Source: Aridibaculum aurantiacum (GTDB taxonomy: Bacteria; Bacteroidota; Bacteroidia; Chitinophagales; Chitinophagaceae). Taken from it: a DNA stretch of 64,000 nucleotides. Location: the NCBI RefSeq assembly GCF_017355875.1, contig NZ_JAFEWC010000001.1:2418001-2482000 (forward strand), written 5' to 3'. The notes beneath the pieces are model-generated. The model did not search any database and had not been told where the DNA came from. It saw only the letters and a list, made by a program, of their open reading frames with translations. Numbering within the stretch: the first letter of the stretch is position 1; each line of letters begins with the position of its first letter. This document shows, piece by piece, positions 1-64,000 of the stretch. Made by a program: the position numbers and the translations under genes.

Positions 1-2114
1 TCAGTGAGCTCGTAGCTACCATCATCAGTTATTACCAGTAGCTTTTCTTCTTCGAAGCTGCCAAGGTATTCGCCTTTCTCTTCAGTATTCAACCTACCGA
101 ACTTACTGTCGAACCATAATTTCCTACCTGACAAAGTGCTTTTTCCAGCTTCTTTGAACTTGACTGTTTTGATAGGATACTTTGTTACCGTATTTCCCTG
201 GCTGCCCCTACCCTTTATATCTATTGTTTCAAAGAAGAAATCAAACTCCTTGATACGTGCAGTACAATTCGGGCTAAGTACCACCTTTACTACTTCTGCT
301 TCGCCATTGTGATTGGAAGTGAAATAATGGACTTTGCTCTTGTCGCTGCCTTTGGTAAGATCATATATTTTATCGCGGGTTATACCGGTTACATTAAAAC
401 GTTTTGCATAACTCACGCCTGAAGCTCCATCCAGGTAGATCATGTTGTAAGTAGTACGCTCATCATTCTTCTGAAATACTGCAGCATGAATGATATCCTT
501 ACCAACAAATACTTTTTCGGACACCCGCACCACCTTCATTTTACCACTCTTGGTAAAAACAATGATATCATCCAGGTCACTACAGTCTGTAATAAATTCA
601 TCTTTTTTCAAACCTGTACCTATAAAACCTTCTGCACGGTTCATATAGATCTTGGTATTGGCAATGGCCACAGTCTTAGCTGTGATCACATCAAACTGGC
701 GGATCTCTGTTTTGCGCTCCCGTCCTTTGCCATACTTCTTCAATAAACCTTCATAGTAAGCAACGGCATAATCAGTAAGATGCTCAAGGTCGTACTGCAC
801 CTGCTTGATGTCGGCTTCCAACGCTTTGATCTGCGCGTTTAGTTCGTCGATGTCCAGTTTGTAGATACGACGTACAGGTTTCTCCGTCAGCTTCAGTACA
901 TCTTCTCTTGTAACATCTCTGCGCAGCTTCTTTACAAAAGGCGCAAAAGCTTTTTCAATAGCCACCAGCACCTTCTCCCATGTTTCGTGCTTCTTCTCCA
1001 GTTCCTTGTATATCTTCTCTTCAAAGAAGATTTTCTCTAATGAAGTATAGTGCCATTTATCCTGCAATTCACCCAGCCTGATCTCCAGCTCACGGCGCAG
1101 CAGGTTGCGTGTATTATCAGCGGACACCCGCAGCAGTTCGTGCACCGAAACAAACTGCGGTTTCTGATCAATGATGACGCAGGCATTAGGAGAAATACTT
1201 ACTTCACAATCAGTAAAAGCATAAAGTGCATCGATGGTGATATCTGGAGAGATTCCCGGAGCCAGGTCAATGATTATCTCTACTTCAGCTGCTGTGGCGT
1301 CCGTTACCTTTTTTATCTTGATCTTACCCTGGTCGTTAGCTTTTACAATGCTGTCGCAAAGGCTGGAAACGGTGACACCATACGGAACATCACGTATTAC
1401 CAGTGTCTTCTTGTCCAGCTCCTCGATCTTGGCTCTTACACGCACCTTTCCACCACGCTTTCCTTCGTTGTAGTTGCTTACATCAATAGTACCTCCTGTA
1501 AGAAAATCCGGAAATATTTCGTACTTCTTATTGCGAAGCGCTTTAATTGAGGCTTCTATCAGTTCGCAGAAGTTATGCGGAAGAATTTTAGTAGAAAGAC
1601 CTACGGCTATACCATCTGCACCCTGAGCCAGCAGCATAGGGAACTTCATAGGTAAAGTAACAGGCTCATTCTTCCGGCCGTCGTAGCTCAGCTGCCACTC
1701 GGTTGTTTTGTTGTTAAAAGCAACATCGAGCGCAAACTTGCTCAGGCGAGCCTCAATATAACGTGGCGCTGCGGCATCGTCACCTGTACGTACATCGCCC
1801 CAGTTACCCTGCGTTTCTATCAGCAGGTTTTTCTGTCCCATGTTTACCAATGCATCGCCAATGCTCGCATCACCATGCGGGTGGTACTGCATACTCTGCC
1901 CGATGATGTTCGCTACCTTGTTGAAACGACCATCATCCATTTCCTTCATCGCGTGCAGAATACGTCGCTGCACGGGTTTCATTCCATCTTCAACAGCCGG
2001 CACAGCACGCTCAAGTATTACGTACGATGCGTAATCAAGGAACCAGTTTTTATACTGCCCTGTTACGCCGGTTTCGTTTGCCGGATCCGTAGGATTTAAT
2101 ACTGTTTTTGACAT
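1..2114 (-). CDS. parC: DNA topoisomerase IV subunit A (partial, C-terminus beyond left edge)
   Basis: Breakage-reunion subunit of a type IIA topoisomerase that decatenates daughter chromosomes together with ParE. 704 codons are visible from the ATG at 2114, and the reading frame stays open to the window edge. The winged-helix/tower core is clear: a quinolone-pocket-like stretch HPHGDAS at residues 78-84, QGNWGD near 102-107, and the catalytic tyrosine in AAAPRYIEARL (Tyr119). The C-terminal beta-propeller region begins around residue 500 and is cut. The partner parE lies on the same strand at 4754-6718, which favours topoisomerase IV over gyrase, although Bacteroidota databases often label this protein gyrase/topo IV subunit A. 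A TATATTTG box sits about 100 bp upstream of the start. Confidence 0.93.
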   Translation of the reverse strand, partial: MSKTVLNPTDPANETGVTGQYKNWFLDYASYVILERAVPAVEDGMKPVQRRILHAMKEMDDGRFNKVANIIGQSMQYHPHGDASIGDALVNMGQKNLLIETQGNWGDVRTGDDAAAPRYIEARLSKFALDVAFNNKTTEWQLSYDGRKNEPVTLPMKFPMLLAQGADGIAVGLSTKILPHNFCELIEASIKALRNKKYEIFPDFLTGGTIDVSNYNEGKRGGKVRVRAKIEELDKKTLVIRDVPYGVTVSSLCDSIVKANDQGKIKIKKVTDATAAEVEIIIDLAPGISPDITIDALYAFTDCEVSISPNACVIIDQKPQFVSVHELLRVSADNTRNLLRRELEIRLGELQDKWHYTSLEKIFFEEKIYKELEKKHETWEKVLVAIEKAFAPFVKKLRRDVTREDVLKLTEKPVRRIYKLDIDELNAQIKALEADIKQVQYDLEHLTDYAVAYYEGLLKKYGKGRERKTEIRQFDVITAKTVAIANTKIYMNRAEGFIGTGLKKDEFITDCSDLDDIIVFTKSGKMKVVRVSEKVFVGKDIIHAAVFQKNDERTTYNMIYLDGASGVSYAKRFNVTGITRDKIYDLTKGSDKSKVHYFTSNHNGEAEVVKVVLSPNCTARIKEFDFFFETIDIKGRGSQGNTVTKYPIKTVKFKEAGKSTLSGRKLWFDSKFGRLNTEEKGEYLGSFEEEKLLVITDDGSYELT

Positions 2115-2214
2115 TTATATAATTACGCTTTCAAATTTTTATTAGAACCTATACCTATAGTTCCAGCTACGGATGATGTACATAATGTATTTACCGGATG
2201 CGGCTTAGGTGCCG

Positions 2215-2222
2215 CAAATATA
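2215..2222 (-). promoter_or_regulatory. Putative -7 promoter box for parC
   Basis: TATATTTG on the minus strand fits the Bacteroidota -7 consensus TAnnTTTG. No clear TTG was seen at the -33 distance. A perfect six-base inverted repeat (TGCGGC/GCCGCA, 2199-2216) overlaps its downstream edge, so transcription would start in or just after the repeat. Confidence 0.4.
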
Positions 2223-2371
2223 ATCCGCCAGCCTATCTCTTACCCATTCGTTAATAAGTGGGTGTAGCTACAAAATGAAATTCCCACGAGCAACAAAAAT
2301 TGCACATATATACAAGGCAGTTTACCTTCTTCTATACAGGTAAAGAGAGTTCATGATATAAGTATAGGGAT

Positions 2372-2400
2372 ATAAGAAAAGCCGGCTTTCTTGGCGGCTC
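2372..2400 (-). terminator. Intrinsic terminator after the serine hydrolase gene
   Basis: On the minus strand AGCCG (2399-2395) pairs with CGGCT (2384-2380), followed by TTTTCTT. It lies just downstream of the stop at 2424. Confidence 0.55.
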
Positions 2401-2423
2401 TGAATATAATATAGAAATCAATT

Positions 2424-3761
2424 TTACTTTTTCTTTATACCTGGTAAGGTCATACCATTTTGGTAAAGTATCATTTTCTCCACTTCACCTTTCTCATTTT
2501 TTACAAACTCCACTTGTGCGTCCACCACTTTCAGGAAAAACTCCCTTTCGTTTTTTGCATAAAGATCAAACTCTGGTTGATTGGTAGCCTGAGCCTTTAA
2601 CTGGCCATCCTGTACACGAACAGTGATGCTGAATTGCGGAGTGATTTCATAAACTCCTTCATATTGTTTTAATATCCTCTCATCTACTGTAACGGCTGTT
2701 TTTGCCTTTGGCAGCTCATATGGTTGTCCATTAAGAATGGCTGCGATGTCTTTGAAAACTTTTCCAGGCTTTGCTACGCCAGAATTGGTAAGAACTACAA
2801 TGCTGGAATTTTCTGCCGGGAAGATGCCGTTGTAAGAAAGGAAACCATGTATACCACCGCTATGAACAATGGCTGGCTTGCCTGCAACTGTATCAACCGC
2901 CCAACCGAAACCATAACCTGAATGACGAGGGGTAAACGCATTCTGAAGAGAAGCCTTCTTTAGAATTTTACCTGATAAAACGGCTGCATTCCATTTCTGC
3001 AGATCGCCTACTGTAGAATATATAGCACCAGCGGCATAGCACACTGTAGAGTCCACTATTGGTGCACGCGCTCCTTTACCATCACTTACCAAAGTGTATC
3101 CAATAGCTTTGTCCTTGTGCTGCAGGTGCGTAAAGTCAAAACCGCTGTTGTTCATTGCCAGCGGCTGAAAAATTTCTTTCCTTACCACCTGCTCGTACGG
3201 CTTGTTTGTAACCTTTTCAATGATGTAACCCAACAACATATAGCCACTATTGCTATAGTTGAACTTACTGCCAGGTTCAAATTCCAGCGGCTTGTCTTTT
3301 ACCATAGCATAAAAGACCTGGCTGTTGATAGGCTTCTCCACTTCGTTCTTCATGAACTCGGAGTTGTTGGTATAGTTGTAAATGCCAGCAGTATGGCTCA
3401 GCAGGTGTTCAATAGTAAATTTATCAGCATTGGGAAATTCAGGCAAGTACTTGCTCACCTTGTCATTCAGCGACAACTTGCCTTGTTCTGCTAAACGCAA
3501 AATGATAGTAGCAGTGAATTGTTTAGTAACGGAGCCAATTTGAAAGATTGAATTGGCATCATTCATCACTTTAGCGTCAGCATCTTTTAACCCATACCCG
3601 TTGCTTAAGATTACCTGTCCTTTATCTGACACCAAAACGGAGCCATTGAAGATGCCGGCTCTTTCAGCTGCTTTCAGATAAGCATCTAATTTTTCTGCAG
3701 TTGATTGGCTGAAACTAAGGGAGTAGACGAAGCATAGAAAAAGAACAAGAATTGAGCGCAT
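2424..3761 (-). CDS. Secreted serine hydrolase, class C beta-lactamase/penicillin-binding-protein-like
   Basis: Serine hydrolase of the beta-lactamase family (Pfam Beta-lactamase type), probably acting in the periplasm on a peptide, ester or cell-wall substrate; true beta-lactam hydrolysis is not implied. From the chosen ATG at 3761 it is 445 residues, with a signal peptide rich in Leu/Phe (residues 1-18). Active-site motifs are all present: SVTK (Ser77, Lys80), YSN (Tyr169) and HSGG (300-303). After about residue 345 comes a roughly 100-residue beta-rich tail like the DUF3471 domain often found behind this family. A longer frame exists upstream to 3818, but the extra 19 residues would bury the signal peptide, so the later start is preferred. 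It sits between the parE-DUF1835 pair and parC, with which it has no obvious functional link. Confidence 0.85.
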   Translation of the reverse strand: MRSILVLFLCFVYSLSFSQSTAEKLDAYLKAAERAGIFNGSVLVSDKGQVILSNGYGLKDADAKVMNDANSIFQIGSVTKQFTATIILRLAEQGKLSLNDKVSKYLPEFPNADKFTIEHLLSHTAGIYNYTNNSEFMKNEVEKPINSQVFYAMVKDKPLEFEPGSKFNYSNSGYMLLGYIIEKVTNKPYEQVVRKEIFQPLAMNNSGFDFTHLQHKDKAIGYTLVSDGKGARAPIVDSTVCYAAGAIYSTVGDLQKWNAAVLSGKILKKASLQNAFTPRHSGYGFGWAVDTVAGKPAIVHSGGIHGFLSYNGIFPAENSSIVVLTNSGVAKPGKVFKDIAAILNGQPYELPKAKTAVTVDERILKQYEGVYEITPQFSITVRVQDGQLKAQATNQPEFDLYAKNEREFFLKVVDAQVEFVKNEKGEVEKMILYQNGMTLPGIKKK

Positions 3762-3871
3762 GTTAAATGGTTTTATTGTGCGTTGATAAGAGCATGTAAT
3801 AAACCAAATGATTGGCATTATAATACTTGTTATTATACAAGTGCAACATATACCTGAATGAATGGCTCCAA

Positions 3872-4729
3872 TTACGATTGTGAAGCTTCAGCAGATGTTG
3901 TTTCAGCTGCTTCAGCATTCGTACCAGGCAACCTCACCTGGAAGTCTTTCATATTTCTCCAGTCTCCCTGCATTTCTATCTTACCAACTTCTACCAAATA
4001 TTTCAGCCTCCACAGCAGGTAAGAATCACCGGTTATTTCTTTTGATTTGGAAAAATATTGCTGCAACAGCTTGTTGCCTTTCTGCCATTCTTTCGTTACA
4101 AACTTCAGCAGTTCATTATCGTAATAATCATAGCCGCGTGAAACCAGCTTTTTACCACCTTCCAGTTGGCGCACGCCTTTATCTTCATTGCACAGTTTTG
4201 TCCACTCATCAGGATCAACTTCAAACTCACTTGGTGTTATGACCCGTGCCAGTTTCTTTGCCTTTACAAATTCCTTCGGCTGTATCTGGAAAAGGTTGGT
4301 AGGATAAAAAATGTTGCCCTTCTCATTAATGAAAGGCAGATTGTTCAGGTAAAGGATATAGATCCTCCCCTGGTATTCTGTTAGCTGGCTCATCAGCCAA
4401 TAGTAGCCGCTAACGTCGTGCTTGTTTTGTGCGGCCCATATCCACACAATCTCTTCAGGGTTTTCATCCAGCTTCGCCTTTAGTTCCCTTACCACCTTCT
4501 GATCATCTACATGTCCATCATCAGCAAGTCCTTCATTATGGCCGCCTGCCAATATATCTTTCCACCACTGCAGGCGTGCTGCAGCGCCTTCTTCTGTATC
4601 GACATCAGCCAGAGGTCCGACTGCAAAATCGTCCTGCACCTCTGCTATTTCACCATCCATAGACGGATCCAGTTCAAAGCTTTTACGCAAAGCCTCTACA
4701 TTGGCTTTTTCGAAAACAACGTGTATCAT
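3872..4729 (-). CDS. DUF1835 domain-containing protein
   Basis: 285 residues beginning MIHVVFEKANVEALRK, the typical N-terminus of the DUF1835 family, followed by the acidic stretch with AVGPL and the WW pair characteristic of it. Function is unknown. The protein is soluble, with no signal peptide or membrane segment, and ends in an Ala/Glu/Ser-rich tail (about 270-285). It starts 24 bp after the parE stop on the same strand, so the two are probably co-transcribed. I recall the same pairing in other Chitinophagaceae, but cannot check it here. Confidence 0.8.
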   Translation of the reverse strand: MIHVVFEKANVEALRKSFELDPSMDGEIAEVQDDFAVGPLADVDTEEGAAARLQWWKDILAGGHNEGLADDGHVDDQKVVRELKAKLDENPEEIVWIWAAQNKHDVSGYYWLMSQLTEYQGRIYILYLNNLPFINEKGNIFYPTNLFQIQPKEFVKAKKLARVITPSEFEVDPDEWTKLCNEDKGVRQLEGGKKLVSRGYDYYDNELLKFVTKEWQKGNKLLQQYFSKSKEITGDSYLLWRLKYLVEVGKIEMQGDWRNMKDFQVRLPGTNAEAAETTSAEASQS

Positions 4730-4753
4730 ATCTCCAACATCTTATATTAATTT

Positions 4754-6718
4754 CTAAAGCACCTCTTCCGTCACCAGCAGCTCATCGGCTTTTTTACCAA
4801 TTGCTTTTGCCGACCTTTCTTTAGCATCTTCAATGGTGGCTTCCACTTCATCTGCCAGGTCAAGTTCTACCTTTAAATTATCAATGATGAACTCCTGCCG
4901 CTGCATAGTGTTCTTACCCATATAATACTCCAGCACCTGCTGTATATGCGTCTCCGGCATCAGCATCACCGGCTGCAGGCGCATATCATCACCTATAAAA
5001 CGTGCAAACTCTTCAGGGCTTATCTCACCCAGTCCTTTGAAGCGGGTGATCTCCGGCTTGCCGCCCAGCTTTTTAATGGCTGCCTGCTTCTCCGTTTCAT
5101 CATAACAATAAATTGTCTCTTTCTTATCCCTTACACGGAACAGCGGCGTCTCCAGTATGTACAGGTGACCATTCTTCACCACGTCGGGGAAGAACTGCAG
5201 GAAGAACGTCATCATCAGCAGGCGGATGTGCATACCATCTACATCGGCATCGGTAGCCAGCACAATATTATTATAGCGTAAACCTTCCAGTCCATCTTCA
5301 ATGTTCAGCGCGTGCTGCAGCAGGTTGAACTCTTCATTTTCATACACAACCTTTTTTGTAAGGCCAAAGCAGTTCAAAGGTTTTCCACGTAAACTAAATA
5401 CAGCCTGTGTTTCTACCCTTCTGCTCTTGGTGATGCTTCCACTGGCGCTGTCACCTTCTGTTATAAATATGGTTGTCTGGTTCTTCTTCTCCAGGATCTC
5501 GTCCTTCAGCTTTCCTTCCGGCGCATCATTAAAATGAAACTTACAATCTCTCAGCTTCTTGTTGTGCAGGTTCGCCTTCTTCGCTCTTTCATTAGCCAGT
5601 TTCTTAATGCCAGCCAGGTCCTTTCTTTCACGTTCACTCTGCTCAATGCGTTTACGCATAGCATCAGCTGTCTGTGGATTTTTATGCAGGAAATTATCCA
5701 GTTCCTTACCAAGAAAATCAACCATGAAATTGCGCATGGTTGGGCCACCTTCATATACAGTCAATGATCCAAGTTTCGTCTTCGTCTGGCTTTCAAATAC
5801 CGGCTCCTGCACACGCACCGATATAGCTGCACATATACTTCCGCGGATATCTGCCGCTTCATAATCCTTCTTAAAGAAGTCACGCACCACTTTTACAAAA
5901 GCTTCCCTGAAAGCCTGCTGGTGTGTACCACCTTGCGTTGTGTATTGACCATTCACAAATGAATATAGATCCTCACCATAATCGTTGTTGTGCGTCAGCG
6001 CGATTTCTACATCCTCCCCTTTCAGGTGAATGATCGGGTAGCGTATTTCATCTTCATTGGTACGGCGCTGTAGCAGGTCCATCAGGCCGTTCTTGCTTAC
6101 ATAACGCTTGCCGTTGAAGTTGATCACCAGCCCTGCATTCAAATAGCAATAATTCCATATCTGGTTCTCCAGGTGCTCAGGTATAAAATGATAGTTCTTG
6201 AACACTGTATCATCCGGTATGAATTCTACTAAAGTACCATTAGGCTCCGTCGTTGGCTGCTCCTTATGCTCCTTCTTTAGCTGGCCTTTTTCAAACTCTG
6301 CCGTCTTCATTTTTCCCTCACGAAAAGCAGTCACTTTGAAGTAAGAACTCAAAGCATTAACAGCCTTAGTACCCACACCATTCAAGCCCACACTTTTCTG
6401 GAATGCTTTGCTGTCGTATTTCGCACCTGTATTGATCTTGCTCACCACATCTACCACCTTACCCAGCGGAATACCACGTCCATAGTCACGCACTGTTACC
6501 GTCTTCTCCTTTATCGACAGTTCTACATTTTTTCCATGACCCATGGTATGCTCATCTATACAGTTGTCCACCACCTCTTTCACCAGCACATAAATACCAT
6601 CATCGGGGCTGCTGCCATCACCGAGTTTTCCAATATACATCCCCGGTCTCAGCCTGATGTGTTCACGCCAGTCGAGACTTCGTATACTATCCTCGTTATA
6701 TTCGTTCAATGCACTCAT
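4754..6718 (-). CDS. parE: DNA topoisomerase IV subunit B
   Basis: ATPase subunit of topoisomerase IV; it captures the transported DNA segment and works with ParC. 654 residues. GHKL ATPase motifs are visible: EVVDNCIDE (Glu48, Asn52), DYGRGIP (78-84) and the glycine loop [11 protein letters not shown] (110-120). The TOPRIM domain carries EGDSAS (420-425) and the metal-binding DADVD (489-493). The EGDSASGS form, without the GyrB-type GGSAKQGR continuation, together with the length near 650, fits ParE rather than GyrB. Downstream on the same strand are DUF1835 and, further on, parC. The upstream gap to 7018 is a divergent promoter region. Confidence 0.95.
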
Positions 6719-6764
6719 AATTGTGTCTTAGCTATTAGTAATTCTATTCAATGTCGTTGTGTAA

Positions 6765-6783
6765 CCAGCCTACCGCAGGCTGG
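6765..6783. repeat. Short palindrome in the parE/YkgJ-like divergent region
   Basis: CCAGCCT and AGGCTGG form a perfect seven-base inverted repeat around ACCGC. There is no T-run on either side, so it is not an obvious terminator. It lies 47 bp upstream of the parE start and may be an operator or a mobile palindromic element. Confidence 0.45.
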
Positions 6784-6812
6784 CTCACTTGTACGGCTGT
6801 ACGAAGTACAGC

Positions 6813-6890
6813 AATGAAAATGTAAAATGAAAAATGCAAAACAGGATATGCAATTTGAGTCACTTTTACATTTTACCTTTTGCATTTGCA
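6813..6890. repeat. Heptad-phased degenerate repeat, inverted arms
   Basis: The left arm 6813-6843 reads in seven-base units AATGAAA, ATGTAAA, ATGAAAA, ATGCAAA. The right arm 6864-6890 reads TTTTACA, TTTTACC, TTTTGCA. The two are roughly inverted copies around about 20 bp. It belongs to the same class as the repeats at 10421, 14230 and 47911. Confidence 0.6.
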
Positions 6891-7017
6891 ACTCACTAAC
6901 CCGCAAATATACCTTCCCGCTCTACCCATCCAATTTTTCTTTTTTTAACAACAACGGCCTGATTGTGGATAAGAGATTTATACATTCTCGTACTGCAAAT
7001 ACATTAGTTTCACCACA

Positions 7018-7557
7018 ATGCCCGTTACCACCAAGCCTGATACAGCGCTAAAAACAGATCTACTTTTCATAGAACAGGAGGAAGAGAATAAGCTGGCAGA
7101 GAATGAAGCTTTCCGTTTTTACACCCGCCAATTTGATGATGCATTCATAGATGAGCAGGTATTTCAAATAGCGGAGGAAGTAACCCAGCAAGTTGACTGT
7201 ACCAGTTGCGGTAACTGTTGCCGGTCGCTGATGATAAATGTAGAGGAGCCGGAGCTGGACAGGATTGCCAACCATTTACAGGTAGATAAACAACTACTGA
7301 AGCAGGAAAAGATTGAAACCAGCGAGCAGGGAAAAATGGTTATGAACAGCATCCCATGTGCCTTCCTTACCGGCAACTTATGCAGTGTATACGAACATCG
7401 CTTTAGCGAGTGCCGCGAGTTTCCTCACCTGCACAAGCCAGGTTTTACCAGCCGAATGTTTGTTACGCTCATGCACTACGGCAGATGCCCAATTATCTAT
7501 AATGTAATAGAGATACTGAAGAACAAGCTAAACTTCCACATCAGTAGCAAAGACTAG
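7018..7557 (+). CDS. YkgJ-family cysteine cluster protein
   Basis: 179 residues, soluble. It carries the family's cysteine array: CTSCGNCC (Cys61, 64, 67, 68), a second pair within PCAFL and CSVY, then SECREFP and RCP, suggesting binding of zinc or an iron-sulfur cluster (family inference, UPF0153/PF03692 type). The biochemical role is not known. It is divergent from parE and convergent with the small export protein at 7565, only 7 bp away. Start chosen at the ATG followed by PVTTKPD, the first in the frame. Confidence 0.85.
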   Translation: MPVTTKPDTALKTDLLFIEQEEENKLAENEAFRFYTRQFDDAFIDEQVFQIAEEVTQQVDCTSCGNCCRSLMINVEEPELDRIANHLQVDKQLLKQEKIETSEQGKMVMNSIPCAFLTGNLCSVYEHRFSECREFPHLHKPGFTSRMFVTLMHYGRCPIIYNVIEILKNKLNFHISSKD

Positions 7558-7564
7558 AGAAAAG

Positions 7565-8029
7565 TTATAGCGCTTCAATTCCAGCCTTACCAAGCTGCGA
7601 CACCACAGCCATAATAACACAGGAAATGAACACACCCAGGCTGATCGCCCAAAAAGCTTTTTTTCTTTCGATATTGAAAACTGACGCAGCAATAGTGCCC
7701 ATGTAAGCCCCTGTACCTGGAAGCGGGATCATCACAAAAACCATCAGTCCCCAAAAACCATATTTTTCAATATTCTTCCCAGCACCTTTCTTAGCCATAC
7801 GAGAAAACCTGATCACGCTTTTTTTGTAGATGCGGTAAGGCCACAGTAAATGGTTTCCTTTATCTATTAGCCACATTAATATTGGGAACACCAGCAGGTT
7901 ACTGAAAAGGCCAATGAAGAAAGCGGATGATACATCCATACCGTGAAACATAGCATAAGGTATACCGGCACGCGCTTCACCAAACGGTGAAAGACTCAAC
8001 AAAAATGTATAGATTATTACAATGTTCAT
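7565..8029 (-). CDS. Small multi-drug export family protein (COG2426-like membrane protein)
   Basis: 154 residues, mostly hydrophobic, with about four membrane segments. Typical family features are SPFGEARAGIPYA near residues 15-27, a central basic loop (about 68-85), and IPLPGTGAY (about 101-109). The family name (Sm_multidrug_ex, PF06695) is historical; transport of drugs is not established. It is convergent with the YkgJ-like gene and stands alone on its strand. Confidence 0.8.
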   Translation of the reverse strand: MNIVIIYTFLLSLSPFGEARAGIPYAMFHGMDVSSAFFIGLFSNLLVFPILMWLIDKGNHLLWPYRIYKKSVIRFSRMAKKGAGKNIEKYGFWGLMVFVMIPLPGTGAYMGTIAASVFNIERKKAFWAISLGVFISCVIMAVVSQLGKAGIEAL

Positions 8030-8251
8030 ATTGTCGTCGAAAGAAGCTGCAATCTACATTTTCCCCTGCTATTTAAGAGCAGGATGTAACCTTCTTAACA
8101 GTTTAAATTTCTTAATGTTATAAAAGAAAATAAATCTCATCTAGCAGCAATTCGACGGTTTAAATAATTTTTAGGTTGCAATCAATAAGGAAGAGCGTAT
8201 GTTCGTTATTACTGCAGCGCTAGCTATTGCAGTACCTATAATTCCTTGTAA

Positions 8252-9301
8252 ATGAAAACCAGTATCCTCTTTTGTCTTTCTTTCGTATTTGCTATAGCCT
8301 CCCATGCTCAAAAAAATGTGAGCGTGCAGGTAATTGCCAATAATCCAAACACCAGCCTTCGTGGAATGAGTGTGCCATCGGACCAGGTGATATGGGTGAG
8401 CGGCAATAACGGTACTGTAGGTAAATCCATTGACGGTGGAGCAACATGGAGATGGCATACCATCAAAGGTTATGAAACCCGCGACTTTAGAGATATTGAA
8501 GCTTTTGATAGTACTACTGCTATCATCATGGCAGTAGATAATCCTGCATACATTTTAAAAACAACGGACGGCGGCTTTACGTGGAAAAAGGTTTTCGAGA
8601 AAAACCAGAACGGGATGTTCCTGGATGCGATGGATTTTAAAAATGAAAAAGAAGGAATTTGCATTGGCGACCCGCTACAGATCGGCTCTTCCGGCCGCGG
8701 CTTCTTTTACATTATCCGCACTTTTGATGGCGGCGAAACCTGGCAGGAAACGCCACTTAATCAACTGCCGCCAGCGCAAACAGGCGAAGCAATATTTTCA
8801 GCCAGCGGCACCAATATCAGCTTCCTAGATCACCCAGATTTTGAATATGCATTTGTAACAGGCGGAACCATTTCAAACATCTTCATGATGGGCAGACCAG
8901 GTAAGCCGAATAAAGCTGTTACCATGCCTATTGTTCAAGGTAAAGAGTCTAATGGTGCTTTCTCTTTTGATACAGATAGGAACAACAGGTTCTATGTAAT
9001 AGGTGGTGACTACAAAGTGCCACGTGATTATTTCGATATATTCTTCTTTACAACAGACGCAGGAAAAAAATGGGGTTCTCCTTCTATTGGTTCTCCTTTT
9101 GGATACCGCAGCTGCATTCGCATCATCAACGACAAGATGATGGTTGCATGTGGTGTAACAGGCGTTGATTTCGCTACCAATGCACACAAGGAATGGCAGA
9201 AGGCAAGTCTGGAAAGTTTTAATGTAGCTATGGTGAGTAAAACAGGAAAAGCTGTGTTTCTTGCTGGCGACAAAGGAAAGATTGGGAAGTTGATCTATTG
9301 A
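8252..9301 (+). CDS. Secreted BNR/YCF48-like beta-propeller protein
   Basis: 349 residues with a signal peptide (residues 1-19, ending ASHAQ). Repeated sialidase-type Asp-box motifs are visible, such as SIDGGATW, TTDGGFTW, TFDGGETW and TTDAGKKW, which place it among YCF48/photosystem-II-assembly-like or BNR-repeat propellers. In Bacteroidota these are usually annotated as oxidoreductase or glycosyl hydrolase-like; no catalytic residues can be assigned here. A six-base inverted repeat (ACTGCA/TGCAGT, 8211-8233) lies just upstream of the start. The substrate is unknown. Confidence 0.78.
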   Translation: MKTSILFCLSFVFAIASHAQKNVSVQVIANNPNTSLRGMSVPSDQVIWVSGNNGTVGKSIDGGATWRWHTIKGYETRDFRDIEAFDSTTAIIMAVDNPAYILKTTDGGFTWKKVFEKNQNGMFLDAMDFKNEKEGICIGDPLQIGSSGRGFFYIIRTFDGGETWQETPLNQLPPAQTGEAIFSASGTNISFLDHPDFEYAFVTGGTISNIFMMGRPGKPNKAVTMPIVQGKESNGAFSFDTDRNNRFYVIGGDYKVPRDYFDIFFFTTDAGKKWGSPSIGSPFGYRSCIRIINDKMMVACGVTGVDFATNAHKEWQKASLESFNVAMVSKTGKAVFLAGDKGKIGKLIY

Positions 9302-9314
9302 TCAAGGGCAGGCG

Positions 9315-9794
9315 CTAGTAAGGGAAGTTCTTAAGGAATTCATCCAGCACCGCCTCATTGTCTGTTAATACATCAAAATAGTATAGGCCACGGTTCCAGG
9401 CTACATAGTTGTTGCCCGGCTGCTTATATACTACGTACTTATTTTCACCAGATGTGTGCACCTTTCGCTGGTTCCATTCCCTTGGCCTGGCGATGTCTTT
9501 GCTGGCTTCCACCATGTACAGCTTTAGCTTTCTTTCATCTTCCAGCTTCATAAACCTTACTACCAGCATTTGCTTTTCATGTTTATAAAAAGCTTTACCA
9601 TCGCGGTTATCTGAAGGCTCATCCATTTTTATCCGGCTAAATTCACCAACGGCAGCAGGTATGATCTCTCTCCAGTCTTCACCTAGTGGTATAGCATTTC
9701 CTTGGCGGGAATAATGATAGGCAGGTATGCTGCTACAACAACATAAAAGCAGCAATACAGCTACTATTGTAATATTCAGAAATGGGGTACGCAT
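9315..9794 (-). CDS. Hypothetical lipoprotein
   Basis: 159 residues. The N-terminus is a hydrophobic segment ending in a cysteine cluster (LLLLCCCSS, about residues 15-23), consistent with a lipoprotein signal. The mature part is charged and probably globular, with no motif I recognise. It is convergent with the BNR protein (13 bp between stops) and lies downstream of the 9978-10412 gene, separated by a gap that holds an orphan plus-strand terminator. Confidence 0.65.
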   Translation of the reverse strand: MRTPFLNITIVAVLLLLCCCSSIPAYHYSRQGNAIPLGEDWREIIPAAVGEFSRIKMDEPSDNRDGKAFYKHEKQMLVVRFMKLEDERKLKLYMVEASKDIARPREWNQRKVHTSGENKYVVYKQPGNNYVAWNRGLYYFDVLTDNEAVLDEFLKNFPY

Positions 9795-9938
9795 ACGTGA
9801 AAAAGGAGTTAAAGGAACTGATTACAGTTGAAGAATTTAAACCATGTGGAAAAGCACCGGTCTTTTTACCACTAGCACTAAGAATGTGAATAATGTTCTT
9901 TATGTTTTTTGTTTAGTAGATGGTTTTATGCAGCAGGA

Positions 9939-9973
9939 AAGGGTATCTCATTAGTGGGATGCCCTTCTTTTTT
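9939..9973 (+). terminator. Orphan plus-strand intrinsic terminator
   Basis: AAGGGTATCTC (9939-9949) pairs with GGGATGCCCTT (9956-9966) over 11 positions, including two G-U pairs, followed by CTTTTTT. Read as minus-strand RNA the two wobble positions become C-A mismatches and no comparable T-run follows. The signal therefore belongs to a plus-strand transcript, yet both flanking genes are on the minus strand. Confidence 0.6.
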
Positions 9974-9977
9974 ATAA

Positions 9978-10412
9978 TCAGTCCTTGTACTTTCTCTTTT
10001 TCTTGTAAGAGCCATCGTCTGGTTCCTCGGGTTGATTTTCACCAGTAATGAAAACAGCACCAAAAAATAGCAGGAGAAATATAGTTGCAGAAATAAGAAG
10101 TTCCGGCAATTTTAACCAATAGGAAAAGAAGGTATACATAGCACCTTCTGAAGGATTAGTTGGGTTGTAGATAACCGTTACTTTATCGCCCTTAGCTACC
10201 TGGCTACTGCCCCATCCTTCTATGGGAACTGTAAATTTTTCTTTACCTACAGGATAAACCACAGCTTTCTTTGCCCAATCAGCAGTATCGGGCAATACAA
10301 CTGTTCCCGGAGTAAATTCCGAGTCGAAATAATCTGGTGTGCGGGTAAAGAGAATATAGCAGGAAAAACAAGCAAGAAAAAGAATAGCGACGGATTTGTA
10401 CATTGGAAGCAA
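9978..10412 (-). CDS. Small membrane protein, DUF3592-like
   Basis: 144 residues with an N-terminal membrane segment (about 5-21), an extracytoplasmic domain with GDKVTVIYNP, a second membrane segment (about 103-122) and a charged C-terminal tail rich in Lys, Asp and Glu. The layout of two helices around a small beta domain containing VxVxYxPxNP resembles DUF3592 proteins, but the match is only by eye. An alternative start three codons in (10403) is equally possible. Function unknown. Confidence 0.6.
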   Translation of the reverse strand: MLPMYKSVAILFLACFSCYILFTRTPDYFDSEFTPGTVVLPDTADWAKKAVVYPVGKEKFTVPIEGWGSSQVAKGDKVTVIYNPTNPSEGAMYTFFSYWLKLPELLISATIFLLLFFGAVFITGENQPEEPDDGSYKKKRKYKD

Positions 10413-10420
10413 ATGTCTAA

Positions 10421-10519
10421 ATCAAAAGTCAAAAAGCAAAAAGCAAAAACTGGCGGCACAAAAAAAGGAGAACGAGCATTGAACGTTCTCCTTTTGATTT
10501 TTGACTTTTGACTTTTTAC
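10421..10519. repeat. Heptad-phased inverted repeat flanking the smc terminator
   Basis: The left arm reads ATCAAAA, GTCAAAA, AGCAAAA, AGCAAAA (10421-10448). The right arm reads TTTTGAT, TTTTGAC, TTTTGAC, TTTTTAC (10492-10519). The arms are inverted relatives, and the smc terminator hairpin lies between them. Confidence 0.7.
10461..10491 (-). terminator. Intrinsic terminator of smc
   Basis: GGAGAACG (10467-10474) and CGTTCTCC (10484-10491) form a perfect eight-base stem. On the minus strand it is followed by a long T-run (the A-run at 10460-10466). It lies 29 bp past the smc stop. Confidence 0.8.
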
Positions 10520-13500
10520 TTAATTCGCCAGGCTCCTAAAATCCACCGGCACCAGCTTACTCACGCCAGGCTCCTGCATGGTTACACCATAGATAACATC
10601 TACAGCGCCCATGGTTTGCTTGTTGTGCGTAACGATGATGAACTGGCTGTTCTCGCTGAACTGCTGTATCATCTTGGTGAACTTACCTACGTTGGCATCA
10701 TCCAGCGGCGCATCCACCTCGTCGAGGATACAGAATGGTGCTGGCTTGATCAGGTAAATTGCGAACAACAGCGCAGTTGCAGTAAGTGTTTTTTCTCCTC
10801 CACTCAACTGGCCAATGCTGCTTGGTTTTTTACCTTTAGGCTTGGCCACAATATCAATTCCTGTTTCAGCAAGGTTCTCCGGGTTTTCTAAAATAAGATC
10901 TCCAAAATCTTCTTCAGTAAACAAAGCGCGGAACACCTTCTGGAAGTTTTCTCTTACTGCGTTAAAAGTATCAAGGAACTTTTGGTTCGCTGTAGTTTCT
11001 ACTTCCTGGATTGTTTGAAGCAGACTTTCTTTCGCCGTTACCAGGTCATTCTTTTGCTCCACGATAAAATCATAGCGCTTCTTCATTTCCTGGTAAGCTT
11101 CAATAGCGGTAGGGTTTACCTCGCCCATATTCTCTAGTCGCTTCTTCATTCTATCCGAAGCCGCCTGCAATTCTTCTACCGGTGTTTCTGTAGCACGTGG
11201 CTGGTCAATGATTTCATCCAGTTCTATCCTGAACTCAACGCTCAGCCTTTCTTTCATTCCAGCTAACTGCAGCTTCAGTTCGTTCAGTTTATCTTTTATC
11301 TCTGTCAGCAGGTGATCTATCATCTCCTTGCTCTTAGTCTTCATGCGCACTTCACTTTCCTTCTCACTAAGGATATTGCGAATGTTGTAGTACGCCTGGT
11401 CAGCTTCATTTAGCTTCTTCTCTTCTTCTTCCTTCATCCGCATCAGGTTGATGAGGAATGCTTCGCTATCTTTTAAAATAGCTTCATTTTCTATGATGTT
11501 CTCCGTTGCCTGCTTCAGTTGAACTTTGTTCTCTTCTACCTGCTGTGTCAGGTCATTCAGTTGATTACGCTTAAACTGTAATTCCGTCTTCAGCGCAGAA
11601 ATCTTGCTCTGTTGGCGGGTCAGTGCCAGGTTACTTTCATTGAATAGTTTATTCACCTCCTGGTACTCCTGCTCCGCAGATTGATAATCCTGTTCCTGGT
11701 TTTTCATCTCATCACTTGATGCCTGTAGCTGCTCATTTAGCGTAAGCAATTCTTCACGTACATCCGCAATGGCATCCTGGTTAATCGCCAGGTTATTCTC
11801 ATGATCTTCCAAACGCTTTTGGCTGGTGGCCTGCAGTGCAGAAAGGTTTTCTAACTTATTTTGCAAAGCAAACACCTGGTTGGTAAGATCGCTTATCTCC
11901 TGCTGTGTTTGCTTTATCGCATTTTCTTTTAACTGCTCGCTATAGCCGATCACCTGGTTGTGCTTCGCCTGGATGTCAGCTTTCAAAGCATTCACCACGT
12001 TTTCCTGCGCAACTATCTGCTCATGCAGTTTCTCCAGGTTCTTAGCACGGCCTATTTTCTTTCCTTCAAACAAACCGACGCTTCCGCCGCTCAGGCTGTA
12101 TTTGCCTTTTACAAACTTGCCATGCTTTTCAAGTACGATAGCGCCGTCGCTGTCTTGTAGTGCTGCTTCGTCATCAGCAATAAAAACATTGCACAACAGG
12201 TACTCTGCCAGCTTGCGGTATTTTTCATCTACCTCTATTACATCCATTGCCGGAATGGTCTTGGCCGGCTGATGCTCCTCCTTTTTTACAAAGTTGTTCA
12301 CGCTGTCGAGCATGAAGAAGTTGGCCTTGCCTTTCTTGTTTCCTTCCAGCAAATTGATAGCAACCAAACCTTCCTGCAGGTCGTTCACTACATAATAATT
12401 AAGGTAAGGCTCCAGCACGTTTTCTACAGCTGCACGATAATCTTCTTTTACATAAATGATATCAGAAAGAATAGGTGCTGTATGGTTCCAGTTCTTGTTG
12501 TTGTGCAGGAATTTCACGCTCTCCGGGTAGCCTTCCATGCTGTCGATGAGGCTCTTCAAAAGTGCGTGTTCGTTGCGCTTGCTATCGAGCTTGCGGTTTT
12601 CTTCTGCCAGTTTTAGTCGCAGTGCTTCCAGCTCCTGCTGGGTCTGCAAAATTTGTTGCTTGGTTGCCTCGTGCTGCTCCTGCAATTGGCGCAGGTCTAC
12701 ACGTTTGTCTTCCAGCTCTTGCTCTTTATCTGCACGCTGTTCTTCCAGTTGCTTCAGTTGTGCTTCACGCTGCTGTCGTTCGTCCTGCAACTGTGTTAGC
12801 GCTCTCTGCAGGTTTTGAATAGACGCATCAGCAACCGCAACTTTTTTCTCTGCATCAAACTGCTTGCGCTGGATCTCCTGGTATTGCCTGCGAAGCTGGT
12901 CTATATTTCCACGCTTCTCATCAAACACACGACGCTTGGTCTCAACGTCCATCCGCGCAGTATCCAGCTGCGTCTGGAGATTTACCAGTTTTCCTTCTTC
13001 TTCACTTAGTTGAACGGTGGTAAATTCTATAGACTCATCTATCCCTTGCAATTGTCCTTCTGCCTTATGCAAGAAGTCAACAATGCTGGTTTCTTTTTCT
13101 TTTAGATATGTCAGTTTTTGCGAAGCAAGATTCTTTTCATTCTCCTGTGTGCGAAGCTTTGCCACCAGTTCGTTGAACTCGTGCTGCATAGCCTGCAGCG
13201 CACGCTCCTTTTCAATGAAGCCTACTTTTTCTTGCTCCAAAGCAGCTTCTTCGGTAGCAATTTCTGCTTCTAAACGAACCTTTTTATCAGTCTCTACCTC
13301 GCTCTGCTCGCTCAGTTCGCGGTAAGTATCATTGAAACCTTCCAATGAAGCTTTCGCCAGCTCAACAGATATCTCTTTATAATCTTTCTTGATCTCGTAA
13401 TACTTCTCAGCCTTTTTTGCCTGGTTCTCCAGTGTCTTTAGCTGGTTGTTTATCTCGAACAACAGGTCTTCAATGCGATTAAGATCCCCTTCCGTTGCAT

Positions 13501-14044
13501 CGAGCTTTGCCTTGGCTTCTTTTTTACGTGTTTTGTAAATAGTGATACCCGCAGCTTGTTCCAGCATGCGGCGGCGGCTGTTCTCCTTATCGCGAATGAT
13601 ATCATCCACCATCCCCAGTTCAATGATCGCGTAGCTATCGGTGCTGATACCAGTATCCATAAACAGGTTATGGATATCCTTCATCCGGCAGCTTACGTCG
13701 TTCAGGCGGTATTCGCTTTCGCCGTTCTTATAGAATTTGCGGGTAACGGTAACGGTGCTGAACTCGGTGGGCAACAGGTTCTTGGTGTTTTCGAAAGTGA
13801 GGCTTACCTCGGCAAGACCACTTGCGCTACGTGTACGCGAACCATTGAAGACCAACGCCTCCAGGTTTTCGCTTCTCAGTGCACTGATCTTTTGCTCGCC
13901 AATTACCCAGCGAATACTATCAATGATATTGCTCTTGCCGCAACCATTGGGTCCAATGATCCCGGTGATCCCTTCATCGAAATTCACGACTGTTTTGTCG
14001 GCAAAGCTTTTAAAGCCTTTTATTTCTAAACTCTTTAATCTCAC
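10520..14044 (-). CDS. smc: Chromosome segregation ATPase SMC
   Basis: 1174 residues, full length for bacterial SMC. Head: Walker A GPNGCGKSN (31-39); C-terminal signature LSGGEKTLTA (from 1080) and Walker B FCILDEVDAPLDDAN (around 1104-1118). Between them are two long coiled coils rich in Glu, Gln and Lys, broken by a hinge at roughly 510-680 that contains GGSVGLFEGKKIGR. It loads on chromosomes and compacts and separates them, normally with ScpA/ScpB, which are not in the window. It is transcribed alone, with a clear terminator after it. Confidence 0.95.
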   Translation of the reverse strand: MRLKSLEIKGFKSFADKTVVNFDEGITGIIGPNGCGKSNIIDSIRWVIGEQKISALRSENLEALVFNGSRTRSASGLAEVSLTFENTKNLLPTEFSTVTVTRKFYKNGESEYRLNDVSCRMKDIHNLFMDTGISTDSYAIIELGMVDDIIRDKENSRRRMLEQAAGITIYKTRKKEAKAKLDATEGDLNRIEDLLFEINNQLKTLENQAKKAEKYYEIKKDYKEISVELAKASLEGFNDTYRELSEQSEVETDKKVRLEAEIATEEAALEQEKVGFIEKERALQAMQHEFNELVAKLRTQENEKNLASQKLTYLKEKETSIVDFLHKAEGQLQGIDESIEFTTVQLSEEEGKLVNLQTQLDTARMDVETKRRVFDEKRGNIDQLRRQYQEIQRKQFDAEKKVAVADASIQNLQRALTQLQDERQQREAQLKQLEEQRADKEQELEDKRVDLRQLQEQHEATKQQILQTQQELEALRLKLAEENRKLDSKRNEHALLKSLIDSMEGYPESVKFLHNNKNWNHTAPILSDIIYVKEDYRAAVENVLEPYLNYYVVNDLQEGLVAINLLEGNKKGKANFFMLDSVNNFVKKEEHQPAKTIPAMDVIEVDEKYRKLAEYLLCNVFIADDEAALQDSDGAIVLEKHGKFVKGKYSLSGGSVGLFEGKKIGRAKNLEKLHEQIVAQENVVNALKADIQAKHNQVIGYSEQLKENAIKQTQQEISDLTNQVFALQNKLENLSALQATSQKRLEDHENNLAINQDAIADVREELLTLNEQLQASSDEMKNQEQDYQSAEQEYQEVNKLFNESNLALTRQQSKISALKTELQFKRNQLNDLTQQVEENKVQLKQATENIIENEAILKDSEAFLINLMRMKEEEEKKLNEADQAYYNIRNILSEKESEVRMKTKSKEMIDHLLTEIKDKLNELKLQLAGMKERLSVEFRIELDEIIDQPRATETPVEELQAASDRMKKRLENMGEVNPTAIEAYQEMKKRYDFIVEQKNDLVTAKESLLQTIQEVETTANQKFLDTFNAVRENFQKVFRALFTEEDFGDLILENPENLAETGIDIVAKPKGKKPSSIGQLSGGEKTLTATALLFAIYLIKPAPFCILDEVDAPLDDANVGKFTKMIQQFSENSQFIIVTHNKQTMGAVDVIYGVTMQEPGVSKLVPVDFRSLAN

Positions 14045-14229
14045 TATCTACAATTTTAGGGTAAGTGCGAACATACATTAAAAGCAGGAGCACCACCAGC
14101 AATGGGAAAAATTGTCCAAACGCTGTGAACGGTTGTAAAAAATAGGTGGATAACGTGGAAAAGCTGTTAATAAGCCGCGGGTGGTGTGGGTAAAGGATGT
14201 GATTTGCAAGGACGAGGTGGGATATCAAG

Positions 14230-14356
14230 TTTGAGGTTGGAAGTTGGAAGTAGGAGGTCAGGTACGAAGTGGGAAGTCGGAAGTACGATGATTGAGTACG
14301 AGGTTAGAAGTTGGAAGTTGGATCTCAGGTACGAAGTAGAATTTTAGAAGTACGAT
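14230..14356. repeat. Heptad-phased degenerate repeat (GGAAGTT type)
   Basis: About 127 bp of imperfect seven-base units built on GGAAGTT, such as GTTGGAA, GTAGGAG, ACGAAGT, CGGAAGT and ACGAGGT. It keeps its seven-base phase over most of its length and shows no open reading frame. It is purely intergenic. Confidence 0.65.
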
Positions 14357-14452
14357 ACAGCTGTAAGAGCATAGAAATTAGAAATACTAATGTATGTGAT
14401 GAGGTGGTAAGACCAATTGTTGGGGATCCGAATTGTTCTTAATGTCTTTTAA

Positions 14453-14483
14453 TTGCCGCAGGTAGTAGTGGAGATTACATTTG
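14453..14483 (+). promoter_or_regulatory. Promoter of the BtuB-like TonB receptor gene
   Basis: TTG (14453-14455), a 20-base spacer and TACATTTG (14476-14483) match the Bacteroidota consensus TTG/TAnnTTTG. The predicted start of transcription is near 14490, giving a leader of about 65 nt. Confidence 0.6.
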
Positions 14484-14512
14484 CCGCCATTTCTAAACCA
14501 AACAATGGCGGC
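14483..14512. promoter_or_regulatory. Inverted repeat over the predicted transcription start (possible operator)
   Basis: GCCGCCATT (14483-14491) and AATGGCGGC (14504-14512) are perfect nine-base inverted copies around a 12-base spacer. They abut the -7 box and cover the predicted +1, the position expected of a repressor site. No T-run follows, so it is not a terminator. Confidence 0.5.
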
Positions 14513-14553
14513 TGGCGATGATTGCTACATGAAACAAGCCGCACATCTACTTT

Positions 14554-16482
14554 ATGATGAGAAATAAACTTTCTAAAGTCGTGCTGGCTTCAGCATTGAT
14601 CTTAAATGGAACCATTGCAAACAGCCAACAGGCGGAACTGGATCCTATAACCGTTACAGCTTCATTACATCCTGTATCAGCCAATACAACCGGCAGAAAT
14701 ATTACTGTCATCAGCGGCGAGAGCATTTCCAAATTCCCGGTGAATTCAATTGATGAATTGCTACGGTACCTGCCGGGCCTGGAAGTGCAGGCACGTGGTC
14801 CAATGGGTGCACAAAGTGATATAGTACTGCGTGGCGGCACTTTTCAGCAGGTGCTTGTGGTGCTGGATGGCATCCGGTTGAACGACCCAAACACTGGACA
14901 CTTTAATAGCTATATTCCTATTGCTCCTTCAGAAATTGAACGTATAGAAGTTTTGAAAGGTGCTTCATCAGCTATTTATGGAACGGAAGCTGTGGGAGGT
15001 GTTATTCACATCATTACGAAAACATTTGCATCAAAAGGCAAAGCAGACGGAAAACAAATCAGTGCGCAAGGTGTGGTGGGTGAATATGGCCTGTGGAATG
15101 CGCAGGTAGGCGGCTACCTAAAAAAAGGTAAAACAGCCGTAGCTGCGGGAGCTATTTCTAACAATGCTACTGGGCAGTTGCAGCGTGGCACGAGGGGGTT
15201 CTTTTACAACAACACTTTAAGCGGCTCTGTCAGTCATAGCTTCAGCGAAAATCTGCAACTGTCGTTTCGTTCAGCCTACGACAGCCGTGACTTTGCTGCA
15301 CAAAATTTCTACACCACGTTTGCATCTGATACCGCAAAAGAAAAAGTAACATCCTTATGGAACCACCTGAAGCTGGCTTACCAAAAAGGAAAACACCAAC
15401 TGAGTTTTGATGTGGGTCACAAACATGTAAAGGATGAGTTCACCTTCAATTCTGCTTCTCTTCCTAACCTGAATAAAAGCCAGTTACTACAGGCGCTGGC
15501 GGTCCATTCCTACCAGTTTAAAGAAGATCTTTCTATTACCTCAGGCGCTCAGTGGGTCAACAAACAAATTTCTTCAAACGACAGAGGTAATCACCAACTA
15601 GACCAGGTAGGTGCTTTTGTTTTATTGAATAAAAGCTTCAATGAAAACCTGTTCATTAATCCTGCAATACGTGTAGATTACCATGAAAGAGCAGGCTGGG
15701 AAGTTATACCACAAGTGAATGTAGCCTACAAGCTACCGCACTGGCAGCTACGCGCTTCTGCAGGCAAGACCACACGTGATGCAGATTTCACTGAAAGGTT
15801 CAATAACTATAACAGAGCCAGGGTTACAAGTGGCAGCATTGGTAATCCTGATCTTACTGCTGAACGCTCCACCAGCTATGAAGCAGGTGTTGACTACCTC
15901 GGCATCAAAAACCTAAGGATCAGTTCTACATTCTTCCAGCGATTTAATACGGACCTGGTGGATTGGGTTCCTACTCCTTTTGAGCAGATGCCTAGAACCA
16001 GCAACCTGGTACCAACTGGTCGTTATGCTTTGGCTAAAAACATAGCCAAAGTAACCTCTACAGGTTTTGAAACAGATGTAAAATATGTACACCAGCTTTC
16101 TAAAAAACAACAATTATTTGCAATGCTGGGATTGGTGTGGATCAATAGCGAAAGCAGTGATGCAGTACCCTCTTTTTACATCTCTTCGCACGCACGTTTC
16201 CTTACCAACTTCAATGTTGAGTACAGGTTCAACAGGTTTTCTGTAAGTGTGGCCGGATTATACAAGCAGCGCGGAATAATGCAGGCATCTGCCATAAATG
16301 CCACGCTTTCTAAAGAATATTTTGTGCTAAATACAAAGCTGCAGGCTATGCTGGTAAACGGGCTGAATGCTTTTGTGCAGGTTGATAATCTATTGGATGA
16401 AAACTACAGCGACCTGCTTGGAAGCCAGATGCCCGGCAGATGGTTGATGGGTGGATTGAGGTTCAATTTCAACCAGAAGTAG
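14554..16482 (+). CDS. TonB-dependent outer membrane receptor, BtuB/vitamin-B12-receptor-like
   Basis: 642 residues with a signal peptide (about 1-24), a plug domain (ITVISGESIS, ELLRYLPGLEVQ, DIVLRGGTFQQVLVVLDGIR, GAEA-like SAIYGTEAVGGVIHI up to about residue 155) and a 22-strand barrel ending in an aromatic-rich C-terminus (RFNFNQK). Length and plug resemble BtuB-type receptors for cobalamin or iron complexes. No cobalamin riboswitch motif was found upstream, so the substrate is open. It has no SusD partner or N-terminal carboxypeptidase-like domain. A second ATG two codons from the first is also possible. It shares a bidirectional terminator with the convergent receptor gene. Confidence 0.85.
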   Translation: MMRNKLSKVVLASALILNGTIANSQQAELDPITVTASLHPVSANTTGRNITVISGESISKFPVNSIDELLRYLPGLEVQARGPMGAQSDIVLRGGTFQQVLVVLDGIRLNDPNTGHFNSYIPIAPSEIERIEVLKGASSAIYGTEAVGGVIHIITKTFASKGKADGKQISAQGVVGEYGLWNAQVGGYLKKGKTAVAAGAISNNATGQLQRGTRGFFYNNTLSGSVSHSFSENLQLSFRSAYDSRDFAAQNFYTTFASDTAKEKVTSLWNHLKLAYQKGKHQLSFDVGHKHVKDEFTFNSASLPNLNKSQLLQALAVHSYQFKEDLSITSGAQWVNKQISSNDRGNHQLDQVGAFVLLNKSFNENLFINPAIRVDYHERAGWEVIPQVNVAYKLPHWQLRASAGKTTRDADFTERFNNYNRARVTSGSIGNPDLTAERSTSYEAGVDYLGIKNLRISSTFFQRFNTDLVDWVPTPFEQMPRTSNLVPTGRYALAKNIAKVTSTGFETDVKYVHQLSKKQQLFAMLGLVWINSESSDAVPSFYISSHARFLTNFNVEYRFNRFSVSVAGLYKQRGIMQASAINATLSKEYFVLNTKLQAMLVNGLNAFVQVDNLLDENYSDLLGSQMPGRWLMGGLRFNFNQK

Positions 16483-16506
16483 AACAACATAAATAGTTTT
16501 AAAAGA

Positions 16507-16535
16507 GAAAAGCTCTCCATTGCGGAGAGCTTTTC
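16507..16535. terminator. Bidirectional terminator between the two TonB receptor genes
   Basis: GAAAAGCTCTCC and GGAGAGCTTTTC form a perfect 12-base stem around ATTGC, with T-rich sequence on the exit side on both strands. Confidence 0.85.
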
Positions 16536-16552
16536 TTTTATAGTAAGTAGGC

Positions 16553-19426
16553 TTACAAGTTAAATGTTAGCCTGCCGTATACATACCTGCCGTTGTAGCC
16601 AAATTGCGACACAGCACGAGAATACGTAAAGCGACCAGAGGATGTACTGTTGAAATGTTCCTGCACATCAGGATACACATCAAACAGGTTGTTTGCTCCC
16701 ACGTTGATTGCAAAACGCTTGTTGATGTCGTAAGTGAAGCTCAGATCAGTAAGCGTTTTTCCGCTAAATCTTTGATCAAGCGTTTCGCGTTGACCTGTAA
16801 ATCCATTTACAACAAGAGCAGCTCCACCCGTAGTGTCAGCCAGGAATGTGGTGCTTCCAAAACGTGAAAAGCGCAACAGTGTACCAAACTTGCCTACACG
16901 GTATTGGAGAGACAAGATCTGCTTGTTCTGCGGACTCTGCGTTTCGATACGCGACTGGTCAAGACGGTTGAAATACCTGCCCAATTGGCCAGAGTTGATC
17001 AATACATCTGATCCATGAATGATAACCTTATCATTCTCATCTCTCCTTACACGATTTTGAACGGTTGAGTGAGCAAGCGTTACATTCAGGTTATGCTTCC
17101 CTCCTAATTTCACTGCGTAGCTAAGCACGGCTTCTAAACCTCTTGAGCGGGTGTTGATACCATTTGCAAATACAGATGCACGATTAGCGCCGGCATTGTT
17201 CAATTCAGCTGTTAAAGCAGGGTCTGTACCACCATCAAAAGCGTTCGATAAGATGATGCGATTGTTGATGTCTACCTGGTACGCGTCAACTGTCAGCTCC
17301 AGGCCTCTTGCCAATCTTGAAGTAGCTCCTAATGAATAAGAAATAGACGTCTCTTGCTTCAGTTGCGGAATTCCAAGTATCTGGGCAATTTTAGAATCAT
17401 TGGTAAAAGTTCCGGCTTGAACAGGAACAAGTTGACCATTGATGGTAATGAATTGCGTAGTCACCTTTGAGTAGTGCTGCTGTTGAAGAGAAGGTGCCCT
17501 GAAACCAGAAGAGGTAGCACCACGCAAGCTTAGCCAGTCTGCCAACTTGTAGCGTGAAGCAACTTTATAATTCAGCGTAGAGCCGAAATCAGAAAAATTC
17601 TCAAAACGCAATGCAGCCGACACCAGCCATTTCTTTGTTATGTCCAGCTCATTGTCGCTATACAAAGCAAAGCTGCGCCTTGTCCAGGTACCTGCACTTT
17701 CAGGTAAAAAACCTGCGAAAACCTGTGCACCTGCAATGGAAGCTAATCCCCTGTCGGTAGTAAGATTTGCATACGAGTTAAATTCCCCGGCTTCAATACC
17801 ATAACCGTCTACTTTGAACTCCGCTCCTACTGCAGTGTTCAAACCTTCCAGTACATCATGGTTTTTTGAAAGATCAAGATTGGTGATAGATTGCCATGTC
17901 CTGGTCTTACCACTGTTGAAGCTCGTTTGCAACTGCTGTGGAGTGATGCCAGGTAAATATGCTTGAGTATAATTCACTGAATTATCTACCAGGTAAGTGT
18001 AAGTGTTAGCGCCGAAGGTTTCACTTGCATCAAATCTCCAGCTACCTAATTTACCACGTATACCTGCCGAAGCTGAATAATCGCGTACACGTGAATTTTG
18101 TTCTGGCAGAAAGCCATTAGGATAAAGAGCTCTTACTGCTGCAGCGGCTGCTGCTGAACTGCTGTTGCTTGAAGGAAAGCTTCCACCAACTCGGATGCTG
18201 TTTGGATAACGATACAAACCTGCAGCATTACCGTTTTTACCATTGGCTAAAGCGTAAGCATATACTTCCAGGTTGTCATTGATTGGATAAGCAAAGTTGG
18301 CTACTACGCCACCACCCTCAATTCTTGAATTTCCAAGACGCAGATCAAAATCGTCTCTTGTTAATCCTTTAGCAGCATTAATGCTATCTGAAACGTCCCT
18401 GCCGTTTACGCTGGGCCAGATCTGGCCGGTATACAACCCGCTACGGTTGGTAGCACCACGGCGCAGGTATTCTGCAGAAAGGTTCAAATATCCTTTCTTC
18501 AGGTTGAAGCCATAGTTAAGTGTTGCCTGGTAATTCTCACCATCGTTTGCATTCACCTTACCAGGAAGCTGGTTATTTGGGTTCAAACGGTTATAAGCGT
18601 AGTTCTTATCATAGCTCGAAATGTGTTGACCATAGGTAGTCGAAAGGCTAAGGCCGGTTCTCTTTTTTAGAACAATATTAATAACTCCCGCTATAGCATC
18701 CGATCCATATTGTGCAGAAGCGCCATCGCGAAGTATCTCTACTCTTTCAATAGAACTGGCAGGTATGGAGTTCAAGTCCGTTCCAACAGTACCACGGTTA
18801 ACGGTTCCATTTACGTTCACCAAAGACGACTGATGATAACGCTTGCCATTCACCAGTACCAGCACCTGGTCTGGACCAAGTCCGCGTAAGTGCGCCGGGT
18901 CAATGTGATCGGTACCATCGCCTAAGGTCTGGCGAACAGAGTTGAATGAAGGAGCAAGAAAACTAAGCAACTGCGATAGGTCCAGCTGACCTACCTGTCC
19001 TGTGATCTGAGCAAGAGGTATGACATCCACCGGAACAGCTGTCTCAATAGCGCTACGTTTAGGATTACGTGAACCTACTACTACAACGGTATTGGCATTA
19101 GCAACAGTTGCCAGGCTGATAGCCGGAAGTACGGTAGTATTATTTGATATATTAACTGATACACGCTGTGTTGCCTGTCCGACATAAGAAACTACTAACG
19201 TATAGGTGCCCGCTGGAAGCGACAACCTAAACGTGCCGTCACTATCGGCAACCACGGTGTTTTTTGTTTCTTCTATAAAAACGGTAGCGCCGCTAAGGGT
19301 GTTACCCGATGCGTCTCTTACAGTACCGGTTGTAGATATGTTTTGAGCGTTGGCTATAACGAGCGTAAGAGAAAAAATAATAATCAGAACTAATCCTTTT
19401 AAAGAGGAAGAAGCTTGTACGTTCAT
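16553..19426 (-). CDS. TonB-dependent receptor with carboxypeptidase-regulatory-like N-domain
   Basis: 957 residues. Signal peptide (about 1-27), a CarboxypepD_reg-like domain (about 30-110; GTVRDASGNTLSGATVFIEE), plug domain (about 120-255, with LRGLGPDQVLVLVNGKR and GASAQYGSDAIAGVINIVLK) and a large barrel ending in YGRLTFNL. It should import a large or scarce nutrient across the outer membrane using TonB energy; the substrate is unknown and no SusD-like gene is adjacent. Upstream on the same strand are a cysteine-rich leader ORF (19598-19684) and an intrinsic terminator (19541-19572), 115 nt before the start, so its expression is probably controlled by premature termination. Confidence 0.88.
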   Translation of the reverse strand: MNVQASSSLKGLVLIIIFSLTLVIANAQNISTTGTVRDASGNTLSGATVFIEETKNTVVADSDGTFRLSLPAGTYTLVVSYVGQATQRVSVNISNNTTVLPAISLATVANANTVVVVGSRNPKRSAIETAVPVDVIPLAQITGQVGQLDLSQLLSFLAPSFNSVRQTLGDGTDHIDPAHLRGLGPDQVLVLVNGKRYHQSSLVNVNGTVNRGTVGTDLNSIPASSIERVEILRDGASAQYGSDAIAGVINIVLKKRTGLSLSTTYGQHISSYDKNYAYNRLNPNNQLPGKVNANDGENYQATLNYGFNLKKGYLNLSAEYLRRGATNRSGLYTGQIWPSVNGRDVSDSINAAKGLTRDDFDLRLGNSRIEGGGVVANFAYPINDNLEVYAYALANGKNGNAAGLYRYPNSIRVGGSFPSSNSSSAAAAAAVRALYPNGFLPEQNSRVRDYSASAGIRGKLGSWRFDASETFGANTYTYLVDNSVNYTQAYLPGITPQQLQTSFNSGKTRTWQSITNLDLSKNHDVLEGLNTAVGAEFKVDGYGIEAGEFNSYANLTTDRGLASIAGAQVFAGFLPESAGTWTRRSFALYSDNELDITKKWLVSAALRFENFSDFGSTLNYKVASRYKLADWLSLRGATSSGFRAPSLQQQHYSKVTTQFITINGQLVPVQAGTFTNDSKIAQILGIPQLKQETSISYSLGATSRLARGLELTVDAYQVDINNRIILSNAFDGGTDPALTAELNNAGANRASVFANGINTRSRGLEAVLSYAVKLGGKHNLNVTLAHSTVQNRVRRDENDKVIIHGSDVLINSGQLGRYFNRLDQSRIETQSPQNKQILSLQYRVGKFGTLLRFSRFGSTTFLADTTGGAALVVNGFTGQRETLDQRFSGKTLTDLSFTYDINKRFAINVGANNLFDVYPDVQEHFNSTSSGRFTYSRAVSQFGYNGRYVYGRLTFNL

Positions 19427-19540
19427 GAGTTTGTTTGAATTTGATTTTGATGTTTTGTTTAGTAGCTATTGTTTAATTGGCTACAACATCGGTCTGTATG
19501 TATGTTCATATTTATTTTGGTTTATCGTTTTGTGTATGTA

Positions 19541-19572
19541 AAAAAGAAAAAGCCTCCCAGGGTTGGAAGGCT
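19541..19572 (-). terminator. Intrinsic terminator in the TonB receptor leader (attenuator)
   Basis: On the minus strand AGCCTTCC (19572-19565) pairs with GGGAGGCT (19558-19551) over eight positions including one U-G, with loop AACCCT, followed by TTTTTCTTTTTT. The wobble becomes a mismatch on the plus strand, so the signal is minus-strand specific. It lies between the leader ORF and the receptor start. Confidence 0.8.
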
Positions 19573-19672
19573 TGTATATAATGAGGTAATGACAATATTA
19601 CTTTACAGCCTTCTTCATAGGTAGACAACAACCGCAACAACAGTTTGTAGACATGCAGTGGTTATGAAGGCT
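19551..19672 (-). promoter_or_regulatory. Attenuator-like alternating RNA segments 1-2-3-4
   Basis: Minus-strand segments: 1 = AGCCTTC (19672-19666, codons 5-7 of the leader ORF); 2 = GAAGGCT (19613-19607, codons 24-26); 3 = AGCCTTC (19572-19566, terminator 5' arm); 4 = GGAGGCT (within 19558-19551). Pairs 1:2 and 2:3 are perfect seven-base helices, and 3:4 is the terminator. A ribosome halted on the Cys codons (codons 15-20) would hinder 1:2 and leave 2 free to pair with 3. A ribosome reaching the stop would cover 2 and allow 3:4. Confidence 0.6.
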
Positions 19673-19684
19673 CGATTTGTTCAT
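19598..19684 (-). CDS. Cysteine-rich leader peptide (28 aa)
   Basis: ORF from ATG at 19684 to TAA at 19598. The peptide starts MNKSSLHNHC and contains the cluster CCCGCC at residues 15-20 before ending MKKAVK. Six of its 28 residues are Cys and two are His. A second in-frame ATG is codon 11. No signal peptide or membrane segment. It lies 25 nt upstream of an intrinsic terminator and 171 nt upstream of the TonB receptor ATG on the same strand. The position and codon content fit a regulatory leader peptide sensing Cys-tRNA supply, or a nascent metal-binding peptide. It could instead be a free-standing small protein. Coding is inferred, not proven. Confidence 0.6.
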   Translation of the reverse strand: MNKSSLHNHCMSTNCCCGCCLPMKKAVK

Positions 19685-19691
19685 TGCGATG

Positions 19692-19699
19692 CAAATGTA
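19692..19699 (-). promoter_or_regulatory. -7 promoter box of the leader transcript
   Basis: TACATTTG on the minus strand, a full TAnnTTTG match, ends 7 nt before the leader ATG, so the transcript would be leaderless or nearly so. A TTG lies about 22 nt upstream, slightly far for a -33 element. Confidence 0.5.
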
Positions 19700-19800
19700 G
19701 TCATTGTTTCAACATCGAAAGCAACGGCAGCAAAATATATGGAGATTTAACACACATTAACTATATGTTTTATACAGAAGAAGTGCCAGCACTACATTCA

Positions 19801-20430
19801 TTATAAACTGGCAGTGTTATCATCCGCCGGATCAGCTTCCGTAGCAGGCTCTACAGCTGTGTCGTCTGCTTCAGCAATTTCCGTCTCAACTAGCTGTATA
19901 TCCTCATCAAAAAAGATGTTCTTAGAAAAATAAACCGTAAGCGGCTTGCAGAAAACGATCATCAGGCAAGGAAGAAAGATTTTGACAATACTCAGGTACC
20001 AGTCTTCACTGCTAATGGTTTCTTCATTGGACAAAAATGCGCCTGCATTTTCTCTGAATGTGCTCCATAAGTTTGTTAAGAAGTTAGGTATAGCAATCAG
20101 TAAAGAACTTAAAGCCAGGAAAACTATTACAACAGATAGCAGCTGTTTTGCATTCACAGAGACTTTTACATTATCCGCAAATTTTGATCTTTCTACTACA
20201 AACCTGGTGATAGCGGCAGATCGAATAAGTATGATGAAGCCTATTAAAACAGAAAGCAGCCCAGAAGAAAGATAAAGAGGAGCGCCTGCTAAAAGAGAGA
20301 AAGAAGTTAGGTCTTCAAGTAAAAGTACCACCACACTATAAAAGTTGCCTATAATATAGTTTACGCCGGAGTACAGGCTTTGAATGGCCAGGTAAATGAT
20401 GAATAGGTGGACGATAGCAGAATAACGCAT
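19801..20430 (-). CDS. Hypothetical integral membrane protein
   Basis: 209 residues with about four hydrophobic segments (roughly 5-38, 45-72, 95-118, 142-165) and an acidic, Ala/Thr-rich cytoplasmic tail (about 178-209, with many Asp and Glu). No family recognised. It stands upstream of the cysteine-leader region on the same strand, 117 bp away, with its own likely promoter. It is divergent from the DUF4031 gene. Confidence 0.6.
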   Translation of the reverse strand: MRYSAIVHLFIIYLAIQSLYSGVNYIIGNFYSVVVLLLEDLTSFSLLAGAPLYLSSGLLSVLIGFIILIRSAAITRFVVERSKFADNVKVSVNAKQLLSVVIVFLALSSLLIAIPNFLTNLWSTFRENAGAFLSNEETISSEDWYLSIVKIFLPCLMIVFCKPLTVYFSKNIFFDEDIQLVETEIAEADDTAVEPATEADPADDNTASL

Positions 20431-20448
20431 GGGTTAGCAGGTTGAAAC

Positions 20449-20456
20449 CAAATATA
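20449..20456 (-). promoter_or_regulatory. -7 promoter box for the 19801-20430 membrane protein
   Basis: TATATTTG on the minus strand matches TAnnTTTG and lies 18 nt upstream of the ATG. The -33 element is not clear. Confidence 0.4.
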
Positions 20457-20576
20457 ACGAGGACGTCACCACAACAGCCTAAAATATTTTCATTTTCAGT
20501 GTCTGAATTGGGCACTACTTTGTCCTTTTGATCGTCTTACTGGCAAACATATTGCAGAACCAATGAAAACCCTGCT

Positions 20577-20930
20577 ATGCTATACACAGATGGAGTTCAC
20601 CTGGTAGCAGATAGTTTAGATGAACTATACGCTTATGCTGAAAAAATGAAATTGAGTTGGGATTGGCTTCACCTCGGCGGCAGGAATGTACACCCGCATT
20701 TTGATATATGTGGTCATGTGCGGCAAAGAGTTTTGGCTGATAAGGAAGTAAAACTCGTTTCAAAAAAAGAGATTGTACGATTAAGTAAACTCAACTATAG
20801 ACCACCTGGAACTGAGGACGAAAAGAAAGAGTGGGAAGCGCATCATGGAAAGAAACTAGATGATATACTTCCTACTGAAAGCGACTTCAATAGAATGATG
20901 GCTAACATAAAACGGAAGACCGGCTTGTAG
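20577..20930 (+). CDS. DUF4031 domain-containing protein
   Basis: 117 residues, small and soluble. The pattern of an N-terminal TDGVHLVADSLDELYAYA, a central WDWLHLGG...HPHFDI and a following basic stretch matches the DUF4031 family as I recall it. Function is unknown. The start MLYTDG at 20577 fits the short N-terminus of that family. It stands alone, divergent from the membrane protein gene on its left. No terminator was seen after it. Confidence 0.7.
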   Translation: MLYTDGVHLVADSLDELYAYAEKMKLSWDWLHLGGRNVHPHFDICGHVRQRVLADKEVKLVSKKEIVRLSKLNYRPPGTEDEKKEWEAHHGKKLDDILPTESDFNRMMANIKRKTGL

Positions 20931-21054
20931 TTTCTCTCTTTCAATTTACAAAACATGCAAACTTGGTAAGTTAACTGCCTCAATGGCTTTACCCTGCTAT
21001 CATAGGGCAAAAGAATAACATGTCTTTTTTAATGAAGAATTAAGCGCTATACGA

Positions 21055-21082
21055 CAGGCGCAGGAGCAGATAACGGCGCCTG
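21055..21082 (+). repeat. Hairpin upstream of the 58-aa membrane ORF
   Basis: CAGGCGC (21055-21061) and GCGCCTG (21076-21082) form a perfect seven-base stem with a 14-base loop. No T-run follows. It lies 37 bp upstream of the ATG at 21120 and could be a 5' UTR structure. Confidence 0.4.
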
Positions 21083-21119
21083 TGATGTACTTTTATGCAA
21101 TCAAACACCCTGAATTCGC

Positions 21120-21296
21120 ATGAAAAAGTACCTGTCGGAGAGAAATGCATTAACCGTTGTGGCCAGTATATTCTGTTTAGTGATGATCATCATTTCTCTT
21201 TTGGTAAGACAATCTGTATGGGAAGCAGTTGCTTTTGCTTTAGCCTTCAGTTTTTCTATAGAAGTTATCTGTCACCGCGCTAAAGAAAACAGGTAG
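21120..21296 (+). CDS. Small membrane protein (58 aa)
   Basis: ATG at 21120, TAG at 21294-21296. The peptide starts MKKYLSERNALTVVAS and has two hydrophobic segments (about residues 10-29 and 32-49), with a basic C-terminus ending HRAKENR. It looks like a genuine two-helix membrane protein rather than a chance frame. Its stop codon lies inside the 5' arm of the terminator at 21292-21308. No family recognised. Confidence 0.5.
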   Translation: MKKYLSERNALTVVASIFCLVMIIISLLVRQSVWEAVAFALAFSFSIEVICHRAKENR

Positions 21297-21308
21297 CCAA
21301 TAGCTACC
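21292..21308. terminator. Bidirectional terminator
   Basis: GGTAGC and GCTACC pair around CAATA. T-rich sequence follows on the plus strand (CTTCTCTTTATTTTTT) and, more weakly, on the minus strand. It serves the 58-aa ORF and the DUF892 gene. Confidence 0.6.
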
Positions 21309-21314
21309 TTCTCT

Positions 21315-22028
21315 TTATTTTTTACTGGTTTTATTTGCTGCTTTTTTAGCTGTAGCCGTAGTGGATTTAGATGCGGCTTTCTTTGGTGTAGCTGCAGTTT
21401 TTTTAGCACTACCCTGCGTTGATGCAGCTTTCTTTGCAGTAACACTACTACCCGATCCATTAGTTCCTTTTGAGGCTGGCTTCTTACCTTCTGCTTTAAC
21501 ATTTACGTCACCTTCTGCAATAGTGGTTAGCAGTTTATCAGCTTCATATTCTTCATTAAGTGTTTCTTCCAGCAGTTTAGCCACATCAGTAAGGTTGAGT
21601 TCATTAGCATACGAACGGGCAGTTCCATATCCGCAGATCTCGTAATGTTCTACTTTTTGCGCACTGGCAATAATGGCGGCATCTTTTACTGTATCCACCA
21701 TGTCTTCGGCCATTATTTTATTTCCTTCTTCTATAATGCCTTTCATTCCTTTGCACTCATGCTGTGTAATACCACCAAATAGGGATGAAAGAAAACCTGT
21801 GCTTTGGCTGGCTTCACCTTTTTTTACACCCATTAGTTTTTGCACTTTGTCAAGACGCTTACGCTGCGCTTGAGTAACTTTTAGATGCTGGCGCAAAGCT
21901 TTTTTAAGCGTATTGCTTTTTGCATTTTCAATCATCAAAGGCATTGCACCTATTATCTGGTCTTCAGCAGAAATTAAATCTTCTATTTCATGCTTCAATA
22001 ATGCTGTCAGGTCTTGCATCTTATCCAT
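21315..22028 (-). CDS. DUF892 (YciE/YciF-type) ferritin-like protein with H1-like tail
   Basis: The first 175 or so residues match the YciE/YciF ferritin-like four-helix family (DUF892): LKHEIEDLISAEDQI near the start, a Lys-rich helix, then KVEHYEICGYGTARSYA and LLEETLNEEYEAD carrying the expected Glu/His metal ligands. The role is oxidative or general stress protection (family inference). Unusual is a tail of about 65 residues made of Lys, Ala, Ser and Thr with repeated KKAAS/KKAAT words, like histone H1 tails, which suggests binding to DNA. I chose the start at MDKMQDL (22028); an ATG six codons earlier (22046) is possible. Confidence 0.8.
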   Translation of the reverse strand: MDKMQDLTALLKHEIEDLISAEDQIIGAMPLMIENAKSNTLKKALRQHLKVTQAQRKRLDKVQKLMGVKKGEASQSTGFLSSLFGGITQHECKGMKGIIEEGNKIMAEDMVDTVKDAAIIASAQKVEHYEICGYGTARSYANELNLTDVAKLLEETLNEEYEADKLLTTIAEGDVNVKAEGKKPASKGTNGSGSSVTAKKAASTQGSAKKTAATPKKAASKSTTATAKKAANKTSKK

Positions 22029-22223
22029 AGTAAATATTTTCAGCATGGATAAAAAAACTATACCTCATTCATTATGAACGCAATCGGTATATAATATGAC
22101 ACACTTAAGATTTTCATGTTGATTTTAAACTTACATAATGTAATCTTTGCGCCCACATGAGGTGTGGCCTGTATAGTATGTAGCACACAAATTGCAGGAA
22201 TCATGTAAAGTTTAATCCTTAAT

Positions 22224-22496
22224 ATGAAGATCGAGTTCAATAAAAATATCCAGTTCACAAAGTTGGTGAAAGCAGAGGGCAGGCTAAGGGAGTTTAATTT
22301 CAGAAAGATAAACAGTATCAAAGAAGGTCAGTTTACTGTAGATGTTTGTGATGACAGGGGCAACAGGAAAATCTTCAATATGCGCAAAGGTGACCAGGGT
22401 TGGAAAATAGCTTTGGAAGAAAACTTACCAGAATGGATCATCACCAATGAAGCTATTTTGAATGAGCTGATAGAAGAAGAGTTGAAGAACAATTGA
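22224..22496 (+). CDS. Small hypothetical protein (90 aa)
   Basis: 90 residues, soluble, mixed charge, beginning MKIEFNKNIQFTKLV. The order of predicted strands followed by an acidic C-terminal helix (EAILNELIEEELKNN) suggests a small alpha/beta fold, but no family is recognised. Its stop codon directly abuts the stop of the convergent DUF4268 gene (together TGATCA), leaving no room for a terminator between them. Confidence 0.6.
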   Translation: MKIEFNKNIQFTKLVKAEGRLREFNFRKINSIKEGQFTVDVCDDRGNRKIFNMRKGDQGWKIALEENLPEWIITNEAILNELIEEELKNN

Positions 22497-22958
22497 TCAG
22501 CGCAATAGCTCAAAAGCATACCGGGCATTACTCCAAAATTCATCTAAGGCTATCATACGAGGCTTGAAGAAAGAGATCAGCGCAGGCCAGTGGGATTTAT
22601 TCAAGACACTTGTTTCATCAAGCGTAGTGTATATCCGGCTGGCCAGTTTGCCTGTTTCATCATATTCCAGCATTTCCCATTTCCATTCTTCTCCAAGGGA
22701 AGCATGTAGCGCAGCCCGCAGCTGAACAAACTGTTCAAAGTACAGCTGTTGTATATCCGGGTCAGGATGAGAAACCACTATGCCAATACTCGCTGAACGG
22801 TTGGCAGCATCCATTTTGAAGTGAATATGCTTTTCACCCGTCTTATAATTTATCCAGTTTACTTTCTCTCCTTCGGCTGATAATATTGGAGACATGTATT
22901 GCCCGAATGTTGTCCAGAATTCTTGTCGTAGTTGCGATGCCTCTTGCCTTGTGTACAT
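22497..22958 (-). CDS. DUF4268 domain-containing protein
   Basis: 153 residues, soluble. The pattern RQEFWTTFGQYM near the start, INYKTG...HFKMDA, and a long central segment with FEQFVQLRAAL fits the DUF4268 family, which is often found fused to or near restriction-like nucleases but here stands alone. No catalytic motif can be named. A TAACTTTA box just upstream is close to the -7 consensus. Confidence 0.75.
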   Translation of the reverse strand: MYTRQEASQLRQEFWTTFGQYMSPILSAEGEKVNWINYKTGEKHIHFKMDAANRSASIGIVVSHPDPDIQQLYFEQFVQLRAALHASLGEEWKWEMLEYDETGKLASRIYTTLDETSVLNKSHWPALISFFKPRMIALDEFWSNARYAFELLR

Positions 22959-23116
22959 GCTGTAAAGTTATTGTTCCATCAAAAGGAAAATGAATTCTTC
23001 TAATTTTCTATCACCATCAATATCGAACCGCTGTCCGTATCAGCATAACCGTTTTAGAAAAAGATTGCGCCAAAGAAGCTAAGTTGTGTCCACTAAACAC
23101 TGATTGAATTAAAACA

Positions 23117-23680
23117 ATGAACACCAAAGAAGAAGTACTAGAACTGCTTGCTCAATATGAGCAACAATATAAAGATGAGCATGAGAATGTCGCAGCCATC
23201 AAACAGTTTGTAGCTGCATTCGATACAGGGTATTTGTATACGAGACACAATTTTACCGGCCATATTACAGCAAGCGCTTTTATATATGATCCAAATGCAA
23301 ACGCTTTCTTACTGATAGAACATAAAACACTAAACCGCTGGCTGCAACCAGGAGGTCATGTAGAAACAACTGATGCAGATATTTTAGCGGCAGCACTGCG
23401 CGAAGCAGTAGAAGAAACTAGTTTACCTGCCGATGCTTTCAAACCTCTTTCTACCATAATTGACATAGATAGTCATCCAATACCAGCTAACGATCGTAAG
23501 CAGGAGCCGGCGCATGTACACCATGATATCCGCTACCTTTTTACATGTAATTCGCAAATGGATATTGTGGTCCAGGAAGAGCATGTAAGTTCTTGCCGAT
23601 GGATACATGTTGACGAACTTCCCGAAGAAGAAAGTATACAACGCGTTGCACGCAAGGTGCAGCAGCTGTTTCAAAAATAA
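23117..23680 (+). CDS. NUDIX hydrolase
   Basis: 187 residues. The Nudix box is visible at about 79-103, GGHVETTDADI...LREAVEETS, ending with the REAVEE metal-binding core. The first Glu of the consensus appears as Asp or shifted by one residue, a common variant. It likely hydrolyses a nucleoside diphosphate derivative; the substrate cannot be told. An N-terminal helical segment (about 1-45) precedes the fold. It is convergent with the S9 peptidase, sharing a terminator. Confidence 0.87.
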   Translation: MNTKEEVLELLAQYEQQYKDEHENVAAIKQFVAAFDTGYLYTRHNFTGHITASAFIYDPNANAFLLIEHKTLNRWLQPGGHVETTDADILAAALREAVEETSLPADAFKPLSTIIDIDSHPIPANDRKQEPAHVHHDIRYLFTCNSQMDIVVQEEHVSSCRWIHVDELPEEESIQRVARKVQQLFQK

Positions 23681-23683
23681 AAA

Positions 23684-23702
23684 AGGCCCCGAGTTGGGGC
23701 CT
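23684..23702. terminator. Bidirectional terminator
   Basis: AGGCCCC and GGGGCCT pair around GAGTT, between convergent stops at 23680 and 23709, with A/T-rich flanks. Confidence 0.75.
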
Positions 23703-23708
23703 TCTACT

Positions 23709-26069
23709 TTATTTCTTCAGGTTTGTTTCAAACAACTTTAAAATACGCCTGTATTCATCCGTCCAGCTCGATGGTTCTACAAAACCATGATCTTCTACAG
23801 GGTAAACAGCCAGTTCCCAATTTTCTTTACCCAGTTCTATCAGCCGCTGTGTTAGCCGTACGATATCCTGGAAATGTACATTCTCATCTACCATACCATG
23901 GCACATGAGCAGTGCTCCTTGTAGTCCATCAGCATAATAAATAGGCGAGCTTTTTCTATAAGCAAGGGTATCATTGAATGGTTCGTTTAGAATATTAGAA
24001 GTGTAGCCGTGGTTGTAGTGCGCCCAATCGGTAACCGAACGAAGCGCAGCACCAGCAGCAAATACACCTGGTTCAGTGAACATAGCCATGAGTGTGATGA
24101 AACCACCATATGAGCCTCCATAGATACCAATACGCTTTGCATCCACACCATGCTGCTCTACCAGGTATTTAGCACCATCCACATGATCTGAAAGATCTTT
24201 TCCTCCCATGTGCCTGTATATGCCTGTACGCCAGTCGCGGCCATACCCTTCGCTGCCGCGATAGTCAATGTCTAATACAGTATATCCCTGCTGCGCCAGC
24301 AGGTTGTGAAACATGTATTCACGGAAATAAGTACTCCAATATTTATGGGCATTCTGTAAATAGCCAGCACCATGAACAAAGATGACCGCAGGTTTTGTAG
24401 GATGCGGGTTAGCCGGTTTATAAAGCCTTGCATATACCTGCGCACCATCACGTGCGGCAAAAGTTACAACCTGGGGATCCATCCAATTAATAGAAGCAAA
24501 TTCTGCTGATTGTGCTTTGTTGGTAACCTGCACCAATTTTGCTCCTGGTTTATTTTCCTGCAGGTATAGCTCCCATGGCTTTGTGGAATATGAATAACGA
24601 ATAGCCAGATTTTTCTCATCAGGAGAAATACGTACATCATGTGCACCAGTAAGTGTCGTCAACTTTTGCAGCGCACCACCGTTTACATTCACTTTATAAA
24701 AATGCTGCTCGCCCGGGTGTACCTGGTTGGTGGTTATGTAAAATGATTTCCTGTCGTTGGACAAGCGTACCTGTTTCACCTCGTAATTTCCTGAGGTAAT
24801 CTGGTTCTTTGCACCGGTCACTACATTGATAGAATACAAATGCGAATAACCAGTTGCTTCACTTTGATACCAGTAGCTGTTATCATCTATCCACCTGTTT
24901 GATCCACCTGCAAAAGGACTGATGCCCGGGCCTGCTACCCAAGCTTCATCGCGCTGCCTGTCAAGCAAACTTAGTTTTGCTGTAGCCGCATCCAGCTTCA
25001 TGATCCAACGATCTTTGTTATCGTCAGAACGGATATCAACCACCGCATGTGTTCCAGCATTATTCCAGTATGGTCCGTACACAGTTACACCTCTTGCAGC
25101 TTTCTTACGAGAAGTATCTGCAACGGCATAATCTGGAGCATCTTTTATTCCCGGCAACTGGTCTACCTGCAGTTTAATTACAGTATCAGCTACTACATCA
25201 AAAATGAAAAACTCACTAGTGGAACCGGGTGCTCCTACTTTGGTTCGTGAAGGAATATCTTCTGTATAGCCTGTTTCTGTTACATAATTTGGAACAATTG
25301 TATTCTTAGCATTTGCTGCACGTTTGGTTAAACGATAGGTCACAAATCGCGCATCAGGACTTACAGTCAAAGATGTCATCAACCTGTCGTCGATGTATAT
25401 GCTGCGTAAATCTTTCTCTCTCATCCGCTTGCTGATGGCTTCTGCACTATCACGCTTTTCTTTACGCTGCCTTAGCACCTCAAACTCACGAAGCTGGTCA
25501 TCGCGCAACCATTTCTCCTGCGTATTTAAATTATCTCTTCTTTCTGCAGGTGCCGCGCCACGAACAAAGTTCGTAAGCTGTTCAGTAAAGCCAGTTGCTA
25601 AATCAAAAGCATACATGTTTTGGCTACGGCTAAAAGCTATCCTGCTATCGTTGTTTATAAATGATACATTGCTTTCGGCGTCTACTGTTTTTGTCAGCCT
25701 TCTCTCCCGCCCTGACTTTACATCTGTATAATACAGATCGCCACCACGTGTACTAATAAAACCAGTGCGTGCATTGTTATAAGTTATGTCGCCATCCAAT
25801 GCAGTATTGCGACGCATCTGCACGCTGGCTTTTTGTGGAGTAAGATTATTTAGCGTTACATAATAAACCGAGTCAGACATATTACCCTCAGGGTTCCAGT
25901 TAAAGAAGAGGATTTTTCCATCCCAGCTCCACCGGGTATTTGATGGAGAAGTGCCAATCCATTTTGGATCACGCATTATTTTTTGTACGGTTAAAACATT
26001 TCCTCCTTGCTGGGCAAATACGGTTACATGTACTGCCACTAATACAACGGTCAAGAACTTTCTGATCAT
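23709..26069 (-). CDS. S9 family peptidase (dipeptidyl-peptidase IV-like)
   Basis: 786 residues with a signal peptide (about 1-19). The first two thirds form a beta-propeller of the DPP IV N-terminal type. The C-terminal alpha/beta hydrolase holds the triad: GGSYGG with Ser653, Asp728 in MVDENVHF and His761 in EDHGF. It probably removes dipeptides from peptides in the periplasm or at the surface. It is monocistronic; upstream at 26191 is the M43 peptidase gene with its own terminator. Confidence 0.92.
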   Translation of the reverse strand: MIRKFLTVVLVAVHVTVFAQQGGNVLTVQKIMRDPKWIGTSPSNTRWSWDGKILFFNWNPEGNMSDSVYYVTLNNLTPQKASVQMRRNTALDGDITYNNARTGFISTRGGDLYYTDVKSGRERRLTKTVDAESNVSFINNDSRIAFSRSQNMYAFDLATGFTEQLTNFVRGAAPAERRDNLNTQEKWLRDDQLREFEVLRQRKEKRDSAEAISKRMREKDLRSIYIDDRLMTSLTVSPDARFVTYRLTKRAANAKNTIVPNYVTETGYTEDIPSRTKVGAPGSTSEFFIFDVVADTVIKLQVDQLPGIKDAPDYAVADTSRKKAARGVTVYGPYWNNAGTHAVVDIRSDDNKDRWIMKLDAATAKLSLLDRQRDEAWVAGPGISPFAGGSNRWIDDNSYWYQSEATGYSHLYSINVVTGAKNQITSGNYEVKQVRLSNDRKSFYITTNQVHPGEQHFYKVNVNGGALQKLTTLTGAHDVRISPDEKNLAIRYSYSTKPWELYLQENKPGAKLVQVTNKAQSAEFASINWMDPQVVTFAARDGAQVYARLYKPANPHPTKPAVIFVHGAGYLQNAHKYWSTYFREYMFHNLLAQQGYTVLDIDYRGSEGYGRDWRTGIYRHMGGKDLSDHVDGAKYLVEQHGVDAKRIGIYGGSYGGFITLMAMFTEPGVFAAGAALRSVTDWAHYNHGYTSNILNEPFNDTLAYRKSSPIYYADGLQGALLMCHGMVDENVHFQDIVRLTQRLIELGKENWELAVYPVEDHGFVEPSSWTDEYRRILKLFETNLKK

Positions 26070-26141
26070 CTGTTTTAGTTTCTGTTTGAGATGGAAGCTA
26101 CAGCAAAAAATTATTTGAAAAATGGGAAATTGATGAAATAG

Positions 26142-26169
26142 AAAAGGCCACCATTACAGGTAGCCTTTT
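26142..26169 (-). terminator. Terminator of the M43 peptidase gene
   Basis: On the minus strand AAAAGGCTACC pairs with GGTGGCCTTTT over 11 positions with one U-G, loop TGTAAT, then TTTTC. The wobble is a mismatch when read on the plus strand, which supports the minus-strand assignment. Confidence 0.75.
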
Positions 26170-26190
26170 CCTCTATTTAAGATGAACCTA

Positions 26191-29190
26191 TTAGTCCTTC
26201 AATACTTTGAAGCTTGTAGTTTCACCATCTGCTGTTATTCTTACAGTATACATTCCAGCAGCCCAGGCACCGGTAGAAATTTCCAGGTTACCTGCTAACA
26301 TCTGGCTCTTATACATTGTTCTTCCGGTAAGGTCGGTAATAATAACCGATGCACTTTTTACAGAAGTTGGATTTTGGATAACCAGCTTAGTCTTCACCGG
26401 GTTAGGATACCATGTAAAGGTTTCCTTACCACCAAACATCATACTTACAACTGAACTGTGCGAAGAACGGTTGTCAATATCAAGCTGCTGTATCCTGTAG
26501 TAGTAACGGGTGCCTTTTACAAGGTTGTTATCATCGAAGCTATAGCTGTTGATACCGCTACCATTCTGAGCTGTAACAAAACCAATATTGCTGAAGTTGA
26601 TACCATCCACACTACGCTCTACATTAAATCCACGGTTGTTCAATTCAGCTGTTGTTTTCCACGCAAGCTTAGCTGTGCTACCAGAAAGTGTACCTGTAAA
26701 GTCTAACCAACGTACTGGTAAAGTAGTAGAAGGTTCAACCATCATTACTCTTGAGAAACCGGTAAATGTAGCAGTGAAAGAGATATAACCATCAGTAGTT
26801 AACCTGTCATCTACTGATGTAGGTGTTACTATTTCACCGTCAGCTGATGAAAGTGTTCCCAGCATATTTGCTGTAGATTTCAACTTTAAGAACTTCAAGG
26901 TATTTACACCTGCTCCCCATGCAGCAACTTCTGTTGGTGTAAAGAAGAAAGTAGCTGTGTAAGAAACGTTTTCGTTGCCATGCGTGTTCACCTGGAACAT
27001 TTTCCTTGTGCGCATCCAGTCACCTGTTTCAGTAGTGATTGTTGGCCTGTTGTTTCCAGCTTCTATCACAGAAACAGTCAACTGAGGCAGGCTCGTAGAA
27101 ACGTTGCTAATAGTAGCCATCAACCTGTTGTTCTGTGAGCTTCTGAAGTTGTTGGTTGTACCAGGACTAACAGCAAAAGAGTTATTTGTCAATGCTGCTG
27201 ATTCAATACGAGTACCGATGGCAGTTACTACAAAATCATCCACTATAACACCAGGGTCTGTTCCACCACTGTTATTGTTTCTCCACAATACGCCCAGGTG
27301 GAACCTTGTGTTGTTGAATGATGAAGGGATCGGAACATTCGTAACACCTGAAATAGGAGTATTGGAAGCCAAAAGTTCGGAACCCGCAACCTGGCTAAAA
27401 GAGTTAGGAACAGCTTCGGTAGAAAATGCTGAGTAAGCATAATCTATGACTGTGTTAGTAGCACTCACTTCGCCACCAACTTGGTACTTGTAAGTCAGGT
27501 TCAGGTTTGATAAACCATTAGCATCTATCAAAGGAGTACGGATAACTGCAAGACCATTAGTTGTTTTGGTGTATGTAGTAGGCTTAAAGCTGGTGTTGTT
27601 GGTAATATGGGCAACCTGGCCTGAACCACCTGCAGTACCATTAGCACTTACTACAAAACTGTTAGGGCTACCAGAACCTATCAATGAGCTCCATCCAGTA
27701 GGGATAGCACCACCAGTAGTTTCAAATCCTTCATTAAGAAGAGTTATTGGATTTTCACCTGGGCGCACTCTGTCGTCATCAACAATGCTGATAGTATAGG
27801 TTTGGTTGATGGTACCTGCTGTTACTCCAGTACCAGAAACTGAAAAGTTCAGAACAATTGTTTTGGTAGGCTCCGGTACAGCATCATCAATGATACGAAC
27901 AGTGATAATCTTATTAGGATCTCCTGCTGCAAAATTCAAAGTAGGATTTACAATCTGGAAGTCACTTCCATTAACTGCTGTTCCGGTTGCAGATACTGTT
28001 ACAGTTGCAGAACCAGTTGCTACGTCTTCTACATTCAGTATAACCGGGATATCTCTATACCAAGGGAATGAAGTAGTAGTTCCTTTTTCATTTTCTGTAA
28101 TGGTAGTATTACATGCAGTGAAAGAGATTTTATTACTTGTAGCTGCTACAAGGCCAGCATTGGAAGTAGCCAGTTCTTTTCTACGTGGGCTGAATTGCAT
28201 AACTGTTTGCATACGTGCCACCTGCCCTGCAGTAAAAGTGTGCATGATGCGATCGTCTGTATAATCCATGTAGTTGTCAAACATTTCAGCAGCTGTACCA
28301 CAGCTATTTGATTTTGGATGCGCAGGTGTACCATAGTTGGCTGCTTGATGCGTAGGCGTATCATCTACATAATCAGTTCCACAGTTTGAATCGCCCCAGA
28401 TGTGACGTAAACCAAAGAAGTGACCTATTTCGTGGGTCATAGTTCTTCCAAGGTTGTAAGGATTTGCTTCAGAACAAGTTTCTGTGCTTGGGGTAACTAC
28501 ACTTCCTACACTTGTTGAAGTAATCACCACACCAGCGGTTGTAGCGGTTTCACCACCTGACAAACCAGCCAAAGTAGAAGAAGTAGGAAAAGTAGCATAT
28601 CCTAATATGCCACCACTGATTGGGCAGATCCAGATGTTGATATAACGATTAGGATCCCAAATGGTGTTAGGCTTAATGGTGCCGTCTATATAGCTGCTAG
28701 ACCATCCGCTTCCTGGTGCAGTCCAGTTCCATAGGTTACGGTCTACCCTATTTATACCAGGATTGCTTAAAACATTACCTGAAGGATCTCTTTGTGCTAA
28801 ACTGAAACGGATATCAGAAGAAGCAGCCGTAGCATATGGACTTCCTGACTGGTTAAGAAAATCTTTGTTCAACTGGTTAAGCTGCGATCTTATGAATTGG
28901 GTAGCAACGTTAAATCCAGTTCCTTCTGCCTCGCCATTATGGATGACATGAAAAACGACAGGAAGATTGTAAGCAGCATTTGTGCGACTGGTACGCTGCA
29001 TCATTACTTGATGCATAAATGCTTCAAACTGTGCGTCGGTTTCAGCGTTAGGGTTGTTTCTTCTTGCCTCTTCCATCACTTCTGTTGTGATACACTTCTT
29101 TACCTGTGTTACAGGCGTAAGCAATTGGGCTGAAGAATTGACCGCAAATAGTAGTTGTACACATACTAATGCAAGTAGAGATCTCTTCAT
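26191..29190 (-). CDS. Secreted M43-type zinc metallopeptidase with T9SS sorting domain
   Basis: 999 residues. Signal peptide (about 1-21), then a pappalysin/cytophagalysin-type metallopeptidase domain with the zinc motif HEIGHFFGLRH (253-263). Next is a Calx-beta-like segment (about 365-475, ending SIVDDD), a choice-of-anchor/cleaved-adhesin-like module (about 485-660), and a C-terminal secretion domain (about 915-999) ending with MYTVRITADGETTSFKVLKD. The last domain marks it for type IX secretion across the outer membrane and for surface attachment or release. It likely degrades extracellular protein. Confidence 0.9.
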   Translation of the reverse strand: MKRSLLALVCVQLLFAVNSSAQLLTPVTQVKKCITTEVMEEARRNNPNAETDAQFEAFMHQVMMQRTSRTNAAYNLPVVFHVIHNGEAEGTGFNVATQFIRSQLNQLNKDFLNQSGSPYATAASSDIRFSLAQRDPSGNVLSNPGINRVDRNLWNWTAPGSGWSSSYIDGTIKPNTIWDPNRYINIWICPISGGILGYATFPTSSTLAGLSGGETATTAGVVITSTSVGSVVTPSTETCSEANPYNLGRTMTHEIGHFFGLRHIWGDSNCGTDYVDDTPTHQAANYGTPAHPKSNSCGTAAEMFDNYMDYTDDRIMHTFTAGQVARMQTVMQFSPRRKELATSNAGLVAATSNKISFTACNTTITENEKGTTTSFPWYRDIPVILNVEDVATGSATVTVSATGTAVNGSDFQIVNPTLNFAAGDPNKIITVRIIDDAVPEPTKTIVLNFSVSGTGVTAGTINQTYTISIVDDDRVRPGENPITLLNEGFETTGGAIPTGWSSLIGSGSPNSFVVSANGTAGGSGQVAHITNNTSFKPTTYTKTTNGLAVIRTPLIDANGLSNLNLTYKYQVGGEVSATNTVIDYAYSAFSTEAVPNSFSQVAGSELLASNTPISGVTNVPIPSSFNNTRFHLGVLWRNNNSGGTDPGVIVDDFVVTAIGTRIESAALTNNSFAVSPGTTNNFRSSQNNRLMATISNVSTSLPQLTVSVIEAGNNRPTITTETGDWMRTRKMFQVNTHGNENVSYTATFFFTPTEVAAWGAGVNTLKFLKLKSTANMLGTLSSADGEIVTPTSVDDRLTTDGYISFTATFTGFSRVMMVEPSTTLPVRWLDFTGTLSGSTAKLAWKTTAELNNRGFNVERSVDGINFSNIGFVTAQNGSGINSYSFDDNNLVKGTRYYYRIQQLDIDNRSSHSSVVSMMFGGKETFTWYPNPVKTKLVIQNPTSVKSASVIITDLTGRTMYKSQMLAGNLEISTGAWAAGMYTVRITADGETTSFKVLKD

Positions 29191-29594
29191 TATAGGTTTA
29201 AATTTAAGCTCGTGAAGATAAAGAACGAAGTGTCACAAAATTTAACCTTTTGAATTTTTAAGGTGCTTAAATAGAAGAGAAAACTAATACCTGTGTAACG
29301 GAGAGAATGTTGGTCGATGAATTGAAAGTATGTTAGACGGAATAAAACATACAACCGTTTTTTGCAATCTTATCTCATCATCAATGGTTTAGCAGCAGCA
29401 ACCTGTCTAATAAATCCTTTAAGATGTTATAGCGAAAAGAAAACACCATTTAACTCTAGAACATCCATTTAGGTACATTAATTTGTATGAACGGGTGAAA
29501 GCTCCAAAGCAACAGGAGAAAGAACATTAAAAATGTTTCTACCATTTCTCCTAAAAACAACAACTACCAACTGGATTTAGATAGCGCTGATTGA
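29191..29594. other. Noncoding gap upstream of the M43 gene
   Basis: 404 bp with the M43 promoter region and a long imperfect hairpin at 29514-29552 (AGGAGAAA/TTTCTCCT outer stem, AACATT/AATGTT inner stem). No credible ORF or repeat family was seen. Confidence 0.5.
29514..29552. repeat. Two-part hairpin downstream of the CHRD lipoprotein gene
   Basis: Outer stem AGGAGAAA/TTTCTCCT and inner stem AACATT/AATGTT (29523-29528 and 29532-29537) separated by an asymmetric internal loop. It lacks a canonical T-run. It could be a weak terminator of the 29595-30062 gene or an RNA element. Confidence 0.35.
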
Positions 29595-30062
29595 CTAAGG
29601 CGTTATGTTAGCTCTTGCCACTCCCGATGGATAATCTTTACTGAAGACCTGTACATACTTCTTTACATTATCGTTGATTAAACTGTCGATGAGAGATTGG
29701 CGCAGGTTCGTTAGTATCCCCGAAGAGTAACGGGTTCCTTCTCTGCCACGCAGGTCTAGCATAAGTGGCCCGTTTGAAGCAGGATCACCTGCATAGATAC
29801 CACCACCGTGGATATAATCGTTGGTAGCTAATTGTGTAATATTATATTGATAGATAACGGTTCGGTCGTCACGTACTTGCAGGATTAGCTCACCGGAATC
29901 AGATCTTCCCTGCAAAGTGGGAACAACAAAAGCACTGGACATAGGCATCCGCCATTCCTTAATTACTTCGTGCTCCAGGTTGCTATAGTCTTCATTGCGC
30001 TTGTTACAGGAGATAACCAATAGAGAAGAAACAATAACAGAAAGTACAACTGAAGTTTTCAT
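29595..30062 (-). CDS. CHRD domain-like lipoprotein
   Basis: 155 residues with a lipoprotein signal (lipobox around VISC, Cys19). The mature part follows the CHRD pattern: an opening beta strand around LQGRSDSGELILQV, then IHGGGIYAGDPASNGPLMLDL and a closing YVQVFSKDYPSGVARANI. CHRD domains occur in chordin and in bacterial surface proteins; the function is unknown. It is likely anchored to the outer or inner membrane. No close neighbours in the same operon. Confidence 0.7.
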   Translation of the reverse strand: MKTSVVLSVIVSSLLVISCNKRNEDYSNLEHEVIKEWRMPMSSAFVVPTLQGRSDSGELILQVRDDRTVIYQYNITQLATNDYIHGGGIYAGDPASNGPLMLDLRGREGTRYSSGILTNLRQSLIDSLINDNVKKYVQVFSKDYPSGVARANITP

Positions 30063-30122
30063 AGCATGAATATTTAAAAGATGTTTTCAAGGAACTTCTT
30101 CAAATAATTATGCCATAACAGA

Positions 30123-30686
30123 TTAATCTAATCTCTTGCTGATGTCGGTGTTTATCTGGTCGAATAAGTGCTGCGGCTTAAAGATTCTCCAGTTGGGAAT
30201 ATTCAATAACTCAATAAAATAATGCAGCTTTCTCCGCTTGAAATCATGTTGACTTTGGTCGGGCATATTGATAGCCACTATCCATCCGCCTTCTTCTGTT
30301 ACTTCTTCAAACCACTCTTCGTAATAATCTTTGTCACCACTGTGAAAGTTGAGGACGTTCTCCGTAATTAAAATATATTTTGTGATGTGGTGTGAGAACA
30401 TATTATCAATGACATCACGCTTCAATGTCATGATATCATTTTCAATAGCATCATTCCACTCACCAATCAATTCTATGATAGCAAAGCTTTCATTGTAATC
30501 AGCATATAAAACTTTTAGGTACAGGGTCCTGCTCCCAAATTCATCCCACTGTGGATGTATATAGTAATTATAAACTGTCTGGCTGTATTCAAACTCGCTA
30601 TACGTACGACCATAAAAGGGTGATAGTTCATCCTCCTCCGCGGTGTACATATGCCTCCAGTTAAAAAATGGTTCTATATCATGCAT
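30123..30686 (-). CDS. Hypothetical soluble protein
   Basis: 187 residues, acidic and rich in aromatic residues (Tyr, Trp, Phe), beginning MHDIEPFFNWRHMYTAEEDE. It has no signal peptide or membrane segment. The middle (about 90-110) could form a Rossmann-like strand-helix unit. I do not recognise the family. It lies 60 bp upstream of the CHRD lipoprotein on the same strand, so the two could be co-transcribed. Confidence 0.6.
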   Translation of the reverse strand: MHDIEPFFNWRHMYTAEEDELSPFYGRTYSEFEYSQTVYNYYIHPQWDEFGSRTLYLKVLYADYNESFAIIELIGEWNDAIENDIMTLKRDVIDNMFSHHITKYILITENVLNFHSGDKDYYEEWFEEVTEEGGWIVAINMPDQSQHDFKRRKLHYFIELLNIPNWRIFKPQHLFDQINTDISKRLD

Positions 30687-30846
30687 AAAGAAGTTCTACT
30701 TTAAAAGTTACTGCAGTTATTCCTCTCCTCTTCATCTTACTTTTAAACTTGAAACTGCGTAACTGGCGGCAAATGGAAATCTATGCGCCAGCAATTGCCA
30801 GGAGAACGGGTTCTGCAATGTAAAAGAATAACTGTTATACCAAAAC

Positions 30847-30872
30847 AAAAAAAGGGCCGCACAAGGCAGCCC
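30847..30872 (-). terminator. Terminator of the T9SS beta-propeller gene
   Basis: On the minus strand GGGCTGC (30872-30866) pairs with GCGGCCC (30860-30854) with one U-G, loop CTTGT, then a seven-base T-run. It lies about 20 bp after the stop. Confidence 0.75.
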
Positions 30873-30893
30873 TTCTCATCAAAATGACTATAC

Positions 30894-32120
30894 TTACTGA
30901 ACCACAATCTTATCACTATACACGGTTTGCTTATCAGCTCCTGTAACTTTTAGTAGATACATTCCACCAGCAGCAGATCTTGGCAGGTTGATTTTTTCTA
31001 CCTGGCCAGGAACATTGATGCTTAAAGCCCTGTTGAAAACAAGCCTGCCTGATACATCAGTAAGAGCTATGGTATATTGACCAACAGGAACTTTTTCAAA
31101 CGAAATATTGAAGAAACGTGTTGCTACCGGGTTAGGATATACACTTACCGCATTATTTCCTTTTACCTCGTTACGAGTTATAACTTCTGAAGATGAAGTG
31201 CGCTGGAATAGCAAATTGCTGTTAGCCAGGTCAGAAGCGTTATACACCATTTCATCTTTCTTATGTATAGGTGTAGCTTCTAAAGTTGACATATTGATGC
31301 GGTAGTAGTTACTGTTTAAAACTGCACTACTTACTACTGCTTCTCCTTCATTGTTTACCACCATACCATTGCTGGTAAAATCAGCTGGCAAACCTTTTAC
31401 CTGGCCTACGTAATCAGCAACACGAGTTTCAGGATTGATTTTGAAAATATGGTTACGCATGCTGATCAGGTATAGATTACCATAAGCGTCGCCTACCATA
31501 TCGCCACCCCAGCTGGTGCACTGGCTGTGTACACTGATCTTCCCGTTGTTCTTTCCATCAATCAATGGTCCCAGATCTGTTATCTGTGGCTTTTGATCGG
31601 TAGTGAAGCGAACCAGCTTGTTACCATCATTGGTAAGACCATATCCTACTCCATCTGAAGCGAAGGCCATACGAGTGATAACATTTGCTTCATCGTATTT
31701 ATTGCCACCGGCCATACCCATTCCGCGAACAAAGAATACCTTATTCTCGTTGGTTGACAGGTCAAAATAACGAAGCTCGTCAGCGCGCATATTGGTAAAG
31801 TACAACCTGTTGCTGCGTCCATCAAAAGCTGCAGCGGCTACACCGGTTACCATAGGCAAAGCCTTTACAGAATACCTTTCGTGATTAGCTACTTCAATAG
31901 CGGATTTTGTAACTGCATCGTATGGCTGAATGGCATTGTTTGGATCGTATATCGTCCTGATCACTTCACCGGTAGCAAGATCGATTTCGCGAACAGCAGT
32001 CCAATTGTAAGAGCCTTTTGTATCGCCGGTTATGGCAAAAGCCCTGTTTGATTGACCATGTGTTGTAGAGGAAACTAAAGTGGCAGCAATTGCCAAAGAG
32101 GGTAAAATTGCTTTCTTCAT
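30894..32120 (-). CDS. Secreted beta-propeller-like protein with T9SS sorting domain
   Basis: 408 residues from the preferred start at 32120 (an ATG two codons earlier exists at 32126). Signal peptide about 1-22. The body (about 25-320) looks like a YVTN/quinoprotein-type propeller, with short strands ending in loops such as DLATGEVIRTI and FDGRSNRLYFTNM. The C-terminal 85 residues hold a type IX secretion domain: VYPNPVATRFFNI, then DVSGRLVFN, ending MYLLKVTG...DKIVVQ. Function unknown; expected at the cell surface or outside. Confidence 0.8.
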   Translation of the reverse strand: MKKAILPSLAIAATLVSSTTHGQSNRAFAITGDTKGSYNWTAVREIDLATGEVIRTIYDPNNAIQPYDAVTKSAIEVANHERYSVKALPMVTGVAAAAFDGRSNRLYFTNMRADELRYFDLSTNENKVFFVRGMGMAGGNKYDEANVITRMAFASDGVGYGLTNDGNKLVRFTTDQKPQITDLGPLIDGKNNGKISVHSQCTSWGGDMVGDAYGNLYLISMRNHIFKINPETRVADYVGQVKGLPADFTSNGMVVNNEGEAVVSSAVLNSNYYRINMSTLEATPIHKKDEMVYNASDLANSNLLFQRTSSSEVITRNEVKGNNAVSVYPNPVATRFFNISFEKVPVGQYTIALTDVSGRLVFNRALSINVPGQVEKINLPRSAAGGMYLLKVTGADKQTVYSDKIVVQ

Positions 32121-32174
32121 AAGCATGAGAATTTAAATTTGCACTAATTTAAGAATTATAAATAACGACATAAA

Positions 32175-32999
32175 TTAATTTCTAGTATAGCCTGTGTCAA
32201 TGGCTTTTTTCACGCTACCGGCTTCTAACAATAGCTTCTTTGCAGTATCCAGATCTGGAAGCCCAAGGTTTTCCATTACCAGTCTTGCTCCGCGGTTCAC
32301 CAGTTTTTCATTTGTTAGCTGCATATTCACCATCTTATTGTCTTCCACCCTACCCATAAGTATCATCACGGAAGTTGAGATCATATTCAAAACCATTTTC
32401 TGAGCAGTACCACTTTTCATGCGTGTACTTCCTGTTACTACTTCAGGACCTGTTATTACTTCTACTGGGAAAGTACAACTGGCTGCAATAGGACTACCAG
32501 GATTACATACAATGCAGCCGGTAGTTATGCTAAGGTTTTTGCATTGTTCCAATGCCGCTAAAACATAGGGTGTAGTGCCGCTGGCCGATAATCCAACTAC
32601 CACATCTTTCTCATTCACAAAATGTTTTTGAAGGTCATTCCATCCTGCATGTACATTATCTTCTGCAAATTCTACTGCATCAGTTATGGCTCTCTCACCA
32701 CCGGCTATAAGGGCGATAACCAAACCATGCGGAACACCAAACGTAGGAGGACATTCGCTTGCATCCACAACTCCTAACCTGCCACTGGTACCAGCACCTA
32801 TGTAGAAAAGCCTTCCTCCCGCCAACATATGATCTGCAATTGCGTGCACAAGTTGCTCAACCTGGGGCAATGCTTTTTCTACTGCCGACGCAACCGTTTT
32901 GTCTTCATCATTTATAATGCGCAGGACATCCTTCACATCCATTTTATCCAGGTGCCGGTAATTTCCTTCTTGCTCTGTAAGGTTTTGAAAACTTTCCAT
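32175..32999 (-). CDS. murQ: N-acetylmuramic acid 6-phosphate etherase
   Basis: Cleaves the lactyl ether of MurNAc-6-phosphate to give GlcNAc-6-phosphate and D-lactate in cell-wall recycling. 274 residues from ATG 32999. The SIS fold shows FYIGAGTSGRLGVVDASECP, GLSASGTTPYV and GSTRMKSGTAQKMVLN, all typical of MurQ. A longer frame runs up to 33065, but the N-terminus MESFQNLTEQ matches the family, so the shorter form is used. It is followed upstream by a sugar kinase gene on the same strand (100 bp), which probably supplies its phosphorylated substrate. Confidence 0.93.
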   Translation of the reverse strand: MESFQNLTEQEGNYRHLDKMDVKDVLRIINDEDKTVASAVEKALPQVEQLVHAIADHMLAGGRLFYIGAGTSGRLGVVDASECPPTFGVPHGLVIALIAGGERAITDAVEFAEDNVHAGWNDLQKHFVNEKDVVVGLSASGTTPYVLAALEQCKNLSITTGCIVCNPGSPIAASCTFPVEVITGPEVVTGSTRMKSGTAQKMVLNMISTSVMILMGRVEDNKMVNMQLTNEKLVNRGARLVMENLGLPDLDTAKKLLLEAGSVKKAIDTGYTRN

Positions 33000-33098
33000 G
33001 ACAGCAATTTTATGCAGTGGTAGTATGCTTTTGAAGTTCACCACCAAAGTAGTACCACTAATCAAGCTGCCAGCTTGTTGAACAGGAAATGAACCAGG

Positions 33099-33941
33099 TT
33101 ACGCATTCTTATGAAATGCCACTAACCCGTCCAGTGGTGTTTGCAGTACTTTGCCTAATTCAAGTTCATATGAATTACACAGTTCCTGCAATACGTCTTT
33201 GAAGCCGAAAGCAACACTGCCTATAAAATGAATGGGATGTGTCCAGCTTTCGCGGTATTTATAGAGGTGGTTAAAAAAGAAATCATTCAGGCCATCTTCA
33301 ATTATATTCTCTACCATATAATGGCCGCGGTTCTCTGCCAGGAACTTTGTGAAGCCTGCGAGGTAACGATTAGGCAAAGGTTTACGATATACACTTTCTA
33401 ATATCTCTTTACCGTTCGTTTCAAAACGTGCATCAAAACGGGCACGGAGGTCTTCATCAAATGTATTGTACAGGTAATACTGAACTACTTTCTTACCTAA
33501 ATATGCACCGCTGCCCTCATCTCCTAATATAAAGCCCAAACCGGGGCTGTTTTTTACGATCTTTTTCCCATTGTAAAAACAGGAGTTAGAACCAGTGCCT
33601 AATATGCAGGCAATACCTTTAGATGTACCGCAAAGTGCACGAGCAGCGGCCAACAGATCTGTATGTATATTGATTTTAGCGCCTTTCAGCACTTGCTTCA
33701 GAGCAAGTTTTACAAGCGCTTCATTACCTGGATTGCCTAATCCTGTTCCGTAAAAATGCACCTGGTCCACCTGCACTTTCAGCTTAGGCATTAATTGATC
33801 GTGAAGTAACTGCACCACCTGGTCACCAGTCATGAAATATGGACTGATACCTGAGGTGAGGATGTTCTTCCTTCTTCCATTCTTCAATAATACCCATTCG
33901 CAATTGGTAGAGCCGCTATCGGCAATCAACTGAACTGACAT
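33099..33941 (-). CDS. BadF/BadG/BcrA-type sugar kinase (probable amino-sugar kinase)
   Basis: 280 residues of the ASKHA fold. Phosphate-binding loops are DSGSTNCEWVLL (about 8-19) and ILGTGSNSCFY (about 113-123), plus GDEGSGAYLGKK (about 138-149). The family includes GlcNAc and MurNAc kinases. Placement directly upstream of murQ on the same strand suggests it phosphorylates MurNAc or GlcNAc in peptidoglycan recycling; the exact sugar is inference. It begins 12 bp after the end of the histidine ammonia-lyase gene. Confidence 0.8.
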   Translation of the reverse strand: MSVQLIADSGSTNCEWVLLKNGRRKNILTSGISPYFMTGDQVVQLLHDQLMPKLKVQVDQVHFYGTGLGNPGNEALVKLALKQVLKGAKINIHTDLLAAARALCGTSKGIACILGTGSNSCFYNGKKIVKNSPGLGFILGDEGSGAYLGKKVVQYYLYNTFDEDLRARFDARFETNGKEILESVYRKPLPNRYLAGFTKFLAENRGHYMVENIIEDGLNDFFFNHLYKYRESWTHPIHFIGSVAFGFKDVLQELCNSYELELGKVLQTPLDGLVAFHKNA

Positions 33942-33953
33942 ACGCAGAAAATT

Positions 33954-35456
33954 TTACCTGGAAACAAAACTATAATTAGACACAACATCGATTGCCTTTA
34001 TCATGTCATCGTGCAATACACGATCTTCTTCATTGAAATCCACAACAGCACGTAACTGCTGGTACAGCTGCTCCACAACAGGCGAAGACTGCATTGGCCT
34101 TCTGAAATCCAATGCCTGCGCTGCTGATAATAATTCTATAGCCAGCACCTTCTCTACATTATTCACCACACGCAAACATTTGGTTGCACCGTTAGCACCC
34201 ATACTCACATGGTCTTCCTGGTTGTTGCTACTGCTTATACTGTCTACACTAGACGGCGTGCATAACTGCTTGTTCTCACTTACTATACCGGCTGAAGTAT
34301 ATTGAGGTATCATAAATCCGGAATGAAGACCCGGGTTCTTTACCAGGAAAAGCGGCAGGTTTCTTTGTCCACTGATCAACTGGTAGGTTCTTCTTTCGGA
34401 AATATTGGCTAACTCACTCATGGCAATACTTAGAAAATCGAGTGCTAAAGCCAGCGGCTGCCCATGAAAATTCCCCCCGCTTAACACAAGGTCGTCTTCT
34501 GGAAAAATGTTGGGATTATCGGTAACCGAATTGATCTCTTTCAGAAACACATTCAATACATGATCGAATGTATCAATAGTGGCACCATGCACTTGCGGTA
34601 TACAACGGAACGAATAAGGATCCTGTACCTGCTTCTTTGCCTGTGAAGAAATGGAACTACCTAAAAGAAAAGAACGAATAGTGGCTGCGGTTTCAACCTG
34701 CCCCTTATGACTTCTTACAGCATGGATGTGGTGATTAAAAGGCTCGGGCGAACAATCGAACGCATCTATGCTCATAGCGGCTATGAGGTTTGCCATATTT
34801 ATCAGTTGCTCGGATTTCTTTAGGCAATACATGCCATATGCACTCATAAACTGCGTTCCGTTTATAAGTGCAAGGCCTTCTTTAGAATGTAGCTTTATCG
34901 GCTCCCATCCTAGTTCCGACAAAACTTCTGCAGACTTCCGCTTTTGCCCGTTGAACCATACTTCTCCCAAACCAATAAGAGGAAGGCTAAGATGGCTTAG
35001 TGGAGCAAGGTCGCCGCTTGCACCCAAAGAACCTTGCGTGTAAATAACCGGGAACACGCCATTGTTATACATCTCCATCAGGCGCTTAACTGTTTCTATA
35101 TGCACGCCACTGTGCCCATAGCTCAACGATTTGATCTTGAGCATCAGCATCAATTTCACAATATCCAAAGGCACTTCTTCTCCTAAACCACAGGCATGGC
35201 TTACTAAAAGGTTGTATTGTAATTGCTCTACCTGGTCGTCATTTATCTGTACACTTTGAAGGTAGCCAAACCCGGTATTGATGCCATACAGCAATTCGTT
35301 GCCACTGGCCATTTTGTTGTCAAGATATTCGCGGCACTGCAGTATCCTTTCATGTGCATCAAAGGTGATGGACACATGTTGGTCAAAATCAAGCAGGTTC
35401 TTTATCTGTTGGAAATGAAGCGTTTTTCGGTCTAGCGGTAAATAATTATAACTCAT
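33954..35456 (-). CDS. hutH: Histidine ammonia-lyase family protein
   Basis: 500 residues. Converts L-histidine to urocanate and ammonia. The MIO cofactor triad Ala146-Ser147-Gly148 lies in GSLGASGDLAPLSHL; Tyr58 in YGINTGFG is the catalytic tyrosine. The NQEDHVSMG motif (with Glu) and SHACG point to HAL rather than the tyrosine ammonia-lyase form, which has NQDxVSM. No hutU, hutI or hutG is adjacent. It heads a run with the sugar kinase and murQ (12 bp and then 100 bp gaps). Other family members (PAL/TAL or aminomutase) remain possible. Confidence 0.82.
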   Translation of the reverse strand: MSYNYLPLDRKTLHFQQIKNLLDFDQHVSITFDAHERILQCREYLDNKMASGNELLYGINTGFGYLQSVQINDDQVEQLQYNLLVSHACGLGEEVPLDIVKLMLMLKIKSLSYGHSGVHIETVKRLMEMYNNGVFPVIYTQGSLGASGDLAPLSHLSLPLIGLGEVWFNGQKRKSAEVLSELGWEPIKLHSKEGLALINGTQFMSAYGMYCLKKSEQLINMANLIAAMSIDAFDCSPEPFNHHIHAVRSHKGQVETAATIRSFLLGSSISSQAKKQVQDPYSFRCIPQVHGATIDTFDHVLNVFLKEINSVTDNPNIFPEDDLVLSGGNFHGQPLALALDFLSIAMSELANISERRTYQLISGQRNLPLFLVKNPGLHSGFMIPQYTSAGIVSENKQLCTPSSVDSISSSNNQEDHVSMGANGATKCLRVVNNVEKVLAIELLSAAQALDFRRPMQSSPVVEQLYQQLRAVVDFNEEDRVLHDDMIKAIDVVSNYSFVSR

Positions 35457-35631
35457 ATGGCGTTTTCAACATCAGGCCGCCAAAGTAAACCATTTTGTGG
35501 ATTTTAAACTTTTACCCAAGAGAGGCAGAAGATATTGTAGTGGAAGAACTACAAATTTGATCTAGCAGGCTGCTCAATGGGCTTGGTTGCATAGTGGCAT
35601 TAATTTTTTATTACCCTATAAAAAAGATGCT

Positions 35632-35913
35632 ATGCCTCCACCCGTTCCTCAAGTTCAGGAAATTCTCGTTCGTCTTCAATTGCTTGAGGAAAAAATAAAG
35701 TTTGCCGCAGGCCAAATGAATGCTGCCTTACTGGACGGCAAACCAGATCATGAAATCAGGAGGCTTAAACAAAGGCTGACCAATTTGCAAAAAGAAAAAT
35801 GCCTGTATTACGAGCCCATGCAAAAATTGAAACCGCTGGCCGGGTATCGCAGTTACCTGTACAATAAAATTGAAGGAATGGAACGTTTTACTAATTCCAG
35901 GTACACTTCTTAG
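35632..35913 (+). CDS. Small coiled-coil hypothetical protein
   Basis: 93 residues from the preferred ATG at 35632 (the frame is open from 35587). Two helical stretches, about 10-35 and 40-62, are rich in Leu, Lys, Glu and Gln and may form a coiled coil; the C-terminal third is basic with Tyr and Arg. No family recognised. It stands alone between the hutH start and the kinase gene. Confidence 0.45.
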   Translation: MPPPVPQVQEILVRLQLLEEKIKFAAGQMNAALLDGKPDHEIRRLKQRLTNLQKEKCLYYEPMQKLKPLAGYRSYLYNKIEGMERFTNSRYTS

Positions 35914-35951
35914 CATAAGGAATATTCTCAATAACTATCCTCTACAATTAG

Positions 35952-35974
35952 TACCGCCTCTACTTCGCAAAGGC
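35952..35974. repeat. Short palindrome upstream of the histidine kinase
   Basis: CCGCCT and AGGCGG pair around CTACTTCGCAA. No T-run follows. Its G+C content contrasts with the A/T-rich surroundings, like the palindrome at 6765-6783. Confidence 0.4.
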
Positions 35975-36091
35975 GGACTACATTCAAGATTTAAAACCAG
36001 CTTTGGCATCAAAAGGAACCAGTGATTCTTCTAAAAAAAATGCTTTTTAGATAACACTTCCGTTTCCTTAAATTGCGATAAACATTGTCGT

Positions 36092-39000
36092 TTGCCAACA
36101 CTAGCAATCAAAAAGTCTGAGTTATCTCTTGATTTTATAGAGCTCCCAGCCTATGCTCAATTTATTCTTGAGAATAAATTGAGGCCTTTTGCAGAAGAAC
36201 AAGTGCGGCTGGCCAAAGAAGTCCAGGTTCCTATATTGAAATATCTTCCACAAGAAGACGAAGCATTATTAGAAGTATCTATACCTGGTATAGAAGAATG
36301 GCTAACTTCTTTCTCAGGAAATAGGATTGCAGAATTCATCACGTATTCGCTTCAGCAATGGAAATCAGGACAACTTCCACATTTAGCTAAAGAGGCTGTA
36401 CTAGCTGATGACATCACTTTGATAGCTTATGTACGAAAGAAAGGACTGCTCAAGTTTCTCCCGCAATACACTAATGATGTAGAACTTGTATTGAGGATTG
36501 TAAATGAGATAGACGTTTATTCCCTCCAGGTAATGAACAGGTCTTTCTCAGTATACATTGAAATGTTCACCAAAAGGATTGATGAACATGCTCATTTCAT
36601 AGAAAAGATCAACAACACCTCTCCAGGTCTTATTTACGTTTTCGACCTGCTGGATAAGAAAGAAGTTTATACCAATAATAAAGTAGAGGACCTGCTGGGC
36701 TATACGCATGAAGAGCTGCAGGCAATGGGCAGCAACTACCTTGAGATTGTTCAACATCCGGATGATATACCGGCTGTATTAGAACATTTCGCGTCGTTCA
36801 GTACATTGAAAGATGGCGAGATAACTTCTTTTGAACATAGGCTGAAAACCAAGGAAGGCAAATATTGCTGGATAAGGAATTACGAATCGATCTTTAAAAG
36901 AACTGAAGACGGCACACCTTGCCAGATCATTGGCATTGCTCTGAAGATTGACCAGGAGAAAAGAATGGCTGAACAGCTTAGGTACAGGGAAGAGCAACTG
37001 CTGGAAGCACAGGAACTGGCAGAAATGGGCAGCTTCGAACTGGGACTTAATGAAGGAAAGGCAAAGGTTACTCCACAGGTACAAAAGATACTGAAACTAC
37101 AAAGTGGCGATACGCTGCAGGATTTCATTAATAATATTCACCCGGCTGATAAAGAAAAAGTAACTACAGCCATCACTGCAGCACACGCAGGCACAGCAGT
37201 GCTTGACGAAGAGTTCAGGTACTTTGCCGGCGAAGAAGAAAAGATCATCTGGAGCCGCGGCTCAAGCTCAATAAAGAATGGTCGGTCTATCCTGAAAGGA
37301 ACAGTGATGGATGTGACGCAGCGACACTACATGGTGCAAAGGCTTCAAAATAGCGAACAGCTTTATAAAGAGGCGCAGGCACTAACGCACATCGGCAACT
37401 GGACATGGCTTACAAAACAAACTACCATCAACTGGAGTGATGAGATGTACAGGATCTTCGATATGCAACCGCAGCAAGAGATCATCACCATTGCTAAATT
37501 ATCTGCCCTTCTCGAGGGATCTGATCAGCTGCCGGTCTTTCAGTCAATCATCCAGGATCCGCGTACTGCTGATGGACTTGAGTATATTCTACAGATCAGG
37601 ACAAGCAAGAATAACCTGAAGATATTACAGGTAAAAACAGAAGTCAGAAAAAATGAGAAAGGTGATGTTTTTAAAGTAATAGGAACTTGCCAGGACATCA
37701 CTGAAAAACAATTGCTGATAAACCGCCTCGAGAAAAGTGAAAACCTTTACAAGCAGGCACAGGCACTAAGCCACATGGGCAACTGGTCGCTCAACCTTCC
37801 AGACAGGTCCATTACCTGGAGCGATGAAATGTACAGGATTTATGAAATGGAGCCAGGTAGCCAGGTGAGTTACGAGGAACTAAGGAAGTACAATAGTTCC
37901 GACTCCACAAACATTGGAAACATCATCCAGGAACAGATAGAGCATAAAAGGCCGCATGACTTTTTTTACCAGATCAATTTGCCATCCGGAGCGAATAAAA
38001 TCATTCACTCTAAAGGAGAGGTGGTAACTAACTCTGAAGGAAATGTAATACAGCTGGTAGGAACCGCGCAGGATGTAACGCAACAAAAAGAAATAGAAAA
38101 GCAGTTGCTCGATAACCAGGTTTTCATCAAGAAAATAGCAGACGCCACGCCTTCCATTATCAGCAGTTACAACATCAATACGGGTGTATACAGTTTTGTT
38201 AGTGAAGGTCTGAAAAAACTGCTTGGTTATGAAATTGAGGAGCCTTTAGAAAAGGGTGTTCAATTTTTTATAGATATCATGCATCCAGAGGATCTGCCAA
38301 GGATAATGGAGGAGAACAACAAAGCTCTTGCATATGCTAACACAAAGGGCATTGAGTGTGATAAAGAGATGGTAGTTGAATTCCAATACAGGATTAAAAA
38401 CAGCAGTGGCAAATACAGGTGGCTCCATACCTATGGAACCGTATTTGATCGTAACCGCGAAGGAAAAGTCGAAAACATCCTCAACATCTCGCTGGACATA
38501 ACTGAGAAAGTTGAAACAGAACGTAAACTGCAGGAGCAGGAAAAATTCAGTCTTCACATTGCCGAGGCCTCTCCTACAATCCTTTACCTGTTCGACCTGC
38601 AGCAAAACCGCTTTTTATATGTAAACAAAGAGGTAACGCAGGTGCTAGGCTACCTACCTGAAGAAATATTAAATCTGGGCAATAAAGTTTCTGCCTCTTT
38701 TCTTCATCCAGAAGATGAAATAAAGAACAACGAAAACCATATAAAATACCCAATAGCTGATGGCAGCAGCCTTATTCACCAGATAGAAGGCAGGGTAAAA
38801 GATCGAAATGGAAAATGGAAGTGGCTACTGACACGCGAGATTGTTTTTAAAAGAGATGAAAATGGGCAGGCAGTACAAGTAATTGGATCAGCACTGGATA
38901 TAACTGACAGAAAAGAAATGGAGCAGACGCTCATTCAAAAAACCATTCAGTTGCAGCAGAGCAACTCAAACCTGGAAGAATTTGCGCACATTGCTAGTCA

Positions 39001-39667
39001 CGACCTGCAGGAACCACTCAGGAAGATCTGCACGTTTGGCGACAGGCTGCTGAATAATTTCAATCATGCACTTGCACCTGAAGGAAAAGTTTACCTTGAT
39101 AAGATGATCAATTCGTCGCAGCGAATGCAACAACTGATCAATGATATCTTGTCCATTTCACTTATCTCTGGCGACAAATCGTATAGAAGATATAGCCTGC
39201 AAAAAGTGTTGGACGAAGTGTTGCAAACACTTGACCTGAAGATTGAAAAAACACGGGCTATCATACAGGCAGATCAGCTTCCTGAGGCCAATATTAATCC
39301 TTCACAAATGCGGCAGTTGTTCCAGAACCTGCTAAGCAATTCGTTGAAGTTTGTGAGCAAAGAAGAGACGCCTGTCATCACTATAAAAACAGAATATTTG
39401 ACAGCTAGCAAAGCTGCTAAATACCATCTTAAAAACAGTTCAAGATTTATTCAAATAACCATCAGCGACAATGGTATCGGTTTCGATGCCGAATATGCAG
39501 AAAAGATCTTCGCCATTTTCCAGAGACTGCACGGTCGAGCTGAATACGAAGGAACAGGCATTGGTCTTTCTATTTGTAAAAAAATAGTTGAGAACCACAA
39601 CGGTGTCATTTTCGCTTCGGCCTCGCCTGGCGGAGGAGCTACATTTACTTTCATCATACCTGAATAA
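36092..39667 (+). CDS. Soluble multi-PAS sensor histidine kinase
   Basis: 1191 residues read from a TTG at 36092; no in-frame ATG lies between it and the upstream stop. No membrane segment or signal peptide, so it senses inside the cell. An N-terminal helical region (about 1-160) of unknown type is followed by six PAS/PAC units at roughly 165-295, 300-420, 425-545, 550-670, 675-810 and 815-945, a HisKA domain with the phospho-acceptor His in FAHIASHDLQEPLRK (about 970), and a HATPase domain with NLLSNSLKF, DNGIGF and GTGIGLSICKK. No response regulator is adjacent. PAS units 3 and 4 are close relatives (both with HxGNW and WSDEMYRI), indicating internal duplication. Confidence 0.88.
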   Translation: MPTLAIKKSELSLDFIELPAYAQFILENKLRPFAEEQVRLAKEVQVPILKYLPQEDEALLEVSIPGIEEWLTSFSGNRIAEFITYSLQQWKSGQLPHLAKEAVLADDITLIAYVRKKGLLKFLPQYTNDVELVLRIVNEIDVYSLQVMNRSFSVYIEMFTKRIDEHAHFIEKINNTSPGLIYVFDLLDKKEVYTNNKVEDLLGYTHEELQAMGSNYLEIVQHPDDIPAVLEHFASFSTLKDGEITSFEHRLKTKEGKYCWIRNYESIFKRTEDGTPCQIIGIALKIDQEKRMAEQLRYREEQLLEAQELAEMGSFELGLNEGKAKVTPQVQKILKLQSGDTLQDFINNIHPADKEKVTTAITAAHAGTAVLDEEFRYFAGEEEKIIWSRGSSSIKNGRSILKGTVMDVTQRHYMVQRLQNSEQLYKEAQALTHIGNWTWLTKQTTINWSDEMYRIFDMQPQQEIITIAKLSALLEGSDQLPVFQSIIQDPRTADGLEYILQIRTSKNNLKILQVKTEVRKNEKGDVFKVIGTCQDITEKQLLINRLEKSENLYKQAQALSHMGNWSLNLPDRSITWSDEMYRIYEMEPGSQVSYEELRKYNSSDSTNIGNIIQEQIEHKRPHDFFYQINLPSGANKIIHSKGEVVTNSEGNVIQLVGTAQDVTQQKEIEKQLLDNQVFIKKIADATPSIISSYNINTGVYSFVSEGLKKLLGYEIEEPLEKGVQFFIDIMHPEDLPRIMEENNKALAYANTKGIECDKEMVVEFQYRIKNSSGKYRWLHTYGTVFDRNREGKVENILNISLDITEKVETERKLQEQEKFSLHIAEASPTILYLFDLQQNRFLYVNKEVTQVLGYLPEEILNLGNKVSASFLHPEDEIKNNENHIKYPIADGSSLIHQIEGRVKDRNGKWKWLLTREIVFKRDENGQAVQVIGSALDITDRKEMEQTLIQKTIQLQQSNSNLEEFAHIASHDLQEPLRKICTFGDRLLNNFNHALAPEGKVYLDKMINSSQRMQQLINDILSISLISGDKSYRRYSLQKVLDEVLQTLDLKIEKTRAIIQADQLPEANINPSQMRQLFQNLLSNSLKFVSKEETPVITIKTEYLTASKAAKYHLKNSSRFIQITISDNGIGFDAEYAEKIFAIFQRLHGRAEYEGTGIGLSICKKIVENHNGVIFASASPGGGATFTFIIPE

Positions 39668-39669
39668 AA

Positions 39670-39696
39670 AAAGAGCCATGCAAAACATGGCTCTTT
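39670..39696. terminator. Bidirectional terminator
   Basis: AAAGAGCCATG and CATGGCTCTTT form a perfect 11-base stem around CAAAA, between the convergent kinase and ferritin-like genes. Confidence 0.85.
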
Positions 39697-39715
39697 CATT
39701 CACTAGCTAATCCTA

Positions 39716-40570
39716 TTATATAATGAAAGGGTCAACAATTGCCAGTACTTGTGCAGGTGTCAGTCCTTCATCAAATGACTCAGAAGCTGCTTCGGCTGTG
39801 ATACCAAGGCCATTAATGCCGGTTATCTGAACTCCAGCCTGTACGGTATTTTCTTCACCATTATAACTTGCTTGTACAGCAGCACCAATACCTGTCTGGT
39901 TGCCGGTTATCCATGGTTTTACATCACCAAAATTATTTGCCTTCCGCATCAGCCTGATGTGAGCAGCATGGCGCGCTTCTACAGAGTGGATACGAAGTGC
40001 AGCACTTAATACATCACCTGTTCTTACTAACTCGGCAGCACGGCCTTTATAAGCACGTACACCTGTATCTTCAAAAGTTTGTGCTACTGCAAGGAAGGTG
40101 TTGTAGTTGGTAAATACATTGGCAAATGGTCCTGCCATTGATCCGTTACCAGCTGTAAAATCAAAATTAGCCGCGGTAAATGTTACAGGTGTACCACCTG
40201 CCCCTGATATTGCAGTACGTAAGAAGTTTACGTGCGCTACTTCGTGGTCCCTGATAGTGGTTATAGCCATTTGAGCAGCTCCTGCAGGAACACCAATAGT
40301 AGCAAAACTTGTAACAGCACGCTTATAAAATTCAGCTTCCAGGTACTCTAGCGTAAGCGCATAGTTCAGAATATCTACTACCTGGGCACCGGTAGCTGTT
40401 TGGCTATATGCCTTGTTGAACATTGAACCTAACGCCATTGGTATGGCTGCAAGAGATAGTTTGCCGGCAATGTCTTTAAACCGCTTCAATGTAGACCTGC
40501 GGGTATCCAATCTTTCATAAACCTCAGGGTCTACTTTTTCTATTTCTGATAAAATATTTTCAAAATTCAT
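39716..40570 (-). CDS. Ferritin-like domain protein (desiccation-related family)
   Basis: 284 residues. After a positively charged start and a hydrophobic stretch (about 38-55) comes a ferritin-like four-helix domain with ALTLEYLEAEFYKRAV, an RDHEVAHVNFLR helix, FEDTGVRAYKG and HSVEARHAAHIRLMRK. The Glu/His pattern should bind a di-metal site. These belong to the Ferritin_2/PF13668 type, linked in plants and bacteria to desiccation. It lies 12 bp after the related gene at 40583-41263, so the pair is likely one transcript made by duplication. Confidence 0.82.
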   Translation of the reverse strand: MNFENILSEIEKVDPEVYERLDTRRSTLKRFKDIAGKLSLAAIPMALGSMFNKAYSQTATGAQVVDILNYALTLEYLEAEFYKRAVTSFATIGVPAGAAQMAITTIRDHEVAHVNFLRTAISGAGGTPVTFTAANFDFTAGNGSMAGPFANVFTNYNTFLAVAQTFEDTGVRAYKGRAAELVRTGDVLSAALRIHSVEARHAAHIRLMRKANNFGDVKPWITGNQTGIGAAVQASYNGEENTVQAGVQITGINGLGITAEAASESFDEGLTPAQVLAIVDPFII

Positions 40571-40582
40571 AATAGTATGTTT

Positions 40583-41263
40583 TTATGATGTTGGAAGATT
40601 GCTGATGTTGATGCTCGTTTTAATAAATGGATCTGCAGCAGCCATTACTTGTGCCGGAGTACGAATCACATCCAGTCCCATTGCGTCTACTACTTCGTTA
40701 TTTGCAAATGAGCCATTGCTAATAATATCGCGGATGTATGCCGCATGTCTTGCTTCTACTGAAACTATTTTTCCTGCCAGTGTAAGGAAGGCAGGATTGG
40801 TAAGTAATCTTCCTGCACCATTGTAAGCACTTACGCCTAAGTCTTCAAATGTTTTAGCAGTACTCAATACGCTATCCCTGCTGGAAAAGTTTACTGCAGA
40901 AAAATCAACCTCAAGGCCGGGAATGGCGTTACTGCCAAGCGCATTTTTGAAGAACTCACGGTGTGCTATCTCATGGTCACGGATATCGCGGAGCATTGCA
41001 GTTTCCATGGCAGTTATACCAGAGTATGGTGAGTTTAGCACCTGGATGTAAAATGCCGCCTCAAGTTGCTCAAGTGCATATGCATAATTTAGGATACCAG
41101 TATCGCCACTGCCGAGATCAACACCACCTGCATCGTTATTTTTTCTACAGGCCGCGCCAGCCAATACCAAACCTGACGATGCACCTGCAAATGCCAGGAA
41201 CTTACGCCTCGATACAGAAGGAAGCCCGTCTGTAGGTTTTTCCAAAGAAGCTTTGTTTGTCAT
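40583..41263 (-). CDS. Ferritin-like domain protein with Tat-type lipoprotein signal
   Basis: 226 residues. The N-terminus holds SRRKFLAFAG followed by LVLAGAACRK: a twin-arginine signal with a lipobox cysteine, so it is probably exported folded and lipid-anchored. The ferritin-like domain has YAYALEQLEAAFYIQVL, IRDHEIAHREFFK, FEDLGVSAYNG and VSVEARHAAYIRD, parallel to the downstream gene. A metal-binding protective role (iron or peroxide) is inferred from the family. It is first in the two-gene run. Confidence 0.83.
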   Translation of the reverse strand: MTNKASLEKPTDGLPSVSRRKFLAFAGASSGLVLAGAACRKNNDAGGVDLGSGDTGILNYAYALEQLEAAFYIQVLNSPYSGITAMETAMLRDIRDHEIAHREFFKNALGSNAIPGLEVDFSAVNFSSRDSVLSTAKTFEDLGVSAYNGAGRLLTNPAFLTLAGKIVSVEARHAAYIRDIISNGSFANNEVVDAMGLDVIRTPAQVMAAADPFIKTSINISNLPTS

Positions 41264-41446
41264 AATAGTAGATTTTGTGAATGATAATTTTTACTATGTC
41301 TATGGCTGGAGTTACGGTAAACGAGGAGGAACAGTTTTGGAATCCTTAATCTTTTTTTAAAAGAAATTTAAGTAGCTATACCTGTTGAAGCCAAAGCAGA
41401 AGAAGCTACTGAAACAGTAAACATTCATCAGTAACAACTTTTAACT

Positions 41447-41965
41447 ATGGCCAAATATTCAAAAGCAGCCGGCAAAAAAGTAGAAGAAAACCTGCACGAA
41501 ATGAAGAGGGGAAAACTAAAAACAGGAACCGGTAAAAAAGTAACCTCAAGAAAACAGGCAATAGCCATTGGGCTGAGTGAAGCAAGAAGTGAAGGAAAAA
41601 AAGTGCCGCCGCCTAAGGATCCTTCAAATAAAAATTCAGGTAAGAATGCTGGAAGGAAGCCAGCGCCTAAAAAGACTGCAACTAAGCAAGCAGCTACTAA
41701 AAAAGCAGCTACTAAAAAAGCAGCTCCAAAGAAGTCTGCGCCAAAAAAAGCTGCTGCAAAGAAAACGGCAACAAAGAAAGCAGCGCCTAAAAAATCTGCT
41801 TCCAAATCAAGCACAAAAGGGTATAGTAGCAAAAGCAATACAAAGAAGAAAGGAAATAATCCTGATGAGAAAAGAGGTACAGGTAAATCATCATTTAAAA
41901 AAGCAACTACAAAAGCTGCATCGAAAAAGGCTTCAAAAACGAGTGGCAACAAGAACAAGAAGTAA
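41447..41965 (+). CDS. DUF6496 protein with histone H1-like tail
   Basis: 172 residues. The N-terminal 60 hold the DUF6496 pattern: KVEENLHEMKRGKLKTG, KKVTSRKQAIAIGLSEA, SEGKKVP. The rest is a low-complexity tail of Lys, Ala, Thr, Pro and Ser with repeated KKAATKKAAPKK words, like eukaryotic H1 or bacterial Hc1-type DNA-binding tails. It probably coats or compacts DNA, perhaps under stress. It is convergent with the NHEJ ligase gene, 16 bp between stops. Long frames seen on the opposite strand and in another plus-strand frame are shadows of the repeat. Confidence 0.8.
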   Translation: MAKYSKAAGKKVEENLHEMKRGKLKTGTGKKVTSRKQAIAIGLSEARSEGKKVPPPKDPSNKNSGKNAGRKPAPKKTATKQAATKKAATKKAAPKKSAPKKAAAKKTATKKAAPKKSASKSSTKGYSSKSNTKKKGNNPDEKRGTGKSSFKKATTKAASKKASKTSGNKNKK

Positions 41966-41981
41966 GGCTGCAGCCGGGTGA

Positions 41982-44054
41982 TCAGCTCTCTCCTTCCAGC
42001 CGCTGAAGGCATTTCACAAGGTCAACGCCTTTACCCATTACTGGTTTAAAAAGATCGCCTACTTCCTTTACCCTTTGTTCAATGTTGAAGATGGTGAAGT
42101 CCTTAGGAGAAAGGCCTTGCTTTACTTCTTCCCAAAGTAATGGCGTAGAAACGGTGGCGCCGGGCTTGGGTCGTAAACTATAAACAGAGGCTATAGTCTG
42201 ACCTTTCCTGTTTTGCAGGTAATCCATGTATATCTGGTCTTTGCGTCGTTTGCCAAGACTTCTTTCCAACGTAGTGAAAGCAGGTATTTGTTGGTTGGCT
42301 AACATGCAAACCAGGTAAGCAAAATCCTTCACCTGGTCATAGGTATATTTTTTACCCATGGGCACATAAATATGCAAACCTGATGAGCCCGAGGTTTTGC
42401 AAACAGATGGTGCACCAGCCTCATCAAGAATTTCTTTTACCACCAACGCCGCTTCCACTACCTGGTCAAAAGTATTGTTATCTGAAGGATCAATATCAAT
42501 GATCATATAATCCGGCGCGTCCAATGCATTCACCCGCGAATGCCATGGATTTATCTCAATACACCCGAGGTTGGCGAGGTATAATAATGATGCTTTGTTA
42601 TTGCACAAGATGTATTCAATATGCTTTTTAGCAGAGTCAGAATACAACGAGATACTCTTCACATATTTTGGTGCTTCATCGCCTGCATCTTTATGAAAAA
42701 AACCTTTCGCATTTATACCATTCGGCGTGCGAAACAATGACTCAGGCCGGTCTTTCAGGTAAGGCAAAATATAATCCGCCATCCTTTCGTAATAGTCAAT
42801 TACATCGCCTTTGGTGATGCCGCTTTCAGGAAAAAATATTTTTGTGCGGTTGGTAGTTTTCACCTCTGCACTTCCTATCCTGATGGTTTTATCCTTATCA
42901 TTTTTTACTACATCAGCAGTTGCAGTTTTAGCTGCTTTCTTTCCTGCAGATGTAGAATTCTCTGCAGTTTTCTTAGCTGCTTTCTTTGGAGTTGGTGATT
43001 TGGTTGCTGCTTTTTTTGTTGCCTTTTTTATAGGCTGCTTCGGTGATGCTTCAACTGGCTCAATTTCCTCTTCGGATGCTTCAGTAGAAGCCACTGGTTT
43101 ACCTTTACTTAAATAAGCAGTATTTACATCTGCAGCCTTTTTATCATTGCGCATCCGCAAAAAGATTGGGTGACGCAATTTGCCATCGCTGGTCCATTCA
43201 GTGAATTTCATTTCACAAACCAGTTCTGGCTTCACCCACGTTACCGGCATGTTCGTTTTCACTCTTTCATCAAATGGAGAATCTTCTATAACCAGTGGCT
43301 GTAACTGCGCATATATTTCTTTTAAAAGTTTGGTATCAAACCCTGAGCCGGTGTGGCCGATGTATCTAAACTTACCTTTATCATATACACCCAACACTAG
43401 TGCACCAAAATATTTTCTGCCTCCGCGTGGCGCTGTGAAACCAGCTATGATTGCTTCATCAGATCTATGATGTTTTACTTTAAGCCAATCTGCTGAACGT
43501 TTACCAGGATAATAAAAACTGGACTTTCTTTTTGCCATTATGCCTTCCATATTTCGCTCTTCCACTACATGAAAGAAATCCTCACCTGTCTCCTCTACAT
43601 GATCACTGAATTTTAAAATATCATTTGCTGGAAGAATATCCTGCAACATCGCTTTACGCTCAATAAGTGGAACTTCATAAAGCTTTTTTCCATCCAATTC
43701 CAGTAAATCGAAAATGTAATATTGTAAGGGTAAATGGCGGTTTGCATCATAATGCTGCAGCTTCTGAAAATCAGGTTCACCGGCTTCGTTCAGCACTACT
43801 ATTTCTCCATCTAAAACAACTGAATGTTTTATTTTCTGAAGTTCTTTTACAATGTTCGGATAAATATCAGTGAAAGAATTTCCGTTGCGTGAGTATAGCT
43901 TAACTGCTTTTTTATCTACTTCTGCAAGAGCGCGGTAACCATCCCACTTTATTTCAAAAATCCAATCTTCATCATCAAATGGATTGTCTACTTCCTTAGC
44001 AAGCATGGCTGGAATGTACTCATCTAATTTCCTTCCGGTTTTCCCTCTCATCAA
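41982..44054 (-). CDS. ligD: NHEJ DNA ligase-polymerase (LigD without phosphoesterase domain)
   Basis: 690 residues. Ligase domain about 10-310 with adenylation motif EIKWDGYR (Lys36) and DGEIVVL (82-88). A Lys/Ala-rich linker (about 318-395) with KKATKKAATK-type words. Primase-polymerase domain about 400-690 with IDIDPSD (Asp520, Asp522) and GSSGLHIYVP (His561). It fills and seals double-strand breaks with Ku. The order ligase-polymerase without the PE domain matches the Pseudomonas-type PE-LIG-POL order split after PE. It overlaps the PE gene by four bases, so the two are translationally coupled. Confidence 0.93.
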   Translation of the reverse strand: MMRGKTGRKLDEYIPAMLAKEVDNPFDDEDWIFEIKWDGYRALAEVDKKAVKLYSRNGNSFTDIYPNIVKELQKIKHSVVLDGEIVVLNEAGEPDFQKLQHYDANRHLPLQYYIFDLLELDGKKLYEVPLIERKAMLQDILPANDILKFSDHVEETGEDFFHVVEERNMEGIMAKRKSSFYYPGKRSADWLKVKHHRSDEAIIAGFTAPRGGRKYFGALVLGVYDKGKFRYIGHTGSGFDTKLLKEIYAQLQPLVIEDSPFDERVKTNMPVTWVKPELVCEMKFTEWTSDGKLRHPIFLRMRNDKKAADVNTAYLSKGKPVASTEASEEEIEPVEASPKQPIKKATKKAATKSPTPKKAAKKTAENSTSAGKKAAKTATADVVKNDKDKTIRIGSAEVKTTNRTKIFFPESGITKGDVIDYYERMADYILPYLKDRPESLFRTPNGINAKGFFHKDAGDEAPKYVKSISLYSDSAKKHIEYILCNNKASLLYLANLGCIEINPWHSRVNALDAPDYMIIDIDPSDNNTFDQVVEAALVVKEILDEAGAPSVCKTSGSSGLHIYVPMGKKYTYDQVKDFAYLVCMLANQQIPAFTTLERSLGKRRKDQIYMDYLQNRKGQTIASVYSLRPKPGATVSTPLLWEEVKQGLSPKDFTIFNIEQRVKEVGDLFKPVMGKGVDLVKCLQRLEGES

Positions 44055-44662
44055 CTGGGCTTTTTTTTTACAGGAGAAGCTGCTTTTTTACCAGCCAAAG
44101 CTTTATTTATGGGAGAAGATTTTGGCGTGTGCTCTTCACTGTCATAAGGTTCATCTGTTGCATATTCATCACGATGCTTTATCAACAGCCAGCTATTATC
44201 ATCAGCCTTTTTTAGTTTAACCAGTGCGAATTCTCCTTTTAGTTTTTTCCCATTCAAAACAAACTTCAGGTTACCGGCTTCCAGGCCTGCTAATAGTGCT
44301 TTTTCAGCCTTTGATGGATCAATATCATCCAGTGCTGTCAATGTTCCTTTATCCCATATTTCTACTATACCTGCACCGTAATTTCCTTCCGGAATCACAC
44401 CTTCAAAATCTTTATAATCATAAGGATGATCTTCCACCATCATCGCCAGCCGCTTGTCTTTAGGATTAAGACTTGGGCCTTTTGGAACTGCCCAACATTT
44501 TAGAACACCTTCCATCTCCAACCTAAGATCGTAATGAAGGCGAGAGGCTTTATGACGCTGTATAACAAAAGATAAAGTTTTTACCTTTCCTTGCTTCTTC
44601 TTTCCCTCCGGCTCTTCCGTCTCGTTGAAGTTGCGCTTTTTGTTATACAAGCCTAGGCTCAT
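44051..44662 (-). CDS. LigD 3'-phosphoesterase domain protein (stand-alone)
   Basis: 203 residues. The PE domain features are clear: SFVIQRHKASRLHYDLRLEM, LKCWAVPKGPS and DYKDFEGVIPEGNYG, which in LigD carry metal-binding His/Asp residues that trim 3' ends. Elsewhere this domain is usually fused to the ligase; here it is a separate gene just before ligD, overlapping by four bases. The C-terminus is basic (AGKKAASPVKKKPS). 39 bp after Ku. Annotated in databases as DNA polymerase ligase N-terminal domain protein. Confidence 0.9.
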   Translation of the reverse strand: MSLGLYNKKRNFNETEEPEGKKKQGKVKTLSFVIQRHKASRLHYDLRLEMEGVLKCWAVPKGPSLNPKDKRLAMMVEDHPYDYKDFEGVIPEGNYGAGIVEIWDKGTLTALDDIDPSKAEKALLAGLEAGNLKFVLNGKKLKGEFALVKLKKADDNSWLLIKHRDEYATDEPYDSEEHTPKSSPINKALAGKKAASPVKKKPS

Positions 44663-44701
44663 GCAATTGATGTTCGTGTTTTATATACTTAGAAGAAATT
44701 T

Positions 44702-45484
44702 TTACGAAGCTTTCTTTTTCTTGGTACCTGTTCCCAAACTTGCTTTTAGCTGGCTCATCAGGTCTGTGGTAGAACTGTGTACCACGCGCATTTTAGGTGC
44801 AGTTGTTTTCTTGCCTTTAGCTTTTGCTTCTATCACATTCATCAGCTGTTCGGTATAGGTATCCTTAAAGGCGGTGATATCAAATTTAGAAGTCAGCTGG
44901 TTGATGAGCGTAATAGCCATATCCAGTTCTGCTTTTTTTATTTCTGCTTCTTCAGGTAGAGCAAGCTGCTTTGGGTCGCGTATCTCTTCTGCAAAACGGA
45001 TACGATTCAATACGATCACTTTATCTGAAGGACGAAGAATAGCAAGGCCTTCTTTACTACGCATAACAAAGGTGGCAATACCAACTTTCTTTGTTTTTTG
45101 CAAAGCTGCACGCAATAATGCATATGCTCTTACACCACTTTTATCAGGCTCCAGGTAATAAGGCGTTTCATAGTAAATGCTATCGATCTCTTCTTCTTTT
45201 ACAAAGTCAGTGATTTCTATGGTCTTTGTCTTTTTTGCATTCGCTGCTTCAAAATCCTTGTCATCAAGTATCACGTAATCATCGCCATATTTATAGCCTT
45301 TCACTATCCCATCCCAATCCACTGGCTTACCAGATTTCTCATTGATACGCTGGTACTTTATCCGCGAATGATCTTTCTTATCAAGCATGTCGAGGTTCAA
45401 CTCACTGCGTTCAGAAGCGCTGTACATTTTCACTGGTATGTTCACCAATCCAAAACCAATAGCGCCTGTCCATATAGATCTCAT
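44702..45484 (-). CDS. ku: Ku protein, NHEJ end-binding
   Basis: 260 residues, typical bacterial Ku length. Begins [20 protein letters not shown], as most bacterial Ku proteins do, with the beta-barrel DNA ring through [15 protein letters not shown] and [12 protein letters not shown], then a helical segment and a short Lys-rich end (GTKKKKAS). It binds double-strand break ends and recruits the adjacent LigD. It is second in the SDR-ku-PE-ligD run, 11 bp after the SDR gene. Confidence 0.95.
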
Positions 45485-45495
45485 AATGATCGTTT

Positions 45496-46359
45496 TTATC
45501 CGTTTACAATTTCTCCTCCATTAGGATGCAATATCTGGCCAGTCATATACGATGAATCGCTGCTGGCAAGAAAGAGATAAGAAGGTGCAACTTCAGCCGG
45601 CTCACCTGCACGTTTCATTGGTACATCACTACCATGTTTGGCCACTTTCTTTTTGTCGAAACTAGAAGCGATCAATGGTGTCCAGATAGGTCCGGGAGCT
45701 ACACCATTAACGCGTATACCTTGTTCTACTACATTGTGTGCAAGGCTGCGTGTAAAGGAAACTATTGCACCTTTTGTACTTGCATAATCTATAAGTGATG
45801 CACTGCCTCTATATGCTGTAACTGAAGTAGAGTTGATAATAGAACTTCCTTTACCCATATGAGGTAAAGCAGCTTTTGTAAGCCAGAAGTAAGAAAATAT
45901 ATTGGTAGCAAAAGTTGTTGTCAATTGTTCGGTAGAAATCTCCTCCAGCGATTTGCTTTCATAATGAATGGCAGCGTTGTTAACCAGTATATCTATACGA
46001 CCAAACTTTGATACTACTTTTTTAACCGCACCTAAGCTGGTTTTCTCTTTAGAGATATCACCCGGCAAAAGCAAACATTGCTTACCAAATGCTTCTACCT
46101 GTTTGCGTGTATCCTCTGCATCTTCATGTTCATTTAAGTACATGATGGCAACATCTGCACCTTCTTTTGCAAACAGTATAGCTACAGCTTTTCCTATCCC
46201 ACTATCACCTCCTGATATCAATGCCACCTTGCCCACCAACCTGCCGCTTGCAGCTTCCTGTGGTGCTGTTACCGGCTCTGGTGTCATCCGTGTTTGTAAA
46301 CCCGGACGAGGTTGTGATTGTGATTTGCGAATAGGCTTTTTATCGTTCGACTTTTGCAT
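45496..46359 (-). CDS. SDR family oxidoreductase (general stress protein 39/YghA-like)
   Basis: 287 residues. An N-terminal extension of about 40 residues rich in Lys, Arg, Gln and Pro precedes the Rossmann fold: [11 protein letters not shown] (cofactor loop), NNAAIHY, catalytic Ser in STSVTAYRG, Tyr/Lys in YASTKGAIV. The length and N-terminal extension are typical of the YghA/GSP39 subgroup, associated with general stress. Substrate unknown. It heads the NHEJ operon, which is unusual company for a dehydrogenase and suggests stress co-regulation. Confidence 0.87.
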
Positions 46360-46642
46360 ACTTGCCTTTTGTATAAGTGCTTAAAACTTTCGTGCCCTAT
46401 TATCAAACATCATACATTTCTTACCACTGTTGCAATGGTCATCATTCGAGGAAATTAGTCTACAGAAGCAGCTACTACAACTTCATTTACAATGAATTAT
46501 AAACGATATTAGAATCAGCAAGAGAATGTAAACGCACAACAATACTTAATAAACTATTGAATGAACCTGTTTTGAAATGGCATGGTTTTATCACTATATT
46601 TAAACATCAATGCAAACAATCACCCTTTAAATTAATTAGAAG

Positions 46643-46930
46643 ATGGTAACGCCTTTTAGCAACAATGACCTCATGTTTAGTTCAGAAAACACAGAACTTC
46701 TTACAGGTATTTTCGAAGATTCTTTTACGGCATCAGCGCTAGATGATGATGACCTGGATGAAGACGATGAAGATTTGGATGATGATGACCTGGATGATGA
46801 ATTAGATGAAGTGGAAGAAGTGGATGTAGACGAAGTAGAAGAGCCAGCAGACCTGGACGATGATGTAGATCTTGATGACGACCTGGACCTGGATGATGAC
46901 GACGAAGACGAAGATGATGACCTGGTATAA
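46643..46930 (+). CDS. Very acidic small protein (Asp/Glu-rich)
   Basis: 95 residues. The first 32 are ordinary (SNNDLMFSSENTELLTG), the rest is almost only Asp, Glu, Leu and Val; about 46 of the last 63 residues are Asp or Glu, with LDDD as the main unit. A clear terminator follows. No family recognised; such tracts occur in histone chaperones, calcium-binding proteins and DNA mimics. Two basic H1-like proteins and the NHEJ genes are neighbours, so a charge-partner role is conceivable, but this is inference. A 93-codon His-rich frame on the other strand is a shadow. Confidence 0.65.
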   Translation: MVTPFSNNDLMFSSENTELLTGIFEDSFTASALDDDDLDEDDEDLDDDDLDDELDEVEEVDVDEVEEPADLDDDVDLDDDLDLDDDDEDEDDDLV

Positions 46931-46948
46931 GGTCAACCAACATAACTG

Positions 46949-46976
46949 AAAAGACTGGATGTACATTCAGTCTTTT
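46949..46976 (+). terminator. Terminator of the acidic protein gene
   Basis: AAAAGACTGGAT and ATTCAGTCTTTT pair (one G-U) around GTAC, followed by CTTTTTT on the plus strand. Confidence 0.8.
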
Positions 46977-47127
46977 CTTTTTTAGTAGAATGCATAGAGA
47001 ATGCATAGCAAATGCCGATGGTATAGTTAATTACTTCAAGAAGGATTTGCCTAATAGCTGCTGTAAAATTTACCAGGATTTAGCTGATCATTACCTGCAG
47101 CACTGCCTAAGAACAGGCTGCTTGCAC

Positions 47128-47135
47128 TACATTTG
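47128..47135 (+). promoter_or_regulatory. -7 promoter box of the methyltransferase gene
   Basis: TACATTTG, a full TAnnTTTG match, 22 nt upstream of the chosen ATG at 47158. It supports that start over the longer frame from 46990. No clear -33 TTG. Confidence 0.45.
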
Positions 47136-47157
47136 CACCCTTTATATATTTTTTGAT

Positions 47158-47904
47158 ATGCCTGATCATAACTGGTTCAAAGATTGGTTCAATTCGCCTT
47201 ACTATCATTTGCTGTATAAACACCGCGACGACGAGGAAGCATTGTCTTTTATACGCGCACTTATAAAGCAACTGAATCCTGCACCAGGCAGTAAGATATT
47301 GGATGTGGCCTGCGGCAAGGGAAGACACAGTAAGGTTTTGGCAGAATTGGGTTACGATGTTACGGGTATTGATCTTTCATTAGAATCTATTGAAGAAGCG
47401 AAAACTTTTGAAACTGATACACTGCATTTCTTTCAACACGATATGCGGCTTCCGTTTTGGATCAACTACTTTGATTATGCGTTCAATTTCTTCACGAGCT
47501 TTGGCTATTTCCGGACTTTGCGTGAACACGAAAATGCCATTCGCACCATTGCTCAAAGTATGCACTCACAGGGCGTTTTTGTAATGGATTACCTCAACGT
47601 TCATTATGCAGAAGACCGCCTGGAAAAAACGCATGAAAAGGAAATTGATGGCGTTGTTTTCAGGATCTCCAGGTGGCACAATGACGAACACTTTTTTAAG
47701 CAAATCCAGGTGAGTGAGAATGGAGTTATAAAGCACCTGTTTACAGAGAAAGTTGCCAAGTTCTCTCTAGGTGATTTTACAGATATGTTTGCTTACCAGG
47801 GAATGCAGATACAGGAAGTATTTGGTGATTACCATTTTGAACATTACGATGTAAGGAAGTCACCGAGATTGATCATGGTAGCGAAGAAGATAAGGGACGT
47901 TTGA
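47158..47904 (+). CDS. Class I SAM-dependent methyltransferase
   Basis: 248 residues from the ATG at 47158. The SAM-binding core is clear: ILDVACGKGRHSKVLAELGYDVTGIDLS (motif I and acidic residue of motif II, in two parts around residues 44-71), then FQHDMRLPF and FTSFGYF. The frame is open from 46990, but the promoter box and the composition of the N-terminal extension argue for the later start. The substrate is unknown. Similar proteins are annotated as methyltransferase domain 25 or 11 types. Confidence 0.85.
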   Translation: MPDHNWFKDWFNSPYYHLLYKHRDDEEALSFIRALIKQLNPAPGSKILDVACGKGRHSKVLAELGYDVTGIDLSLESIEEAKTFETDTLHFFQHDMRLPFWINYFDYAFNFFTSFGYFRTLREHENAIRTIAQSMHSQGVFVMDYLNVHYAEDRLEKTHEKEIDGVVFRISRWHNDEHFFKQIQVSENGVIKHLFTEKVAKFSLGDFTDMFAYQGMQIQEVFGDYHFEHYDVRKSPRLIMVAKKIRDV

Positions 47905-47910
47905 TAAACA

Positions 47911-47945
47911 GGCGTTAGGCGGTAGTTGTTAGGCTGTAGCTGGAT
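47911..47945. repeat. Heptad-phased degenerate repeat (GGCGGTA type)
   Basis: Units GGCGTTA, GGCGGTA, GTTGTTA, GGCTGTA, GCTGGAT follow each other in seven-base phase between the methyltransferase and LTA-synthase-like genes. It is short but of the same style as the repeats at 6813, 10421 and 14230. Confidence 0.5.
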
Positions 47946-48003
47946 TAAAAGGTTATGTGGCCTACAATTAAATCTCTCCATCATTTTTAAAGCCGTTTTT
48001 GCC

Positions 48004-49980
48004 TTATTTCCTCCTGTTGTTCAGCAGTAAGTAGCGTGCAGTTTGATAATAAGCTTCTGTTGCTTTCCTATACGTTGATCGCAATGAATCTGTCAATTGG
48101 ATAGGTCGATTATCTGTAGTGCTTGCTACTACTTCTCCGCCTCCTTTTATATTATAGCTGTAGTAAATGCCATTGAAGATAATGCCGATCCTGCGCGCAT
48201 CTACATTCATGAGGAAAGCTGTTTGCCTTGCAGGATCTGTATTTTTCAGAAGGTCTTTTCCCATTGTAGTATTGGTATATCCTATACCACAAATTCCCGC
48301 AATGGTAGCCATAACATCTAACTGGGAACTTGCAAAATCGTAAGTAGCAGGCGGCAGTATAGATGGTGCATAAAACAACAAAGGCACGTGGTGCTGTGTA
48401 AGGCTATGCTCGCTGTAAGCACGCGGAAGCATATTGCCTGCATCGCCCGGTATGCCATGATCACCTATAAAAACAAACAATGTATTATTGAAATAAACTT
48501 CCTTAGATGCCGCTTCCATATACTTCTGGATGCAGTAATCAGTATACCTAAACGCCCTGTATTCTTCTATACTGGTAAAGCCATATTTCTGCAGTGTATC
48601 CTGAGGGTATTCTTTGATCTCGAATTTACCTTTATCTTCTGCAGGAATCGTATATGGCCTATGGTTATCTGCAGTTTGGATGATAGCAAAGAATGGCTTC
48701 TGCTGCGTAGCAAGCACCTTGTTGGCTTCAAGAAAAAGGTTCTTATCGCTTATGCCCCACACATCAACTTTCGCTGCTTTATAGTCTTCTTCTTCATAAA
48801 GATGAAGGTTAGGAATATTGTTGGTAAGCACGCCACGAATGTTTGCCCAGCTGGTGCTACCACCAAGGAAGTAAAATTTTTCATGTTCTGCAAAATCATC
48901 CATAATGATATGCTGGTTTACTGCGGCAGGATTGCGACTGGCAGTTTTATATAACTGAACATCTGGTGTGCCTGTAAGCGTGGCCCAAACACCTCTCGCT
49001 GTACCATAGGCAGGTGTAAAACAGTTGCTGAAATACACTCCCTGCTGTACCATTTGATTGAAGAACGGAGTGGTGTTAAGCGGGTTCGCCACCATAGAAC
49101 TTTTATAAGTACTGAATGATTCTGCAATTACCAGCACTACATTCAATGGTTTTCCTGCTACACCAGCATTAGCCGGAACTACGCGTAAATAATTTAGCGA
49201 ATCAATATTCGGATTATCTACTCCAAGATGTTGAGCCATCCATGGATAGTGTTCTCTCACCAGCTTTTGATCGTAGGTACTATGCCTGAAGTTAAGAGAA
49301 CTAAAGAATGATTGAAAAGGATTTAGAGCTACCTGTGCTTTGTAATCATCGCTTAATCCAAATGCATCGCTCCAGCGTAAAGGATATTGTCCTACTCTAC
49401 CAAATATGGCCACAGCAAGCATCAGGAAAAACAAGATGCCCCAAATCACACTACTCTTCCTGGTGCTGGTAATGGGCTTCGAAAGAATGTGGTTATAGGT
49501 CAACTTCACAATGCCCAGCATCAATAGGAAACCTCCTATCAAACCTGCCAATATCAATAGCACAGGGTAAGTCTGCCAAACCATTTTCATTGAGATCTTG
49601 GCATCATCTACATAATTTAATACGCTTCCATTTAACCGCTGCGATAAGTAAGCATAATGAGCAAAATCGATTGTATAGGATAGCGACAGCAGCACCAGGA
49701 ACACTGACCAGGTAAAAAAAGTAACAGCCACTCCCCTTCTTGCACGTATAGGATGAAGTGGTTTTATACATCCTTGTAAAAAAGTAAGCAAGCTGATGAT
49801 ACCTATAACGCGCAGATCGAAACGAAGCCCTAGCAAAAAGGCGGGCACCAATGACGAAAGATCAGAAGGATGAGGAAAGGCAAACACCAAGATCAACCGC
49901 AGCAAAGACATTATCAATAAAAATATAATCCCTGTAATAACGATCCATTGAATGTAGCGGGGTACTTTTAAGGTTTGCAT
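48004..49980 (-). CDS. LTA synthase family protein (sulfatase-fold phosphoglycerol transferase-like)
   Basis: 658 residues. About five membrane helices in the first 210 residues, then a periplasmic alkaline-phosphatase/sulfatase-like domain: NVVLVIAESFSTY, GTARGVWATLTG (nucleophile region), FFAIIQTADNHRPY and FIGDHGIPG. The family includes lipoteichoic acid synthase and, in Gram-negatives, OpgB-like phosphoglycerol or phosphoethanolamine transferases that decorate glycans. Here it is divergent from a PAP2 phosphatase gene, which could recycle its lipid product. Substrate unknown. Confidence 0.87.
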   Translation of the reverse strand: MQTLKVPRYIQWIVITGIIFLLIMSLLRLILVFAFPHPSDLSSLVPAFLLGLRFDLRVIGIISLLTFLQGCIKPLHPIRARRGVAVTFFTWSVFLVLLSLSYTIDFAHYAYLSQRLNGSVLNYVDDAKISMKMVWQTYPVLLILAGLIGGFLLMLGIVKLTYNHILSKPITSTRKSSVIWGILFFLMLAVAIFGRVGQYPLRWSDAFGLSDDYKAQVALNPFQSFFSSLNFRHSTYDQKLVREHYPWMAQHLGVDNPNIDSLNYLRVVPANAGVAGKPLNVVLVIAESFSTYKSSMVANPLNTTPFFNQMVQQGVYFSNCFTPAYGTARGVWATLTGTPDVQLYKTASRNPAAVNQHIIMDDFAEHEKFYFLGGSTSWANIRGVLTNNIPNLHLYEEEDYKAAKVDVWGISDKNLFLEANKVLATQQKPFFAIIQTADNHRPYTIPAEDKGKFEIKEYPQDTLQKYGFTSIEEYRAFRYTDYCIQKYMEAASKEVYFNNTLFVFIGDHGIPGDAGNMLPRAYSEHSLTQHHVPLLFYAPSILPPATYDFASSQLDVMATIAGICGIGYTNTTMGKDLLKNTDPARQTAFLMNVDARRIGIIFNGIYYSYNIKGGGEVVASTTDNRPIQLTDSLRSTYRKATEAYYQTARYLLLNNRRK

Positions 49981-49987
49981 ATGCGGC

Positions 49988-49995
49988 CAAAGTTA
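49988..49995 (-). promoter_or_regulatory. -7 promoter box of the LTA-synthase-like gene
   Basis: TAACTTTG on the minus strand, 7 nt upstream of the ATG at 49980, which implies a leaderless or nearly leaderless mRNA. No clear -33. Confidence 0.4.
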
Positions 49996-50004
49996 ATCAT
50001 TAAT

Positions 50005-50012
50005 TAAGTTTG
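50005..50012 (+). promoter_or_regulatory. -7 promoter box of the PAP2 phosphatase gene
   Basis: TAAGTTTG on the plus strand, 23 nt upstream of the ATG at 50036. It lies back to back with the divergent box at 49988-49995. No clear -33. Confidence 0.4.
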
Positions 50013-50035
50013 CCCTCTCCATCAAAACACTCAGA

Positions 50036-50674
50036 ATGTACCTTTTGCAAGCGGCTGATAATTCTTTTTTTGAAGCTATATGGGCATGGATATCTGGTAT
50101 CGATAAATCCTTTTTCCTGCTGATCAATAATACATTGACCAATTCATTTTTCGATTCATTTTTCCCCATCTATAGAGAATCTAATACATGGATGCCGCTT
50201 TACCTTTTCCTGTTTGTGCTGATCGTTTTTAATTTCAGGTGGAAGGCTATGCCATGGATATTGTTCTTCATCATCACGGTAAGCGTTTGCGACCAGTTTA
50301 GCAGTGCTTTCCTGAAAGAATTCTTTGGCAGGTTAAGACCATGTCGCGACCCGGATTTCAACCAGTATGTCCGGCTGCTTGTAGTTCACTGTCCTATCAG
50401 TGGAAGTTTTACAAGTTCACATGCGGCCAATCATTTTGGTATGGCAACATTTATCATAATAACCTTAGGAAAATACCTCGGAAAATATAGATGGGCATTT
50501 TGGTTTTGGGCAGGATCCATAGTGTATGGACAGGTGTATGTGGGCGTACATTATCCTTTAGATGTGATTGGTGGCGCTTTGGTAGGAATAGGTATCGGAA
50601 CTGCTAGTGGCAGGTTCTTCAATAGAAGAGTTGGCCAACTTGAATTGGATGCGTCACCTACTGGAGGATTATGA
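50036..50674 (+). CDS. PAP2 family phosphatase
   Basis: 212 residues, membrane protein with about five to six helices. The three catalytic motifs are present: KEFFGRLRPCRD, SGSFTSSHAANHFG (nucleophilic His region) and GVHYPLDVIGG. It dephosphorylates a lipid phosphate such as undecaprenyl diphosphate or phosphatidate. It is divergent from the LTA-synthase-like gene and convergent with the flavoprotein gene. The specific substrate is open. Confidence 0.9.
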   Translation: MYLLQAADNSFFEAIWAWISGIDKSFFLLINNTLTNSFFDSFFPIYRESNTWMPLYLFLFVLIVFNFRWKAMPWILFFIITVSVCDQFSSAFLKEFFGRLRPCRDPDFNQYVRLLVVHCPISGSFTSSHAANHFGMATFIIITLGKYLGKYRWAFWFWAGSIVYGQVYVGVHYPLDVIGGALVGIGIGTASGRFFNRRVGQLELDASPTGGL

Positions 50675-50750
50675 TGAACTGGTCCAGCCAGCAAAGATTA
50701 ACAGTTAATTCAACAACAGTAGTTACCAGTGAAGAAATTCATAAGCAAAA

Positions 50751-50778
50751 AAAGAGGTGCTTTTTCGGCACCTCTTTT
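50751..50778. terminator. Bidirectional terminator
   Basis: AAAGAGGTGC and GCACCTCTTT form a perfect ten-base stem around TTTTTCG, between convergent stops at 50674 and 50786. Confidence 0.82.
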
Positions 50779-50785
50779 AATTTAT

Positions 50786-52252
50786 TTAGCTAACTGCTTT
50801 TGGAACCATACGTCCGCCTTCTTCCGCTCCACGGTTACCCGCTTCATGGTATTCAGCATCCTGGTTCACATTCCACAGGTTGTAAACTTCTTTTCCTGCC
50901 TTGATGTTTTCTACTGCAAGCATAGCTGTCATCATGCTATGATCTTGGTTGTTGTATTTGTGCATACCATTTCTACCTACCAGGTATAGTCCTTTATAAT
51001 TCTTTAAACCTTCTTTTATGGTTTCAATGTGCTGGCTGTATTCGTGGTCGTACACAGGGTAAGCCTTAGGCTGTCTTACAACATATCCTTCCAGTATTTT
51101 ATCTGGCGTAGCCAAACCAATCTGAGCCATTTCTTTTTTTGCAAGCTCTATCAGGTCTTCATCTTTGCTGGTCCACATACCATCACCTTCAAAGCAGAAG
51201 TATTCCAAACCATAGCAAGCCATAGCAGGATCAGGTACCATGTAAGGGCTCCACGATTTAAAGTTCTGTACCCTACCAACTTTAACTGATGGATCATGGA
51301 TATAGATCCAGTTATCATCAAAAGCATCTTCATCTCGCAGAATAACTACTACAGTAAGGAAATCGCGGTACTTCAGTTTGTTGGCAGCTTCTACAGCAGA
51401 CTTAGGCATAGCCGGCTGAATACGCGGAATAAGATATCGAACAGGCGTACTGGAAATAACATAATCAAATCCTTTCTCTACTGTTTTTCCATCCAATTCT
51501 ACTTCCCATTCTCCAGCAACATTATTAATAGAAGTAACACGTGTGTTCATTCTTATTTCACCACCAAAAGCGATGGTTTTTTCAGCGCACACTTCCCACA
51601 TTTGCCCAGGGCCATTTTTAGGATAGCGGAATGTGTCAATCAATGTTTTGATCACCTTGTCCTTGCCTTGCTTCTTTGGCTTTATCAGTGCATTCATGAT
51701 AGCTGAAGAAAGCGACAATCCTTTGATACGCTGTGCAGCCCAGTCAGCCGAGATCTGGTTACAAGGTATTCCCCAAACTTTTTCCGTATAGGTTTTAAAG
51801 AAAATGTTGAACAGCCTTTTACCAAACTGGTTGGTTACCCAGTCTTCAAAATTGGTTGGGTTCTTTATAGGTGCTGCTTTTGCTTTCAGGTAGCTGGCTA
51901 CGCATAAAGCCGACTCTACCACACCCAGTTTTTGTAAAGCTTCCATTGCAACCAATGGATAAGAGAAGAATTTCTTGTTGTAGAAAATGCGTGAGCTGCG
52001 AGGCCTGTCAAGCATTTCATCACCAAGTATCTCTGTCCAAAAATCCTCAACTTCTTTGCTTTTTGAAAAGAAGCGGTGGCCCCCTATATCGAAATGGTAA
52101 CCTTTATACTTTTCAGTTCTTGAAATACCTCCAACATAAGTGGGATCACTCTCAAAAACGGTTACATCGAATTTTTCTTTGGCTAATAAATATGCAGCGG
52201 TAAGTCCTGCAGGGCCGGCGCCAATAATGGCAATTTTTTTCCCGTGGTTCAT
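50786..52252 (-). CDS. NAD(P)/FAD-dependent oxidoreductase, UDP-galactopyranose-mutase/protoporphyrinogen-oxidase-like
   Basis: 488 residues from the ATG at 52252 (the frame is open to 52297, but the nucleotide-binding strand starts right after this ATG). Dinucleotide motif [17 protein letters not shown] at about 6-22, [21 protein letters not shown] near 45-65, and a second FAD contact near the C-terminus ([17 protein letters not shown]). The GGHRFFSK element is found in a group of UGM-like amine-oxidase-fold flavoproteins that modify nucleotide sugars or isoprenoids. The exact reaction cannot be told. Confidence 0.82.
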
Positions 52253-52272
52253 AAAGTGGCTGCAATTTAGGT

Positions 52273-52317
52273 GTCTTACTTTATAATAAGACCTCATTTT
52301 GCCACTTGGTGCAAAAT
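52273..52317. promoter_or_regulatory. Two inverted repeats in a divergent promoter region
   Basis: GTCTTA/TAAGAC (52273-52278 and 52287-52292) and ATTTTGC/GCAAAAT (52296-52302 and 52311-52317) lie side by side between the divergent flavoprotein and CNNM-like genes. Their size and position are those of operators; no protein can be named. Confidence 0.4.
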
Positions 52318-52350
52318 TTTATATAACTACAATAAACTGTGTCGTTTACC

Positions 52351-52358
52351 TAGCTTTG
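52351..52358 (+). promoter_or_regulatory. -7 promoter box of the CNNM/CorC-like gene
   Basis: TAGCTTTG, 15 nt upstream of the ATG at 52374, fits TAnnTTTG and favours that start. Confidence 0.45.
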
Positions 52359-52373
52359 CGACAACCACATAAG

Positions 52374-53672
52374 ATGACCGAAATATTTTTAATTCTTGGA
52401 CTTATATTATTAAATGGGCTTTTTTCCATGGCTGAAATAGCCCTGATTTCTGCAAGAAAAGCACGATTGGAACTGCAAGCCCACAAAGGCGACACCCGTG
52501 CAAAAGAGGCTTTGAAATTGTCCAATCACCCGGACAATTTCCTTTCCACTGTCCAGATAGGCATTACCTTGATCGGTATCCTGACGGGTATTTTCTCAGG
52601 TGAAAAATTAAAATCTGATTTCATTGAGTACCTCAATGGCTTTGAAGCAACCAAAGCTTACAGCAATACATTGGCTACACTGATTGTAGTTATCATTGTT
52701 ACCTACCTGACGCTGATCTTTGGTGAGCTGCTTCCAAAAAGAATTGGCTTATCGCGCCCTGAAGGCATAGCAAAATTTGCCGCAGCGCCTATGCGGTGGA
52801 TCTCCCGTATCACTTATCCGTTTATCTGGCTACTCTCCAACAGTACCAGCTTGTTGGTGAAGCTTTTTGGCATCCAAAAAAATGATGCAATGGTAACGGA
52901 GGAAGAGATTAGGGCCATCATAAGTGAAGGAACAGAACATGGCGCTATTGAAGAGACAGAGCAGCAGATCATTGAACGTGTGTTTCACCTGGGCGACAGG
53001 AATATTGCCTCACTTATGACCCATCGCAACGATCTTGTATGGTTTGATATGAGCTGCACTGCCGGCGAGATCAAACCGAAATTGCATGAAGTGATCCATT
53101 CCGCTTACCCTGTTTGCGAGGGAACCATTGATAATATCAAGGGCATTGTGACCATTAAAGATGTTTTGCTGGCGGATGATGCGGTGTTGATAAGCGACCT
53201 GATGAGGCCTGCTTTATATGTCCCTGAAAACAACTCAGTGTACAAGGTGCTGGAGAAATTCAAAACTGCAAATTTCAATAGCTGTTTTATAGTAAATGAA
53301 TATGGCAGTGTAGAAGGCATGATGACCTTGAATGACATCCTGGAAGCAATCGTAGGCGACATTGCGCCAGGCGATGAGGATGATTACGAAATAGTAGAAC
53401 GGGAGGATGGCAGCTTCCTGGTAGACGCACAAATACCATTCTATGATTTCTTAAGTCATTTTGAGCGGACGGAATACCTGGAAAAAGATGAGAATTCTTT
53501 CAATACGCTTGCAGGTTTTATATTGGATCAACTGCAGGCTATACCTAAAACCGGCGACCATCTTGAATGGCGTGCATTCAATATTGAGATAGTGGATATG
53601 GATGCACAGCGTATAGATAAGGTATTGGTGAAGGTGACAGACGAAGTAGAATCTGAAGAAGAAGAAAGTTAA
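52374..53672 (+). CDS. Hemolysin/CNNM-CorC family transporter (DUF21-CBS protein)
   Basis: 432 residues from ATG 52374 (the frame is open from 52299, but those codons precede the promoter box). DUF21 membrane domain with about four helices (1-195; LNGLFSMAEIALISARKARLE), a CBS pair (about 210-330; TEEEIRAIISEG, MTHRNDLVWFD, FIVNEYGSVEGMMTLND) and a CorC/HlyC C-terminal domain (about 345-425). Family members take part in Mg2+ or Co2+ efflux; cytolysis is a historical name. It stands alone and is convergent with the PepSY-like lipoprotein gene. Confidence 0.88.
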   Translation: MTEIFLILGLILLNGLFSMAEIALISARKARLELQAHKGDTRAKEALKLSNHPDNFLSTVQIGITLIGILTGIFSGEKLKSDFIEYLNGFEATKAYSNTLATLIVVIIVTYLTLIFGELLPKRIGLSRPEGIAKFAAAPMRWISRITYPFIWLLSNSTSLLVKLFGIQKNDAMVTEEEIRAIISEGTEHGAIEETEQQIIERVFHLGDRNIASLMTHRNDLVWFDMSCTAGEIKPKLHEVIHSAYPVCEGTIDNIKGIVTIKDVLLADDAVLISDLMRPALYVPENNSVYKVLEKFKTANFNSCFIVNEYGSVEGMMTLNDILEAIVGDIAPGDEDDYEIVEREDGSFLVDAQIPFYDFLSHFERTEYLEKDENSFNTLAGFILDQLQAIPKTGDHLEWRAFNIEIVDMDAQRIDKVLVKVTDEVESEEEES

Positions 53673-53688
53673 TTTATCGCATAAAAAA

Positions 53689-53708
53689 AGGAGGATGTTA
53701 ATCCTCCT
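53689..53708. terminator. Terminator overlapping the PepSY-like stop codon
   Basis: AGGAGGAT and ATCCTCCT pair around GTTA. On the minus strand the 5' arm contains the last codons and stop of the 53698-53964 gene, and TTTTTTT follows. It also lies after the convergent CNNM-like gene. Confidence 0.7.
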
Positions 53709-53964
53709 CTCTTATAAAGTTACCAGCTTCGTCAAACTCGGCTTCTACCTTAGCGCCGTTGATCAGAAACTCCGCTTCATAAATGGTTTTGCCATCTTTC
53801 TTTTCGGTTTTCCATTTTATATGGTCAGCACCCGGGTATCTTGAATTGAAGTTAGTAATGATGTCTTGCGGCACATCTGATGATGGTATGTCGCCATGAC
53901 TTGAACAAGCAGTAGCAAAGAAGAAAACCGGGATCATCAAAAGGTAAAAAATTGACTTTTTCAT
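53698..53964 (-). CDS. PepSY-like small lipoprotein
   Basis: 88 residues with a lipoprotein signal (lipobox FATAC, Cys20). The mature domain of about 65 residues follows the PepSY-like pattern (PF11396 type): DVPQDIITNFNSRYPGADHI, KWKTEKKDGK, YEAEFLINGAKVEAEFDEAGN. Such proteins are thought to inhibit proteases or bind a partner in the periplasm. It stands alone, with a terminator that includes its stop codon. Confidence 0.78.
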   Translation of the reverse strand: MKKSIFYLLMIPVFFFATACSSHGDIPSSDVPQDIITNFNSRYPGADHIKWKTEKKDGKTIYEAEFLINGAKVEAEFDEAGNFIREED

Positions 53965-54134
53965 TTTTTGTTGGTTTTGTGGTCAGCTAATAATTATGTG
54001 GTTTTAGATGGAAAGATTTTCTAAATAATCATTCCAACAAGAATAGATGCAGCTTCACTAACCCAGGTCTCTTTTACTCAAACTCCTTTTTACTGCATCA
54101 ACCACAGCTCATTTAAAATAGATATTTTGCAGTT

Positions 54135-55397
54135 ATGGATGACAAACAAACTGCTTTTATAACCAACGATGCTGTGGTTACAGGAATACTTTTAGGCATA
54201 CTTGCCCTTGTTTTTTATACGGCTTCTTCTAAAAAAAACGGGTGGGTAAAGTTTTATAAGATCGTTCCCAGCATCCTTCTTTGCTACTTCATACCGGCTC
54301 TGCTCAATACGTTCAATATCATCAATGGCGAGAAGTCGGCACTATATACAATTGCTTCACGTTACTTTCTTCCTGCAAGCCTTGTATTGCTTACGCTGGG
54401 GATAGATATTCCTGCACTTCGCAGGCTGGGTGGTAAATCCACCATCATGTTTTTTGCCGGAACCATAGGTGTGATGGTTGGTGGTCCGCTGGCGCTTTTC
54501 ATTGTAGGTTCTATAAATGAAAGTGTTCTTCTATACAAAGATGAAGAGGCATGGAAGGGATTGGCAACCATTGCCGGTAGTTGGATAGGTGGAGGCGCCA
54601 ACCAGGCAGCCATGCTTGAAGTATTCGGCGCCAGCAAAGACCTGTTTAGCCAGGTGGTAGTAGTTGATGTAATGGTGGGCTATTTGTGGACGGGCATCCT
54701 ACTATATGGCTCGCAGCACAACGAAAAAATAAACAAGTGGCTGGGAGCTAATAGTGCTGCCATAACAGAATTGGAGAACAAGATGGAGGCAATTGATAAC
54801 AATCGTGCAGTGACAAAGAGGGGCACACGCGAATGGATACTTTTATTAGGAGCCGCTTTTGGCCTGACAGCCGTTTCGCATTTTGGAGCTGATATTATTG
54901 CTCCATGGTTCACCAAAAACTACCCTGCATCTGCCAATTACTCCCTTACCAGTGGCTTCTTTTGGTTGGTGATTATTGCTACTACTTTAGGATTGATTTT
55001 TTCTTTTACCAAGGCGCGTAAGCTGGAACAATATGGTGCGTCTGATCTTGGTTCGGTCTTTCTTTATTTCTTAGTAGCGACCATTGGTATGCAGATGGAT
55101 CTTAAAGCTGTACTTACCTCTCCTACTTTATTTGTGATAGCGCTAATTTGGATCATCATTCATATAGCCATACTACTTGTAGTAGCTAAATGGATAAAAG
55201 CACCTTTCTTTTTTGTAGCTGTAGGAAGCCAGGCGAATATAGGCGGTGCAGCTTCGGCACCAATAGTTGCGGCAGCATTCAACAAATACCTTGCACCTGT
55301 GGGCGTGCTGCTGGCAATATTAGGCTACGCAGTAGGCACCTATGGGGGCTACCTGTGCGGGCTTTCTTTGAAGTATGTTTCGGAGTTGCTGCGATAA
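54135..55397 (+). CDS. DUF819 family integral membrane protein
   Basis: 420 residues with about ten to eleven membrane helices. The pattern of small-residue-rich helices with GSWIGGGANQAAMLEVF near 150 and GSQANIGGAASAPIVAAAF near 365, placed in two related halves, matches DUF819 (YjcL type), a presumed secondary transporter of unknown substrate. The internal symmetry suggests an inverted-repeat transporter fold. It stands next to the TlpA-type gene, convergent, 2 bp between stops. Confidence 0.85.
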   Translation: MDDKQTAFITNDAVVTGILLGILALVFYTASSKKNGWVKFYKIVPSILLCYFIPALLNTFNIINGEKSALYTIASRYFLPASLVLLTLGIDIPALRRLGGKSTIMFFAGTIGVMVGGPLALFIVGSINESVLLYKDEEAWKGLATIAGSWIGGGANQAAMLEVFGASKDLFSQVVVVDVMVGYLWTGILLYGSQHNEKINKWLGANSAAITELENKMEAIDNNRAVTKRGTREWILLLGAAFGLTAVSHFGADIIAPWFTKNYPASANYSLTSGFFWLVIIATTLGLIFSFTKARKLEQYGASDLGSVFLYFLVATIGMQMDLKAVLTSPTLFVIALIWIIIHIAILLVVAKWIKAPFFFVAVGSQANIGGAASAPIVAAAFNKYLAPVGVLLAILGYAVGTYGGYLCGLSLKYVSELLR

Positions 55398-55399
55398 AG

Positions 55400-56497
55400 C
55401 TACTTAACCACCTGGCTAAGCACCTGGTGTAATTGCTCTCCACGAAGGTTACGCGCTATTATTTTTCCTGTAGGATCGATCAGCAGGTTAGCTGGGATGC
55501 CTTGTATTTTGTACAACTGTGCAGCTTCATTGTTCCAGAACTTAAGGTCGCTTACATGTGTCCAGGTAAGATTATCAACTTTGATGGCATCTATCCATTT
55601 TTGCCTAACCTGGTCTAGTGATACGCCAAGCACTGTGAAATTTTTATCCTTAAAGGCATTGTATGCAGCAACTACATTTGGATTTTCGTGACGGCAAGGT
55701 CCACACCAGCTAGCCCAAAAATCAACCAGTACATATTTACCCCTGAAAGAAGAAAGTGAAACGGGAATATTTGCTGTATCATTTTGTGTGAAGTCAAGTG
55801 CCTGCGTGCCTTCCATACCTACTTTGTTTTTCACTATGGCAGCATATACCTGCTTTGCATGCTCAGTCTGTTTTACCTCTTCTGATAGTTGTTCGTATTG
55901 TTCTTCTAGAAGCTGTAGATTATTAAAAACAGGGCTGGTATAAAGCAATACGAATGCACTAACCGGCGAAGCTGGACGTGCTTTAACAAACTCACCAGCT
56001 AGTTTTACAACCTGCTGTTTTCCATTCTCAAATACTTGTAGCATTGAATCGCGGGAAGGGCTTTGAGGGGTAGCATTGATTGTATTCGCCAGGTTGTTCA
56101 TCTTGTTTTTTACAGGATCGAACTTCTGGTTGAATACTTCATAATCCTTGTGCAAGCTGCTTCCTGCTATTTTCACTGCATTCAAAGATTTTGCATCACC
56201 GGTAATGGTATAAGAGTCGTTAGATAAGAAGAAATCTTTGACCTCAGGATAACCAACAAAGTTTATAAGGTGAAGGTCAGCATTGTCGACATTGCCAAAT
56301 AAGAAGAAGCTTCCTTTTTTGCTATAACCTGTTGCCAGCACTTTGTTGTCTGCCATTGGATTACTTACAAAAACAAAAGTGCTGTCTTTTAATCCAGCAA
56401 TGTTGCCTTTAATAGTAAATCCTTTAGTGGAAGTCTTCTGGTTAGTTTGGGCAATAGCAAATACCGGTAGGAAGAATAAAAAGAGAAGCTTTTTCAT
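55400..56497 (-). CDS. TlpA-type thiol-disulfide protein with DUF4369 N-domain
   Basis: 365 residues. Signal peptide about 1-16, a DUF4369-like domain (about 27-120) and a C-terminal thioredoxin fold of the AhpC/TSA-TlpA type with DFWASWCGPC (Cys265, Cys268) and a cis-Pro region GIPANLLID. It acts in the periplasm, reducing disulfides or exchanging thiols. It starts 3 bp after the hisIE stop, so it may be co-transcribed at the end of the his run, with no obvious metabolic reason. Confidence 0.88.
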   Translation of the reverse strand: MKKLLFLFFLPVFAIAQTNQKTSTKGFTIKGNIAGLKDSTFVFVSNPMADNKVLATGYSKKGSFFLFGNVDNADLHLINFVGYPEVKDFFLSNDSYTITGDAKSLNAVKIAGSSLHKDYEVFNQKFDPVKNKMNNLANTINATPQSPSRDSMLQVFENGKQQVVKLAGEFVKARPASPVSAFVLLYTSPVFNNLQLLEEQYEQLSEEVKQTEHAKQVYAAIVKNKVGMEGTQALDFTQNDTANIPVSLSSFRGKYVLVDFWASWCGPCRHENPNVVAAYNAFKDKNFTVLGVSLDQVRQKWIDAIKVDNLTWTHVSDLKFWNNEAAQLYKIQGIPANLLIDPTGKIIARNLRGEQLHQVLSQVVK

Positions 56498-56500
56498 AAA

Positions 56501-57097
56501 TTAATGAGAATGACGAGTTTGAAGTATCTCAACGACGTTGCGCAATTTATAGCCTTTTGCGTTAAGCAAAAGTAAATAGTGAAACAGCAGGTCAGCCGCT
56601 TCATTCAGGAAAAGATCATCATTCGAATCTTTGGCTTCAATTACCAGCTCAACTGCTTCTTCTCCTACCTTTTGTGCTATTTTATTGATGCCTTTTGCAA
56701 ATAAAGAAGCTACATAAGATTTATCGGCAGCCAGCTGTTTTCGTTGATCAATGATCTGTTCCAGGTAAGGAAGAAATTCGTTTGACTGGTTTTTTTCATT
56801 GAAGCAAGTATCGGCGCCGGTATGACATACAGGTCCTACAGGTTCCGCTTTTATGAGAAGCGTATCTGAGTCGCAGTCCAGTAAAACCTCTTTTACCAGC
56901 AGGAAGTTTCCACTTTCCTCCCCTTTGGTCCATAGCCTGTTCTTGGTTCGGCTAAAGAAGGTCACCTTACCCTGCTCTTCAGTCTGCTGAAGCGCTGCTT
57001 CGTTCATAAAACCCAGCATCAGTACTTTTTGCGTAGCAAAATCCTGTACAATACAGGGAACAAGTCCGTCAGCATATTTTGCGTAATCAATCTTCAT
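56501..57097 (-). CDS. hisIE: Bifunctional phosphoribosyl-AMP cyclohydrolase/phosphoribosyl-ATP pyrophosphatase
   Basis: 198 residues. HisI domain (about 1-110) with GEESGNFLLV, DCDSDTLLI and CHTGADTCF zinc-binding residues, then HisE (about 112-198) with KVGEEAVELVIEAKD. Catalyses steps two and three of histidine synthesis. Last his gene of the run, 36 bp after hisF. Confidence 0.95.
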   Translation of the reverse strand: MKIDYAKYADGLVPCIVQDFATQKVLMLGFMNEAALQQTEEQGKVTFFSRTKNRLWTKGEESGNFLLVKEVLLDCDSDTLLIKAEPVGPVCHTGADTCFNEKNQSNEFLPYLEQIIDQRKQLAADKSYVASLFAKGINKIAQKVGEEAVELVIEAKDSNDDLFLNEAADLLFHYLLLLNAKGYKLRNVVEILQTRHSH

Positions 57098-57133
57098 GTT
57101 TTATCTGTTTATCCTGCTCTTGTATAAGCTGGA

Positions 57134-57892
57134 TCATATTCTTACAATAATGTTTTCCTGGTGCAAATACTGTTTCAGATCAGGTATAGCGATCTCTTTA
57201 AAATGAAAAATACTTGCTGCGAGTGCGGCTTCTGCACAACCATTCTCAAATACATCTTTAAAATGCTCCATAGTGCCTCCGCCACCAGAAGCAATTACAG
57301 GCACCGGTAGTTCTGTAGCCAGCTTTTTAGTGATATCTAAAGCAAAACCTTTTTTAGTACCGTCATTGTTCATAGAGGTTAGCAAGATTTCACCGGCGCC
57401 TCTTTCTACTCCTTCTTTTGCCCAATCAAAACATTTTGCTTCTGTTTTGGTGCGACCACCATTCAGGTATACATACCATTCTCCATCTTCCTCCTGGCGA
57501 GCATCTATAGCCAGCACGATACACTGCGAGCCAAAATTTCCAGCCAACTGATCAATCAGCCCCGGGTTTTTAAACGCAGCAGTATTAACGGATATTTTAT
57601 CGGCGCCATTACTGAGTAAAACACTTACATCATCTACTGTACTTATACCGCCACCTACTGTGAAAGGAATATTGATCTTATGCGAAACGCGGTTCACGAG
57701 TTGACTTAAGGTTTTTCTTTTTTCAACAGTAGCCGTAATGTCTAAAAATACCAGTTCATCAGCGCCAGCTTTCGCATATAATGCTGCTAACTCTACAGGA
57801 TCACCGGCGTCGCGAATGTTCTCAAAGTTGACACCCTTAACCGTTCTGCCATCTTTTATATCCAGGCATGGGATTATTCTTTTGGTCAGCAT
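57134..57892 (-). CDS. hisF: Imidazole glycerol phosphate synthase subunit HisF
   Basis: 252 residues. (Beta/alpha)8 barrel cyclase: [12 protein letters not shown] with catalytic Asp11, GGGIST and [10 protein letters not shown] phosphate loops, DARQEED and NNDGTKKG with the second catalytic Asp. It works with HisH to form IGP and AICAR. The ATG overlaps the hisA stop by one base. Confidence 0.96.
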
Positions 57893-58608
57893 TATTTCAC
57901 TTTTACCAGTTCTTGCAGTGTTACCCGCCCTTCATAAATTGCCTTGCCAATGATCACACCTTTGCACCCAATCTCAGCCAGCTGATACACATCATTGATG
58001 TTGCTTACGCCACCACTTGCTATAAAATGAAGTGTAGGAAATTTTTCAATGATGTTCTTGTATAGATCAATAGATGGGCCTTCCAGTTTTCCATCTTTAC
58101 TTACATCAGTACAAAATATTTTAGTGACACCTTTAGCTGTATACTTTTCAATGAAATCATATACCCAAACGCCGGTAGTTTCCAACCATCCACCAACAGT
58201 TATCTTTTCATCTTTCACGTCTGCGCCCAACATGAACTTGTCTTCTCCAAATGTGGTGAGCCAGCTACTAAAAGTTTCTTCATCCTTTACGGCTATGCTT
58301 CCTACAGTAGCATAAGCCGCACCAGACTCTAAAACTATACGTACATCTGTATCTGTTTTTATACCACCACCAAAATCAATAACCATCTTTGTTTTAGCAG
58401 CTATCTTCTCCAGCACTTTCCAATTGGTAACTGCGCCTTTCTTTGCACCGTCAAGATCTACCAGGTGCAGTCGGGTAAGACCGGCATCTTCGAATTGACG
58501 AGCTGCATCCAGCGGGTCCTGGTTGTAAACTTTTACTGTATCATAATCGCCTTCTGTTAGCCGCACACATTTACCATCAATGATGTCTATAGCAGGTATG
58601 ATCTCCAT
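57892..58608 (-). CDS. hisA: Phosphoribosylformimino-AICAR-phosphate isomerase HisA
   Basis: 238 residues. Barrel isomerase: [13 protein letters not shown] with catalytic Asp8, [22 protein letters not shown] with the second Asp and SGGVSNIND. Isomerises ProFAR to PRFAR. One-base overlaps with hisH and hisF show tight translational coupling. The degenerate TrpF-like protein encoded upstream is a structural relative of this enzyme. Confidence 0.95.
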
Positions 58609-59204
58609 TATATTCTAGTAAGAAAGTTTGCTAATATTTTTTCGCCTGTTTCTGCACTCTTCTCCGGGTGAAACTGTACGCCATAAAAGTTATCGCGGTG
58701 TAAGGCTGCACTATAAGGTTGAATATAATCTGCAGTGGCAATGGTATGTTCACCTAAGGCAGCATAATAACTGTGAACAAAGTAGCAGTAACCTTCAGAA
58801 ACCTCTTCCATCAAATCACTCTTCACGTTGTATATCTTGTTCCAACCCATCTGTGGCACTTTAAGTAATGCCGATGGTTCAGCAGGAGCAAAACGTTTTA
58901 CTTCTTCCTTGAAAATACCGAGGCAAGTAGTGTCACTTTCTTCGCTGTGCGCACACATCAGTTGCATGCCCAGGCAAATGCCAAGTACAGGTTGTTGTAA
59001 ATCTTTTATAAGTTGATCTAGTTTTCTTTCGCGCAGGTAAGCCATAGCCGTACCCGCAGCACCCACCCCTGGAAAGATCACTTTATCAGCGCCTTTGATT
59101 TCTTCCGGGTTATCAGAAACTACAGCCTCTGCTCCTATTCGTTCCAATGCAAACAGTACTGACTGAACATTTCCTGCATTGTATTTTACTATAACAATTT
59201 TCAT
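58608..59204 (-). CDS. hisH: Imidazole glycerol phosphate synthase glutaminase subunit HisH
   Basis: 198 residues. Class I glutamine amidotransferase: PGVGAAGTAM, nucleophile Cys in LGICLGMQLM (about residue 77), His/Glu in GVQFHPEKS. Feeds ammonia to HisF. Starts 19 bp after the GNAT gene. Confidence 0.95.
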   Translation of the reverse strand: MKIVIVKYNAGNVQSVLFALERIGAEAVVSDNPEEIKGADKVIFPGVGAAGTAMAYLRERKLDQLIKDLQQPVLGICLGMQLMCAHSEESDTTCLGIFKEEVKRFAPAEPSALLKVPQMGWNKIYNVKSDLMEEVSEGYCYFVHSYYAALGEHTIATADYIQPYSAALHRDNFYGVQFHPEKSAETGEKILANFLTRI

Positions 59205-59223
59205 ATCTCCTCAATTTTACCTG

Positions 59224-59733
59224 CTAACCGATAGCAGGTGTATCTAACATTAGCTGTAAGAATTTCAGGTCAAGCCACCTGCCGAACTTATAGCCTACCT
59301 CTTTAAAATGAGCCACCTCTTTAAAACCAACCGACTGGTGTAAAGAAATACTGGCCTGGTTAGTGGCATCAATCCCTGCCACTATGCAATGATTACCTTG
59401 TAGCTTAGCTGCATCAACTACATGATTAAGCAATAACCTTCCTGCTCCTTTCCCCCTGGCAGTTTCTGCTACATACACAGAGTTTTCAACCGTGTATTGA
59501 TACGCCGCCCAGCGTCGAAAGGGGCCAAAGGTACTAAAGCCAATAACGGCATCACCATCTACTGCTACAAAAATGGGAAAACCATCTTTTTCTTTGTTTG
59601 CAAACCACTCCTGCATCATTTGCTCACTATGAGCCTCATAATCGTAAACGGCAGTTGTATGTAGTATCACATCATTGTATATCTGCCGGATAGAAGGCAG
59701 ATCAGAAAGAGAAGCAAGTCTTATAGCTATCAT
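59224..59733 (-). CDS. GNAT family N-acetyltransferase (phosphinothricin-type)
   Basis: 169 residues. GNAT fold with YVAETARGKGAGRLLLNHVV (acetyl-CoA loop, RGKGAG) and ATNQASISLHQSVGFKEV near the C-terminus, the pattern of the PAT/bar subgroup. It acetylates an amine of unknown identity. It lies between the TrpF-like gene and hisH on the same strand (24 and 19 bp gaps), so it is carried in the his transcript. Confidence 0.87.
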   Translation of the reverse strand: MIAIRLASLSDLPSIRQIYNDVILHTTAVYDYEAHSEQMMQEWFANKEKDGFPIFVAVDGDAVIGFSTFGPFRRWAAYQYTVENSVYVAETARGKGAGRLLLNHVVDAAKLQGNHCIVAGIDATNQASISLHQSVGFKEVAHFKEVGYKFGRWLDLKFLQLMLDTPAIG

Positions 59734-59757
59734 GGGGTAAAGCAGCCAGCATTGTTT

Positions 59758-60504
59758 TTAATCAAGTGGCTGGTTCACTTGTTGAACAAAAGAACGGATT
59801 GCTTCCATATCTTTCACACCAGGCGCAGTCTCAAATCCTGAATTGATAACTATGGAGAATAGATCTTTAGCCACTTTATCGTGCCGGAAGCGCTGTATAT
59901 TGGCTACATCTGCCGGCGAAATAGCTCCGCTAAGCAAGAAAGGCTTACCAATATTTCTGCCGCTAAGCTTCCGCCAGTTGAACTGCTTGGTTTTTGTTCC
60001 GTAAATGGTGGAAGATGAATTGAATAAAAACATATCACAGTCAGCGTAATAATCCTTAATTACCCACTCCATATGATCGTTTTCTACAAAATGAAAACCC
60101 TTGATAACTGAAACATAATTTGAGATCCTTTCGCAGAAATAAGGTGTTTCATCACCACTTAACTGCACCATATCCAACCCAAACGCATCTACTTGCTTCA
60201 TGATCTCTTCGTAAGAAGCATTGGCAAAAATGCCGATCTTAAAAACCTTGAGCTTTTCCTTTTTTATTGTTTCGCCGGTAGTATGGTTGAGAATGTAGTA
60301 TGGAGACTGTGGAAAGAAATGAAGACCTGCAAACTGCACGTTCTCTTCATATAACTGGTGCATCTGGTTGATGTCAACCATTCCGGATACCATTATTCTT
60401 TGATGAATAACGGGCGATTTAGTGGGTTCGTTTTCAGTTGCTATTAATGACACAAAAAGAATTTTGATTGAAACATTTGTTCTTTCTTCAAGTGGCGTAT
60501 GCAA
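59758..60504 (-). CDS. TrpF-like protein with lost catalytic residues
   Basis: 248 residues. The order of barrel motifs follows phosphoribosylanthranilate isomerase: MVSGMVD (strand 1), AGLHFFPQSPYY, KIGIFANAS, DMVQLSGDE, FLFNSSSTIYG, PFLLSGAISPAD and INSGFETAPGVKD. But the catalytic Cys is Ser40, the conserved Arg of SPR is Tyr69, the general-acid Asp is Asn162 and the glycine phosphate loop before FDW reads YGTKTKQFNW. It is therefore unlikely to be a working TrpF. It is the first gene of the his run. The N-terminal 30 residues before strand 1 are longer than usual; a GTG start near residue 18 is an alternative. Confidence 0.7.
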   Translation of the reverse strand: MHTPLEERTNVSIKILFVSLIATENEPTKSPVIHQRIMVSGMVDINQMHQLYEENVQFAGLHFFPQSPYYILNHTTGETIKKEKLKVFKIGIFANASYEEIMKQVDAFGLDMVQLSGDETPYFCERISNYVSVIKGFHFVENDHMEWVIKDYYADCDMFLFNSSSTIYGTKTKQFNWRKLSGRNIGKPFLLSGAISPADVANIQRFRHDKVAKDLFSIVINSGFETAPGVKDMEAIRSFVQQVNQPLD

Positions 60505-60674
60505 CCGGTGCTCTTACTGATGCACTTGTTGTATTAGTAAAGATGCAATTTAAACCTAAATAGTTTGTTATCAAGCTGAACTTACTGCAATTGCACTTTC
60601 TACTGCTAAAAAATCCTATGAGCAAATTGAAGCGGGTATGCTGTTTGAACACAGAGAGTTTCAAACATGAACTC

Positions 60675-60950
60675 ATGAAAATAGAACACGAGGCAAGCGG
60701 CAACGGAGGAAAATTCTTTATTGTTTCTGATAACAAGCAAATAGCCAAAATGCTATATAATGTGGAAGACAATTCATTACAAATCTATTCTACAGAAGTA
60801 GACAAAGAGCACAGGGAGCAAAACCTGGCAGGGCAAATGGTGGAACAAGCCGTGGCATATGCTACTGAAAAAGAATGGAAGATTGTACCAATATGTTCAT
60901 TTGCTAAAGCGTTTATTCAAAAAAGGCCTGACCTGCAGCATATACTATAA
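60675..60950 (+). CDS. YjdJ/CG-type small GNAT acetyltransferase
   Basis: 91 residues from ATG 60675. The short GNAT form: GKFFIVSDNKQIAKMLY, IYSTEVDKEHREQNLAGQMV and KIVPICSFAKAFIQKRP, which aligns by eye with the YjdJ-type acetyltransferases of about 95 residues. The frame is open further upstream (ATGs at 60591 and 60618), but the family starts near the chosen residue. Substrate unknown. It is divergent from the his run. Confidence 0.75.
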   Translation: MKIEHEASGNGGKFFIVSDNKQIAKMLYNVEDNSLQIYSTEVDKEHREQNLAGQMVEQAVAYATEKEWKIVPICSFAKAFIQKRPDLQHIL

Positions 60951-61000
60951 TAGCAGGTTAAACCTGTTCATCATTCATTAATCCGCCTTATTTTCATTGC

Positions 61001-61432
61001 ATGAAAAACCTGATTGTTGCTACTATACTTAGCTTATTTATGACCACTGCCGTTTCTGCCAATGCTGATGCCATACTAGGAGTTTGGCAAAATGGTAGCG
61101 GCAAAGGTCACATACAGATCTACAAAGAAAATGGCAAGTACTTCGGAAAGGTGATCTGGCTAAAAGAACCGCTTAACAGTGAAGGAAAACCAAGATTAGA
61201 TGTTAAGAATGCTGAAGTGGAAAAAAGGAATAAACCCATCATTGGCTCCATCATACTACGCGACTTCGTATATGATGATGCTGAATGGAATAGCGGGAGG
61301 ATTTATAATCCTGAAGATGGAAAAGAATACAAAGCTTTCCTGAAACTAAAGGATTCTAAAACACTTAGTGTTCGTGGTTATATCGGCTTTTCGTGGATTG
61401 GAAAAACAGATACCTGGACGAAGATCAGGTAA
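61001..61432 (+). CDS. DUF2147 domain-containing secreted protein
   Basis: 143 residues with a signal peptide (about 1-20). The mature part follows DUF2147: ILGVWQNGSGKGHIQIYKEN, YFGKVIWLKEP, GSIILRDFVYD, GRIYNPEDGKEYKAFL, LSVRGYIGFSWIGKTDTW. Function unknown; secreted to the periplasm. It follows the small acetyltransferase by 50 bp on the same strand and may be transcribed with it. Confidence 0.88.
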   Translation: MKNLIVATILSLFMTTAVSANADAILGVWQNGSGKGHIQIYKENGKYFGKVIWLKEPLNSEGKPRLDVKNAEVEKRNKPIIGSIILRDFVYDDAEWNSGRIYNPEDGKEYKAFLKLKDSKTLSVRGYIGFSWIGKTDTWTKIR

Positions 61433-61449
61433 AGAATAAAGTTTAAAAG

Positions 61450-61480
61450 AAACAGCTTGTTCGGAATGAACAAGCTGTTT
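61450..61480. terminator. Bidirectional terminator
   Basis: AAACAGCTTGTTC and GAACAAGCTGTTT form a perfect 13-base stem around GGAAT, between the convergent DUF2147 and hisB genes. Confidence 0.88.
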
Positions 61481-61484
61481 TTGT

Positions 61485-62624
61485 TTAGAGTAATCCTTTG
61501 GTAGTTGGTAAATGGTTACTGAACGGATCTCGCTTCACTGCCATCCTGATTGCTTTGGCAAAAGCTTTGAAAATGGCTTCGATTTTATGGTGTTCATTAT
61601 CTCCTTTACATTCTATGTTCAGGTTGCATTTTGCAGCATCACTAAAAGATTTAAAGAAGTGAAAGAACATTTCAGTAGGCATCTCTCCTATCTTCTCCCT
61701 TTTGAATTCAGCATTCCACACCAGCCAGTTACGACCACCAAAATCCACCAGCACTTTTGCTTCTGCCTCATCCATGGGTAAAGCAAATCCATAGCGTTCC
61801 ATGCCACGCTTATCGGCAAGTGCTTTAGCAAAGGCTTCTCCCAGTGCTATCCCCGTATCTTCTATGGTGTGATGTTCATCAATGTGCAGATCTCCTTTAG
61901 CGTGTACTGTCATATCTAATTTTCCGTGACGCGCTATCTGGTCAAGCATGTGATCAAAGAAACCTAACCCAGTTGCTATATCTGCCTTACCTGTACCATC
62001 CAGGTTTAGCTTTATGGATATCTTAGTCTCGTGTGTATAACGTTCATGTTCCACTACGCGTAGCCCCTGCTTCAGGAATTCATAGATAGCCTTCCATTCA
62101 GTTGTTTCCATGGCTACCACTTCACGCAGCGCTTCCACCGCATCAGCTATTTCACCACCACCTAAAGAAGGATCGTTGTTCAGCCAGATGGCTTTGCATG
62201 CCAGGTTCTTTGCCAGTTGTACATCTGTGATCCTGTCACCAATTACATACGAATTCTCAAGATCATATTTCTCCTTATCAAGGTAATCCTTCAGCATACC
62301 GATAGAAGGCTTCCGGGTATCCAATCCTTCATGTGGAAATGAACGATCTATATGAACTGCAGAAAAATGAATGCCTTCATTCTCCAGTGCCTTCATAATA
62401 AAATCATGTACTGGGGTAAAAGTAGATTCAGGAAATGCATCTGTACCTAGTCCATCCTGATTAGACACCATTACCAGTTCATAATCCAATTCAGCGGCTA
62501 TCTTAGTCAGGTAGGTAAACATGTAAGGATAGAACTCCAGCTTGCTGAAATCATCTATCTGGTAAGTGGGAGGCGCTTCATTGATAATGGTCCCATCCCG
62601 GTCTATAAATAATACTCTTTTCAT
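61485..62624 (-). CDS. hisB: Bifunctional histidinol-phosphatase/imidazoleglycerol-phosphate dehydratase
   Basis: 379 residues. N-terminal HAD phosphatase with FIDRDGTI (Asp8, Asp10) and [12 protein letters not shown] (about 1-165). C-terminal dehydratase with [30 protein letters not shown] and [14 protein letters not shown] metal-binding His/Glu. Steps six and eight of histidine synthesis. It is separated from the other his genes by the plus-strand acetyltransferase and DUF2147 genes. No hisG, hisD or hisC is in the window. Confidence 0.96.
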
Positions 62625-62677
62625 TTTGTTGATGTTTGTTGATGGCAGGTAGTGATGCCTGTGGTTTTCTAAGCAGT

Positions 62678-63379
62678 TTATGATTCAGCTTTTATGGCTG
62701 GTTCTTCGTGTAGCATCCAGTCAATGGGCTCAACACCTTGCTTTACCAAAAGTTGATTTGCACGGCTAAAATGTTTGCATCCAAAGAAGCCTTTATCTGC
62801 ACTAAAAGGTGAAGGATGCGCTGCTTTTAAAACATGATGTTTGGTTTCATCTATCAGCACCTGCTTTTCCTGTGCATACCTGCCCCATAGCATAAATACA
62901 ATACCTGATCGACTATCAGAAAGTTTTTGAATAACAGTATTGGTGAATTCGGTCCATCCCAATGTAGCATGACTGGCAGGTTCTCCGGCCCTTACAGTTA
63001 ATACAGCATTTAGTAATAGAACGCCTTGCTGAGCCCAACTGGTAAGGTCACCTGATGTAGGAATAGGCATCCCAACATCTGCCTTTAGCTCTTTAAAAAT
63101 ATTCACAAGGCTTGGTGGTGGCTTTACTCCTTTAGGTACTGAAAAGCTCAGTCCGTGTGCCTGTCCAGGCCCGTGATATGGGTCCTGCCCAAGTATTACC
63201 ACTTTCACTTTATGAAAAGGTGTTGTATTGAAGGCATTGAAGATTAACTGGCCTGGAGGATAGATCACTTTCTTCTGCGCACGTTCTACTTTAAGAAAAG
63301 TAACCACTTGTTGAAAGTAGCTCTTAGCAAATTCCTGTTCCAATATTTGCTTCCAACTATCTTCAATTTGCACATCCAT
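62678..63379 (-). CDS. ung: Uracil-DNA glycosylase
   Basis: 233 residues, family 1. Removes uracil from DNA. Motif GQDPYHG (64-70) with catalytic Asp66, and HPSPFS with His188. [17 protein letters not shown] follows. Located upstream of hisB on the same strand but with its own spacing. The start MDVQIEDS at 63379 is the first ATG in frame. It is divergent from the tRNA-Arg promoter. Confidence 0.96.
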
Positions 63380-63387
63380 ATATTTCG

Positions 63388-63419
63388 TTTGGTTGCAAAC
63401 TAATTAAAAATTACTTTTG
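63388..63419 (+). promoter_or_regulatory. Promoter of tRNA-Arg
   Basis: TTTG (63388-63391), a 20-base spacer and TACTTTTG (63412-63419) match the Bacteroidota consensus very well. Transcription would start near 63426, about 39 nt before the tRNA. Confidence 0.7.
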
Positions 63420-63464
63420 CTGCCGTTCAAAAAACGAGTGGTCGTTTCAAAGAACGGACAACAT

Positions 63465-63538
63465 GGTCCGGTAGCTCAGCTGGATAGAGCAACTGCCTTC
63501 TAAGCAGTAGGTCTCAGGTTCGAATCCTGACCGGATCA
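63465..63538 (+). tRNA. tRNA-Arg (anticodon TCT)
   Basis: 74-nt cloverleaf. Acceptor stem GGTCCGG/CCGGATC, D arm GCTCAGCTGGATAGAGC, anticodon stem ACTGC/GCAGT with loop CTTCTAA (anticodon 63499-63501, TCT, reading AGA), T arm with GGTTCGAATCC, discriminator A. CCA is not encoded. A terminator follows at 63541. Confidence 0.95.
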
Positions 63539-63540
63539 CA

Positions 63541-63573
63541 AAGCGAAGTCTAAAACCGGCTTCGCTTTTTTTA
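63541..63573 (+). terminator. Terminator after tRNA-Arg
   Basis: AAGCGAAG (63541-63548) and CTTCGCTT (63560-63567) pair around an 11-base loop, followed by TTTTTTA. Confidence 0.75.
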
Positions 63574-63592
63574 TTCTGGTAGAAACTATTAC

Positions 63593-64000
63593 ATGAGCAC
63601 GATAAAAAACATCTTTGGCCGCATTTGGGCTTTGTGGGGAATCATTGTCTTTACGGCAACACTCCTTATTGTTATCATCCCTATCCTGCTCACGTTTCTT
63701 ATTGCCGAACCAAAAGGCACCGCAATTTTTCGGATCATTTCAAAAGCATGGATGAATGTCTTTCTAACTCTTATTGGCTGCAGGATTATCATAAAAGGAA
63801 AAGACAACTTTAAAAAAGGTGAAACATACGTAGTGGTAAGTAACCATAATTCGCTTATGGATGTACCACTTACCACACCGTACATACCTGGGGCAAACAG
63901 AACCATTGCTAAGAAATCGATGGCGAAGGTTCCTTTGTTTGGTTGGGTATATACACGCGGCAGTGTGCTTGTAGACAGGAATAGCGATGAAAGCAGGAGA
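63593..64000 (+). CDS. 1-acyl-sn-glycerol-3-phosphate acyltransferase-like protein (partial)
   Basis: 136 codons visible from the ATG at 63593 to the right edge. N-terminal membrane helices (about 10-42), then the acyltransferase motif NHNSLMD (His/Asp pair, about 85-91), followed by AKKSMAKVPLFGWVYTRGSVLVDR, typical of PlsC-type enzymes, here given in two overlapping parts of that motif region. It attaches a second acyl chain to lysophosphatidate or a related lipid. The C-terminus is cut. Confidence 0.88.
   Translation, partial: MSTIKNIFGRIWALWGIIVFTATLLIVIIPILLTFLIAEPKGTAIFRIISKAWMNVFLTLIGCRIIIKGKDNFKKGETYVVVSNHNSLMDVPLTTPYIPGANRTIAKKSMAKVPLFGWVYTRGSVLVDRNSDESRR

Follow-up and report, generated by a model that had tools for sequence, protein, structure and literature searches.

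Cysteine-codon leaders in Chitinophagaceae: a predicted transcription attenuator ahead of a TonB-dependent receptor gene and recurrent leader ORFs at metY

In Aridibaculum aurantiacum, a short open reading frame (ORF) rich in cysteine codons precedes the gene for a TonB-dependent receptor, and the arrangement of the DNA around it suggests that the locus is a ribosome-mediated, cysteine-responsive transcription attenuator, a reading that we hold to be quite probable. The locus lies within a stretch of 64,000 nucleotides (contig NZ_JAFEWC010000001.1, positions 2,418,001 to 2,482,000), which is called the window here and whose own numbering is used throughout. The elements of the predicted attenuator and their geometry can be seen directly in the DNA, as can leaders with runs of cysteine codons ahead of metY, both in the same genome and in relatives. 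The device that recurs is the one at metY and not the window copy.

The leader ORF of the window, MNKSSLHNHCMSTNCCCGCCLPMKKAVK, occupies positions 19598..19684 of the minus strand and has 28 codons. Translation of this minus-strand frame places cysteine at six of them (codons 10, 15, 16, 17, 19 and 20), and codons 15-20 form the cluster CCCGCC (19625..19642, minus strand); a cluster of regulatory codons of this kind is among the features of trp-type attenuators. The box TACATTTG (19692..19699, minus strand), which we take to be a Bacteroidota-type -7 element, stands 7 nt ahead of the leader ATG, and a TTG (19724-19722, minus strand) is found upstream of the box with a spacing of 22 nt. Provided that the box acts like the Bacteroidota consensus, the 7-nt gap leaves scarcely any 5′ untranslated region (5′ UTR), and the leader mRNA is probably leaderless or almost so. 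Both the transcription start site and the translation of the leader are predictions from these features. At the Rfam gathering threshold, the only known RNA family in the whole window is one tRNA, with none at the leader locus.

Beyond the leader, the same strand holds an intrinsic terminator (19540..19573), which consists of a hairpin at 19573-19550 with 10 pairs, 5 of them GC, and a T-rich tail, TTTCTTTTTT. The surrounding 1.3 kb contain four terminator-like matches, two of which are this same hairpin, as against 0.7 ± 0.8 in shuffles. Four segments of the minus strand could take part in alternative helices. Segment 1, AGCCTTC (19666..19672), lies in leader codons 5-7, and segment 2, GAAGGCT (19607..19613), lies in codons 24-26 and can pair with either segment 1 or segment 3. 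Segment 3, AGCCTTCC (19565..19572), is the 5′ arm of the terminator and contains a copy of AGCCTTC, while segment 4, GGGAGGCT (19551..19558), is the 3′ arm. Both 7-mers occurred in the correct order in a fraction of 2.5e-5 of 200000 leader shuffles. An initial annotation of this DNA had listed the 28-codon minus-strand ORF, the CCCGCC cluster, the box 7 nt upstream, the terminator with its T-run and the receptor gene 114 nt further on, and all of these are present where it had placed them; the repeats that it had described, AGCCTTC in codons 5-7 and in the 5′ arm of the terminator and GAAGGCT in codons 24-26, could all be located as well.

The helices 1:2, 2:3 and 3:4 are mutually exclusive and are combined with an intrinsic terminator, as in trp-type attenuators, with P(1:2) at only 0.10 and P(2:3) at 0.81 at equilibrium in the ribosome-free transcript that includes segment 3 and ends before segment 4. 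Thus, the safeguard that 1:2 pairing could provide hinges on co-transcriptional timing. For the 156-nt transcript as a whole, folding is more favourable than in 198 of 200 shuffled sequences (z -2.84). Ribosome stalling was modelled on a transcript cut off ahead of segment 4, on the assumption that the ribosome protects 11 nt on its downstream side. In this truncated transcript, the mean probability of 2:3 pairing was 0.93 for every tested A-site position between codons 5 and 20 and dropped to 0 once the A site was at codon 21 or later, so that all six cysteine codons would be permissive and a ribosome beyond them would not. For 11 nt of protection, the boundary therefore falls between codons 20 and 21, where the stall positions of a trp-type attenuator would place it. 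By arithmetic on the segment positions, the cysteine codons within 10-19 are still permissive at up to 14 nt of protection. This geometry fits, and lends support to, the 1-2-3-4 attenuator architecture that the initial annotation had proposed. When segment 4 is present in the full transcript, the terminator is the equilibrium fold, both in the absence of a ribosome and at 8 of the 9 tested ribosome positions. Consequently, the switch would have to be kinetic and rely on timing, as attenuators do.

In the proposed mechanism, RNA polymerase would start just upstream of the leader ATG and a ribosome would translate the 28-codon leader. If Cys-tRNA is plentiful, the ribosome would reach the stop codon and mask segment 2, segments 3 and 4 would form the terminator, and the receptor gene would remain untranscribed. 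If Cys-tRNA is scarce, the ribosome would stall at cysteine codons 10, 15-17, 19 or 20, leaving segment 2 free to pair with segment 3, so that no terminator would form and the receptor would be made. Without any translation, early 1:2 pairing would permit the terminator to form. Stalling and read-through at the window leader are thus what its layout predicts.

The gene that would be controlled in this way (16553..19426, minus strand) encodes a TonB-dependent receptor of 957 aa with PF00593, PF07715 and a CarboxypepD_reg-like N-domain; its ATG is at 19426, 114 nt past the T-run of the terminator. Family models match it merely as a generic TonB receptor, and the solved relatives nearest by sequence are siderophore-type receptors, aligned in the plug region. 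A search with the receptor gave 27 named matches, mostly from Chryseobacterium and including Flavihumibacter (Chitinophagaceae), with the closest, at 51% identity, in a Saprospiraceae MAG. To our knowledge, the cargoes of this TonB receptor family are mostly unknown. No recognised sulfur gene was seen adjoining the receptor gene in the window. Its closest paralogue by score in the same genome (44% identical, C3:959699) adjoins a gene for gamma-glutamyltranspeptidase (PF01019), an enzyme with a role in glutathione breakdown, and organic sulfur is therefore plausible as the class of cargo. The receptor probably imports an organic sulfur source. Close to the same paralogue, an ORF, MCLMYYCMRNSSCCGSCHYSGSFA (L231:4572-4646; G000:C3 at about 959.6 kb), ends 14 nt before the receptor ATG; its DNA can form GCATGAG...CTCATGC, and no clear promoter box was seen there. 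The window also contains a second, BtuB-like TonB receptor gene (14554-16482, plus strand) that is convergent with the one discussed here, and no cobalamin riboswitch was found in the window at the Rfam gathering threshold.

A second cysteine leader is present in the same genome. It is MISTTSHISSFSKTVSFVCCCCCCCCL, with eight consecutive cysteine codons (contig C1 at about 719 kb, locus L109), which stands 6 nt behind a TAACTTAG box and ends 92 nt before metY. The latter gene encodes an O-acetylhomoserine/O-acetylserine sulfhydrylase according to TIGR01326 (675 bits for a cut-off of 495), and the gene preceding metY is of the cystathionine gamma-synthase/lyase type, with its best models below their cut-offs. 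The two leaders were compared with other short intergenic ORFs that precede a gene of the same orientation, over 1.64 Mb of the genome made up of 80 stretches of contig C1 and the window. Among 1605 such ORFs, the motif CC.?CC appears in four rows, two of which are the window leader read from two starts, and a promoter-like box accompanies it in just two leaders, those of the window and of metY. This count is descriptive, since the requirement for CC.?CC and the inclusion of the TA..TTAG form of the box were both decided once the two leaders had been seen. A third boxed ORF (C1:2424885), with 45 codons and six scattered cysteines, lies 29 nt before a gene that reads as topoisomerase-like; it lacks CC.?CC and was set aside. 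The CC.CC pattern occurs at 152 places in the genome, about 100 of which were listed. Of the listed places, those in the first 1.58 Mb of C1 are covered by the scan, and those on the rest of C1, together with the ten on C2, were fetched separately; every CC.CC ORF that these contained overlaps a larger open frame and was rejected.

Cysteine leaders at metY are also found in other members of the family. The gene is present in 66 of 147 family genomes, and 65 loci were read upstream, the remaining one (G076), whose match began only at residue 81, being left out. At 29 of the 65 loci, an ORF within 250 nt of metY has four or more cysteines in eight codons, while the reverse strand reaches the same threshold at 1 of 65 loci and shuffles do so in 2 of 1300 cases. 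For the first 30 loci, cysteine reached the threshold in 17 against 0 expected, and the highest of ten control amino acids was leucine, with 9 against 6.4 expected. The presence of cysteine leaders at metY, in the own genome and at these 29 loci, makes it likely that the signal sensed by the window leader is the supply of cysteine rather than a metal, and it supports the suggestion in the initial annotation that the receptor is controlled by Cys-tRNA supply.

The metY leaders, of which MNKQQNIYFHAPAHRSCICCMCCMP and MTTVLHTNFPHNYAGICCICCMP are typical, share several features. In 24 of the 29, the peptide closes with a C and then an M or L, after which there is an optional P and no more than eight further residues. 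Their cysteine codons are mixed (TGT 116, TGC 41). A TAnnTTT[G/A] box occurs at most 40 nt from a start at 23 of the 29 loci, with box-to-start gaps of 0-40 nt. Many of these leaders end in the hairpin ATGCC-GYAA-GGCAT, the tetraloop of which can hold the stop codon. This pattern has 30 exact matches among those listed for 294 family genomes, and the 18 of them that were placed all lie directly before metY. In 395 genomes sampled from the phylum, a search allowing at most one mismatch returned a single match, in another family and not followed by any evident metY-like gene, which is probably due to chance; the sample held 14 members of the family, including the genome of the window, and none of them had a match.

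Some metY loci also carry a SAM-I signature. Across the 65 loci, 12 have both a cysteine leader and this signature, 17 only the leader, 13 only the signature and 23 neither at the thresholds used, although some of the last group carry two or three cysteines (for instance, SLGTDCCCGWR). Rfam confirmed SAM-I (RF00162) in 8 of 15 chosen loci, and no other RNA family was found in these 15 at E<=0.1. At five loci with a tandem arrangement (L128, L138, L140, L147 and L152), an Rfam-confirmed SAM-I riboswitch ends 383-485 nt before metY, and the cysteine leader lies between the two, behind a TAnnTTT[G/A] box that ends in TTTA in L147 and in TTTG in the other four. Such a tandem is as expected for an enzyme that serves both methionine and cysteine.

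No clear T-run terminator was seen in the metY leaders that were inspected. Thus, the window copy shares the sensor, that is, the cysteine codons, but has an intrinsic terminator of its own. Upstream of metY, between positions -80 and -20, C is abundant and G sparse: the C/G ratio is 2.22 in 17 loci with a cysteine leader, as compared with 1.11 at six SAM loci and 1.02 ahead of 501 genes in the window genome. Paired 5′ and 3′ segments around the metY leaders are suggestive only: the score was 285 against 261 ± 9.8, 23 of 2000 permutations being as good, and 38 of 2000 after two near-duplicates were dropped. By eye, the -7 box in metY upstream regions such as L136, L138, L149 and L152 is seen inside an inverted repeat, CTAC..TAAATTTG..GTAG, which is possibly the operator of a repressor; otherwise, the 5′ GTAGGGTA may pair with a downstream segment, for which the permutations give weak support.

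Ahead of related receptors, by contrast, the leader peptide of the window is not conserved, and the decisive support therefore comes from metY and not from orthologues of the receptor. A search of 294 family genomes with the peptide found no convincing orthologue, as the 18 weak matches with E<=0.05, from as many genomes apart from the own one, all overlap, by more than half, a frame that stays open for 120 codons or more on either strand. In ten genomes of the genus, the best match outside the own genome had E 0.06, among four such matches located in two genomes; a search of the genome contigs with a DNA pattern representing the core of the peptide gave no match. Among 68 receptor loci, in which one gene is counted as two fragments (L029 and L035), at least four cysteines in eight codons were found ahead of the receptor at two in the sense direction and at one in the antisense direction, so that the class is not enriched. 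The two sense loci are the window and L075, and the cluster in L075 appears, on reading, to lie on the strand opposite the start of a divergent GGT-like gene, leaving the window alone as credible among the 68. Leaders of a branched-chain amino acid (BCAA)-like type that were suspected at L044 and L064 proved to lie inside the frame of the upstream gene. The stretch examined before receptors that are 65% and 60% identical (L068 and L069) contains no ORF with at least three cysteines, and Rfam returned nothing for ten receptor loci at E<=1. The initial annotation had advised looking in Bacteroidota genomes for short ORFs with cysteine clusters before TonB receptor genes and for covariation of segments 1-4, and neither the ORF nor the pairing is kept ahead of the orthologous receptors. 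It had also regarded a lack of conservation in relatives as evidence against the attenuator; that lack is real at the orthologous receptors, and at metY the cysteine-leader device does recur.

Other explanations of the window locus have to be weighed against this background. The ORF might have arisen by chance, with the hairpin being the ordinary terminator of the upstream gene and the receptor having an unrecognised promoter of its own. In effect, the hairpin does sit between two co-directional genes, as the gene upstream of it, encoding 209 aa, is read in the same direction as that of the receptor; the leader is unconserved in relatives, and an E. coli-type promoter match (9/12, by the E. 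coli consensus) is present at 19542-19514, between the hairpin and the receptor. Nevertheless, such matches are no more frequent than in shuffles (3 vs 3.2), and no TAnnTTTG-like box was found between the terminator and the receptor ATG. The ordered 7-mers are also as rare in shuffles as given above, and the only other ORF with both CC.?CC and a box among the 1605 is the metY leader. We consider an origin by chance unlikely. Another proposal shares the cysteine signal with our preferred reading but would transmit it by another route, such as termination by Rho or a coupling with translation further downstream, with the intrinsic hairpin being secondary. The lack of a clear T-run terminator in the inspected metY leaders would agree with this, as would the C-rich and G-poor composition before metY, which resembles Rho-loading regions. 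Rho has also been raised for the cysteine leaders of Actinobacteria by Seliverstov et al., who term their own prediction rather weak (PMC1262725). By contrast, the window locus has a strong intrinsic terminator with a matching antiterminator, and for this locus such a route appears highly improbable.

The nascent peptide itself, rich in cysteine and histidine, might instead sense a metal (copper or zinc) or the redox state and arrest the ribosome, as the initial annotation had offered as an alternative. HNHC and CCCGCC could bind a metal, and a TonB receptor lies downstream, as it does for CruR of Bordetella, a copper-responsive upstream ORF that acts with Rho-dependent termination (PMC9426467). 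However, CruR is an exported DUF2946 protein of 145 residues with a CXXC motif and a RAPP arrest motif, while the window peptide has 28 aa, ends in PMKKAVK, lacks RAPP and has no Pfam match at E<=1; its membership in the CruR/DUF2946 group is thus excluded. The CXXC that the two share (C16-C17-G18-C19 in the window) is unavoidable in such a cysteine cluster. In addition, a similar leader precedes metY, a sulfur gene, in the own genome and in the family, and the lack of conservation of the peptide sequence fits sensing by codons. Metal or redox sensing was hence left unsupported and seems very unlikely.

In mechanism, the predicted attenuator is of the trp type, and its sensor is similar to that of the polycysteine leader ORFs known from Actinobacteria. 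With trp- and his-type attenuators it shares a short ORF with regulatory codons, the alternative 1:2, 2:3 and 3:4 pairings and an intrinsic terminator. It differs from them in having cysteine codons, in having scarcely any 5′ UTR if the box is a promoter, and in its target, which is an outer-membrane receptor instead of a biosynthetic operon. As regards a metabolic link between the controlled gene and the amino acid that is sensed, metY fits, and for the receptor there is the paralogue beside the gamma-glutamyltranspeptidase gene. The polycysteine leader ORFs of Canestrari et al. 2020 are reportedly leaderless, going by the title of that work. They are ORFs of Actinobacteria, as described in two later papers (PMC9094748, PMC13236596), and short ORFs with runs of cysteine codons before sulfur genes had been predicted in the same phylum (PMC1262725). 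The similarity lies in these runs of cysteine codons within short ORFs ahead of sulfur genes, which here means metY, the sulfur role of the receptor being only probable. The differences are the phylum and the terminator hairpin, one being present in the window copy and the Actinobacterial leaders having no conserved one (PMC1262725); moreover, the material consulted on the Actinobacterial ORFs does not mention a receptor as a target, while the window leader precedes one. Within Bacteroidota, attenuation by leader peptides has been inferred in Flavobacterium psychrophilum, upstream of amino-acid operons, and in Bacteroides, and the available parts of these papers do not mention a cysteine leader (PMC9723704, PMC7366714). 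A search of the open-licence literature found no report of cysteine leaders in Bacteroidota.

Taken together with the metY loci, the window locus leads us to favour, with less assurance than for the attenuator itself, a cysteine-sensing leader regulon at the level of the family that is independent of the mycobacterial one. It would comprise near-leaderless polycysteine leaders on metY, often in tandem with SAM-I and often with a hairpin that was not found at metY outside the family, and the outer-membrane receptor in the genome of the window, so that import would be tied directly to the charging of Cys-tRNA. If this is true, control by cysteine leaders extends to Bacteroidota, an outer-membrane transporter is placed under an amino-acid attenuator, and the leader offers a sequence-based clue to what one receptor transports. 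The metY leaders that lie beside SAM-I riboswitches would constitute a natural control region for two signals, methionine and cysteine.

Two minor observations concern other receptors related to that of the window. Before the receptor that is 60% identical (L069), a short ORF, MKHLINFSLKCKYLSASNYRC, is located 146 nt from the start and 4 nt behind TATATTTG; it has two cysteines, one of them directly before the stop codon, and no terminator-like T-run was seen. In four genus mates (L024, L026, L030 and L031), a conserved 5′ element without an Rfam match is found within about 200 nt of the starts of related receptors. It comprises a GCAGCAT hairpin and the sequence AAGAGTG..., along with a short ORF that ends near cysteine codons and is exemplified by MQHFATLNAPCS, and these four receptors stand beside a gamma-glutamyltransferase-like gene, as judged by reading the divergent sequence.
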